From positions 1 through 45,042 of the forward strand of contig JAFRRK010000076.1 in NCBI GenBank assembly GCA_017428115.1: a stretch of 45,042 bases of DNA, written 5' to 3'. The translations under genes were made by a program, and so were the position numbers. The DNA is from Bacteroidales bacterium. Its GTDB lineage: Bacteria > Bacteroidota > Bacteroidia > Bacteroidales > P3. This document shows positions 1 through 45,042 of the stretch, piece after piece (position 1 is the stretch's first letter; every line of letters begins with the position of its first letter). The notes beneath the pieces are model-generated. The model saw nothing but the letters and a program-made list of their open reading frames with translations, made no database searches and was not told the origin of the DNA.

Positions 1-1
1 C

Positions 2-106
2 ATCAACAACAAAATCAAAACCCTCAAACGCATGGCTTACGGATTCCGTGACGATCACTATTTCAAACTTCGTCTTCTCGCCTTACATGACTTTAAGGTC
101 GCTTGA
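2..106 (+). CDS. ISL3-like transposase, C-terminal fragment (cut by window start)
   Basis: Reading from base 2 gives 34 residues and a TGA stop, beginning INNKIKTLKR and continuing MAYGFRDDHYFKLR. This asparagine/lysine/arginine-rich ending followed by the GFRDxxYFxLR block is what I recognise as the C-terminus of ISL3-family (DDE) transposases. Only the end is present, so neither the catalytic triad nor intactness can be judged. A small hairpin, GGATGAA/TTCATCC (133-139 with 146-152), follows and may be a terminator or part of the IS end. The IS lies immediately beyond the 3' side of tRNA-Leu. The family call is from memory of the motif, not a search. Confidence 0.7.
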   Translation: MNNKIKTLKRMAYGFRDDHYFKLRLLALHDFKVA

Positions 107-195
107 TGGCTTGTTCCACCTAAGCAATAATCGGATGAACCTTTTTTCATCCATTTCTCGAAAATATGACCAAATTATGACCAAATTTGGGATAT

Positions 196-248
196 AAAAG
201 AAAAAGGATTTTGCAATTCTTCTCATTTTGAGTTACTTGCAAAATCCT
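196..248 (-). terminator. Rho-independent terminator of tRNA-Leu
   Basis: On the minus strand, just after the tRNA, a perfect 12-bp stem (bases 237-248 pairing with 205-216) encloses a loop that itself contains CTCA/TGAG. It is followed by the T-run TTTTTCTTTT. This is a textbook intrinsic terminator. Confidence 0.85.
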
Positions 249-252
249 CTTG

Positions 253-335
253 TACCCCGGGAGGGACTTGAACCCTCACGCTCTTGCGAGCAGCAGATTT
301 TGAGTCTACCGTGTCTACCATTCCACCACCAGGGC
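253..335 (-). tRNA. tRNA-Leu (anticodon CAA)
   Basis: Minus-strand class II tRNA of 83 nt. The acceptor stem pairs GCCCTGG with CCGGGGT (two G-U pairs). The anticodon loop is CTCAAAA, giving anticodon CAA. The long variable arm (TGCTCGCAAGAGCG) and the T-loop GTTCAAGTC are present. The long variable arm and the CAA anticodon identify leucine. The 3' CCA is not fully encoded (discriminator A is followed by CA). It is transcribed away from prs and ends at a strong terminator. Confidence 0.95.
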
Positions 336-435
336 AGGTGATTTTCGTCTCTCGAAATCGGGTGCAAAAGTACTACTTTTTTTGCATATGACAAATATTT
401 TTTTTCAAAAAGGGCGATAAATCGAAAAAAAGTAG

Positions 436-443
436 TATCTTTG
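436..443 (+). promoter_or_regulatory. Bacteroidetes -7 promoter element of prs
   Basis: TATCTTTG followed by CA matches the TAnnTTTG -7 consensus of the Bacteroidetes primary sigma factor. It lies 21 bp before the chosen prs ATG at 465. No clear -33 TTG is visible at the usual distance. Confidence 0.75.
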
Positions 444-464
444 CACACTCAAAATCAACACAAA

Positions 465-1445
465 ATGGGCGAAAAAAAAACTGATAAAGTATTCATTTTT
501 GCAGGTCGTGCAACTGAAAATTTGGCTCGCAGAGTTGCCGAAATTTATGGTATTCCACTGGGAAATTCGACCGTTTTTCAGTATGCCGACGGCGAATTCC
601 AACCCTCGTACGAGGAAACCATCCGTGGTGGCATTGTGTTCATCATCCAATCGACTATTCCACCTACTGACAACTTGTTTGAGCTATTGATGATGATTGA
701 TGCCGCAAGACGCGCATCGGCTGAGAAGATTGTTGCCGTGATTCCTTATTATGGCTTTGCCCGCCAGGATAGGAAGGACAAGCCGCATGTGCCCATCGCC
801 TCAAAACTGATTGCCGACATGATTCAGGTGGCGGGTGTGGACCGTGTGATATGCATGGACCTGCATGCCGACCAGATTCAGGGTTTCTTTAACATACCGG
901 TGGACCACTTGTACGGCTCGTCGCTGTTTATGCCTTATATACGCGAGAAGTTTGAGATTGAGGAGGTGATGTTTGCCAGCCCCGACATGGGTGGGAGCAA
1001 ACGTGCGGGCATGTATGCCAAGACTTTGAACAACAGCTTTGTCATCTGCTACAAGCACCGCAACAAGCCTAACGAGATTGGCGAGATGCGCCTTATAGGC
1101 GATGTGAAGGACAAGCATGTGATACTGCTCGACGACATTATTGACACGGGCAGCACCATATGCAAGGCTGCAAGTATCATCATGGAGAACGGAGCCAAGA
1201 GTGTGCGCGCTATGATTACCCACCCAGTGTTGAGCGGAAACGCTATTGAGAAGGTGGAGAACAGCGCATTGGAGGAGCTGGTGACAACGGACACTATACC
1301 TCTGAGACGCGAGAGCGACAAGATACATGTGCTGAGTTGCGACTGGCTGCTGGCCGAGGCTATACGCAGAGTGGTATGCTATGAGTCGTTGGACAACCTG
1401 TATGAGACCACCATCCACCGTAAAGGGATTATACACCGGATGTGA
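465..1445 (+). CDS. prs: Ribose-phosphate pyrophosphokinase (PRPP synthetase)
   Basis: Cytosolic enzyme making PRPP from ribose 5-phosphate and ATP for purine, pyrimidine, histidine and NAD synthesis. The 326-residue protein shows the catalytic flexible-loop segment YYGFARQDRK (about 95-104), the MDLHADQIQG block with the conserved histidine (about 134), and the PRPP-binding loop DDIIDTGST (223-231). Length is close to the family norm of about 310-320. I chose ATG 465 rather than the upstream in-frame TTG at 441 because the -7 promoter element overlaps that TTG. rplY follows after about 100 bp containing a small GGGGC/GCCCC hairpin, so co-transcription is possible. Confidence 0.96.
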   Translation: MGEKKTDKVFIFAGRATENLARRVAEIYGIPLGNSTVFQYADGEFQPSYEETIRGGIVFIIQSTIPPTDNLFELLMMIDAARRASAEKIVAVIPYYGFARQDRKDKPHVPIASKLIADMIQVAGVDRVICMDLHADQIQGFFNIPVDHLYGSSLFMPYIREKFEIEEVMFASPDMGGSKRAGMYAKTLNNSFVICYKHRNKPNEIGEMRLIGDVKDKHVILLDDIIDTGSTICKAASIIMENGAKSVRAMITHPVLSGNAIEKVENSALEELVTTDTIPLRRESDKIHVLSCDWLLAEAIRRVVCYESLDNLYETTIHRKGIIHRM

Positions 1446-1547
1446 TTGGCTTTCGAGCACCAAGATAGCATAATAGAAACAATAAGATAAAGAAAACACT
1501 ATATTATTAACCAGGGGCGACAGCCCCATAAAAAACACAGAAAGAAA

Positions 1548-2129
1548 ATGAGAATAGTATCATTGAGCGGTTCTCTTCGCGAGAACGTAGGGAAAAAAGA
1601 TGCTAAGGCTCTGCGTCGTGAAGACAAGGTGCCCTGCGTGATGTATGGCAAAGGCGAGCAGTATCTCTTCGCCCTTCCCCAAACGGGTTTCCAGCGCATC
1701 CTTTTCAACCCCGAACCTTGTTTTGTTGAAATCGACCTGAACGGTGTGAAACATCGCGCCATGCTGAAAGACATCGAATTCCACCCTGTGACCGAGATTG
1801 TTTATCACTGCGATTTCTACGAGCTGAGCGACGACAAGCCCATCGTGATGTCGATACCCGTACACACCACCGGCACTTCGGTTGGAGTGATGAAGGGCGG
1901 CAAGCTGGCATACAAGCAGAAGAGACTCAACGTCAAGGCTCTTCCCGCCAATATGCCCAGCGAGATTCTGATTGATATTACCAACCTTGATGTTGCCCAA
2001 CGTTGCAAGGTGCAGGATATACCCACCAACAACTATGAGATTCTCAACCCCAAGAGCAGCGAGGTGGTGGTGATCAACAGCACGCGTGCTGCCTCTACCG
2101 GTGCCAACGAGGTTGTTGAGGCCGAATAA
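1548..2129 (+). CDS. rplY: 50S ribosomal protein L25, long CTC form
   Basis: 5S rRNA-binding ribosomal protein. The N-terminus RENVGKKDAKALRREDKVPC is the L25 beta-barrel start, followed by VMYGKGEQ and the block KDIEFHPVTEIVYHCDFYEL (about 66-85), diagnostic of L25/TL5. The C-terminal half (about 95-180) is the extra domain of the CTC/TL5 form. The 193-residue length fits CTC proteins rather than the 94-residue E. coli form. It lies between prs and era; in many bacteria prs and rplY are neighbours, which supports the call. Confidence 0.95.
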   Translation: MRIVSLSGSLRENVGKKDAKALRREDKVPCVMYGKGEQYLFALPQTGFQRILFNPEPCFVEIDLNGVKHRAMLKDIEFHPVTEIVYHCDFYELSDDKPIVMSIPVHTTGTSVGVMKGGKLAYKQKRLNVKALPANMPSEILIDITNLDVAQRCKVQDIPTNNYEILNPKSSEVVVINSTRAASTGANEVVEAE

Positions 2130-2144
2130 TCCAAGTATCAACTG

Positions 2145-2217
2145 AAAACTAAAAACTAAAAAAATGGCCCGTAGGTTGCGGCAAAAATGTTTTTAGTTTT
2201 TATTTTTTTTTAGTTTT
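2145..2217. terminator. A/T-rich inverted repeat between rplY and era
   Basis: AAAACTAAAAA at 2145-2155 is the exact reverse complement of 2207-2217, and further TAGTTTT/AAAACTA copies sit inside. It could act as a weak terminator or attenuator after rplY, since the right arm is T-rich on the plus strand. The A/T-only pairing makes its strength doubtful. Confidence 0.4.
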
Positions 2218-2224
2218 ACAATTT

Positions 2225-3103
2225 ATGCATAAAGCAGGTTTCGTCAATATCATCGGCAACCCCAATGTGGGTAAGTCAACCCTTATGAACGCCCTTGTGG
2301 GAGAGAAACTGAGCATTATCACCAGCAAGGCACAGACTACGCGCCACCGCATCATGGGCATTGTGAACGGCGAGGATTTCCAGATTGTCTACACCGACAC
2401 CCCCGGCATTGTGAACCCTCACTACAAACTGCACGAACAGATGATGACGTTTGTGAATAGCGCACTTGAAGATGCCGACTTGTTTCTGCTCGTCACCGAG
2501 ATTGGCGAGACTTTCAAAAACCAGGAGGTGCTGGCAAAGATAATACGCTCAAACACTCCTGTAATACTAGTCATAAACAAGATAGACCTCAGCGACCAGG
2601 AGACAATAAGCGACAAGATAGCCTACTGGCACAACCAGATACCCCGTGCCATAGTGGTGCCTGCTTCTGCTACGGAACGCTTCAATATCGACACTATTTT
2701 CAACCATATTATCGAACAACTGCCCGACAGCCCTCCCTATTTCCCGAAAGATGAGCTGACAGACCGCTCGATGCGTTTCTTTGTAAGCGAAATTATTCGT
2801 GAGAAGCTGCTACTCTATTACCAAAAGGAGATACCATACAGTTGTGAGGTTGCCGTGGAGAGCTATGAGGAGAAGGATGGCATTGACAATATACGCGCAA
2901 TCATCTTTGTGGAACGAGAGTCGCAACGCGCCATACTGATAGGGCATAAGGGTATGTCGATAAAAAAAGTAGGTATCGAAGCGCGTAAAGACATAGAGGA
3001 ATTCACTGGCAAGAAGTGTTTTCTCAATTTGTACATCAAGGTGCTGAAAGATTGGCGCAACAGCGACCGTGCGCTACGTCAATTTGGATACGAGACCGAC
3101 TGA
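2225..3103 (+). CDS. era: GTPase Era
   Basis: Essential GTPase that binds the 3' end of 16S rRNA and acts in small-subunit maturation. G1 motif GNPNVGKST (11-19), G2 region TTRHRIMG (38-45), G3 DTPG (58-61) and G4 NKID (118-121) are all intact. The C-terminal KH RNA-binding domain carries the IGHKGMSIKKVG loop (about 240-251). The 292-residue length is typical. Translation starts 8 bp after the T-rich right arm of the inverted repeat that follows rplY. Confidence 0.97.
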   Translation: MHKAGFVNIIGNPNVGKSTLMNALVGEKLSIITSKAQTTRHRIMGIVNGEDFQIVYTDTPGIVNPHYKLHEQMMTFVNSALEDADLFLLVTEIGETFKNQEVLAKIIRSNTPVILVINKIDLSDQETISDKIAYWHNQIPRAIVVPASATERFNIDTIFNHIIEQLPDSPPYFPKDELTDRSMRFFVSEIIREKLLLYYQKEIPYSCEVAVESYEEKDGIDNIRAIIFVERESQRAILIGHKGMSIKKVGIEARKDIEEFTGKKCFLNLYIKVLKDWRNSDRALRQFGYETD

Positions 3104-3195
3104 TAAAATAAGCCAGCAATATCCTCTAACACGCGCCAGGGGCGACACTTGATAGACGGTATTATATCATACTGTCGGAGAAGTGTTGGGGGTGA

Positions 3196-3231
3196 AATAA
3201 AAAACCCGCATTCCGTTGCCGGCACTGCGGG
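3196..3231 (-). terminator. Rho-independent terminator for the YD-repeat-like gene
   Basis: On the minus strand the stem CCCGCA/TGCGGG (3205-3210 with 3226-3231) is followed by TTTTTTATTT, as expected downstream of the gene ending at 3280. On the plus strand the same hairpin has no T-run, so termination of era here is less likely. Confidence 0.65.
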
Positions 3232-3279
3232 AAAAATATGAAAACGACAATAAACGTCAAAGAAAGATAGACGGCTATT

Positions 3280-4161
3280 CTAGAAGTACCTGATATCCCT
3301 CTCCACTATATAAGTGGGGATTTTTTTATCGTTGTCGAGGAGGTATTCATAACGTGTCACCCAGTTGCCTTCGTCGTCGTAGCGATATTCGTATAGGGTG
3401 ATGGTTAGCTCGGGTTCGTTGGGGTCCTCATAGTAGTCGTAAAGAGTAGAGCTGACGGGTTCGTTGTGTTCGTCATATTCATAGCGTATCTCTTGTACTT
3501 TCTGCCCCTCGCCATTGAACACAACTGTCTTGAAGACATTGTCGTTCTCGCCATAGATATACATCTCGCGGCGGAACACATTGTTGGCATGGTCGTTGTA
3601 GCTCAACTGACTAACACGGCCCTGCGCATCATACTTATAAAGCACTCGGCTCTCAATTTGGCGTTCTTCATCTTCAACATAGACCTCGGTGAGCACCAGG
3701 TCGGCGTCATATATATAATAGGTGCGGCCAATCACATTCTCTTCGGGGTCGAGGATATGCTCGAGGGTAACCAGACCGAAGTCGTCATGCTTATAGCGGG
3801 TGCGGAAAATCATATCCTCTTCATTCGAGAGGTAAGACTGGCTGCGGCGTTGACCTTTTTGGTTGTAGACAGTCTTGAGACGTTCCATGATGCTGCCACG
3901 GCCGGCATTGTTGGCACGCCCGTCAGCCTCGTACATAACTGATAGCACATCGTGCACCTCGCCATGAAGGCCGTCGCGCTGGCTGTCCGACATACGGTCG
4001 GGCATACGTTGGTCTACCTTGGTGGGAGCGTCGGCACGGCGTTGCACCGCTTGATTGGGTCTGTCGTTGATTCGTCCGCGCAAATTGTCGTTGTTTTGAG
4101 CAGACAAAGAGCCTGCCAACCCCAAGAATGCAACCGCGAACAGAAACTGCTTAATATTCAT
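3280..4161 (-). CDS. Exported protein with YD-like repeats, function unknown
   Basis: 293 residues. The N-terminal signal peptide MNIKQFLFAVAFLGLAGSLSAQ has a plausible cleavage after SAQ. After an Arg/Asp-rich linker (about 25-100) come about six imperfect 20-25 residue units of the form Y-x-Y-D-x-x-G-x-V: YKHDDFGLV, YYIYDADLV, YKYDAQGRV, YIYGENDNV, YEYDEHNEP and YRYDDEGNW. These resemble the YD repeats of RHS/wall-associated proteins and would form a short beta-sheet structure. There is no toxin or peptidase domain. It is transcribed divergently from the symporter gene. Exported, probably periplasmic or surface; I cannot give a function. Confidence 0.75.
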   Translation of the reverse strand: MNIKQFLFAVAFLGLAGSLSAQNNDNLRGRINDRPNQAVQRRADAPTKVDQRMPDRMSDSQRDGLHGEVHDVLSVMYEADGRANNAGRGSIMERLKTVYNQKGQRRSQSYLSNEEDMIFRTRYKHDDFGLVTLEHILDPEENVIGRTYYIYDADLVLTEVYVEDEERQIESRVLYKYDAQGRVSQLSYNDHANNVFRREMYIYGENDNVFKTVVFNGEGQKVQEIRYEYDEHNEPVSSTLYDYYEDPNEPELTITLYEYRYDDEGNWVTRYEYLLDNDKKIPTYIVERDIRYF

Positions 4162-4263
4162 AATTAACTATACAACAATGTATTATACTTACTTTTAGAT
4201 GTTTTTTTACTCACTTTTGAAAATTCAAAGTTACAAAAAAAAACGGAAATGGGAAAAATTTAG

Positions 4264-4271
4264 TATCTTTG
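4264..4271 (+). promoter_or_regulatory. -7 promoter element of the Na+/solute symporter gene
   Basis: TATCTTTG followed by CA, a consensus Bacteroidetes -7 element 28 bp upstream of the TTG start at 4300. It supports starting translation at that TTG. Confidence 0.75.
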
Positions 4272-4299
4272 CAAACTAAAAAAATAAAAAAAAACTGTT

Positions 4300-5766
4300 T
4301 TGGAATCGATTATTCTTATCTGTTTTTTAGCCTATACGGCACTTCTGTTTATAGTGATGTGGTTCTCGTCTCGTAAGAGTGCCAACAACGATGCCTTTTT
4401 CCGTGGACAGCGCAAATCGCCATGGCCGGTGGTGGCCTATGGCATGATTGGAGCATCGCTGTCGGGTGTTACATTCATGTCGGTCCCAGGGGGGGTATAT
4501 TATGGCCAGTTTACTTATATGCCGCTTGTATTTGGGTATGTGTTGGGGTATATTGTCATAGCAGTTGTGCTATTGCCGCTCTATTACAAGTTAAACCTCA
4601 CCTCAATCTACACATACCTAAACCAACGTTTTGGTGTCGCATCTGAAAAAACAGGCGCAGCATTTTTCATTCTTTCGCGCTTGACGGGGTCGGCACTACG
4701 CATGTATTTGGTTGTTTTTGTGCTATATGAATTTGTGTTTCGTTCGTGGGGCATTCCTTTTTGGGTGCCGGCAGTCATATTTATAGCCATCATACTTCTA
4801 TACACTTTCCGTGGCGGGGTGAAGACGGTGGTGTGGACCGACACCTTGCAGACCACATTTCTAATACTTGCTGCCGTTGTCACGGTAGTGGCCATCCTCA
4901 AGCAGCTGGACATCACTTTGCCCCAGCTGCTTCGCCGCTCGTCAGAGGCGGGCTACACCCGCATATTTGAAACCGACCCTACGGCAAGCAAATATTATTG
5001 GAAACAAATAGTCAGCGGCATGTTTATCACCATAACGATGACCGGGCTGGACCAAGACATGATGCAAAAGAATCTCACATGCAAGACACTTCGTTCTGCC
5101 CAAAAGAATGTGCTCACGTCCAGTCTCCTATTCATCATCGTCAACCTTATTTTCCTCAGCCTCGGTGCAGCACTGATAGCCTATTGTCAAAGCAGCGGAT
5201 TCCCACTGCCTGTGAATGAGGCAGGTGCTGTAGTGGGCGACAAGATATTTCCTGCCGTGGCCTTCCACATTAGCTCATTCACTGCCGTGGTCTTCGTCCT
5301 AGGCATGGTAGCTGCCGGCTACTCCAGCGCCGACGGAACGCTGACAGCCCTCACCACAACCTTCTGTTACAACTTCCTACGTTTTAGGAATTCGGAACAG
5401 ACTACTGACGAAATCCAACAGCATGAACTTCGCACACGACGCTGGGTGCATGTTGGCTTTGCCGTCCTCTACCTATTGGTCATCATTGCCTTCCGGCCTT
5501 TCCACAACCAATCGCTCATCGATACTCTGTTCGACATAGCTGGATTCACCTATGGCCCCTTGCTGGGTCTTTATACCTTTGGCCTCTTCACCCACCGCAG
5601 CGTTCACGACCGCTGGGTGCCCATCGTTGCCATCCTCTCCCCAATCATTTGCTACATACTCAAAGTATATATGCCACAATGGACTGGCTACCATTTTGGT
5701 TTCGAGCTACTCCTGCTCAACGGCCTAATCACATTCATAGGACTACTATTAATCAGAAAAAAATAA
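4300..5766 (+). CDS. Sodium:solute symporter (SSS family)
   Basis: 488-residue inner-membrane protein with about 13 hydrophobic segments. The N-terminus has the SSS pattern: first helix, then FFRGQRKSPWPVVAYGMIGASLSGVTF, where the helix 2 GASLSGVTF region is a sodium-site segment. The central TFRGGVKTVVWTDTLQT (about 170-186) is a recognised SSS signature. Substrate cannot be told; sugars, amino acids and sialic acid are all possible for this family. The start is a TTG at 4300, because the first internal Met (about residue 20) would delete helix 1. The DUF4831 gene follows 5 bp after the stop, so the two are probably one operon. Confidence 0.93.
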   Translation: MESIILICFLAYTALLFIVMWFSSRKSANNDAFFRGQRKSPWPVVAYGMIGASLSGVTFMSVPGGVYYGQFTYMPLVFGYVLGYIVIAVVLLPLYYKLNLTSIYTYLNQRFGVASEKTGAAFFILSRLTGSALRMYLVVFVLYEFVFRSWGIPFWVPAVIFIAIILLYTFRGGVKTVVWTDTLQTTFLILAAVVTVVAILKQLDITLPQLLRRSSEAGYTRIFETDPTASKYYWKQIVSGMFITITMTGLDQDMMQKNLTCKTLRSAQKNVLTSSLLFIIVNLIFLSLGAALIAYCQSSGFPLPVNEAGAVVGDKIFPAVAFHISSFTAVVFVLGMVAAGYSSADGTLTALTTTFCYNFLRFRNSEQTTDEIQQHELRTRRWVHVGFAVLYLLVIIAFRPFHNQSLIDTLFDIAGFTYGPLLGLYTFGLFTHRSVHDRWVPIVAILSPIICYILKVYMPQWTGYHFGFELLLLNGLITFIGLLLIRKK

Positions 5767-5771
5767 CCCAC

Positions 5772-6914
5772 ATGAAAAAACTTATACCCATTATTTTTGC
5801 AACACTGCTCATTACCAGCTGTTATACCGTCACACCCATCAATGCCGACTCGGGCAAGGCCAATGGGGGTGGCATATTCTACGCCCTACCGTTCACACAA
5901 ATATGTGTCGATGTCACCTATCAGTACTACGACCTCAGCGAGGCCATTTTCAGCCAGTATGCCTCCGAGATGCTCGCACTAGACAATTTTGACGTGGAAC
6001 GTCCCTACCGCATAATAAACATCGAAACCTCGTACAATGTCACTGCCGACCCCGACCACTACTATTTCATCACCCCTAACGGCATCTCTGTGCAGGTAGA
6101 CAGTCGCCAACTGCTACGGTCCGTCGGCCTCACCCCCCAAGAGGCTGCCACCGCCCTAGCCAGTGTCACCAACCACACTGACACCACCGACCGTCTCACC
6201 CCCACAGATGCCAAGCTGGTGCTCCATAATGCCACTGCCGACAAGATGCTTCCAACATACAACCTTTACGACCGCACCGACACCTTCTACGTGCGTGGCG
6301 ATCGTCCCGGGCACCCCACAGGCTACTCCACCAAGAAAGCCCCCCGCAGCATTCGCCAGAGAGCGCAAGCCGCTGCCGAAGAATTTGCAGAGCTTGAAGA
6401 CAGCCGTGCCGACATCACCGTCTCAGACCGATACACTCCCGAAGGCAAAACACAGATGCTACGCCAAATCGAAGAACGCCAAGCTCAAATACTCATCCAA
6501 TTCATTGGACGCCCCATTACAGAAACAGCGCATTTCTTCTTACAGCCAAACCTCACTGGCAAGGACGACGACACGCTCCAACGCACTGTCCTCTTCTACT
6601 TCTCTAGAGCAGAAGGCATCTGTGAAAGCGACGACTACGACGCGCTCCCCGTAACCTGCACTCTCCGACCTGACCAATCCATCAAAAATGTCCGCCAATA
6701 CAGCCGCCCAAAGAAAAGCATACTCCCCTGGCGAAACGGCAACTTCAAATACCGACTCCCCTCCCAAGCACTCCTATCGCTACAATGCGAACTTTTCGAC
6801 TACCAAGTGACCTTACCCGTAGCACAGTTTGGCCCTATTATCGACCTTCCACACGACCGATTCAAAGCACTTTTCGACCCCACTAGTGGAGCAATAATCT
6901 ATTACCAAAACTGA
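5772..6914 (+). CDS. DUF4831 family lipoprotein
   Basis: 380 residues. The N-terminus MKKLIPIIFATLLITSCYTV is a lipoprotein signal with the lipobox ending at Cys17. The block beginning YALPFTQICVDVTYQYYD (about 36-53) and the following YRIINIETSYNVTADPDHYYFI match my recollection of DUF4831, a Bacteroidetes family of unknown function. A charged, helix-prone middle (about 195-245, QAAAEEFAELEDS) may be a short coiled coil. ATG 5772 was chosen because the longer upstream reading would overlap the symporter gene and bury the lipoprotein signal. Tight spacing on both sides suggests an SSS-DUF4831-rnz transcription unit. Confidence 0.8.
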   Translation: MKKLIPIIFATLLITSCYTVTPINADSGKANGGGIFYALPFTQICVDVTYQYYDLSEAIFSQYASEMLALDNFDVERPYRIINIETSYNVTADPDHYYFITPNGISVQVDSRQLLRSVGLTPQEAATALASVTNHTDTTDRLTPTDAKLVLHNATADKMLPTYNLYDRTDTFYVRGDRPGHPTGYSTKKAPRSIRQRAQAAAEEFAELEDSRADITVSDRYTPEGKTQMLRQIEERQAQILIQFIGRPITETAHFFLQPNLTGKDDDTLQRTVLFYFSRAEGICESDDYDALPVTCTLRPDQSIKNVRQYSRPKKSILPWRNGNFKYRLPSQALLSLQCELFDYQVTLPVAQFGPIIDLPHDRFKALFDPTSGAIIYYQN

Positions 6915-6970
6915 AACTGGCCACATATCATCTCTTCCACCCTTAGCAACCCTTTATAACCCCATCCACC

Positions 6971-7762
6971 TTGAATTTCTATACCACCATACTCGGGTCG
7001 GGTGCCGCCATCCCAACAGCAGCACGCCATTGTAGCGGCCAAGCGGTCAATATCAATGGATTTCGCATACTACTAGATTGTGGAGAAAACACACAGACTC
7101 AAATACGCGTCTTCCACCAGCGCCTGCAGGCCATCAAACTCATTTGCATCACCCACCTGCATGGCGACCACTTCTTTGGTCTTCCTGGACTCATCAGCAG
7201 CATGCACCTCTGCGGTCGCAAAGAGCCACTCGACATCTTTGCCCCGACGGGTATAGCACAAGCCATGCAGACCCTCATCGAGATCTCGGGCTGCCACATC
7301 GACTTTGAAATATGCTACCACGAGCTTTCCCACACCGAAGGAAACCCACTTATTTTCGAAAACAATCTCTGCCGGGTGTACTCCTTCCCCCTATTACATT
7401 CAGTACCCACCTACGGCTACCTCATCGAGGAGAAACCCCGTGGCAAAAATCCTCCAAGACGATATGCCTACTGTACCGACACAGCCTATACCGAAAACAT
7501 ACTGCCCTATATCGAGCAGGTCAACCTCCTATGCCTCGAAAGCACCTTTAACAACGAATATGCCCAGATAGCCGCCGAAAAACTGCACTGCACCGCTGCC
7601 CAGGCTGCCACTTTGGCGCTCAAGGCGAATGCCAAACAGCTGCTCCTAACCCACATCAGTGCTCGTTTCAAAGAGCCCGAGCCACTACTTGCCGAAGCCA
7701 CAGCCATCTTCCCCAACACCCTGATAGCCTCCGACGGCGCACAGATAGAAGTACACTATTGA
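6971..7762 (+). CDS. rnz: Ribonuclease Z (tRNase Z), short form
   Basis: Endonuclease that trims tRNA 3' trailers. Zinc site: HLHGDH (62-67), H143 in FPLLHSVPTYGY, D170 in YAYCTDTAY and H228 in LLTHISARF. The early LGSGAAIPT block is also typical. The protein is only 263 residues against about 300 for most bacterial RNase Z, because the segment between H143 and D170 is very short: the flexible exosite arm that clamps tRNA appears to be missing. The start is TTG 6971, since the reading frame opens directly into the first beta strand (NFYTTILGSG). The stop is 9 bp from the left end of MITE copy 1. Confidence 0.93.
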   Translation: MNFYTTILGSGAAIPTAARHCSGQAVNINGFRILLDCGENTQTQIRVFHQRLQAIKLICITHLHGDHFFGLPGLISSMHLCGRKEPLDIFAPTGIAQAMQTLIEISGCHIDFEICYHELSHTEGNPLIFENNLCRVYSFPLLHSVPTYGYLIEEKPRGKNPPRRYAYCTDTAYTENILPYIEQVNLLCLESTFNNEYAQIAAEKLHCTAAQAATLALKANAKQLLLTHISARFKEPEPLLAEATAIFPNTLIASDGAQIEVHY

Positions 7763-7771
7763 CTATACCTT

Positions 7772-8240
7772 TCTAAAGTTTGACAAGCCATTTTCTTCAA
7801 AAAGCGACATAACGTATTTCACAAACAGCTGTATCCTAGTATTATTTACAACAACAAAAACAGTTGGTTGCCAGTCTGGCCGATCTACCCCCCCCAAAAA
7901 AGGCGATACATGCATCCAACCCCATTGTAATCGTAATCGTCATCGTCATCATGTCCCACTTTGTGCCACTTTTTTTTTCTAAAAGTGGCACCCTAATTTT
8001 TGCCTTTTTTCGGCATAATTGTATTAGAAAGCCGACAGCACTCACTCAAATCACTCACATGCCTTCGTCATGCCTTCGTCGTGCATTCGTTTCCGGAGAC
8101 GAAAACAGGGCGAAAACAGGAACAAGGCAGGCAGCCTCCACCACTAAACAACCCGACTAATGGCCGTGAAAAGGGAAACAAAAAAGTATGGATAAATACA
8201 GCTCGGAATGCACGCCTGATTTTACTTGTCAGACTTTAAC
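7772..8240. mobile_element. MITE-like non-autonomous element, copy 1
   Basis: The left end CTAAAGTTTGACAAG (7773-7787) and right end (8225-8239, reverse complement TTAAAGTCTGACAAG) are imperfect terminal inverted repeats matching at 13 of 15. ACCTT directly flanks both sides (7767-7771 and 8241-8245), a probable target-site duplication. Interior sequence is shared with copy 2 at 28898-29328 (CATGTCCCACTTT, AGTGGCACCCTAATTTTTGCC, ATAATTGTATTAGA, GGGAAACAAAAA). There is a strong internal hairpin GTGCCACTTTT/AAAAGTGGCAC. No credible coding sequence is present. It fills most of the gap between rnz and secA. Confidence 0.8.
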
Positions 8241-8305
8241 ACCTTAGAAACATGCACACCTGAGCATATTAAGCATTATTAATATGTAACTTCGCTTTTT
8301 TTTCG

Positions 8306-8313
8306 TATATTTG
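8306..8313 (+). promoter_or_regulatory. -7 promoter element of secA
   Basis: TATATTTG followed by CA, matching TAnnTTTG, 78 bp upstream of the secA ATG and outside the MITE. It suggests a long 5' leader of about 70 nt. Confidence 0.65.
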
Positions 8314-8391
8314 CATTTTTGTATGGACCATGCCATACAAACGTAATATTTTGTAATGTAATTAGTAACAATATAAGCAACAAAACAATAG

Positions 8392-11300
8392 ATGGCTAAT
8401 TTTTTGTCAAAACTATTTGGCACTAAGGCAGACCGCGACCTCAAGGAGGTGCAGCCTCTGCTCAATGCCACTCTGAAGGTTTATCCCGAAATACAGAAGC
8501 TCAGCAACGACGATCTGCGTGCGAAAACCCTCGAGTTCAAGGAACGCATCCGCAAGGAAGTAGAATCCGAAGAAAACGAACTTGCCGCTCTCCGCCAACG
8601 CATCGAAGAAGAGTACGATATGCCCGTCGACGAAAAAGTGGAGATATACAATCGCATCGACAAGCTTGAAAAGGAATCGTACGACAAGACTCAGAAGGTG
8701 CTCAACGACATACTTCCCGAGGCTTTCAGCGTGGTCAAGGAAACCGCCCGCCGTTTTGCAGAGAACCAGCAGGTGGTGGTTACCGCTACCGACCACGACC
8801 GCGAACTGGCCGTAAGGCTCAACAACGTACACATCGACGGCGACAAGGCCATATACGACAACAGCTGGATGGCCGGCGGCAACATGATTACATGGGACAT
8901 GGTGCACTACGACGTGCAGCTCATCGGTGGCATAGTGCTGCACAGCGGCAAGATTGCCGAAATGGCCACTGGCGAGGGCAAGACCCTCGTCGCCACCCTG
9001 CCCGTATATCTCAACGCACTGCCCGGCAAGGGTGTCCATGTGGTGACCGTCAACGACTACCTCGCCAAGCGCGACTCCGAATGGATGGGCATGCTCTATG
9101 AGTTCCACGGCCTCACTGTCGACTGCATCGACAAGCACGAACCACACAGCGACGAACGCAAGGCAGCCTACAACGCCGACATCACCTTCGGCACCAACAA
9201 CGAATTCGGCTTCGACTATCTGCGCGACAATATGAGCCGCAACCCCGAGGAGCTGGTGCAGCGTGGCCACAACTATGCCATCGTCGACGAGGTCGACTCG
9301 GTGCTCATTGACGATGCACGTACCCCCCTCATCATCTCAGGCCCCACAGGCAAGGGTGACGACGACCAGGAGTTCGACCGATTCAAGCCTGTCATCGAGA
9401 AACTCTACAACGCCCAACGTGTGCTGGTCACAAAGGTGTTGGCCGATGCCAAGACCGGCCTTGCCGAACATCCCGACCCAAAGCCCGAAGAGGAATGCGC
9501 CAAGTTGCTATTGCGTGCCTATCGTGGCCTGCCAAAAAACAAGGCATTGATTAAATTCCTCTCCGAAACCGGCATCAAGAGCATCCTGCAACGTACTGAG
9601 AATTTCTACATGCAGGAGCAAAACAAATACATGCACCTCATTGACGACGACCTATACTTCGTCATCGATGAGAAACAGCGCAGCGTGGAGCTTACCGACA
9701 AGGGTATGGACTTCCTCACCGGACTGGGCGAAGACCGCAACTTCTATCAGCTGCCCGACATCGGCAGCATGATTGCCGAGTTGGAGCAGGAAAACATCTC
9801 ACCCGAAGAAAAAGCAGCCCGCAAGGAGAAAATATATAACGACTTCGCCATCCAAAGCGACCGAGTACACACTGTCGACCAACTGCTTAAAGCCTACGCC
9901 CTATTTGAAAAGGATGTCGACTATATCGTTGACGAGAACAAGCAGGTGAAGATTGTCGACGAGCAGACCGGTCGTATTATGGAAGGCCGACGTTGGAGCG
10001 ACGGATTGCATCAGGCTGTCGAAGCCAAGGAAAACGCCAAAGTAGAAGCCGCCACCCAGACCTATGCCACCATCACCCTGCAGAACTACTTCCGCATGTA
10101 TAAAAAACTGGCAGGTATGACCGGTACGGCTGAAACCGAAGCAGGCGAATTTTGGGACATCTATAAACTCGACGTAGTCGTCATCCCCACCAACCGACCC
10201 ATTGCCCGTATCGACATGGACGACATGATCTACAAGACCAAGCGCGAAAAATACAAGGCCGTCATCGACGAGGTGGAACGGCTCATCGGTCTGGGACGTC
10301 CCGTATTGGTAGGTACCACTAGTGTCGAAACCTCCGAACTACTAAGCAAAATGCTTAAAATGAAGCGTATCCCTCACGATGTGCTGAATGCCAAACTACA
10401 CCAGAAAGAGGCTGAAATTGTCGCACACGCTGGCGAACCAAGCCACGTTACCATTGCCACCAACATGGCAGGACGTGGTACCGACATCAAGCTGAAAGGC
10501 GGTGTGCGCGAAGCCGGCGGTCTTGCCATCATAGGTACTGAGCGCCATGAGAGCCGCCGTGTAGACCGTCAGCTGCGAGGCCGTGCCGGCCGTCAGGGAG
10601 ACCCCGGCAGCTCACTATTCTTCGTGTCACTCGAAGACGACCTTATGCGTATATTTGGCTCCGACCGCATAGCCAGCGTTATGGACCGCATGGGCCTACA
10701 AGAAGGCGAAGTCATACAGCACAGCATGATCACCAAGCAGATTGAGAAGGCTCAGAAAAAGGTGGAAGAAAACAACTTTGGCATGCGTAAAAGGCTTCTG
10801 GAATATGACGACGTGATGAACAATCAGCGTACCGTGGTCTACAACAAGCGTCGCAACGCCCTGTATGGCGACCGCCTGAGCATCGACATCAGCAACATGT
10901 TCTACGACACCTGTGCCCTCATCTACGACGACGCTATTGAAAACCACGACTGGGAAGGGTTCAAAATGGAGATGATACGCGTGTTTGCCTTCGATGTGCC
11001 TTTCAGCGAGAAAGAGCTCTTCAATGCCCGCCATGACGATGCCGTGCAGAAACTTTACGACAAAGTTTTCGAAGCCTACAAGGAACGCATGCAGCGCATC
11101 TGCGACCTCGCCTACCCCTTCATCAAGCGCATCTATGAGAACACCCGCTACGTCAACGTTGCCTTCCCCATCACCGATGGAAAGAAGACCCTCAATGTCG
11201 TCACCCCTGTCAAGAAAAGCTACGAAAACAAAGGACGCGAGGTGCAGCTCAGCATCGAGAAAGGCATCACCCTCGCCATTATCGACGACCTTTGGAAAGA

Positions 11301-11712
11301 CCACCTTCGCGAACTCGACGAACTGAAGACCAGCGTACAAAACGCCAGCTACGAACAGAAAGACCCGCTATTGATTTACAAATTCGAAAGCTTCAACCTC
11401 TTCGAGAAGATGCTGCTTGAAATCAACCGCGAGATTAGCTCCTTCCTCAGCCGTGCAAGTCTGCCCGTCAAAGAAGACGACGACATGCGCGAAGCCCGCC
11501 AACCTCGCCGCGACAACCGCCAGATGCGTGAGAGCCGCTCCAACGATGGCGCCACCGAAACCCAACGCGCCATGGACCAAGCCGCTCGCCAACAAACTGG
11601 CGAACGTCCCAAGCCCATGCCCGTACGTGTCGAAAAACGCGTTGGACCCAACGATCCCTGCCCCTGCGGCAGTGGCAAGAAATACAAAAACTGCTGTGGC
11701 CGCAACGAATAG
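8392..11712 (+). CDS. secA: Preprotein translocase ATPase SecA
   Basis: Motor ATPase that drives proteins through SecYEG. Walker A is MATGEGKT (191-198), Walker B IVDEVDSV (about 297-304); the preprotein cross-linking domain and the second NBD ([25 protein letters not shown]) are intact. The C-terminus has the zinc/SecB-binding motif [14 protein letters not shown]. At 1106 residues it is about 200 longer than E. coli SecA, with an extra block in the preprotein-binding domain (about 335-425) and a long charged C-terminal linker, as is usual in Bacteroidetes. The gene stands alone between the MITE and a convergent terminator. Confidence 0.98.
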
Positions 11713-11733
11713 AAAGCAGCACACCCCTACAAC

Positions 11734-11768
11734 CACACAGCCGCCCAAGATGCTTGGACGGCTGTGTG
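11734..11768 (+). terminator. Terminator after secA
   Basis: Stem CACACAGCCG/CGGCTGTGTG (11734-11743 with 11759-11768) continues inward with CCAAG/CTTGG, then CTTTTATGG. It lies between two convergent genes and may work on both strands. Confidence 0.7.
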
Positions 11769-11802
11769 CTTTTATGGCAGTAGCCAAGGATTACTACGAC
11801 GG

Positions 11803-12642
11803 CTAGAATTGAATGGCCAATGGCTTCGGAAAATGCATGCCACAGAGCGTAAGATGCTCTTTGCGGGCACGGTCAAGTACAGCACGACGGGTGATAACCG
11901 CCTGGGCGGGGTCGGCATCAAAACGGGCACAGAATTCAGGATGTTCCAACTGAAGGGAAACGGCATGCATAATGTCGCCAGCTATAAGCACCCCGCCCAA
12001 ATCATAGATAGTATGGCCAGGCGTGTGGCCCGGTGCTGCAATCGAGCAAACACCTTCCACAAGAGTGTCACCAGGACTGAAGAGATGGACACGTTCGCCA
12101 TAGCTACGGGTCAACAACGATGCCAAATCAGCATTGCCCAACAAACCTGATGCACATGCCTCATATTCGGGCTGCGGTATATGAAGGATTGCTGCTGGGA
12201 ACATGGCAGTGCTGTCGGGGGCAAAAAGACCGCCCACATGGTCGAAATGGAGGTGCGTCAAACAGATGTCGGTAACCTGCTCACGAGCGACTCCCAAACT
12301 ATCTAAAGCTTCCAGCAGTCTGCCTCCTTTTGCCGAGCCTAAACCCGCATCAAACAGAACGACGTGTCCCTCCTGCTGAAGCAAAAAGACATTGAAACCC
12401 GCCTCAGCCTGGCCTTCAGGAAGAAGGCTGTCTAACAGGGCATCGTCAAAACCTTTAAACAATTCTGCCGACATGGTCTGCGGACCATCCTGTATGCCAT
12501 AGAGGCATAGCCCGTCGGCTGACGGGATGGTAAAAAGATAATCAGAACCACTCTGCTCTGTTGTCTCAGATTTGGTCTGACGACCTCCGCAGGCTGATAT
12601 CAACAAACAGATAAGTCCGGTAATCAATGCAATCTTCTTCAT
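11803..12642 (-). CDS. Metallo-beta-lactamase-fold hydrolase, lipoprotein
   Basis: 279 residues starting at the ATG at 12642, which opens directly into the signal MKKIALITGLICLLISACGG (lipobox ISAC, Cys18). The zinc motif THLHFDHVGG carries H130, H132, D134 and H135; further ligands are H206 or H210 in APGHTPGHT and D223 in IAGDIM. This is the glyoxalase II/N-acyl homoserine lactonase-like branch of the superfamily. The substrate is unknown. The frame extends further upstream, but that extension would overlap the preceding gene and hide the signal. It is last in a minus-strand run after the transglutaminase-like lipoprotein (40 bp gap). Probably a periplasmic, lipid-anchored hydrolase. Confidence 0.85.
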   Translation of the reverse strand: MKKIALITGLICLLISACGGRQTKSETTEQSGSDYLFTIPSADGLCLYGIQDGPQTMSAELFKGFDDALLDSLLPEGQAEAGFNVFLLQQEGHVVLFDAGLGSAKGGRLLEALDSLGVAREQVTDICLTHLHFDHVGGLFAPDSTAMFPAAILHIPQPEYEACASGLLGNADLASLLTRSYGERVHLFSPGDTLVEGVCSIAAPGHTPGHTIYDLGGVLIAGDIMHAVSLQLEHPEFCARFDADPAQAVITRRAVLDRARKEHLTLCGMHFPKPLAIQF

Positions 12643-12682
12643 AACGATAATTGTTGGAATAAGGGTTAATACATTTTTTACT

Positions 12683-13975
12683 TCAATTGATTGGCTGGAC
12701 AATCTTGCGCAACTGCTCTATATCTAGTTGCTGATACTGCAAATTGTCAGCACTGGCAAAAAGTTTCTTATTATTCTTGTAGTTTTCTTTGTCGTACTCT
12801 GAAGCCTTGACAAAAAGACTATGTGCCACTGCACGTTTAAAGGTTTCGAAATCCATTTGGTTGTTCTCCCATTTCTTCTTCTCGTCATCAGTGAGATACT
12901 TAAGATATTTTGAGTTCATGGCCGATGAGATTCGGTCCTTGCCTTGGGCATTAGGATTGGCCTCCATAACAGCTTTGTGGTCGCGTGTCAGTGCAGGAAA
13001 ATCAGCCCATGCGGTGATGGTAGTTTCTAGCAGTCGTAGATTGCGGCGGCCCTTGTCGGTATAATAGCCCAAATAAGCATGACAGGGCTCGACAAAGATA
13101 ACTGGTTTAAGTCCAATCTTTCGCATGATAGAGGCAAAAAACACGCATGCATCAACACAATTAGCCTGGCGAGAGTTATACACCTCGTCAAAGAAACGGA
13201 TGTGCTGCACATTAGAACGGATGGTGGGAGTAGAGGTACACGAAATAGAGGAATAAGTGATGCCCCTTTCAAGTGCATAATACCAGATAGCCTCCACCTG
13301 CGACACCACACTCTTGGCATCGCCCTGATAGCCCGTAATCTTACGCACCACCCCCTGGCTGAGAATACCCGATAAGATACTATCAATATAGGGATGCTCC
13401 TCGTTCACATACGCTGCGAAGAGCCAACGATAGTCATGGTTGCGGCCCGCATCATCGCGCACGCTGAGGAGACAGTCGTTGGCCGAGCGATAATTAAGTC
13501 GGAGATTCTTTACATCCACCTCCTCATCGTTGATAAAACAGGTAAACGTCAAGTCGGCAACACCCTGTTGGCGCGTGCGATACAATTGGTCGTACTTCCA
13601 CTTGATAGTGGGATAAAATGTATACCTCATATCCTTGACAGGCAATACCTCTTGAAAAATGGTCACATAGTTAAGCTTCGACGAATCAATGGAAATGCGC
13701 AACACAGCATTGCTCACTGGAGCAGTGACCGAAACCGAGAACAAAGACCCCGAGTCAGTCAGTCCATAGGCAGGGTCACTAAGGCTTGCTGCACCCATAA
13801 CCAGCGACGGATAAAACTGACTCTCGAACAGAGGAGAATATTCAACAGAAAACTTCACCTGCGAAGGGTCATACACCTTTGGACGTGTCTGATGGCACCC
13901 GCACAATACAAGTGATAGGTAGAAGCCCAGAATCAACACAGTCCGCGTCGTCTTATTTGAATTGAGAATAACCAT
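12683..13975 (-). CDS. Transglutaminase-like lipoprotein
   Basis: 430 residues. The N-terminal hydrophobic stretch ends in LVLCGC, a lipobox with Cys27 the likely modified residue. An N-terminal beta-rich region (about 40-170) is followed by a transglutaminase-like cysteine protease fold: SRQANCVDACVFFASIMRKIG (Cys273), VEPCHAYLGYY (His299) and TDKG (Asp307) form a plausible Cys-His-Asp triad. Such domains in bacteria are usually peptidases or unknown rather than crosslinkers. It lies 18 bp downstream of the NSS transporter gene and 40 bp before the metallo-hydrolase gene, in an apparent operon. The substrate is not predictable. Confidence 0.8.
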   Translation of the reverse strand: MVILNSNKTTRTVLILGFYLSLVLCGCHQTRPKVYDPSQVKFSVEYSPLFESQFYPSLVMGAASLSDPAYGLTDSGSLFSVSVTAPVSNAVLRISIDSSKLNYVTIFQEVLPVKDMRYTFYPTIKWKYDQLYRTRQQGVADLTFTCFINDEEVDVKNLRLNYRSANDCLLSVRDDAGRNHDYRWLFAAYVNEEHPYIDSILSGILSQGVVRKITGYQGDAKSVVSQVEAIWYYALERGITYSSISCTSTPTIRSNVQHIRFFDEVYNSRQANCVDACVFFASIMRKIGLKPVIFVEPCHAYLGYYTDKGRRNLRLLETTITAWADFPALTRDHKAVMEANPNAQGKDRISSAMNSKYLKYLTDDEKKKWENNQMDFETFKRAVAHSLFVKASEYDKENYKNNKKLFASADNLQYQQLDIEQLRKIVQPIN

Positions 13976-13993
13976 AACAACAAACAGTTTTAG

Positions 13994-15346
13994 CTACGAC
14001 AATATCCCCGACACCAGCACCACCAACAATGCCAGCGGAGCCACATAGCGCGACAAAAAACGGAACAGCCGAAAATAGCCTATCCGCAAGGTCCCGTGAT
14101 TAGACATCTCGTCCCTGATATCCTCCTCGGGCATCACCCAGCCGAAGAAAATGATGGTACCCAAGGCACACAACGGCGGCAGGTAGATGCTATTGAGCCT
14201 ATCTACAAAGTCAAACAATGTAAGACCCGAAATCTTGATATGTGACAGCGAGCCCAAAGACAATGAGAATAGAATACCCAAAACTGTGGTCAGCACAAAG
14301 AAAAGCAATGCCCCCACCCAGCGGTTGGTATGAGTGTGCTCAGAAAACCACGCTGTCAACGCCTCCAAAAGTGATATGGCGCTAGTAATTGCCGCCACCA
14401 TCAACAGCACAAAGAAGAGTGAGGCAAACACCACCCCCGCAGTACCCATAGTGTTAAACACATTCGGCAGCACCAAAAACACCAACCCAGGTCCACCAGT
14501 AGGCTCAAAGCCGCAACTGAACACCGCCGGGAAGATTGCCAAACCCGACATAATGGCTATCAACGTGTCGCACACCGTTATCCACATGGCAGTCTTAAAA
14601 ATATTGTCGTTCACAGGAATATAGGAGCCATACACCAGCATCACACCCATGCCGACACTCAACGAAAACAACGCCTGCCCCAAGGCTGCCAACACACCCT
14701 CGCCCGTCAGCTTAGAGAAATCGGGCGAGAAAAGATACTCCACACCCCTTCCGGCACCCGGCAACGTAAGGCTGCGCACACACAGCACCAACACCAACAG
14801 CACCAACACCGGCATCAGCACCTTGCTCACATTCTCAATACCCTTCTGCACACCACCCAATATCACCGCCAACACAATCAATGCAAACACACACAAAAAC
14901 AGCACCGGCGTCCACTGCGAAGTAGAAAACTGGTTAAAGAAATCGCTGATTGCCACGGGGTCGGTGCCCAACTTGGCCAAAGCACCGCTGGCCGCATTCC
15001 ACACATAGCCCGTAGTCCAACCCGAGATGACCAAATACTGCGACAGTATGAAAAAACTCGTAATAATGCCCAGCAAGCCCACCAGCCCCCATGCCCTATG
15101 CTTGGGGCAAAGAGCCTGAAAAGCCTTCACCGGCGTGTGCTGCGCCCGACGGCCTATCACAAACTCCGACATCATCAGCACCGACCCCAACAGAAACACA
15201 AAGCAGAGATACACCACCAAAAAAGCACCTCCTCCATATTTGCCGCATATATAAGGGAAACGCCAGATATTGCCCAGCCCCACGGCCGAGCCCACCGCAG
15301 CCATTATAGCTCCAAGATTCGAAGAAAAAGATTTTTGTTGACTCAT
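13994..15346 (-). CDS. Sodium-dependent transporter (NSS/SNF family)
   Basis: 450-residue inner-membrane protein of the LeuT-like neurotransmitter:sodium symporter family. The start SNLGAIMAAVGSAVGLGNIW with RFPY (about 9-32) holds the unwound helix 1 that binds sodium and substrate, and GGGAFLVVYL follows. About 11 hydrophobic segments fit bacterial NSS proteins. Known members carry amino acids such as tyrosine, leucine or tryptophan; the substrate here is unknown. ruvC lies 81 bp upstream on the same strand and two lipoprotein genes lie closely downstream. Amino-acid uptake would fit the peptidases and kce nearby, but this is inference. Confidence 0.94.
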   Translation of the reverse strand: MSQQKSFSSNLGAIMAAVGSAVGLGNIWRFPYICGKYGGGAFLVVYLCFVFLLGSVLMMSEFVIGRRAQHTPVKAFQALCPKHRAWGLVGLLGIITSFFILSQYLVISGWTTGYVWNAASGALAKLGTDPVAISDFFNQFSTSQWTPVLFLCVFALIVLAVILGGVQKGIENVSKVLMPVLVLLVLVLCVRSLTLPGAGRGVEYLFSPDFSKLTGEGVLAALGQALFSLSVGMGVMLVYGSYIPVNDNIFKTAMWITVCDTLIAIMSGLAIFPAVFSCGFEPTGGPGLVFLVLPNVFNTMGTAGVVFASLFFVLLMVAAITSAISLLEALTAWFSEHTHTNRWVGALLFFVLTTVLGILFSLSLGSLSHIKISGLTLFDFVDRLNSIYLPPLCALGTIIFFGWVMPEEDIRDEMSNHGTLRIGYFRLFRFLSRYVAPLALLVVLVSGILS

Positions 15347-15427
15347 GGCATATTAGTTTAAAAAATAGTATATTATTTAATAATGATTATTATTGACCTA
15401 CCAGACAACCCGTCACACACCTACGCA

Positions 15428-16006
15428 TCAACTCTCAATCCTATCAAGATTGGCACTCACAAAATCGCCCCACTGCTGTTTCTTACTCTTGCGCGCACGC
15501 TTAGGCTTCAACTGGTCGCGAAGGTCGCCCAACGGGTCGGTCTGCTCCAAATAGCACGAATACGCCACCGCTAACGCATCGGACGAGTCGAGATATCGAG
15601 GCAGGTCCTCGAAACCGAAGATACTCTGCAACATGGCGGCCACCTGCTCCTTGGCGGCATTGCCGTTGCCCGTCACACGCTGCTTCACCGCAGCAGGCTC
15701 ATACTCGGTATAACTCAGGTCGCGACTCAGCGCCGCCGCTATCGCCACCCCCTGCGCCTGCCCAAGCTTCAACATAGACTGCACATTCTTACCCACAAAC
15801 GGCGCCTCAATAGCCACATGGTCGGGATGATACGAATCAATGATGCGCTGCGTGGAATCAAAAATCTTGCGTATACGTAGGTGGAAATCGGCTATCTGGC
15901 GCAGATACAACACATCCATCACCACCAGCCGAGGCTTGGCACCGTCGGTGTCCAGCAAGCTATATCCCAATATACGTGTGCCAGGGTCGATTCCGAGTAT
16001 CAACAT
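15428..16006 (-). CDS. ruvC: Crossover junction endodeoxyribonuclease RuvC
   Basis: Resolves Holliday junctions with RuvAB. The acidic active site is visible: D in ILGIDPGTRILGY (about 7), E in VAIEAPFVGKN (about 67), and the paired aspartates in YLDSSDALAVAYSCYLE. The basic C-terminus (PKRARKSKKQQ) is typical. 192 residues from ATG 16006; a few codons further upstream are open, but the promoter and the start of the first beta strand fit this ATG. The promoter is divergent from kce and the two overlap. Confidence 0.95.
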   Translation of the reverse strand: MLILGIDPGTRILGYSLLDTDGAKPRLVVMDVLYLRQIADFHLRIRKIFDSTQRIIDSYHPDHVAIEAPFVGKNVQSMLKLGQAQGVAIAAALSRDLSYTEYEPAAVKQRVTGNGNAAKEQVAAMLQSIFGFEDLPRYLDSSDALAVAYSCYLEQTDPLGDLRDQLKPKRARKSKKQQWGDFVSANLDRIES

Positions 16007-16024
16007 GTACGCAAAAAATTTTTG

Positions 16025-16032
16025 CAAAGATA
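16025..16032 (-). promoter_or_regulatory. -7 promoter element of ruvC
   Basis: Minus-strand TATCTTTG followed by CA, about 18 bp before the ruvC ATG. A TTG (complement of 16054-16056) lies 21 bp further upstream as a candidate -33 element. Confidence 0.75.
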
Positions 16033-16045
16033 CAGAAAAAAATCG

Positions 16046-16053
16046 TATTTTTG
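16046..16053 (+). promoter_or_regulatory. -7 promoter element of kce
   Basis: TATTTTTG followed by CA, with TTTG at 16021-16024 exactly 21 bp upstream as -33. That -33 lies against the ruvC -7 element, so the two promoters overlap. Confidence 0.7.
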
Positions 16054-16098
16054 CAATTTAAAATCAACCTGCATCATTAATTTAATTATATCAATACC

Positions 16099-16926
16099 AT
16101 GGATAAACTGATTATCACCACCGCCATCTGTGGCGCAGAAGTCACCAAAGAGCAAAATCCCGCTGTCCCCTACACCGTTGAAGAGATAGTTCGCGAGGCA
16201 AAATCGGCAGTCGATGCCGGTGCCGCCATCGTGCATCTGCATGTACGCTACGACGACGGCACACCCACCCAGAGCCGCGACCGTTTCCAAGAATGCGAAG
16301 AGGCCATCCTTAAGGAATGCCCCAACGTCATCCTCATCCCATCCACCGGCGGCGCCGTGGGTATGACACCCGAAGAACGCCTACAAAGCACCGACACCAC
16401 CCCCCTGCCCGAAATGGCCACCCTCGACTGCGGCACCTGCAACTTCGGCGACGAGATATTCGACAACACCATGCCCACCATGCGCGCCTTCGGCAAACGT
16501 ATGATGGAACGCGGCATCAAACCCGAGTACGAGTGCTTCGAGATGGGCCACCTCGACACCATCCTCACCATGGCCCGCAAAGGCCAGGTGCCCGGGGCCC
16601 CCATGCAGTTCAACTTCGTGCTCGGTGTGCCAGGATGCACCCCCGCCACCGTCGACAACCTCTGCTGGCTGGTTAAGAACATCCCCGCCGGCAGCACCTG
16701 GACCGCCACAGGCATCGGCCGCTATGCCTTCCAACTGGCTGCGCCCGCCATCGTCATGGGCGGCAACGTGCGCGTAGGTTTCGAAGACAACCTCTACCTC
16801 GAACGCGGTGTGCTGGCCAAGAGCAACGGCGAACTGGTTGACAAAGTGGTGCGCATGGCCAAGCTGCTCGGCCGCGAAGTGGCCAACAGCGATGAGGCAC
16901 GCGAGATACTCGGCCTCCGCCGCTAA
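16099..16926 (+). CDS. kce: 3-keto-5-aminohexanoate cleavage protein (BKACE family)
   Basis: Zinc enzyme that in lysine fermentation condenses 3-keto-5-aminohexanoate with acetyl-CoA to give 3-aminobutyryl-CoA and acetoacetate. 275 residues. Visible features: the zinc histidines in AAIVHLHVR (H46, H48), the PSTGGAVGMTPEERL block, FEMGHLDT, and GGNVRVGFEDNLYLERG with the third ligand Glu229. The wider BKACE family acts on various beta-keto acids, so the exact substrate is not certain. The other lysine-pathway genes (kamA, kamDE, kdd, kal) are not adjacent, which is unusual. Divergent from ruvC. Confidence 0.88.
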   Translation: MDKLIITTAICGAEVTKEQNPAVPYTVEEIVREAKSAVDAGAAIVHLHVRYDDGTPTQSRDRFQECEEAILKECPNVILIPSTGGAVGMTPEERLQSTDTTPLPEMATLDCGTCNFGDEIFDNTMPTMRAFGKRMMERGIKPEYECFEMGHLDTILTMARKGQVPGAPMQFNFVLGVPGCTPATVDNLCWLVKNIPAGSTWTATGIGRYAFQLAAPAIVMGGNVRVGFEDNLYLERGVLAKSNGELVDKVVRMAKLLGREVANSDEAREILGLRR

Positions 16927-17234
16927 CGCCACCCCTACCCTTTAATAACACACAATCACCACCACCCATCGCCTACTTCGTCTGAATACTGCTCGTTGGC
17001 CAATTTTTTGCCCCCTCCTTGCCGACTCAAAGAGGGTAAACACATGTCAATCAGTCAGAAGAAGACGATGGGCCATTGGTAGATACGACAGAAGGAGAAG
17101 TCTATCGCACTATCGATGGAATCTATTAACAACAATTAGGAATGCTCGATGAGCAGCAATTAAACAAAAGAAAGATTCAAAAAACTTTGAACATTTCATT
17201 TTCATTTTTGTACAATATCACATAATCACATTTT
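16927..17234 (+). other. Intergenic region before the deiminase operon
   Basis: 308 bases without a credible gene. It is C-rich at the start, with no strong terminator after kce. No clear TAnnTTTG element is seen upstream of the deiminase ATG; the closest is the degenerate TCATTTTTG about 25 bp before the start. The operon promoter is therefore not confidently located. Confidence 0.5.
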
Positions 17235-19637
17235 ATGCATCTTTCGAAGAAGTTTTTTCTTACGCTGACGGCAACGGCACTGGCCTTTGCCGCAACAGCA
17301 CAGAACGCCATAACGCGCGACGATATGCTGCGTGAGTGGCGACAGACCAAACAGAAACGCGACATCTCGCTCCAGGCCCAATACTCCAACATACCGCTCG
17401 GCGAGGCAGCAGCGACACCCAAGAGCGAGAAGGCTCTGCCCGACGACCGTGTGTGGTTCCCCGGCGAGTGGGAGGAGGTGAAAGCCATCGTGGTGACACC
17501 TTACTACAGCTACGACCCCGACACCAATCTGGGCAGCGGCTACTTCATGGCCGACCCCATGGTGACAGGCATAGCAGAATATTATAAATATAACTACTCA
17601 CGTGGATGGGAGTCGTTGAACCAATATGGACCCTACCGTAGCACGATGGATACTACCACGACCTTTGGCCAGGTGTTCTTCCGCCTGATGGACGGCATAC
17701 AGCTAGGCCACGCCCAGGCATGGGTGCGTGTGGAAAAGGAGGAGGACACCGCCACAGTGCTGCGCACACTGCGCCGCATGAACCTGCGCCACGACAATGT
17801 GCGCTTCATCGTGGGTGCCGGCAACTCGTTCTGGTATCGCGACTGCGGCCCTATCTGTTTTTACCACGGCGACCAGGACAGTGTGGCGATGATGGACTTT
17901 GAGTATTACCCGGGACGTGCGCTCGACGATTCGCTGCCCTCACTCATCTATCGCCAGATGGGCATACCCAACTATATCAACAGCATTGAGTGGGAAGGCG
18001 GCAACTGCCTGGTGGACGGCGCTGGATTTCTTTTGTCGAGCGATGCCATCTACAGCAACAACAGCGACACCTATGGACAAGTGACTTGGGACGGCCAGAA
18101 TGTGAACAGCATCCACTACACCACCAAGCCGCGTCTCACTAACGCTCAGACCCGCCAGGCTCTTGCCAGCCTGCTGGGGCAGCGCGAGACCCATATACTG
18201 CCTGCCTACCAATACGACGGGGGCACCGGACATATTGACCTCTATGCCGACATGTGCGAAGAGAATGGTTTTGTATTCTCGGTGATGCCCAACGACTATC
18301 GCAACTGGACAGACTATCGTACCGGCTCGCGCAATATCGACTCGCTCTGCTCATACACCTCCATTTTCGACCGCCCCTACTACAAGACCACTATCCCATT
18401 CCCCAGCAAAGATAACGGCTCCAACTTCAACAGCCAGCTGGAGTATAACGACAGCTACACACGCACCTACAGCAACCACACTTTTGTCAACGATGTGATA
18501 TTGCAGCCCTGCTTCAGTGCTGTGGCCAACGGCGTTCCTACAGCACTGTGGGACCGTAACAACATAGAGCTGCTGAAAGCCGCCTACCCGGGCTATACTA
18601 TCTATCCTGTGGACGTGCGCGATTTCGACGGTTCGGGCGGGGCCATACACTGCGTCACCAAGCAGATACCTGCCGACAACCCCGTGCGTATCCTCCATAA
18701 GAGCATCGTGGGCAGCGCTGTAGACATGCGTGGCAGCGACATCCCCGTTAGCGCCATCATCACTAACCGCAGCGGCATAGCCCAGGCCATCTGTGCCTAC
18801 CGCTATAAGTACTCCTGGGCCAACGGTGCCAGATACGACTACAGCGAATGGGACTCAATAGCCATGACCGCCAACGGCAACAAATATTCCTGCCTGCTGC
18901 CCACCGCCAGCATCAACGAACGTATCATGGACACCACCTACACCCCCGGCAGCTATGTGGACAGCACCCTTGTTTCCACCGACACCTCTTACACCCTCGA
19001 CAGCACTTTTGCCTACTTCGACACGGTGAGCCTCGACAGCGTGTATACCTACGACACCACCTACAGCTACGTATTCCACTATAACTACGACACCATTAAC
19101 TATATCGACACCGTGACCTCACTGCACGATACGTTGATTACGGTCGAATACTTCATCAGCGCCACATCGAACAATGGCAAAACCATCACTAAGCCGATGA
19201 CCGCCAACCATGGGGGCTACTACAGCTTCTATTTCGACGGGACATTGAAGCAACTGGACAGCATGCAGTACGATTTCACGACCGAGCCACGTCCGGCCAC
19301 AGATATCACTTTCGTCTTTGATGCCAACCGCACCACGCGCGACACCAGCACCACACCTGTGGTAGCCATTGCAGAGACCGCGGACGACAAGGGTTTCGGA
19401 CAGTTCTACCCCAACCCCGCCACCGAGCAGGCCAAGATTCAGATAGACCTAGGCAATGGCGGTATATGGAACGTAGACATCATCGACCAGGCAGGCCGCA
19501 TCGTACACACCACCCAGCTACAGACGGCAGGCAGTATTGTCTTCGCCATACGCACTGACAGCCTGCCCGCTGGAATCTACACCGTGCGCTTTGCCTCTGG
19601 TGGTAAGAGCATCGCCCGCCGGCTGGTGGTGAAATAA
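17235..19637 (+). CDS. T9SS-secreted peptidylarginine-deiminase-type (PPAD-like) enzyme
   Basis: 800 residues. Signal peptide 1-22 (cleavage near TAQ). The deiminase fold follows, with Asp203 in FWYRDCGP, the EGGNCLVDG block (254-262), His333 and Asp335 in TGHIDLYAD, and nucleophile Cys473 in GGAIHCVTKQ. This is the guanidine-modifying layout of agmatine deiminases and of the Porphyromonas gingivalis PAD (PPAD), which turns arginine into citrulline. An Ig-like domain (about 484-685) contains a Tyr/Asp/Thr/Ser-rich insertion (about 557-636). Residues 715-800 (FYPNPATEQAKI to RRLVVK) are a type A T9SS sorting domain. Signal peptide plus sorting domain favour a secreted protein-modifying role over agmatine catabolism; the substrate is inferred. 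First gene of a three-gene unit. Confidence 0.87.
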   Translation: MHLSKKFFLTLTATALAFAATAQNAITRDDMLREWRQTKQKRDISLQAQYSNIPLGEAAATPKSEKALPDDRVWFPGEWEEVKAIVVTPYYSYDPDTNLGSGYFMADPMVTGIAEYYKYNYSRGWESLNQYGPYRSTMDTTTTFGQVFFRLMDGIQLGHAQAWVRVEKEEDTATVLRTLRRMNLRHDNVRFIVGAGNSFWYRDCGPICFYHGDQDSVAMMDFEYYPGRALDDSLPSLIYRQMGIPNYINSIEWEGGNCLVDGAGFLLSSDAIYSNNSDTYGQVTWDGQNVNSIHYTTKPRLTNAQTRQALASLLGQRETHILPAYQYDGGTGHIDLYADMCEENGFVFSVMPNDYRNWTDYRTGSRNIDSLCSYTSIFDRPYYKTTIPFPSKDNGSNFNSQLEYNDSYTRTYSNHTFVNDVILQPCFSAVANGVPTALWDRNNIELLKAAYPGYTIYPVDVRDFDGSGGAIHCVTKQIPADNPVRILHKSIVGSAVDMRGSDIPVSAIITNRSGIAQAICAYRYKYSWANGARYDYSEWDSIAMTANGNKYSCLLPTASINERIMDTTYTPGSYVDSTLVSTDTSYTLDSTFAYFDTVSLDSVYTYDTTYSYVFHYNYDTINYIDTVTSLHDTLITVEYFISATSNNGKTITKPMTANHGGYYSFYFDGTLKQLDSMQYDFTTEPRPATDITFVFDANRTTRDTSTTPVVAIAETADDKGFGQFYPNPATEQAKIQIDLGNGGIWNVDIIDQAGRIVHTTQLQTAGSIVFAIRTDSLPAGIYTVRFASGGKSIARRLVVK

Positions 19638-19668
19638 ACAATAGTCATATATTTTATTCATTACTGCC

Positions 19669-21297
19669 ATGAAACGAGCTATCTTTTTCCTACTGCTCCT
19701 GCTGGCATCCGCCACCCACCTACGGGCACAGCTGGACAGCATCTATATCTCCGGCACACAAATTGACACCTCCAAGGTATATGATGGCACCACTGCCGCC
19801 CATCTTGTCACCATGGGCAATTGGCCATTACTGCCATACAGCCAGGTGTATATCAGTGCAGAAGCACACTATCTGGATGCCTCCGTGGGCGAGGATAAGC
19901 CTGTGGTGGTCACCTTCGCACTAAGCGGACCTGACGCCGCACGCTACTATACTCCGTCGAGCATCATCCTTTATGCCGACATCACAGCTCGCCGGTTGAC
20001 GGCGGACAGTGTGCAGATTCAACCACGACGCGAATACGACGGCACAACCAACTGTGCCGTGCTTTCCGAAGGGGTGTTGCACGGCATACTGCCCGCCGAC
20101 ACCGTGTGGCAGACAGTGACCGCCCACTATGCCAACTCCCATGTGGGGATGTTCAAACCTATTGAAGTACTGCACACCCTCCATGGCCCGCAGGCTGCCA
20201 ACTACTACGTTGATGATACCATCCTGCGGATGGGCACTATCACCCGCCGCAACGTTACCCCCAGCCTGCCCAACATCAGGCTGGTAAAAGAGTACGACGG
20301 CACCGACTCGGTCCAAATACTTGCCCAGCCTACACTCTGCAATGCAGTCGACGGCGACACAGTGCACCTCACCTTTACCGCCCATTACGACACCCCTGAA
20401 GTGGGCGACGACAAGACCATCTTCACCAACTACGGGTTGGTGGGTTCGGCATCCAACAACTACTTGTTAGTGTCCGATAGTGTCTATCCGCAGCTGGGTA
20501 GAATAGTGCCCCCCACAGTCTTCGACACACTGCAAGATGGCCAACAATTCGTTGCCACAGAATATGGCTTCTGTGCCGACCATCAAGCCTCCCTGCGCTA
20601 CCACCTGCGCCAAGGCGAGCCCGTCAGCTACCGCATTATCTTCTCTGTTCAGACTATGGCAGACCTCTTTGCCGACACGGCATGGAAAGCCTGCGACACC
20701 AGCACCAACCTCGTCACATTCCACATCCCTGCCGACTGTCCCTCCGGACACTATTCGGCCACCGTCCAGTTTGTCAGCATTGCCTCTGTTGTAAGCTCTT
20801 TCCCCATCACAATCAATGTCAACCTCGCCAACAGATACCTAGTGAGGGTATTTGACGATGTAATCAGCATCGACAATAGCGGAAGCATCGACAACTGTCC
20901 CAACCGTTTTCGCACCTTCCAATGGTACCACAATGGCGAGGCGATACCCAATGCCACACTGCCTTACTATCAGGCATCTGGCAACCTCGACGGACAATAT
21001 AGCGTAATGGTGAACAGGGGCACAGACGATGAGGCGATGGTATGTCCATTATCTTTCACACATGTAGACAAGGCCACCGTAAGGCTGATGCCCTCGCCCG
21101 TGGCCACCACTACCACAATCAAGCTACAAGGCTTCGCCGAAGGTGCACACCATCTGCGTGTGTTCAACAGCAACGGAGTTATAGTGCAAACCACCACCTT
21201 TGTGGGAGAACGACATAAGCTTGACCTTTCCCCACTTCCACAAGGCACCTATCTTATCACTGTCGACGGACACTCTATTAGAACCATTAAAATGTAA
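19669..21297 (+). CDS. T9SS-exported protein with three YDG repeats
   Basis: 542 residues. Signal peptide about 1-20 (ATHLRAQ). Three tandem repeats of about 70 residues open with VYDGTT (37-42), EYDGTT (122-127) and EYDGTD (208-213); each contains V-G-x-x-K and ends in a G-x-x-A-x-x-Y-type segment and I-T/I-V, as in the YDG/MBG beta-sandwich repeats of surface adhesins. A beta-rich middle (about 285-465) is unassigned. The C-terminus (about 472-542, MPSPVATTTTIKL to LPQGTYLITVDG) is a type A T9SS sorting domain. It starts 31 bp after the deiminase stop and ends directly against the OmpA gene start, so co-transcription is very likely. Probable structural or binding surface protein. Confidence 0.85.
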   Translation: MKRAIFFLLLLLASATHLRAQLDSIYISGTQIDTSKVYDGTTAAHLVTMGNWPLLPYSQVYISAEAHYLDASVGEDKPVVVTFALSGPDAARYYTPSSIILYADITARRLTADSVQIQPRREYDGTTNCAVLSEGVLHGILPADTVWQTVTAHYANSHVGMFKPIEVLHTLHGPQAANYYVDDTILRMGTITRRNVTPSLPNIRLVKEYDGTDSVQILAQPTLCNAVDGDTVHLTFTAHYDTPEVGDDKTIFTNYGLVGSASNNYLLVSDSVYPQLGRIVPPTVFDTLQDGQQFVATEYGFCADHQASLRYHLRQGEPVSYRIIFSVQTMADLFADTAWKACDTSTNLVTFHIPADCPSGHYSATVQFVSIASVVSSFPITINVNLANRYLVRVFDDVISIDNSGSIDNCPNRFRTFQWYHNGEAIPNATLPYYQASGNLDGQYSVMVNRGTDDEAMVCPLSFTHVDKATVRLMPSPVATTTTIKLQGFAEGAHHLRVFNSNGVIVQTTTFVGERHKLDLSPLPQGTYLITVDGHSIRTIKM

Positions 21298-22878
21298 ATG
21301 CGAATGAAAAAAGAGATCCTCACCCTAACACTTTTGGCAGTCCTCACTAGTGCTACAGCACAGATGACCGACCATATCCACAACATACAGACAAACGTTG
21401 GTGGCGGCATTCACACCCTCCTTTACTCCCCCGTGGACGGCATCCACACCATCGCCCTAGGTGGCCTGGCCGAAATACAATACCAATATATGTTCAACCA
21501 TCATTGGGGTGTTGCCATTGGCGCACAGTTCTCCACCCTGCGCAGCAGCAGCACGTACAACTATCAGTATACACTGCCCGGCACCATGCTGCCTGGTGCC
21601 CTCTACCCAGCCGACCTCACTTACGAATTTCGCAACTGGAACGAACAGCAGAACGTCAACCTCCTAAGCATCCCGCTGCAAGCCGTATTACGAGCCCCAA
21701 TCAGCGTCACCAGCGCATTCCAGATGGCAATTGGTGCCAGCTTGAGCCATCCCTTGGGTTCCTACTACAAAATAGTGGGCGGTCGCTACGTCACCACTGC
21801 CTATATGCCCCATACCAACGTCACCTACACCGACATGCAGAACCACGGACTAGGCACCTACAACGGAGACAAGATGTCGTCAATCCTAGACATCACTCCA
21901 TTCTATTGCGCACTGCATGCCGACCTAGGATTCGTGTTCAACTTTAACAAGAACGCCGGACTCTATCTAGGTCTTTATAGCCACTATAGCCCTGCCGATA
22001 TCAACCCACACAGCGATGCCAATGCCCACATGCAAGGACTGAGCACCTTTGCCTCTGACCGTGTGGCCACAGTCCACCCGCTAGAGGTTGGCATCAAGCT
22101 GGGTATGCGTTTTGGCTGCGGCAAAGATGTCGATTGGAAAGCAATAGCTGCTGCCGAAGCTGCAGCAGCGGCACAGGCTGAAGCCGAGCGCATCGCCGCC
22201 GAGCGCAAGGCCGAAGAGGAGCGTCTGGCTGCCGAACAGCGCGAGCGCGAGGAGGCCGTGGCACGCGCACGTGCCGAAGCTGAGGCCAAAGCCAAAGCAA
22301 CCGCCGACAGCTTGGCCCGCATACATGCCGCCGAACTGGCAAAAGCCAAAGCGCAGGCTGAAGCAGAGGCAGCAGCCCGCCAACGCATCCAAGCACGAGC
22401 CGACTCTCTGGCGAAAGCACAGGCCGAGGCCCTAGACCGTGCCCGTGCCGAAGCTGAGGCACGTGAACAAGCCGAAGCAGAAGCCCGCTCTAGAGCGCGC
22501 GCAGAGCAACGGGTGCGCGAAGAAGCAGCCTTCGTAGCTGGATACAAAGATATCGCCTATTTCGAAACAGGCAAAGACACCCCCATATTTGGTGAGCTCA
22601 ACGAAGATTCGTGGGAGAATCTGCGCAACGTCATGTCGCGCTATCCCGAAATCACCGTCACCGTCACCGGCCATACCGACAACGTGGGCAAGCCAGCCAG
22701 CAACCAGGCCCTCTCTCAGCGTCGTGCCGACAACATCAAGGCTATGCTGGTAGCCAAGGGTATCGACGGCAGCCGCATACATGCCATTGGACGAGGCGAC
22801 AAAGAACCCATATCCTCCAACAAGACAAAAGAAGGACGGGCTAAAAACCGCCGTATCGAAATCACCATTGGCAAATAG
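21298..22878 (+). CDS. OmpA-family outer-membrane protein with long charged stalk
   Basis: 526 residues. Signal peptide (to about TSATAQ), then a beta-strand-rich region (about 25-275) fitting an outer-membrane barrel. Next is about 130 residues of Ala/Glu/Arg/Lys-rich helix (280-412), then an OmpA peptidoglycan-binding domain (about 415-526) with TGHTDNVG and LSQRRAD; Asp461 and Arg476 match the two diaminopimelate-binding residues of OmpA. It should connect outer membrane and cell wall. The ATG at 21298 touches the previous stop codon; ATG 21304 is an alternative start. Last gene of the deiminase unit, closed by a terminator. Confidence 0.88.
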   Translation: MRMKKEILTLTLLAVLTSATAQMTDHIHNIQTNVGGGIHTLLYSPVDGIHTIALGGLAEIQYQYMFNHHWGVAIGAQFSTLRSSSTYNYQYTLPGTMLPGALYPADLTYEFRNWNEQQNVNLLSIPLQAVLRAPISVTSAFQMAIGASLSHPLGSYYKIVGGRYVTTAYMPHTNVTYTDMQNHGLGTYNGDKMSSILDITPFYCALHADLGFVFNFNKNAGLYLGLYSHYSPADINPHSDANAHMQGLSTFASDRVATVHPLEVGIKLGMRFGCGKDVDWKAIAAAEAAAAAQAEAERIAAERKAEEERLAAEQREREEAVARARAEAEAKAKATADSLARIHAAELAKAKAQAEAEAAARQRIQARADSLAKAQAEALDRARAEAEAREQAEAEARSRARAEQRVREEAAFVAGYKDIAYFETGKDTPIFGELNEDSWENLRNVMSRYPEITVTVTGHTDNVGKPASNQALSQRRADNIKAMLVAKGIDGSRIHAIGRGDKEPISSNKTKEGRAKNRRIEITIGK

Positions 22879-22898
22879 CACACGAAACTCATCATGGC

Positions 22899-22936
22899 GA
22901 AAAAAGGTGTGGTAGATTCTGCCACACCTTTTTTTC
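22899..22936 (+). terminator. Rho-independent terminator of the deiminase operon
   Basis: Perfect stem AAAAAGGTGTGG/CCACACCTTTTT (22901-22912 with 22922-22933) ending in a run of seven T, 20 bp after the OmpA stop. A perfect 12-bp palindrome AACGTATACGTT (22947-22958) lies just beyond. Confidence 0.92.
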
Positions 22937-23025
22937 CTAGATATATAACGTATACGTTCTATTGACGCTACACGTATTAGTATTTAGTTTTCACCTGTCT
23001 GGCTGCCAGCCAAGCTATTATTCTA

Positions 23026-24165
23026 TTAGTTCTCCTCCTTCTTGGGACATAACGAAGAATAAAGATTGTAGAAGTCGGCTATCACACGTTCGGGAGAGAA
23101 CTTGGTACGTTGCTGGCGTCCTTTCTCCACCAGTTGCTGGCGCAACTGAGAGTCGCCAATGATGCGTCGCAGCTGCTCGGCAATGGCGTGAGGGTCGTTG
23201 GGATCTGCATAAAGGGCTGCATCGCCTCCAGCCTCAGGCATTGAAGAAATGTTGGAAGTGACCACAGGAACATCGCAACACATCGCCTCAAGAATAGGTA
23301 TGCCGAATCCTTCAAACTGAGAAACATAGGCCGAAGCCAATGCATTGGCATAAATGGCTGGGAAATCGTAGAAGTCGGCATTGGTCACTATATGCACACG
23401 CTCAACCACACCCAGACGCTTAACAGTCGAAATCAAGCTATTGTGGTAGCTACCATGCGGATGTCCCACTATCACCAGATGCACATCGTCGGGTAGTTCC
23501 GCCAATGCCTTGACGACAGCAATTTGGTTCTTCCGTTCCTCAATACTGCCCACACATACGATATAACGCTCGGGCAACTTATATGTCTCTCGAACCTCGG
23601 CACGCTGCTCGTCGCTAATGGGTTGCCAAAAGATGTCGTCGCACGACTGATAAAGCACTCTTATTTTTTGTTCGGGCACATGAAGAAATTCCACCAGGTC
23701 CTGTTTGGTTTGATGGCTTATAGCCACCACCACATCAGCCACACGGCAGGCGTGGCGCTGTTTGATACGGTGTACCAGACGGTCGAAAGGGGAATAATAT
23801 TGCGGGTATCGCCACACAATAAGGTCGTGCATCGTCACCACCTTTTTTATCGAATGGGGAATGCCGTGAGGCAGCTCGTGGCTGAGGCCGTGGAATATAT
23901 CCACCTTGTCGCCCTTAAGATGCGCCGTAACCCCGATGCTGCGCCAAAGGTTGGGGAAATACCTGTCTATTCCTGACGGCTGGCGGGTGGATATGTTGGC
24001 ATAGCCAGAGAAATAGCTCTTAAAATCGCCCGACATCACAGGAGCGTAAAGAAACGAGCGTACATCCTGGTGCTGCTGAGCCATACCGCAGATAAGCATA
24101 CGGCTGTAGTTCCCCAGCCCAGTCTGATTCTGAAAGGCACGCTTGGCGTCAAAACCGATAATCAT
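23026..24165 (-). CDS. Glycosyltransferase family 4 (GT-B)
   Basis: 379 residues from ATG 24165, which opens into the first Rossmann strand (MIIGFDAKRAFQNQTGLGNY). HGLSHELPHGIP (about 95-106) and the DLIVWRYPQYY region are typical of mannosyltransferase-like GT4 enzymes. The C-terminal GT-B signature EGFGIPILEAMCCDVPVVTS supplies the nucleotide-sugar E-x7-E motif. Cytoplasmic, no signal peptide. It probably adds a sugar to LPS or another surface glycan; donor and acceptor are unknown. The in-frame extension upstream to 24285 runs through both promoters and is rejected. Divergent from the GT2 gene. Confidence 0.9.
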   Translation of the reverse strand: MIIGFDAKRAFQNQTGLGNYSRMLICGMAQQHQDVRSFLYAPVMSGDFKSYFSGYANISTRQPSGIDRYFPNLWRSIGVTAHLKGDKVDIFHGLSHELPHGIPHSIKKVVTMHDLIVWRYPQYYSPFDRLVHRIKQRHACRVADVVVAISHQTKQDLVEFLHVPEQKIRVLYQSCDDIFWQPISDEQRAEVRETYKLPERYIVCVGSIEERKNQIAVVKALAELPDDVHLVIVGHPHGSYHNSLISTVKRLGVVERVHIVTNADFYDFPAIYANALASAYVSQFEGFGIPILEAMCCDVPVVTSNISSMPEAGGDAALYADPNDPHAIAEQLRRIIGDSQLRQQLVEKGRQQRTKFSPERVIADFYNLYSSLCPKKEEN

Positions 24166-24189
24166 AATACGTATCGCAATAAAATTTTG

Positions 24190-24197
24190 CAAAAGTA
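24190..24197 (-). promoter_or_regulatory. -7 promoter element of the GT4 gene
   Basis: Minus-strand TACTTTTG followed by CA, about 25 bp before the ATG at 24165. It lies only 13 bp from the divergent plus-strand -7 element. Confidence 0.6.
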
Positions 24198-24210
24198 CGA
24201 TTTTTTTTTG

Positions 24211-24218
24211 TATCTTTG
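24211..24218 (+). promoter_or_regulatory. -7 promoter element of the GT2 gene
   Basis: TATCTTTG followed by CA, with TTTTG at 24185-24189 placed 21 bp upstream as -33. It is 20 bp before the GT2 ATG. Confidence 0.75.
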
Positions 24219-24238
24219 CATTTTCAAACAAAAAATAT

Positions 24239-25009
24239 ATGGTCAAACTATCCGTAGTCATTATCACCCACAACGAGCAACGCAATATCGAACGTTGTCT
24301 TGAGTCGCTCTACGGAATTGCATCCGAGGTAGTAGTAGTCGACTCCGGTTCTACCGACGAAACCGAGGAGATCTGCCACCAGCACCACGTCAATTTTGTC
24401 CACCACCCATGGGAGGGCTTCTCAGCACAAAAGAACTTTGCCGAGACCCTTGCCACTGGCGAGTGGATATTGAGCCTTGATGCCGACGAAGCCGTCAGCG
24501 ATTCTCTATTTGACAGCATAATAAAACTCCTTGCCGATGGTCCTCGAGAGGGGGAAGCCTATTGTTTCAACCGGCTCACCAACTTCTGCGGCCATTGGGT
24601 GCGCCACTGCGGATGGTATCCCGACACCAAAGTGCGCCTTTGGCAGCGCGGCACCGCACGCTGGGAGGGCGAGGTCCATGAGCAGTTGGTACACAACCGA
24701 CCCACCATCACCGTGCACCTCAAAGGCGACCTGCTACACTACTCCTACTACACCCTCGACCAGTTTGCCCAACGTCAGGCTGACTACTACCGCCTTGCCG
24801 CGCAAGAGGCATACGACCGAGGAAAACGTTGCGGAGCAACAGCACTGTGGCTGCGACCCCTCTGGCGTTTCATTCGCGACTACCTGTTTCGCGGAGGCTT
24901 TCTCGACGGTGTGGCAGGCCTCACCATCTGCCACATGAATGCCCACTACACATTTATGAAATATGCCCTACTGAGAGAGAAAACAAACTCACAGCCACCC
25001 ATTAACTAG
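24239..25009 (+). CDS. Glycosyltransferase family 2, WaaE/KdtX-like
   Basis: 256 residues from ATG 24239. GT-A fold: LSVVIITHNEQRNIERCLES at the N-terminus, VVVDSGSTDETEEI (first Asp motif), and LSLDADE (about 80-86), the metal-binding DxD-type site. HPWEGFSAQKNF and the later GWYPDTKVRLWQRGTARW with EVHEQL are characteristic of the WaaE/KdtX subgroup that adds a sugar to the lipopolysaccharide inner core. The exact sugar is unknown. An upstream ATG at 24143 would run through the promoter, so it was rejected. Followed 56 bp later by trmH. Confidence 0.92.
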   Translation: MVKLSVVIITHNEQRNIERCLESLYGIASEVVVVDSGSTDETEEICHQHHVNFVHHPWEGFSAQKNFAETLATGEWILSLDADEAVSDSLFDSIIKLLADGPREGEAYCFNRLTNFCGHWVRHCGWYPDTKVRLWQRGTARWEGEVHEQLVHNRPTITVHLKGDLLHYSYYTLDQFAQRQADYYRLAAQEAYDRGKRCGATALWLRPLWRFIRDYLFRGGFLDGVAGLTICHMNAHYTFMKYALLREKTNSQPPIN

Positions 25010-25065
25010 CACTTATACCAACCCATTACACGCCAGTACTATCACAATTAAGAATAAAAAACACC

Positions 25066-25782
25066 ATGCCCGAAATCAACCAATCCAACCAACACCTCTT
25101 CGACCACCTCACAACAGAAGAAAAGCAACGCCTATACACGTCCGCTTCGGAACTATTTTCCGAAAACAAACGCCAGCTTTTCGACCGGCTAGTGCTAAAC
25201 CGCACCCGCCACATCTGCGTAGTGCTAGAGGAGATATTCCAATCCCACAATGCCAGTGCCGTGCTGCGAAGCTGCGACTGCTTCGGAGTGCAGGACATCC
25301 ATGTTGTGGAAAACCGCAACCACTACGCACCCAACTCCGATGTGTCGATGGGCTCCGACAAATGGGTAGACTACTATAAGCACCCCTCAATACTGCACAC
25401 CTACGACCACCTGCGCTCCAAAGGATACCGCATTGTTGCCACCCTACCACACGAAAACGATACCATGATTACCGACCTCGACATCTCACAGCCCGTTGCC
25501 CTGGTGTTTGGCACCGAGCTCACCGGCCTCACTCAAGAAGCAATAGACCATGCCGATGGTTACGTCAAAGTACCCATGTATGGTTTCACCGAGAGCTTCA
25601 ACATCTCTGTATGCGCAGCCCTCTCACTCTTCTGCCTCACCGAACGCATGCGTGCCGACAGCCACATACACTGGCAACTCTCAGCCGAAGAACAAATCAC
25701 CCTGAAGCTCTATTGGGCAATGCAGGTGATACATGATGGCAAAAGAGTAATGCAACACTTGATGGAGAGCACCTTAGGGTGA
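25066..25782 (+). CDS. trmH: tRNA (guanosine-2'-O-)-methyltransferase, TrmH/SpoU family
   Basis: 238 residues, cytosolic, SAM-dependent ribose methylation of RNA. All three SPOUT motifs are seen: motif 1 SHNASAVLRSCDCFGV (about 60-75, catalytic Arg in LRSCD), motif 2 ALVFGTELTGL (about 146-156) and motif 3 VPMYGFTESFNISVCAALSL (about 168-187), which form the knotted SAM site. The extra N- and C-terminal helical segments fit the TrmH (Gm18) type better than rRNA RlmB. Gm18 is inferred from overall length and motif wording. It ends before a repeat/terminator region. Confidence 0.9.
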   Translation: MPEINQSNQHLFDHLTTEEKQRLYTSASELFSENKRQLFDRLVLNRTRHICVVLEEIFQSHNASAVLRSCDCFGVQDIHVVENRNHYAPNSDVSMGSDKWVDYYKHPSILHTYDHLRSKGYRIVATLPHENDTMITDLDISQPVALVFGTELTGLTQEAIDHADGYVKVPMYGFTESFNISVCAALSLFCLTERMRADSHIHWQLSAEEQITLKLYWAMQVIHDGKRVMQHLMESTLG

Positions 25783-25809
25783 ACAATAAAACATATATAA
25801 GGGGACTTC

Positions 25810-25900
25810 TATTTATCAAAAATTTGAGAATTAGAGAATTTGTATATTCCACACTTTAAATCTAATAAGACTTAAAAACTATAATTGCAAGCAATTAATA
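25810..25900. repeat. Intergenic repeat family B, copy A
   Basis: The block from 25810 (ATTTATCAAAAATTTGAGAA, then TTAGAGAATTTG), the TTTAAATCTAATAA region and the palindrome-containing AATTGCAAGCAATTAATA (25883-25900) recur at 42945-43095 in the same order but with different spacing. No coding potential. Confidence 0.65.
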
Positions 25901-25918
25901 GACCCCCCCATAAAGCAA

Positions 25919-25955
25919 AGAAGCTTGCCGACTCATAGGCAGGCGGCAAGCTTCT
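25919..25955. terminator. Bidirectional hairpin between trmH and the C1 peptidase gene
   Basis: Perfect 12-bp stem AGAAGCTTGCCG/CGGCAAGCTTCT (25919-25930 with 25944-25955). It sits between convergent genes with no strong T-run on either side, so it is probably a shared terminator. Confidence 0.6.
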
Positions 25956-26074
25956 AGTCATCAAAGTATTCGTTAAGCCAAGCACTGAAGGCAAACCACT
26001 CAGTGTTTGCTCGATGCCGAGGTGAGAAAACGACTGATGATAATCAAAAGATTTCCCACTGCTAACACACTCAA

Positions 26075-27508
26075 TTAATTCACTTCAGGCGCAAACATAG
26101 GGTCCCAAGCGGGCAACATGATAGGCTTCTGATCCATCATGGCGCGGATATTGGCAGGGATGTATTTCTCCTCCAATACTACACGGAACATATATTCGTT
26201 AAACCAGTCGTTGGTCATAATCAAGAAACCCTGATAGCCATAACCGCTCCCCCAGCTGTTTTCTACCATCCACTTGACGGGTTTGCCATCCTTATCCAAA
26301 TCCACGGCGCAGAGGGTCATAGCATGGCTTGATCCACTGGCGAAGGTGCTTACACGTTGGCGTTTGTCCATGCCGAAGGTGGTGCCGAAGAGCGACGCAT
26401 AGTCATAGTTGTTCACATCCATAAAGCCCTTGTCGCGATTGAGGAACTTGCCTACATCGCAGCTGAAATACATCATCGTGCTGTCCTTGATAGATGCGAT
26501 ACACATAGGGGCGATATCCTCCATCGGCAGATTCAAGTAACGCCAGTTCTGCCCATCATACACATGGCGGTCATATTCGATTTCGTACACCTTGTAGTAT
26601 TCCCTTGTGGGGTCGTTCATCAACATATAGTATTTAGAGAAATCAGTTTTAGCAAACTTCTCATAGAAAGACATAGGAGTGTAGGTCTCTGTGCTCACAA
26701 TCTCGCCCTTGGCATTCTTTTGCTGCCAAACAAACTGTGCGGGAGGCTCGCCCATAGTCAAGGCCAACATACGGTAGATAGTACCCAGCATCTCGGTCTT
26801 CTTATCCTGCAAATTGATGGGTGTAACACCCTTCTTTGCCGCCATCTCGCGCAACTGCAATGCATCCTCGCGCAGTTTCAGGGCCAGCAGGCTGCTGATG
26901 CTCGATGTATTGTTGGTATTAAACGTCTCAGGCATCACGTCGGCAGGCACGAGGCCATACTTTTCTATCAAGTTAGCCACACCCGTAAACTGTCCTCCAT
27001 CGCCAATTGGGTTCTTCAGCAGCCATTCAACCTCCTTGCTGTCCAACGGCAGCTTGTAAGTGTCTATAATAGCCTGCAGGAAGAGGTTGGCCTTTTCCAA
27101 CTGATCGTAAAAGAACAGGTAGGCCTGCGAAAACTGGAAGTCTGAAGGCAACCCATATTGGCGGATTGCCTTATTGCGCAACACGTTCATTCCTGTGAAC
27201 ATCCAGCAGCGGCCGCTCGACTTCTGATCAGTTATTGCCTTACTTTCCACACGGTTAGAAAAATGAGCGTCGAAAGCAGTAGCATTCTCGTAATTCAGTG
27301 CCAACTTAGCAGGGCTGTTGGTCACCATTATGTTGCGCAGCGCTTTGTCAGTTGCCGAGCCGGTATAGCTTTTCTTGATCTGCTGCATCATAGATTGACT
27401 AATGCCGCCGGTAGGTGCTTCTGCCGCATTCTTGGCTGTTTTTCGCTGAGCCTCTACTGGCCCCATGAGTAGCAATGCTGCTACAATCAAAACAAGTTTA
27501 TTCTTCAT
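26075..27508 (-). CDS. Exported C1 family peptidase, bleomycin-hydrolase/PepC-like
   Basis: 477 residues. The signal peptide MKNKLVLIVAALLLMGPVEA ends before QRKTAK. The papain-like catalytic set is intact: Gln95 and Cys101 in QKSSGRCWMFTG, His395 in GSSHAMTLCAV, Asn417 in VENSWGSGYG. DQLEKANLFLQAI and LLKNPIGDGGQF are characteristic of the C1B (bleomycin hydrolase) subfamily, aminopeptidases that usually form hexameric barrels. Most family members are cytosolic; the signal peptide here places it in the periplasm. There is no T9SS sorting domain. Likely trims peptides. Separated by about 108 bp from the upstream TlpA-like lipoprotein gene on the same strand. Confidence 0.93.
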   Translation of the reverse strand: MKNKLVLIVAALLLMGPVEAQRKTAKNAAEAPTGGISQSMMQQIKKSYTGSATDKALRNIMVTNSPAKLALNYENATAFDAHFSNRVESKAITDQKSSGRCWMFTGMNVLRNKAIRQYGLPSDFQFSQAYLFFYDQLEKANLFLQAIIDTYKLPLDSKEVEWLLKNPIGDGGQFTGVANLIEKYGLVPADVMPETFNTNNTSSISSLLALKLREDALQLREMAAKKGVTPINLQDKKTEMLGTIYRMLALTMGEPPAQFVWQQKNAKGEIVSTETYTPMSFYEKFAKTDFSKYYMLMNDPTREYYKVYEIEYDRHVYDGQNWRYLNLPMEDIAPMCIASIKDSTMMYFSCDVGKFLNRDKGFMDVNNYDYASLFGTTFGMDKRQRVSTFASGSSHAMTLCAVDLDKDGKPVKWMVENSWGSGYGYQGFLIMTNDWFNEYMFRVVLEEKYIPANIRAMMDQKPIMLPAWDPMFAPEVN

Positions 27509-27616
27509 ACTATAAAAGTGGTTATTAAGAGTTTAAAGTTTTAACTACTTACATTTCTATCTAATCTAAGTGACTAATGCTTAGAGGGTGAGGGGAAAAT
27601 CATTATTTCAGTTTAA

Positions 27617-28750
27617 CTATTCAAGGCCTAGAGCCACTTTCACAGCCTCCTCGATGTCGGCACCGCGCAAGCCACGATGCACGATGTTACCCTGCCTGTC
27701 GAGCAACATAATCATCGGGATACTCACAATACCATATTGTTCAGTAGCAGTGGTGCGAGTGGTGTCGATCAGTTGCGGATACTCTATGCCAAGCCGCTGC
27801 ACAGCCTCATGGTGGGCATCAACCTTGTCCCACACGTCCAAGCCGATAATGTCCAGCCCTTTGTGGTGATAGTCAGCATAGAGGCGGTTCAGGTGGTCAG
27901 TGATTTCCTGACGGCAGGGGCCGCACCACGATGCCCAAAAGTCAACCAAAGTCACATGGTTGGTGTCGAGCATACGGCTCAGTCTGGTCCACTTGCCAGT
28001 GGCATAATCGATGCCCTCCACATCCACGTAGGGCTTGCCCTCAGCGGTGTTGGCAAGGTAGAAGAGCTGTTTACGAGCCTTGCGCAAAGGCTCGTAGTCG
28101 GCCACGGCCGGCGATGCGTGGCTCATTAGATAGTCAAGGCTGTCGTAGGTGATGCCATCGTTAGCCACCACCATAGCCAGTGCATAGGCTCCTAAGATAT
28201 TGTCGCTGTTGCTATGGTAGGTCTTGCGCGAGATATTGAGCATGTGGGCGGCATAGCAGCTGTCCGCCTCCAAATAGGCTGTCTTGGCGGCAGCCTGCTG
28301 TTCCTCTGTTTCCGCACTATAATACTGCCGCAGCCACTCTTCCATTCTGCCAGCCAGTTCCACAGTGGTAGGGTTGGCAATATAGGTGGCGTAGAACTGG
28401 TCGTTAAGCGGTGTGCCCGAAAGCGAGTCACTCACCATATCAATAAATATTTTGCCCGCCTCCAGCACTAGGGTGCCCTCGCACACCATGCCCGACTTCC
28501 GTGACGTGCACAAAAGCTGTCCTATCGTAGGGGAAGAGACCGAACCGCGGAACATGAATTTGCCTGCCTTCACCACTGCCGAGTCGAGCGTGTCGGCATG
28601 CTCGGCGGTACAGAGATACACTTGGCAATCCTCAAACTCGCTCATGGCGAGCTGTCCGTTGACAACAAACGTGGCATTGTCGTCCTTGCACGAACACCAC
28701 AGCATAGCCACTACTGCCGTGATAACAAGCATGATAGACTTTTTCATCAT
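27617..28750 (-). CDS. TlpA-like thioredoxin-fold lipoprotein with N-terminal DUF4369-like region
   Basis: 377 residues. The N-terminal signal ends in LWCSCK (likely lipid-modified Cys21). Residues about 26-130 are a beta-rich DUF4369-like region (FVVNGQLAMSEFEDCQVYL, KFMFRGSV), followed by a helical linker. The C-terminal domain is thioredoxin-like: VDFWASWCGPCRQE (Cys276, Cys279) and the cis-proline loop SIPMIM (Pro345). Such proteins are abundant in Bacteroidetes, on the periplasmic side of a membrane, and act as thiol-disulfide reductases. Its partner is unknown. Start either ATG 28750 or 28747. It has its own consensus promoter. Confidence 0.92.
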   Translation of the reverse strand: MMKKSIMLVITAVVAMLWCSCKDDNATFVVNGQLAMSEFEDCQVYLCTAEHADTLDSAVVKAGKFMFRGSVSSPTIGQLLCTSRKSGMVCEGTLVLEAGKIFIDMVSDSLSGTPLNDQFYATYIANPTTVELAGRMEEWLRQYYSAETEEQQAAAKTAYLEADSCYAAHMLNISRKTYHSNSDNILGAYALAMVVANDGITYDSLDYLMSHASPAVADYEPLRKARKQLFYLANTAEGKPYVDVEGIDYATGKWTRLSRMLDTNHVTLVDFWASWCGPCRQEITDHLNRLYADYHHKGLDIIGLDVWDKVDAHHEAVQRLGIEYPQLIDTTRTTATEQYGIVSIPMIMLLDRQGNIVHRGLRGADIEEAVKVALGLE

Positions 28751-28776
28751 AACAAAAAACGTTTAATTACAAAATG

Positions 28777-28784
28777 CAAAGATA
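28777..28784 (-). promoter_or_regulatory. -7 promoter element of the TlpA-like gene
   Basis: Minus-strand TATCTTTG followed by CA, 27 bp before the ATG at 28750. Confidence 0.75.
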
Positions 28785-28897
28785 CAATTTTTTTTATAAC
28801 CGACAAACCAAGCCTGTGCCAAACTTTCCTTACAAACCATCAGAGAATAGATTTTCGATGGCAAAAAACAAATAATCATACTATAACCATATAGTTT

Positions 28898-29328
28898 CTA
28901 AAGTTTGACGAGTTTTTTTTCTTCAAAAAAGAGATACGTGCATCCATTCTTATTGTCATTGTCATCATGTCCCACTTTACTTCGTGGCGCTGCTCTGTTT
29001 GGCTCGGTAAAAAAAGCTGGCTTTCATCGCACTAGCTTTGCAACAAAGTTGAGCCGATTATTTATTTCTTAAAGTGGCACCCTAATTTTTGCCTTTTTCG
29101 GTATAATTGTATTAGACGGCCTACAGCTCTCACTCCAACCGCACACCCTGTCTTCGTCGTGCCTCCGTCGTGCCTTCGCTTCAGGTGACGGAGAAATAAC
29201 GAAGGCAGGCACTAGGCACAGCACAACCAGCACTAACAACCTGGCTAAGAGTCGTGGAAAGGGAAACAAAAAGCGTATGAATAAAAACAACTCGGGATGC
29301 ATGACTGATTTTACTTGTCAAACTTTAG
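28898..29328. mobile_element. MITE-like non-autonomous element, copy 2
   Basis: Terminal inverted repeats CTAAAGTTTGACGAG (28898-28912) and 29314-29328 (reverse complement CTAAAGTTTGACAAG) match at 14 of 15. TAGTTT occurs directly outside both ends (28892-28897 and 29329-29334), a probable target-site duplication. The interior matches copy 1 at 7772-8240, except that about 90 bp after CATGTCCCACTTT replaces copy 1's short hairpin arm. No credible gene is inside; it contains runs of CTTCGTCGTGCC-type repeats. The rest of the 28751-29567 gap holds the TlpA promoter, this element and the guaB promoter. Confidence 0.82.
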
Positions 29329-29494
29329 TAGTTTTTATGCCCCTCCAACGCAGTTTGAGGAGATGAGGGCTACAAGAGCCGCCATCAACTATACCGACGA
29401 AGGTAGGACGAGGCTACAACCTAGCAATGACGAAGATGACCAAGGGACGAAACAGGAGGGATAGAGCATTTTTTATAGCCGGTGGAGATATTTT

Positions 29495-29526
29495 TTTGTC
29501 TATTTTGAAAAAAGGTTGTATCTTTG
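29495..29526 (+). promoter_or_regulatory. Promoter of guaB
   Basis: TTTG at 29495-29498 (-33) and TATCTTTG at 29519-29526 (-7) are separated by 20 bp, a good Bacteroidetes promoter, 41 bp before the ATG. Confidence 0.8.
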
Positions 29527-29567
29527 CATAATTTTTAAACGCTAACTCTCTATAATTATTAATAGCT

Positions 29568-31040
29568 ATGTATACTGATACCACGAAGTTTGTCGGCGAA
29601 GGCCTGACGTATGACGATGTGCTGCTAGTGCCGTCGTATTCCGAAATCATTCCACGCGATGTGACGGTGGAGAGCCGTTTTTCGCGCAATATCGGCCTAA
29701 ACATGCCGCTGGTGTCGGCAGCTATGGACACGGTGACCGAGGCCGCCATGGCCATAGGCATGGCACAGGAGGGCGGCATAGGGGTGTTGCACAAGAATAT
29801 GTCCATCGAGCAGCAGGCTGGTGAGGTGCGCAAGGTGAAACGTGCTGAGAACGGCATGATTGTTGACCCGGTGACACTCAGCAAAGAGGCCCGAGTGAAG
29901 GATGCCCTGAGGGTGATGAGTGAATATGGCATCGGCGGTATCCCTATCGTAGATGACAATCGTATGCTGATAGGCATGGTGACGAACAGAGACCTGCGCT
30001 TTGAGCGCAATATGGAGCGGCCTCTGTCTGAGATAATGATCACGAAACTGATAACCACTCACGTGGGCACCACTTTTGCCGAGGCCACGGATATTTTGCA
30101 GCAACATAAGATTGAAAAACTGCCGGTGGTGAACAACGACGGTCAGTTTGTGGGACTGATAACCTATCGCGATATCATGAAGACCAAGGAGCGCCCTTTG
30201 GCCTGCAAGGACAGCAACGGACGCCTACGTGTGGCGGCAGGCATAGGCATCACACCCGATATGATGGAACGTGCCGACGCCCTGGTGAAAGCCGGTGCCG
30301 ATGCCATAGTGATTGACACAGCCCACGGCCACAGCAGCAATGTGGTGAAGGCCTTGCGACAGGTGAAGGAACGCTATGCCAACATCGATGTGGTGGTGGG
30401 TAATATAGCCACCGGCGATGCCGCACTGATGCTGGCCGAGGCGGGTGCCGACGCCATCAAGGTGGGCATAGGCCCGGGCAGCATCTGCTCCACCCGCATT
30501 GTGGCAGGCATAGGCGTGCCGCAGCTGACAGCGGTGTGCGAATGTGTGGGTGCACTGAGACAGAAAGGCTACGATGTGCCCGTCATAGCCGACGGAGGCA
30601 TCCGCTACAGCGGCGACATAGTGAAAGCACTGGCGGCAGGTGCCAGCACGGTGATGGTGGGTTCGCTGGTGGCAGGCACCGAGGAGGCACCAGGCGAAAC
30701 CATAATCTTCGAGGGAAGGAAGTTTAAGTCGTATCGTGGCATGGGCTCGCTAGAAGCGATGCAGAGCGGCTCCAAAGACCGCTATTTCCAAGACAAGGAG
30801 ACTGATGTCAAGAAGCTGGTGCCCGAAGGAGTGGTGGGACGCGTACCTTACAAGGGGACGCTAAGCGAGGTGCTCTACCAAATGGTGGGCGGACTGAAGG
30901 CAGGCATGGGCTACACGGGCTCTCGCAATATTGCCGAACTGCAGCAGGCCAAGTTTATCCGCATCACTGCAGCCGGCCGCACCGAGAGCCATCCCCACGA
31001 TATCGCCATCACCCGCGAGGCTCCGAACTATTCAAGATAA
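29568..31040 (+). CDS. guaB: Inosine-5'-monophosphate dehydrogenase
   Basis: Cytosolic, NAD-dependent oxidation of IMP to XMP, the committed step to GMP. 490 residues. The N-terminal [16 protein letters not shown], two CBS domains (about 95-210) that can bind nucleotides, the catalytic loop [15 protein letters not shown] with Cys307, the DGGIRYSGD phosphate site, and [10 protein letters not shown] are all intact. Length and motifs are entirely normal. It has its own promoter, and a hairpin at 31087-31113 follows, so it may be transcribed separately from the foldase genes downstream. Confidence 0.98.
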
Positions 31041-31086
31041 CGAGGGAGAATATGAACTTTAATATATTATTATTGAAATAAAACGT

Positions 31087-31113
31087 GGGGGCAGGCATCG
31101 TTGCCAGCCCCTT
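31087..31113 (+). terminator. Possible terminator after guaB
   Basis: Stem GGGGC/GCCCC (31088-31092 with 31107-31111) continues past one mismatch into GGCA/TGCC. No long T-run follows, so termination may be partial. Confidence 0.5.
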
Positions 31114-31186
31114 CGTGGCATTGAAAAAAGTGTACATTGTCAATAACATATAAAACAAATAATAAAAACATCTGTAACGTCACTAT

Positions 31187-33289
31187 ATGATGAAAAAGAA
31201 GTTTAGCTTATTGGTTCTTTGCTTTTACCTGTTGGCCACGTGTGGAACCATGGCTCAGAATGCCAACGACCCCGTAGTATTCCAGATTAATGGAAAAAAT
31301 GTATACAAGTCGCAATTCATGAAGGAGTTTCTCCATTCGATAGGTAAGGACCCCAACGCCTCACCAACGGCTTGCACCTACGAAAAGCGTAAAGCACTGG
31401 AAGACTATGTGCAGCTATATGTGAACTACCGCACCAAGCTGGCAGACGCCTACGCCATGGGGATGGACACTATGGCATCGCTCAACCAAGAGCTGGCAGG
31501 CTACCGCAAGGAACTGGCAGCACCCTATCTGATCGACTCCGCCACGCTGCAGGGACTGCTGCGCGAAGCATACGATAGGAACCACTATGTGCTGCATGCT
31601 GCCCATATATTAGTGCCTTGCCCCGAGACGGCAGAGCCAGCCGACACCCTGAAAGCATATAAGCATGCCATGGAGATATACGAGGAAGCCCTCAAGTCCG
31701 ACAACTTCTATGCCGTAGCACAAAAAGAGATACGCACACAGCGGATGAACGACCGCGACCCGCTGATTCGCCAAAAAGCCGACGAAGTGAACCCGACAGA
31801 GGGCGACTTGGGCTGCTTTACGGTGTTCGACATGATCTATGCCTTCGAGAACGCGGCCTATGCACTGAAGCCGGGCGAGATATCGAAACCGGTGCACTCG
31901 CGCTATGGATACCACATCATCAAACTGTTTGACCGCTATGAGTATTACGGCAAAGTGCAGCTGGCTCATATTTGGATTGCCGAAGGCGACAACATGGGTG
32001 AAGGCAAGATCAAAGATGCCTACCGCCAGCTGGGTGAGGGCACCGACTTTGGAATAGTGGCACGAAACTATAGCAACGACAACAGCACCTCGTCGAATGG
32101 CGGCATTATGCCCGAGTTGGCTCCCAACCAGCTGCCTCAGGCTTATGTAGAGGCTGTGGCAAAAGGACTTAAGGTGGGAGAATACTCAAAACCCTTCCAC
32201 ACCCGCTTCGGGTGGCATATTGTTAAGCTGCTGAAAAAGGAGGTGATGCCCGACCTGGAGTCGCTGACGCCCTACTACCGTTCGCGCATGACACGCGGCG
32301 AACGCAGCACTAAGCCACAAAAGATGTTTATCGACCAATGCAAGCAACGCTACAACTTTGTCGACTACACACAGGTGGTGACCTCGAAGAAAAGAGCTAA
32401 AAAGGTGACTTATGCTGCCAGCCTCGATGCTGTGCGCGCTATTGTCACAGATTCGATATTCTCAGCAAAATTCAGCTACGACCCCGAAATGATTACCGAC
32501 ATGCGCCCGCTGTTCAAGATAGGCGACAAAGAGTACGACTCGCGGCAGCTGGCTCATTATATCCATAAGAACAAGAAGGTTCGCCGTATATGCTCGCTCG
32601 ACCAGTTTGTGGCTGACCGCTACAAGGAGTTTGTCGATGACATGGTGTTGGAATATGCCGACAGCCGGCTGGAAAAGGACAATGCAGAGTTTGGCGCCTT
32701 GGTGGACGAATACCGCCACGGCCTGATGATTTTTGCCTACAACGACAAGATGGTATGGTCGCGAGCCATACAGGACACAGCTGGTTTTGAGGCCTTCTAC
32801 AACAATGCCAGCCTAACCCACAACTACAACGACACCAACGATGCCGTATACTTCTGGAATGAACGAGCCAGAACATATGTCTACACAATTGCCGACAGCA
32901 CGCTGCTGCCCCGCAACAAAGCCATGAAGGTGGTAGCAAAGGGACTCAAGAAGGGTTGGAATAGTACCAAGATAGCTGAGGAAATCAACAAGAAGGCAAA
33001 GCAGGACACCTTGGTGAATCAGGAGCTATGGATGCTGGAACGGGGCAACCAGTCGGAGCTGGCATCGAGCGAATGGCACAAGGGCGTATATGCCCATAAT
33101 GCCGGCGCGGGCTATCGCGTGCTGGTGGTGGAGAAAATAGTGCCTCCGACGCTGAAGAGCCGCGAGGAGGCTCGGGGCTATTATTTGAACGACTACCAAA
33201 ACTATCTTGAAGAGCAGAACAACATAGCCCTACGCAAAAAGTATAATGTGGTAATCTACCAGAATGTGATTGACGGAATTACGTACTAA
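31187..33289 (+). CDS. Periplasmic peptidylprolyl isomerase, PpiC/parvulin type, two domains
   Basis: 700 residues. Signal peptide about 1-23 (ATCGTMAQ). An N-terminal helical segment is followed by two parvulin domains: the first about 135-245 (AAHILVPCPE, then ALKPGEISKPVHSRYGYHIIKL) and the second about 255-355 (LAHIWIAEGDN, then GLKVGEYSKPFHTRFGWHIVKLL). The long C-terminal half (about 360-700) has no assigned domain. It resembles the SurA/PrsA class of outer-membrane protein chaperones and is followed by a surA-like gene. Likely assists folding of exported proteins, including the T9SS cargo seen here. Confidence 0.9.
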   Translation: MMKKKFSLLVLCFYLLATCGTMAQNANDPVVFQINGKNVYKSQFMKEFLHSIGKDPNASPTACTYEKRKALEDYVQLYVNYRTKLADAYAMGMDTMASLNQELAGYRKELAAPYLIDSATLQGLLREAYDRNHYVLHAAHILVPCPETAEPADTLKAYKHAMEIYEEALKSDNFYAVAQKEIRTQRMNDRDPLIRQKADEVNPTEGDLGCFTVFDMIYAFENAAYALKPGEISKPVHSRYGYHIIKLFDRYEYYGKVQLAHIWIAEGDNMGEGKIKDAYRQLGEGTDFGIVARNYSNDNSTSSNGGIMPELAPNQLPQAYVEAVAKGLKVGEYSKPFHTRFGWHIVKLLKKEVMPDLESLTPYYRSRMTRGERSTKPQKMFIDQCKQRYNFVDYTQVVTSKKRAKKVTYAASLDAVRAIVTDSIFSAKFSYDPEMITDMRPLFKIGDKEYDSRQLAHYIHKNKKVRRICSLDQFVADRYKEFVDDMVLEYADSRLEKDNAEFGALVDEYRHGLMIFAYNDKMVWSRAIQDTAGFEAFYNNASLTHNYNDTNDAVYFWNERARTYVYTIADSTLLPRNKAMKVVAKGLKKGWNSTKIAEEINKKAKQDTLVNQELWMLERGNQSELASSEWHKGVYAHNAGAGYRVLVVEKIVPPTLKSREEARGYYLNDYQNYLEEQNNIALRKKYNVVIYQNVIDGITY

Positions 33290-33633
33290 AGAACATAAGT
33301 TTGGCAAGTAAGATAAAGCAATGAAACTAAGTGCTTTCCTCGTTTGTTCTCTGTCGGTTCTGCATTAGTCAGCTATACGTTCTCCGACTTAATAACGTGG
33401 AACACCGATAAACAAACAACCTAACCCTTGCCACTAAAATGAGGTTTGATGGGAGTAAATAAGAATAGGGAGTAAATAAGATAGATGGTAGGAGATAGGT
33501 TTTTACTAGTTTATGTAACTTACAAATAATAGATTTCAGCCACGAATCTCACTAATCTGACGTATTAATAATCGTGCCGTTCGTGACATTCGTGTTCAAA
33601 AAAAAACTAATTATTAGTGGTATTCTTTAATAT
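33290..33633. other. Intergenic region between the two foldase genes, with repeats
   Basis: 344 bases without a credible gene. It holds a tandem 17-bp direct repeat (GGGAGTAAATAAGA units, 33451-33483) and an imperfect palindrome (33541-33597) built on CACGAATCTCACTAATC and CGTTCGTGACATTCGTG. No consensus promoter is seen before surA. Confidence 0.5.
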
Positions 33634-34977
33634 ATGAAGCGAATAGTTGTTTTTAGTATGTGTCTGTTGGCTCTGACGATGGCCAAAGGCCAGGAGAGGC
33701 AGCGGGTGGACGGTATAGTGGCCGTTGTGGGCCAAACAATCATCAAAAACTCTGACGTGGAACAGGCCTATGCCCAAATAAGGCTGCGGAAGGGCATGGA
33801 GAATGCCCAAGTTGAACGTTGCGCTCTATTGGAGAGCATGTTGGTGAGCAAGCTGCTTGTGCACAAGGGTATGGTGGACAGTGTGGAGGTGAAGGAGGAG
33901 CAGGTGGAGGAGCAGGTGGAATATTACCTGGGTATGGCTGTGGCACAGGCAGGCGGCAAGGACAGGCTGCGCGAGCTGTTCCATGCCAGCTACGACGAGC
34001 TGCACGACCAATATTACGATATCATCCACGACCGCATCATGAGCCAAAAGGTGGAGTATGACCTGACTGGCAACATCAAGGTAACGCCCGCCGAGGTGGC
34101 AGAGTATTTTGCCACATACGTGGCCGACAGCCTGCCCGAGATACCGACACAATACGAGGTGTCGGAGGTGGTGATTAAGCCTACTATCAGCGAGGAAGAG
34201 CGCGACCGTGTGCGCGGCGAGCTTGCAGAGCTGCGCGAACGCATACTGAAGGGCGAGAGTTTTGCCATGTTGGCACGGCTCTATTCGCAGGACCCCGGGT
34301 CGGCAGCCAAGGGTGGTGAACTGGGTTTCTTTGGCAGGGACAGGATGGTGGCAGAATTTGAGGCCGCCGCTTTTGCGCTGAAGCCCGGCGAGGTGTCGCC
34401 CATAGTGGAGACGGAGTATGGCTTCCACATCATCCAGCTTATAGAGCGCAGGGGCAACACCATCAACGCCCGCCATATATTGATGCAGCCAAAGAATTCG
34501 ACCGACGACCTGCTGCACGCCCGCATCACCCTCGACAGCCTGGCACAAGAGATACGCCAGGGCAGGGTGAGTTTTGAAGAGGTGGCACGCAAGTATTCTG
34601 ACGGTGATAGCAAGGCACAGGGCGGAGCTGTGGCAAACCCGGCAACGGGCAACAACCGCTTTGACAAAGAGACTTTCGCCCAGCTTTATCCCGGCATCAG
34701 CATCGCCGCCATGGAGGAGGGAGAGGTGTCGAACGCCACACCCATAACCACCGATGAGAATAAGAGCGCCTATTGTATAGTGAAAGTCACCAAGGTGATA
34801 CCCGCCCACAAGGCTAACCTGACCGACGACTACGACCGCATCAGCAATGCCGCCTTAGAGGCCGCCAAAAACAAGAAAATAGTGGAGTGGTGCAACCGCA
34901 TGGTGAAAACTACATATATACGCATTGCCGACGAATATAAGGACTGCCCCAACTTTAAAGTGAATTGGCCCAGATAG
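33634..34977 (+). CDS. surA: Periplasmic chaperone/peptidylprolyl isomerase SurA
   Basis: 447 residues. Signal peptide about 1-19. The N-terminal SurA domain ([21 protein letters not shown], about 24-44) is followed by two parvulin domains: the first about 173-268 ([38 protein letters not shown]) and the second about 275-375 ([21 protein letters not shown]). The C-terminal helix returns to the SurA fold. Chaperone for outer-membrane proteins. The moxR gene begins 9 bp after the stop, so they are co-transcribed. Confidence 0.92.
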
Positions 34978-34986
34978 GAGAATGAT

Positions 34987-35964
34987 ATGACCGATAGCGA
35001 ACTTTTAAACAAATTTGTAGAACAACACCGACGTCTGAAAGATGAGGTGGGTAAAGTGATTGTGGGACAAGATAAGGCAGTGGAGAGCCTGCTGCTATCA
35101 ATATTCACGGGCGGACACTGTCTGCTGGTGGGTGTGCCAGGACTGGCAAAGACATTGATGGTGAACACCCTCGCCCATGCGCTAGGGCTGTCGTTCAACC
35201 GCATACAGTTCACTCCCGACCTTATGCCGTCGGACATTACGGGCTCAGAGATTTTGGACGAGAACCGTCATTTCCAATTTATTAAAGGCCCCGTGTTTGC
35301 CAATATCGTCCTAGCCGACGAAATCAACCGCACTCCACCCAAGACGCAAGCTGCTCTGCTGGAAGCCATGCAGGAGAAGTCGGTGACGGTGTCGGGCAAG
35401 AGCTACCGGCTGCAAGCCCCATTCTTTGTGCTTGCCACGCAAAATCCCATCGAACAGGAGGGCACCTACCCCCTACCCGAAGCACAGTTGGACCGTTTTA
35501 TGCTGAATATACACATAGACTACCCCACGTTCCAAGAGGAGGTGGACATAGTGAAAGGCACTACTATAGACAACTCGCAAAAGGTGTCGGTGGTGATGTC
35601 GACCGAGGAGATACTTGCATACCAGGGTGTAATACGGCGCATGCCTGTGGCCGACAATGTGTGCGAATATGCAGTGCGCCTTGCCTCCTCCACGCGTCCT
35701 AATCGCGATAGCGACAACACCACGGCCCAATATGCCACCAAATATCTCTCGTGGGGTGCCGGGCCTCGAGCATCACAATATCTGGTGATGGGAGCCAAAA
35801 CCCATGCGGCCATGCAGGGCAAGTATTCGCCCGACATGGAAGATGTGGATGCTGTGGCGGTGGAGGTGTTACGCCACCGTGTGGTGCGTAACTACTACGC
35901 TGAAGCCGAGGGCATCAGCACCGAGCAAATAATCCACCAACTGATTGGTGGCATTAAGTATTAA
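34987..35964 (+). CDS. MoxR-family AAA+ ATPase
   Basis: 325 residues, cytosolic. Walker A GVPGLAKT (49-56), Walker B VLADEINRTPPKTQAALLEAM, sensor ATQNPIEQEGTYPLPEAQLDRF: all the hallmarks of MoxR/RavA-like ATPases, which remodel partner proteins carrying von Willebrand A domains. In Bacteroidetes moxR usually precedes a DUF58 gene and the Bat genes. Here the next genes are an unknown exported protein and panB, so the usual partners are missing locally. Upstream surA is 9 bp away. Confidence 0.93.
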   Translation: MTDSELLNKFVEQHRRLKDEVGKVIVGQDKAVESLLLSIFTGGHCLLVGVPGLAKTLMVNTLAHALGLSFNRIQFTPDLMPSDITGSEILDENRHFQFIKGPVFANIVLADEINRTPPKTQAALLEAMQEKSVTVSGKSYRLQAPFFVLATQNPIEQEGTYPLPEAQLDRFMLNIHIDYPTFQEEVDIVKGTTIDNSQKVSVVMSTEEILAYQGVIRRMPVADNVCEYAVRLASSTRPNRDSDNTTAQYATKYLSWGAGPRASQYLVMGAKTHAAMQGKYSPDMEDVDAVAVEVLRHRVVRNYYAEAEGISTEQIIHQLIGGIKY

Positions 35965-36023
35965 AACAAAGGCGGTAAAGGTAAAATCAGCAGCTCTCAT
36001 CATTTCACATTCAAAAAAGAAAT

Positions 36024-37298
36024 ATGAAAAACATACTAGTTATTTGTTTTTACCTTTTGGCATTGACAGCCGCAACAGCGCAGACTTCGGCACTGATTAT
36101 TCCATCCGATAAGCCCCTCAAGCCACGCGAGCTTGAAAAGGCTTGGACATATCCTGAGACATTCTGCCTACTGCTGCATTTCGACCAGGGCGACAGCTCG
36201 TACCGAGAAACGGACCTCGACATACTAGACTCTGCCTACGGCATCGCCTTCGACCGAGACAATCCCCGTCTCTATACAATGACCATAGAGGCCTATGGCA
36301 ACGGCAACAACCAATTGCTAATGCAAAAGAGAGTGGAATCAGTGTACCGCTATTTTACAATGCGTGGACATGAAGTGATGCCGGTGCGCTTTGCATACAA
36401 TCCCATCCACTGCAGCTGCCATGGCGACACAACAGAGCTCATACGCTTTGAGGTGCCCACCAATAGACAGGTGTACGACTGCGACTCTCTGCCGCCCAGC
36501 CGCATGATGATAAACAAGGATATAGAGCTGAGGGGCACAGTGCTGGTGACTTTCCACCACAACCCCATAGAGTGCATCGGAGGCAATAGCGGATGCTTTC
36601 TGCCGGCACAAGACAGCAACATACGCGCCTACTACACCCAGCTGATACTCAAAAAGGGCTCTATTTACGCCGTTTACAACACCCGTGACGAATGCCCGCC
36701 ACCCGTTGAACTCAGCATCGACGAACATCTTGACTACCGCCAGATGGTGGAGCACTATGCCCTTGTGCCCCATCGCAGGCAGATTATCCTACCCGTGGGC
36801 TATGTGGTGCTGCACTCCAGTTTCAACCGCAAGACCGATGAATGCCGCAACCTCAGCGACTCCATCTATGTGCGTTTCCCAGTTACCGAAGAGCAGGTGG
36901 AAGCAGGTCTCAAGGTGTTCGCCAAGAAATATACTTCCAAGGGCCCTGAATTCAAGTCGGTACCCACCAAGAAGATTAAAGGCGGACCTGTGCTGATGAT
37001 ACAGGGAGCTATCAACGCCACCCAATTCGACACCATATACCTAGCCAAACGTATCGAGCCAGACGAGGTGCAGAAATATCTCTACTCTGCCGACTCACCT
37101 TCGGAGCAGGGCGCCGTCACTATCACTGTCAAAGGCGAGGAACGCTATTACAAACCTTTCCGTGTGGACGGCAAGGGACAATACGAATTCAAGAAAAACT
37201 TTCGCGCCTTGCTGCGCATCGTTGAGACCGAAGAAGAAGATCTTGACGAAGGAGGCACCAACCGCTTCCGCAACGACGGCGATGAAGAAATAGAATAA
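36024..37298 (+). CDS. Exported protein of unknown function
   Basis: 424 residues, not recognised. Signal peptide about 1-19 ([20 protein letters not shown]). The region about 85-115 ([20 protein letters not shown] then [13 protein letters not shown]) looks like half of an OmpA-type peptidoglycan-binding fold, but lacks the usual Asp/Arg pair. Cysteines recur in short motifs ([32 protein letters not shown]), suggesting disulfides. The C-terminus is very acidic and polar ([16 protein letters not shown]). It lies 59 bp after moxR and 2 bp before panB, so it is operonic. A role with the foldases is only a guess. Confidence 0.7.
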
Positions 37299-37300
37299 CA

Positions 37301-38119
37301 ATGGCTTATCTGCAATCAGACGTGACCAAGGTCACAACACATGTGCTGCAGCGCATGAAACAAAACGGTGAGAAAATTGCCATGCTCACCGCATACGACT
37401 TCTCTATGGCAAAGCTACTAGATGCCACAAAAATCGACGTGGTATTGGTGGGCGATTCGGCCGCCAATGTCATGGAGGGCTACGATACAACTCTGCCCAT
37501 CACACTCGACGAAATGATTGTGTACGCCTCCTCTGTCAAGCGTGCCATCAAGCGAGCCCTTGTGGTGGTCGACATGCCTTTTGGCACCTACCAGGGCAAC
37601 TCCAAGCAGGCCCTTGCCTCTGCCATTCGTATTATGAAAGAGACGGGAGCCGACGCAGTAAAGTTGGAAGGCGGCGAAGAGGTGTTGGAATCCATCTGCC
37701 GCATCCTAACGGCAGGCATACCCGTCATGGGACACCTAGGGCTTACGCCTCAGAGCATCAACAAATTTGGCACATACACAGTGCGTGCCACACAGGAAGA
37801 TGAGGCCCAACGACTTGTCCACGATGCCCACGTACTGGAGGATGCTGGCTGCTTTGCCATGGTGTTGGAAAAGATACCCGCCAAACTAGCCACACAGGTA
37901 ACCCAAGAGGTGAAAATACCCACCATAGGCATTGGTGCCGGCAGCGGCACCGACGGACAGGTGCTAGTATTGCAAGATATGCTGGGCATCACCCAGCAAT
38001 TCAAACCTCGTTATTTACGCACCTATGGCGCCATTGGAGAAGATATAAGTCACTCGGTTCGCCAATATATTAGTGATGTAAAAAATGGCGACTTTCCTAA
38101 CGAGAAAGAGCAGTATTGA
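37301..38119 (+). CDS. panB: 3-methyl-2-oxobutanoate hydroxymethyltransferase
   Basis: First committed enzyme of pantothenate synthesis: transfers a hydroxymethyl group from methylene-tetrahydrofolate to 2-oxoisovalerate. 272 residues. [33 protein letters not shown] (metal-binding Asp), [18 protein letters not shown] and [16 protein letters not shown] form the conserved TIM-barrel active site; [21 protein letters not shown] follows. Normal length. The ATG is 2 bp after the preceding stop codon, the last gene of the moxR run. Confidence 0.97.
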
Positions 38120-38153
38120 CAATCTCTAGAAAACTCAAGATTGTAACTTAAAC

Positions 38154-38365
38154 CCAAATCGGTCATTAGGCCGACTTTTCAATTATTCTTGTCTTTTTTA
38201 AGTCTGTTTTAGCCATATCAGCATTTCTTTCGGCAGCTTGACCACATCCCTGTCTCGCCGTAGCTGAAAGACATTCACTGGATGCCTTTATCACCTTCGC
38301 CAGCGATGCGGCCTATCTGCTCGAAACAAATGCTAATCTGCCATAAACCCTAATGACCGATTTGG
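38154..38365. repeat. 212-bp element bounded by 17-bp perfect inverted repeats
   Basis: CCAAATCGGTCATTAGG at 38154-38170 is exactly inverted at 38349-38365. The inside is not clearly coding; one short frame (about 33 codons, ending at 38346) reads RHSLDAFITFASDAAYLLET, which may be a transposase remnant. It is a candidate MITE or decayed IS. No clear target duplication is seen. It fills most of the 359-bp gap after panB. Confidence 0.55.
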
Positions 38366-38408
38366 ATTAAAACGTTACGGCTTAAGTTTATGCCATTATA
38401 GGAGTAAA

Positions 38409-38445
38409 CTTAACTGACCCAAAGCTTTTCTTTGGGTCAGTTAAG
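38409..38445. terminator. Bidirectional terminator hairpin between panB and the DUF1846 gene
   Basis: Perfect 16-bp stem CTTAACTGACCCAAAG/CTTTGGGTCAGTTAAG with a five-base loop CTTTT. It lies between convergent genes and is usable on both strands. Confidence 0.75.
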
Positions 38446-38478
38446 ATAATGCATTATTAAAGAAGAAATAGCCTCCTG

Positions 38479-39942
38479 CTAGTTCTTTGCCTGAGGGTCA
38501 GAGGTGAACCCTATGCCTAGTTTCTTAAAAATCTTACGGTCCACCTCGCTGAGCATAACTGTCACATGCACTTGGCATCCACTCAGCTGTGGCAGTGTCT
38601 GCAGTGTGGCACGGCAGTTCTCATCCTTGAGGCTGAGCATCGAAAGAGCCACTAACACCTCGTCGGTGTGCAGTCGTGGGTTGTGTCCATGCAACAGCTG
38701 AGTCTTGGTGAGCTGTATGGGTTCAATATATTCTTGGGGTATCAATTTCACGCTATGGTCGATGCCGGCGAGATGCTTAGTAGCATTGAGCAACAGGGCT
38801 GCGCATGGTCCCAGCAGGTCGCTGCTGTGTCCGGTGATGATAGTGCCGTCAGCCAGCTCTATTGCGGCGGCATGCGTTCCCTCCATCTCCTTGCGCTGGT
38901 GGGCCGCCACTGTAGTACGACGATAGTCGGTGGTTATCTTCATCTGCTTCATCAACAGTCGAATGCGGTTCACCTCGTCCTCGGCCTTCTTACCCTCAAC
39001 AAAGTCGCACAGGGCAGCATAATAGCGGCGTATTATCTCATCTTTCGAGGCCTTTGAACAGACCTCGTCGTCGCTGATGCAGAAACCCGCCATGTTAACC
39101 CCCATATCGGTGGGTGACTTATATGGGCTCTCGCCGTAGATGCCCTCAAAAATGGCATTCAAAACTGGGAAAATCTCAATGTCGCGGTTGTAGTTGACGG
39201 TGGTTTTGCCATAAGCCTCAAGATGGAAGGGGTCGATCATATTCACATCGTTCAGGTCGGCAGTGGCAACCTCATATGCAACATTGACAGGGTGCTTCAG
39301 CGGTATACTCCAAATTGGGAAAGTCTCAAACTTGGCATACCCGGCCTTGATGCCACGCAGGTTCTCTTGATAGAGCTGGCTGAGGCAGACAGCCATCTTG
39401 CCGCTGCCAGGGCCAGGAGCCGTAACCACCACCAGTGGACGAGAGGTTTTCACATACTCGTTCTTGCCAAACCCCTCGTCAGAACAGATAAGGTCAACAT
39501 TGGTGGGGTAGCCTTCGATGATATAATGGTAATAGACGCTGATGCCAAGCCGCTCCAGCCGTTCGCGGAAAGCGATGGCACTGGCCTGCCCATTGTATTG
39601 TGTGATAACCACCGAGCTGACCATAAGCCCACGTCCGATAAACTCGTTGCGCAACCTCAGCACATCCACATCATAGGTGATGCCCAGGTCGGCGCGTATC
39701 TTGTTTTTCTCAATGTCACGCGCACTTATGGCGATGACTATTTCAGCATCGTCACGCAGCTGCATAAGCATCTTTAACTTGCTGTCCGGCTCGAAACCAG
39801 GTAGCACGCGACTGGCGTGGTAGTCGTCGAATAATTTACCGCCAAATTCTAGGTAAAGTTTGTTGCCGAATTGTGAAATTCGCTCTTTAATGTGTTCCGA
39901 CTGTATCCGCAGATACTTCTCATTATCAAATCCGTGTTTCAT
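38479..39942 (-). CDS. DUF1846 family protein
   Basis: 487 residues, cytosolic by lack of a signal. Begins KHGFDNEKYLRIQSEHI and has the DUF1846 block ARDIEKNKIRADLGITYDVD (about 74-93). It carries a P-loop-like motif APGPGSGKM (175-183), suggesting nucleotide binding, in a protein class with structures but no established function. Length is close to the family norm of about 500. The -7 type motifs on the minus strand at 39977-39984 and 39996-40003 are candidate promoters. Confidence 0.88.
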   Translation of the reverse strand: MKHGFDNEKYLRIQSEHIKERISQFGNKLYLEFGGKLFDDYHASRVLPGFEPDSKLKMLMQLRDDAEIVIAISARDIEKNKIRADLGITYDVDVLRLRNEFIGRGLMVSSVVITQYNGQASAIAFRERLERLGISVYYHYIIEGYPTNVDLICSDEGFGKNEYVKTSRPLVVVTAPGPGSGKMAVCLSQLYQENLRGIKAGYAKFETFPIWSIPLKHPVNVAYEVATADLNDVNMIDPFHLEAYGKTTVNYNRDIEIFPVLNAIFEGIYGESPYKSPTDMGVNMAGFCISDDEVCSKASKDEIIRRYYAALCDFVEGKKAEDEVNRIRLLMKQMKITTDYRRTTVAAHQRKEMEGTHAAAIELADGTIITGHSSDLLGPCAALLLNATKHLAGIDHSVKLIPQEYIEPIQLTKTQLLHGHNPRLHTDEVLVALSMLSLKDENCRATLQTLPQLSGCQVHVTVMLSEVDRKIFKKLGIGFTSDPQAKN

Positions 39943-39976
39943 CTTCCTTTCGTGTTGGAGTTAAAAATACGGGATT

Positions 39977-40003
39977 CAAAAATACGCTTTTTTCTCAAAA
40001 ATA
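39977..40003 (-). promoter_or_regulatory. Candidate -7 elements of the DUF1846 gene
   Basis: Two minus-strand copies of TATTTTTG (39977-39984 and 39996-40003) lie 35-54 bp before the ATG. Neither has a clear -33 TTG, so which is used is not known. Confidence 0.4.
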
Positions 40004-40049
40004 CCATTTTTTTTGTCGAGAAATTCTTTTTTAACATATCTGCATGTCA

Positions 40050-42368
40050 CTATTGCACCACTAGTTTTTGCGTACAGGTACCTCCGGCCGAAGTATAGGT
40101 GACGAAATACAGCCCTGCATCAAAACCAGTAGTGGATAGCGTGAAGCGCGGCTCATCTGCCGGCATGCGCAACATCTCGCGCCCCGTGGCATCCAATACC
40201 CTCAGAGTTCCCCCGGCCGGCATGCCCCCGATACTCACCTCTGTGCAGCCGTGTGCAGGGTTGGGAGCCAACGACAGCAGGGGCCTCTCGCGCATTGTCA
40301 GTCCCCTCTCGGCATCTATCGACAGCAGGTTTGTGTCCACCACCGCCATGATATATTCACCCTCCAACAGTCCGCCATATTCCATATAGTGGTACCTCAT
40401 CCCCAACGAGCCACCATTCCCCATTGTGGCACTCTTGCGTTGGCGCCAAGGCTGGCTTGCATCCTTGCGATAAAAAAGGCGCACCGAATCGTAAGTGGCC
40501 GTTTCGGGACAGAAATCAAGGTCATTCACAGTATTATTGTTGCCAAAAAAGAAACGGATATTGCCATTCACCCCCGACACATTGCCATGTATTGCCCATC
40601 GGCGGCTGCCCCATCGCACGAGGCCTGTCGGCCTTGGCTCATCGGCACGTCCCAACTGCAACGACACATTGATTTTGGACGTATCAGACACATGCGTAGG
40701 GCGTATCTCCATATTCAAAGGTGACAACGAAATAGGCGATGACGAAGTAATTGCGACATCATTGTTAATATTAGCGCAGGCAATAACACTATAGTAGTCC
40801 ACTACAGCATACTTGGGCAGAAACGGAAGCCTAAACTCGCCCCGAGCATAGCGTCCGCGCACATGCACATCGCATGTAGCACTGTCGCCCTCAGCACTAA
40901 AAAAAGTCACCGGCACACGAGCCAAGGTGTTATACTCTGGCGCCCCCCACAACAATTGGCTCAACCACACAGTGGTAATGTCCTCAACGGTACGTAGCGA
41001 GTCGATACGATAACTAGTAAAGCCAGGAGCAAAAATATGGAAGTCATAAAACGGCGTCAAGTCCACACCACAGTACCTGCTCATCGAATCGCGCAGCTGG
41101 TAGCTGTCCATATTGGTAAAGGCATTGCGCTCGAAAAGAGTCCTCAACATGCCGAAAAAAAGCGAGTCGCCCAGCAGGTGTCGCATCTCGTGAAACACAT
41201 ACGCCCCCTTATAATAGGTGCTACTCATAAACGAATACTGGTTAGGCATGCCGCATAATGGCTGAAATCCATCCTCATCCTTGGGCACAGAAGCCATCAA
41301 ATAATGTTTCGAATAATACGGCCATTCGTAACGGTCGTGAGTATTGCCCGTAACATATTGGTCAGCAAAGGTGGCACCACCCTCATTAAACCAAATATCA
41401 CGCAGATTGTCGCACGTTATCAAGTTGCCAAACCATTGATGAGCAAACTCATGGTCAATCAAATACTCCGTCCCGAGATTGTCGGGCAAAAGTTGGGGCC
41501 GAACACAGATATTGTTCACATGCTCCATGCCGGCGTTTTCTCCGCCCACGCTGAAGCCTATACCACCCCAGCGGTAGGGGCCAAACCAACGTTCAAATCG
41601 CACCAAGGTGCTGTCGAACTGTGCAAAGCTCTGTGCCACTTGGCTGAGACTAACCTGGCCGAGGAAAGCCACACGCAGCGGATAGGTGCCATACAGCCCC
41701 TGCACATCGCGCCGATACACCTGGTACTGGGCCACATTCACACCAGCCAAATAGGTCGATATAGGATGCGCAAGGGTATAATAAAACGTTCGACTGCTGT
41801 CGCTATTCACAACAGTGCTGTCGTGCTCGCCACTACAAAAAGCCGACCACCCCGGTGCTGCGGTGATGGCAAAATGGTAGGTGGCTCGGTCGTATACGCT
41901 GTCGCTGCACGGGAACCAACTCCTGCCCATACTGAAAGGCCTCATGCGACGGTCCTCACCAAGGTTATAGAACTTGTCGGCATCACACCAAAAACCGCCG
42001 TCGGTGCCATGCCAGCCGGAACTGCCATAATGCACCTTCACACGCACTGTGTCGCCCTCAGCGGCACCAGCCACAGGCACCATCAGCTGCCTGCGGTCGT
42101 ATACATAGCCCATTGTAGCCACACCATCCACCTCCACCGAGTCTATCGTGGCTGCCATCAGCCCCAACCCCACCTCGTCGGCAGGCTGTAGCATACGCAT
42201 TGTCACCTCGCACCATCCCTGGATATGCTGCGGCTGATGATGCCCCATGTCAAGACATATGTCGTAGTGCAACACGTCTATAGTGTCGCTATCAGTAAAA
42301 TGCTCTTGAGCCTCAGCACCAATGCCGCACAGCATCAATGCGATAACCATTGTAATAAAACGTTTCAT
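40050..42368 (-). CDS. T9SS-exported M1 family metallopeptidase
   Basis: 772 residues from ATG 42368. Signal peptide about 1-20 (CGIGAEAQ). N-terminal M1 beta domain, then the gluzincin site HEFAH (306-310) with Glu329 in FNEGGATF, 18 residues after the second histidine, exactly the HExxH-x18-E zinc set. The exopeptidase loop is AGMEH (279-283) rather than GAMEN. The C-terminus (about 690-772, LAPNPAHGCTEVSI to DAGLYFVTYTSAGGTCTQKL) is a type A T9SS sorting domain, so it is surface-attached or secreted. Probably an aminopeptidase. The upstream in-frame extension to 42413 precedes a good signal peptide and is rejected. Confidence 0.93.
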   Translation of the reverse strand: MKRFITMVIALMLCGIGAEAQEHFTDSDTIDVLHYDICLDMGHHQPQHIQGWCEVTMRMLQPADEVGLGLMAATIDSVEVDGVATMGYVYDRRQLMVPVAGAAEGDTVRVKVHYGSSGWHGTDGGFWCDADKFYNLGEDRRMRPFSMGRSWFPCSDSVYDRATYHFAITAAPGWSAFCSGEHDSTVVNSDSSRTFYYTLAHPISTYLAGVNVAQYQVYRRDVQGLYGTYPLRVAFLGQVSLSQVAQSFAQFDSTLVRFERWFGPYRWGGIGFSVGGENAGMEHVNNICVRPQLLPDNLGTEYLIDHEFAHQWFGNLITCDNLRDIWFNEGGATFADQYVTGNTHDRYEWPYYSKHYLMASVPKDEDGFQPLCGMPNQYSFMSSTYYKGAYVFHEMRHLLGDSLFFGMLRTLFERNAFTNMDSYQLRDSMSRYCGVDLTPFYDFHIFAPGFTSYRIDSLRTVEDITTVWLSQLLWGAPEYNTLARVPVTFFSAEGDSATCDVHVRGRYARGEFRLPFLPKYAVVDYYSVIACANINNDVAITSSSPISLSPLNMEIRPTHVSDTSKINVSLQLGRADEPRPTGLVRWGSRRWAIHGNVSGVNGNIRFFFGNNNTVNDLDFCPETATYDSVRLFYRKDASQPWRQRKSATMGNGGSLGMRYHYMEYGGLLEGEYIMAVVDTNLLSIDAERGLTMRERPLLSLAPNPAHGCTEVSIGGMPAGGTLRVLDATGREMLRMPADEPRFTLSTTGFDAGLYFVTYTSAGGTCTQKLVVQ

Positions 42369-42413
42369 ATCAATAAGATTAATTATTGGAAAAACTCTAT
42401 TAATCTCTTTCAA

Positions 42414-42433
42414 CTCTATTCTCTAATTCTCAA
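42414..42433 (-). repeat. Partial copy of intergenic repeat family B
   Basis: The minus strand reads TTGAGAATTAGAGAATAGAG, matching the start of copy A at 25825 onward. Short, and possibly chance in A/T-rich DNA. Confidence 0.35.
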
Positions 42434-42462
42434 CAACATCACACCATCACATCAAGCCTCCC

Positions 42463-42930
42463 TCACCTTATACGCTGCCAATATATCGTTTCACCTATCC
42501 CCAGCACCTGTCCACGCAACTTCAGCCTTCCATCCTCCAAAAACTCACAGCTGCAATGAGCCCTTATTCCACGGGTAGGGTCGTATATGCGTCCGCCCTC
42601 CCAGCGTTGTTTCTTGGCATTATAGCGCAGGTCGCGCAATATCACAATCTTGTTGCACGGCACTGTGCGCAGGCTCCTGTCAGGATTCTTTTCATCCAAA
42701 CGCAACCTGCCTGTACGCTTATCAATACTATCCTGCAAATAGACACACTGGGCCGCATAACTGCCATCCTTGCACTTATACACCCTCACTTTCGACACCT
42801 CGCTACCATGCACCACCCTATACATACCCACCACATTATCACCCCTTGCATTAAGGCTCTCCTGAGCCCACAACGGCATTGTCGACAAAAGCCAAAAACA
42901 CAAACCAACTACCACCTTACATTTCATCAC
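42463..42930 (-). CDS. DUF2147 family exported protein
   Basis: 155 residues. Signal peptide about 1-22 (STMPLWAQ). The pattern NVVGMYRVVHGSEVSKVRVYKCKDGSYAAQ, then QRWEGGRIYDPTRGIRAHCSCEFLEDGRLKLRG and ending ETIYWQRI matches DUF2147, a small periplasmic beta-barrel-like family of unknown function. Length is typical. It lies between the floA region and the M1 peptidase gene, all on the minus strand. Confidence 0.85.
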   Translation of the reverse strand: MMKCKVVVGLCFWLLSTMPLWAQESLNARGDNVVGMYRVVHGSEVSKVRVYKCKDGSYAAQCVYLQDSIDKRTGRLRLDEKNPDRSLRTVPCNKIVILRDLRYNAKKQRWEGGRIYDPTRGIRAHCSCEFLEDGRLKLRGQVLGIGETIYWQRIR

Positions 42931-42944
42931 TCAAAAAGTATTGT

Positions 42945-43095
42945 TTATTTATCAAGAATTTGAGAATAAGCGAATTTGCAAATCGAATATCTTTAATCTA
43001 ATATAGTGAAAGAAGTCTAATGTAATTCCGTCCTGCAGGCAGACAGGATAGTGATGTGGAGATTAGGCAATAACTTCAATTGCAAGCAATTAATA
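42945..43095. repeat. Intergenic repeat family B, copy B
   Basis: From 42945 it shares TATTTATCAAGAATTTGAGAA, AAGCGAATTTG, CTTTAATCTAATA and AATTGCAAGCAATTAATA (43078-43095) with copy A at 25810-25900. It carries about 70 bp of extra sequence between the last two blocks, including CCTGCAGGCAGACAGG. Confidence 0.6.
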
Positions 43096-43140
43096 AAAAC
43101 CCTCACAAAGGTTACTGAAAAGTAAGCCGGCCTACTTGAA

Positions 43141-43185
43141 AAGCTAAAAATTTGCCGACCGCAAAGGCCAACAAATTTTTAGCTT
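43141..43185 (-). terminator. Hairpin terminator after floA
   Basis: Perfect 14-bp stem AAGCTAAAAATTTG/CAAATTTTTAGCTT (43141-43154 with 43172-43185), 20 bp after the floA stop on the minus strand, followed by CTTTTCAAG. Confidence 0.6.
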
Positions 43186-43204
43186 CTCCATTCCGCAATT
43201 CAAA

Positions 43205-44197
43205 CTACTTCTTTGTCTCGCCTGGCTGCACAGGTTTGGCACCTGCTGGCTTAGCGATGCTTTCGCGCATGTCGGTGTCGGCCTGGATGTTCTTCATGCG
43301 ATAATAGTCCATGATGCCCATGTTTCCGCTACGGAAAGCGTCGGCCATTGCTTTGGGCACCTCAGCCTCAGCCTCGATAACCTTGGCACGAGCCTCCTGC
43401 GCCTTGGCCTTCATCTCCTGTTCCTGGGCTACGGCCATAGCACGACGTTCCTCTGCCTTGGCCTGCGCAATATTCTTATCGGCGTTGGCCTGGTCCATCT
43501 GCAACTGTGCACCGATGTTCTTACCCACATCAATGTCGGCAATATCGATTGAAAGAATCTCGAATGCTGTGCCGCTATCCAAGCCCTTGGTGAGCACCAG
43601 CTTCGATATGCTGTCGGGGTTCTCCAGCACCTCCTTGTGCGTCACTGCCGAGCCTATTGAGCTTACGATACCCTCACCCACACGTGCCAGGATGGTCTCC
43701 TCGCCGGCGCCACCCACCAGCTGCTTGATATTGGTACGCACCGTAACACGGGCCTTGGCTATCAGCTGTATGCCGTCCTTGGCCACTGCTGCCACGGGCG
43801 GAGTGTCGATAACCTTGGGGTTCACCGAAGTATGCACTGCCTTCAGCACATCGCGACCAGCCAGGTCAATGGCGGTAGCTGTGCGGAAATCGAGGTTCAT
43901 GTTAGCCTTGTTGGCCGAAATAAGGGCCTGCACAACGCTGCCCACATTGCCACCGGCTAGATAGTGGGCTTCCAGCTCGTTCTGCTGCAGTTTCAGACCT
44001 GCCTTGGTGGCATTAATCATGTTGTTGACGATAATGCTGGGCGGAACCTTACGGAAACGCATAAACATCAACTGTATCAGCGAGCAGTGAACGCCCGATA
44101 CCAGTGCCTGGAACCACAATCCCACCGGCACCAAATAAAGGAATAACACTAGTGCTATGAATATCAGCACACACAAAATGATGGTTGTAATTGACAT
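43205..44197 (-). CDS. floA: Flotillin-like protein FloA (UPF0365)
   Basis: 330 residues. An N-terminal membrane anchor (about 1-30, with the hairpin-forming segment [15 protein letters not shown] following) precedes a SPFH-like domain (about 35-215, [17 protein letters not shown]-type wording, [20 protein letters not shown]). A charged Ala/Glu-rich coiled coil (about 235-300, [20 protein letters not shown]) follows. FloA scaffolds membrane microdomains in Bacillus. It is preceded by an NfeD gene, the classic partner, 63 bp upstream. Full length and apparently intact. Confidence 0.95.
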
Positions 44198-44260
44198 ATC
44201 TTTTTAGGTTTTAAGTTTTACGATAATAGATCCTCCTCATGGAATTAAACAGCTCAAAAG

Positions 44261-44749
44261 CTACTGGTTTTGCTCAAACCGTTTATCCTCAATTTCGCAC
44301 ACGTCAATGCGATAGCCTTCCACTGCCACCACCTCAATGGGGCGGTCAGGGTCGATAAACTTGTTGATAGCATGCACCTCCACCAGCTGGCCGTCGAAAA
44401 GGGCCTTGCCTGTAGGAGCCAGTCGCGCCACCGTGGTGCCGCGGGCACCAACGGCCAATGCCGCCTGGTCCACCTGGTTCACCGTGCTGTCCGACTCCTC
44501 GGTGAGACTAAAACGCTTCCACGTCTTCGCCTTCATAAAGAGAGCCAGCAGCACTATGACTATTGCGGCGCAGATGCATAGGATAATGTTGCCTACACTC
44601 TGACCCCATATCACATAGCTCTGCCACACACCGAAACCCGTGAGCAACAGCCCAAACGCTCCGGCTATGCCACCAGGCAATGCCACAATCTCGAGTGCAC
44701 ACAGCAGCACACCAAGAACAAGGACAATAATTAATAATGTGGGTGTCAT
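44261..44749 (-). CDS. NfeD-like membrane protein
   Basis: 162 residues from ATG 44749. Two to three membrane segments (about 3-80: LLIIVLVLGVLLCALEIVALPG, then AGAFGLLLTGFGVW and IILCICAAIVIVLLALFM) are followed by a soluble OB-fold (about 100-155: VGARGTTVARLAPTGKALFDGQLVEVHA). NfeD proteins associate with SPFH scaffolds such as FloA. This is the short form without the N-terminal ClpP-like protease domain. Gene pair nfeD-floA, as in Bacillus yqeZ-yqfA. Confidence 0.9.
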   Translation of the reverse strand: MTPTLLIIVLVLGVLLCALEIVALPGGIAGAFGLLLTGFGVWQSYVIWGQSVGNIILCICAAIVIVLLALFMKAKTWKRFSLTEESDSTVNQVDQAALAVGARGTTVARLAPTGKALFDGQLVEVHAINKFIDPDRPIEVVAVEGYRIDVCEIEDKRFEQNQ

Positions 44750-44803
44750 AATACGTTGATAATTTGATAAATTATAAAATACAACCTCTTTGCTATTACT
44801 TTG

Positions 44804-44811
44804 CAAAGATA
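44804..44811 (-). promoter_or_regulatory. -7 promoter element of the nfeD-floA operon
   Basis: Minus-strand TATCTTTG followed by CA, about 55 bp before the nfeD ATG. The rest of the window end (to 45042) holds no gene that I can support. Confidence 0.75.
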
Positions 44812-45042
44812 CAAAAATAAATTGAATCCACCAAATAAAAATAACTCCCTCACAACAACCCATCATCCAACTCCAACCGTAAACACATAAAACACTCAGC
44901 CGTATATTCATTCCTGACTTGAGCATCCGCTACAGTCGCGTTCTGACAAAAGGTGCCACCACATAGCGCAGAGCGAAGTGGCAACTGCCCCGTTACCCCG
45001 TAGTTCTTAGTTCTTACCTCTTACTTGCCTTCGTCGTGGGGG

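Follow-up and report, generated by a model that had tools for sequence, protein, structure and literature searches.

A T9SS-type deiminase of PPAD architecture, its genomic partner kce and a separate ydg-omp gene pair in a genus of rumen and gut Bacteroidales

PPAD of Porphyromonas gingivalis itself carries a sorting domain of the type IX secretion system (T9SS). Agmatine deiminases (AguA) share the guanidine-modifying fold with the deiminase described here, and members of that family are not known to possess an Ig-like domain or an export signal. According to excerpts of PMC4893104, PPAD is usually treated as the unique bacterial citrullinating enzyme and is tied to rheumatoid arthritis. As for surface proteins that depend on T9SS, PG1035-PorP-PorE and SprB-SprF each comprise a secreted protein bearing a C-terminal sorting domain (CTD) and an outer-membrane barrel as its holder (excerpts of PMC9143113), and PorE carries an OmpA domain (excerpts of PMC7192894).

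The window analyzed in this study is a stretch of 45,042 nucleotides from a Bacteroidales bacterium (contig JAFRRK010000076.1). An earlier note on this DNA interpreted three adjacent genes, dei, ydg and omp, as a dedicated surface citrullination module in which the YDG and OmpA proteins may hold or display the enzyme. The layout described there agrees with the ORF coordinates (Table 1), namely three plus-strand ORFs separated by 31 and 0 bp, and profile matches recovered the three YDG domains and the T9SS sorting domain of the second protein. The terminator proposed behind the third gene corresponds to a 13-pair hairpin (22903-22931) followed by T, which is absent from the output of a simple terminator scan. 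The signal peptides of the three proteins were assigned by visual inspection of the N-termini. The earlier note is silent on Asn419, the fifth catalytic residue, on kce upstream of dei, and on the Ig-like domain with its sequon-rich insert.

Table 1. Positions of the features discussed in the text, numbered from the first letter of the window.
Feature	Positions	Strand	Basis
kce (BKACE family), 3-keto-5-aminohexanoate cleavage enzyme	16099..16926	+	NF052387, PF05853
kce-dei spacer, 308 bp	16927..17234	no strand	
Deiminase (dei), PPAD architecture and T9SS signal, 800 aa	17235..19637	+	ORF, profile and fold matches
Deiminase catalytic domain, residues 160-479	17712..18671	+	PF04371
Sequon-rich insert of deiminase, 81 aa, residues 557-637	18903..19145	+	
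T9SS type A C-terminal sorting domain of deiminase, residues 725-799	19407..19631	+	PF18962, TIGR04183
ydg, T9SS-type protein with three YDG domains, 542 aa	19669..21297	+	Pfam
omp, barrel, helical stalk and OmpA peptidoglycan-binding domain, 526 aa	21298..22878	+	Pfam, predicted structure
Intrinsic-terminator-like hairpin and T-run 3' of omp	22903..22936	+	

Judged from its sequence, the dei product is a T9SS-type enzyme of PPAD architecture. PAD_porph (PF04371) matched the catalytic domain with an E value of 2.6e-30 (106 bits against a cut-off of 25), and the sorting domain claimed before was found with PF18962 (E 1.2e-10) and TIGR04183 (E 2.9e-11). The same genome has a match of 532 bits to the SprA translocon. 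The residues D203, H333, D335 and C473, already pointed out in the earlier note, are present and, together with N419, invariant in all 42 aligned rows (window included). In the alignment, D203/H333/D335/N419/C473 correspond to Asp130/His236/Asp238/Asn297/Cys351 of PPAD, and W200 and R228 to Trp127 and Arg154; all of these PPAD residues are kept. Asp203 and Asp335 would hold the guanidinium, Cys473 would attack it and His333 would serve as the acid/base.

Among solved structures, PPAD (PDB 5ak7, 4yt9) was the closest relative in the profile search (E 8.2e-25), with both the catalytic part and the Ig-like part behind it matched. In the fold search with the deiminase model, the seven top ranks went to PPAD chains (best E 1.1e-25, target TM 0.81; 612 columns including the Ig-like domain), and the agmatine deiminases followed from E 8.5e-17. 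A secreted agmatine deiminase, or a deiminase of another guanidine compound, is thus an improbable reading of this protein: the NCBIfam search did return the agmatine deiminase family TIGR03380, but at 38.9 bits, far below the cut-off of 381.8, and PPAD ranks higher by profile and fold and has a matching Ig-like domain.

The carboxylate clamp of PPAD, comprising Arg152, Arg154 and Tyr233, aligns with P226, R228 and G330 in the window deiminase, so that only Arg154 is kept; Ile234 of PPAD is also replaced, by Thr331. According to excerpts of PMC4893104, Arg152 matters more than Arg154 in PPAD, and Tyr233 is a carboxylate ligand. Because Pro and Gly occupy these two positions, a PPAD-like specificity does not appear secure. 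With half of the clamp left, the strict preference of PPAD for C-terminal arginine should be lost, and short arginyl peptides or free arginine would be the expected substrates. The window deiminase could also be a true functional equivalent of PPAD, a strict C-terminal-arginine protein deiminase acting alone and without partners. In favor of this reading, the two proteins share the catalytic, Ig-like and CTD architecture, PPAD is the best fold match, the Arg154 equivalent is invariant in 42 of the 42 rows, and in some of the Prevotellaceae-labelled homologues (L095, L105-L108, L111) and in L114 an Arg occupies the Arg152 position or adjoins it. We nevertheless regard such equivalence as unlikely in light of the two clamp substitutions, as well as the phylogeny described below.

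Similar T9SS deiminases were found in at least 58 of the 395 sampled genomes of the class, two candidates being scored per genome. In the Bacteroidia T9SS PAD_porph proteins retrieved (L127-L150), the catalytic and Ig-like region was matched by profile as in the window deiminase, and 10 of the 10 examined bear a T9SS sorting domain; most are approximately 580-650 aa long versus 800 aa for the window deiminase. The GR/GTxH motif of the latter is shared by 8 of these 24 proteins, whereas 16 of the 24 have the RxR motif of PPAD. We reconstructed a tree from 47 chosen sequences (23 of the genus, the sister genus or labelled as Prevotellaceae, and 24 from the class search), with neither PPAD nor an outgroup included. 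The 16 RxR relatives formed a clade of their own with a support of 1.0, which argues against the window deiminase being the equivalent of PPAD.

A second new feature of this enzyme is the sequon-packed insert, which sits in the Ig-like domain and sets the protein apart from PPAD, as does the genomic partner kce. D(S/T)(A/I/L/V/M/T) is the general O-glycosylation sequon of Bacteroidetes, and the 81 residues of the insert hold nine D[ST][AILMVT] sequons. In the predicted structure, the insert is the tip of a beta-hairpin, of low confidence (disordered) at residues 579-617. Across 23 inserts we counted 177 sequons against 35.2 expected from shuffling. This count omits L001, L007-L012 and L030-L035, which are second gene copies or truncated pieces, as well as all rows whose insert is shorter than 35 aa.

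Within the genus, kce is the constant genomic partner of dei. We surveyed one set of 119 genomes of this rumen and gut genus (cut-off 1e-60 for dei, kce and omp; 1e-15 for ydg) and found dei in 90 of them. Among the 87 genomes with both genes, kce lay directly upstream of dei in 85, and on a separate contig in the two exceptions; 14 of the 101 kce genomes were without a dei match and 3 of the 90 dei genomes without a kce match. In the named-record loci, 63 of the 65 kce genes with room downstream were followed by dei, compared with 25/39 for ruvC-kce and 19/69 for dei-ydg; all the adjacency counts stem from a single genus and are not independent of one another. In a second count, made under an overlap limit, 54 of the 71 named-record loci with room upstream had kce before dei. 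This number is lower because the limit dropped loci whose stop-to-stop dei frame starts inside kce. Seven of the 17 misses do adjoin kce (L042, L047, L057, L059, L068, L071, L074; the gene is split into two pieces in L047 and L057), and kce was not beside dei in 10 of the 71 (L092, L095, L101, L102, L105-L108, L111, L114). Outside the genus, kce was absent from 26 loci of the sister genus and the class (L116, L125, L127-L150; one and the same gene in L116 and L125), most of which were seen with about 1.5 kb of flank.

The kce-dei gap is 50 bp or shorter in 36 of the 66 loci; it measures 308 bp in the window versus 12 and 18 bp in the two best matches, L036 and L037. Terminator-like hairpins were detected in 7 of the 66 gaps, which, together with the long spacer in the window, means that a single kce-dei transcript is not assured. 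The spacer was considered as a mobile element and this idea was dropped, as the compared loci gave no useful match (apart from the copy of the genome itself, one of 36 bases, E 0.009).

The kce product matched the equivalog profile NF052387 with 406.2 bits (cut-off 382) and PF05853 with an E value of 8.6e-103, and is assigned as a cytosolic enzyme of lysine fermentation. Lysine 5,6-aminomutase was found in this genome and in 107 of the 119 genomes of the genus, against none of the 14 controls. Kce would act inside the cell and the deiminase outside, so that their adjacency need not mean one pathway. Carbamate kinase exceeded its cut-off in 96 of the 119 genomes and in 2 of the 14 controls; all 14 controls match at E 0.001, and only the count over the cut-off is used here. 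On contig C80 of this genome, arcC, OTC, an AspT-type permease and an outer-membrane-like protein are clustered, and no arcA lies between the members of the arcC-OTC-permease cluster. These data would suit a split arginine-deiminase pathway, in which the surface enzyme feeds citrulline to OTC and carbamate kinase for ATP. However, a divergent ArcA-like arginine deiminase was detected in 111 of the 119 genomes (best match per genome 169-238 bits; the curated cut-off of 489 was passed in none of the 119). The cell thus probably makes citrulline inside and needs no secreted enzyme for that purpose, which weakens the split pathway and leaves it rather unlikely.

The ydg and omp genes constitute a separate conserved pair that is independent of the deiminase. 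They were adjacent in 37 of the 39 genomes with omp among the 119, and no terminator-like hairpin was found in the 19 ydg-omp gaps. The earlier description of the third protein proved sound: its OmpA domain was matched by PF00691 (E 3.8e-19), and the predicted structure has beta-strands within residues 26-277 and helices at 280-346 and 372-414, with the OmpA domain behind them. The barrel fell below the Pfam cut-off in the window protein (22.5 versus 28.7 bits) and exceeded it in both relatives scanned (L119, L120). Fold matches of the model were to OprF/OmpA peptidoglycan domains, an OmpA barrel and PorE (6top). An anti-phage system was also considered and rejected; the four matches from PADLOC were all of the MotB/ZorB type and fell on the OmpA domain. 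The pair, a T9SS surface protein beside an OmpA-type barrel that carries a peptidoglycan anchor, resembles PG1035-PorP-PorE and SprB-SprF but differs in its type A CTD and in a barrel of the OmpA type that shares one polypeptide with an OmpA domain; the Pfam search gave no match to PorP/SprF. The YDG protein is probably an adhesin or a structural protein of the cell surface, and the omp product its dedicated holder in the outer membrane, to which it may bind.

The dei-ydg-omp order recurs in relatives, so the proposal of a three-gene module does not fall for want of conservation: it was seen in 20 of the 119 genomes of the genus, in 19 of the 80 named-record loci and in at least 2 of 295 genomes (own genome included; three candidates scored per genome). 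No terminator was found between dei and ydg in the window, and with a gap of 31 bp the co-transcription of the two genes is plausible in this genome. In L125 of the sister genus, an OmpA-domain gene that matches omp weakly lies divergently beside dei. On the other hand, ydg follows dei in just 20 of the 90 deiminase genomes, and 70 are without an adjoining ydg, although the cut-offs of this survey would miss ydg or omp genes that have diverged further. The ydg-omp pair was found away from dei in 17 genomes (13 with dei elsewhere and 4 without dei at the cut-off), which speaks against a dedicated module. Furthermore, where dei and ydg are linked, 7 of the 19 gaps between them contain a terminator-like hairpin, compared with 1 of 380 base-shuffled gaps (single-base shuffles, 20 for each of the 19 gaps), and L041 has dei and omp without ydg. 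Thus, the three genes fail as a conserved unit, and a single surface complex of the deiminase, YDG and OmpA proteins that citrullinates proteins is highly doubtful. What stands of the earlier interpretation is a deiminase of the secreted type that is related to PPAD, bears a T9SS signal and has its catalytic residues intact.

Altogether, we consider it probable that two independent units meet at this locus: kce-dei, supplying a surface arginine deiminase to an amino-acid-fermenting gut member of the Bacteroidales, and ydg-omp, a pair of a surface protein and its anchor that neighbours the deiminase in part of the genus. The deiminase would leave the cell via the Sec pathway and then the T9SS. 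Once on the surface or beyond it, the enzyme would hydrolyze the guanidinium of arginine to citrulline and ammonia, and it probably helps a gut member of the Bacteroidales that ferments lysine and arginine to exploit basic amino acids. More tentatively, a genus-wide kce-dei operon might couple intracellular lysine fermentation to a secreted arginine deiminase of a second substrate class (GR/GTGH, with half a clamp), which in one subclade would bear a densely O-glycosylated hairpin holding the enzyme at a distance from the surface.

The correction of the module shifts the focus of co-purification to ydg-omp, the pair that stays together, and the constant partner kce points to amino-acid metabolism. 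As relatives of PPAD architecture occur in most sampled genomes of the genus and in some of the class, and their two motif classes differ exactly at the positions with which PPAD recognizes the C-terminal carboxylate, comparison can test where bacterial deimination came from and what it is for. If the operon reading is true, extracellular deimination would serve nutrition in Bacteroidales of the rumen and gut rather than being a virulence oddity of Porphyromonas.

The ORFs that the earlier note had described as a secreted deiminase (dei), a YDG-repeat protein (ydg) and an OmpA-domain protein (omp) were recovered exactly, in coordinates, on the + strand and with gaps of 31 bp (dei-ydg) and 0 bp (ydg-omp). 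The terminator placed after the third gene was present as a 13-pair hairpin followed by a T-run, albeit not listed by a simple terminator scanner. The signal peptides of the three proteins were assessed only by visual inspection. The window forms contig 70 of a 2.78-Mb, 80%-complete genome, and its nearest named records are rumen/gut Bacteroidales MAGs, Candidatus Colimorpha among them.

Genes of the window and the citrulline-using cluster of the same genome
Feature	Location	Strand	Content
kce	16099-16926	+	3-keto-5-aminohexanoate cleavage enzyme
Deiminase ORF	17235-19637	+	PAD_porph and T9SS sorting domain (Pfam, NCBIfam)
ydg ORF	19669-21297	+	three YDG domains and T9SS sorting domain (Pfam, NCBIfam)
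omp ORF	21298-22878	+	OmpA domain (Pfam, NCBIfam)
Citrulline-using cluster	L117:9739-14748, own genome contig 80		carbamate kinase, ornithine carbamoyltransferase, AspT-type permease, outer-membrane-like protein; no arcA among them

One set of 119 genomes of the genus was used for every gene search, and neighbouring genes were tallied with a script. The deiminase was detected in 90 genomes; ydg followed it within 3 kb in 20, and omp stood behind in all 20. The gene order thus recurs but is not kept as a unit. An omp gene was preceded by ydg within 500 bp in 37 of 39 omp genomes, and 17 of these 37 pairs did not adjoin a deiminase (13 in genomes with a deiminase elsewhere, four in genomes without a match at the cut-off). 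One genome, G020, has the pair on the deiminase contig, but 12 kb off and in opposite orientation. In 19 named-record loci, with start sites chosen by the analyst, the dei-ydg gap spanned 38-1374 bp, and seven of the 19 gaps contained a strong terminator-like hairpin (versus one of 380 base-shuffled gaps). Altogether, the separate pairs, the hairpins and the 20/90 adjacency speak against a conserved three-gene unit, and the dedicated surface citrullination module proposed in the earlier note is not supported. As the window is the tightest case and its gap carries no hairpin, co-transcription of dei and ydg is plausible there, albeit not the rule among relatives. One locus (L041:10594-12255) carries the deiminase and an OmpA gene with no YDG gene between.

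The constant neighbour of this predicted T9SS-type arginine deiminase is kce, a gene of lysine fermentation. It lay directly upstream in 85 of the 87 genus genomes carrying both; in the two exceptions the genes were on different contigs (in G120, both <200 bp from a contig start). Three more deiminase genomes had no kce match, and 14 kce genomes no deiminase match. Among the named-record loci with downstream room, the deiminase followed 63 of 65 kce genes; other links varied (ruvC-kce, 25/39; dei-ydg, 19/69; omp-glycosyltransferase, 8/17). Of 66 kce-dei gaps, 36 measured ≤50 bp and seven held a terminator-like hairpin; the spacer is 308 bp in the window (16927-17234) versus 12 bp in L036 and 18 bp in L037. 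The window Kce exceeded the lysine-fermentation equivalog cut-off. Lysine 5,6-aminomutase alpha was found in 107/119 genus genomes versus 0/14 controls, and in the own genome its gene adjoins those of the beta subunit and of a CoA-transferase subunit. The kce-dei link was not found in the sister genus (L125) or the class loci examined, and kce was absent beside 10 named-record deiminases, mostly Prevotella/Prevotellaceae-labelled or otherwise divergent. Matches to kce were split over two frames in L047:7074-7770 and L057:7062-7689, a possible frame break, with the deiminase frame downstream intact. In titles and abstract starts, most subscription journals being outside the scope, no account was found of the three-gene set or the kce-deiminase pair.

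The own genome holds one deiminase match, and five further matches span the sorting-domain end only. PPAD, the Porphyromonas gingivalis peptidylarginine deiminase, was the top match of a 42-row profile (window and 41 relatives; E 8.2e-25) through catalytic and Ig-like parts alike, followed by agmatine-deiminase-type chains at 3.5e-15 and weaker. A fold search with the predicted structure (mean pLDDT 80.5) placed PPAD chains in the first seven ranks (best E 1.1e-25, target TM 0.81, 612 columns), ahead of agmatine deiminases (from 8.5e-17). In the alignments, PPAD Trp127, Asp130, Arg154, His236, Asp238, Asn297 and Cys351 correspond to W200, D203, R228, H333, D335, N419 and C473, all invariant across the 42 aligned rows, while Arg152, Tyr233 and Ile234 are replaced by P226, G330 and T331. 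According to the PPAD structure paper, the ligands of the terminal carboxylate are Arg152, Arg154 and Tyr233, Arg152 being more important than Arg154 (PMC4893104). Thus, judged from these residues, catalysis should be intact, whereas the specificity-setting feature of PPAD is half missing. The overall interpretation in the earlier note is partly supported: a T9SS-type, PPAD-related deiminase with its catalytic residues kept stands, and the module does not.

Position 226 varies among relatives, with Arg at or near it in L095, L105-L108, L111 and L114. These are mostly Prevotella/Prevotellaceae-labelled homologues without adjoining kce; the extra Arg appears as SRHSR or RRYDR in those shown, and the C-termini of L105 and L114, the only two read of that set, looked unlike a T9SS signal by eye. 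Second deiminase copies without kce directly upstream (G022 contig 28:647-2308 and L092:8016-10178) looked degraded or inactive, with stops within the match in G022 and Asn at the Asp335 position in L029 and L092.

Across the class, the deiminase profile matched at least 58 of 395 genomes, own included (34/197 genera), a lower bound as two candidates were scored per genome. Motifs were read in the 24 matched class loci available as DNA, own locus apart (L127-L150). Sixteen bear a PPAD-like YNRP(T)RP, their catalytic histidine lying within [NH]HID, and eight bear YY[DP]GR with GT[GE]HID, of which the window counterpart is YYPGR and GTGHID. In a 47-sequence tree without outgroup, the 16, the eight, and the 23 from the genus, the sister genus and Prevotellaceae-labelled records each formed a clade with support of 1.0. 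Since midpoint rooting places the eight with the 16, we regard the GR class as a class by motif, not a proven clade; it is perhaps ancestral. The T9SS sorting domain exceeded its cut-off in 10/10 class members tested. Secreted-type PAD proteins are thus no rarity among Bacteroidia. This class of enzyme is already known, and its second (GR) motif class seems uncharacterised.

An insert of 37-86 aa (at least 62 aa except in L045) was found in the Ig-like domain of 23 deiminases, namely the window and 22 named-record loci; the same site spans 0-22 aa in the other aligned named-record rows. Ser/Thr follows 190 of 214 insert Asp versus 250 of the 1073 Asp elsewhere in these proteins. The triplet D[ST][AILMVT], reported as a Tannerella O-glycosylation motif (PMC8550257), occurred 177 times versus 35.2 expected with each insert shuffled. 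At least five triplets within 70 aa occurred in 28 of 2197 frames (≥150 aa, these loci), 23 of them deiminases. In the model the insert is a low-confidence hairpin tip (579-617, pLDDT <50; strands 563-576 and 619-632). Eighteen of the 23 adjoin ydg, the exceptions being L041, L043, L054, L059 (cut by the contig end) and L060; L056 and L057 have ydg and no long insert. This association, one among close relatives, proves no function. The protein encoded at L059:10895-12511, a neighbour that looks secreted, has HDTTYVDV-type repeats at its end that resemble the sequon-rich deiminase insert.

In its model, the OmpA protein is rich in strands at the N-terminus (26-277) and forms helices at 280-346 and at 372-414, followed by the OmpA domain; a pTM of only 0.48 leaves the domain placement uncertain. 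The fold search matched it to the peptidoglycan domains of OprF and OmpA and to the barrel of OmpA. As a known parallel, PorP-like barrels with PorE are described as holding type B CTD proteins (PMC9143113). As ydg-omp has a type A signal and an OmpA-type barrel, we claim only a resemblance. In L121:1789-5685, the T9SS partner bears InlB B-repeats and a sorting domain in place of YDG, and thus the N-terminal modules of the partner seem exchangeable. In the sister genus, the gene of a 384-aa OmpA-domain protein adjoins the deiminase in divergent orientation (L125:6245-7399), with only a weak match to the window omp.

Altogether, a predicted altered-clamp T9SS-type arginine deiminase with kce as its constant neighbour stands beside an independent YDG-OmpA pair. 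Carbamate kinase exceeded its cut-off in 96/119 genus genomes versus 2/14 controls, as did the ornithine carbamoyltransferase of the own genome; the putrescine carbamoyltransferase cut-off was not reached. The secreted deiminase was first taken to feed a split pathway, but this reading is weakened by an ArcA-like protein in 111/119 genus genomes (including G000 contig 68), which is below the curated cut-off in every genome yet matches most of the model length. Thus, the secreted deiminase is probably not needed for citrulline supply, and its role may be extracellular peptide use or ammonia release.
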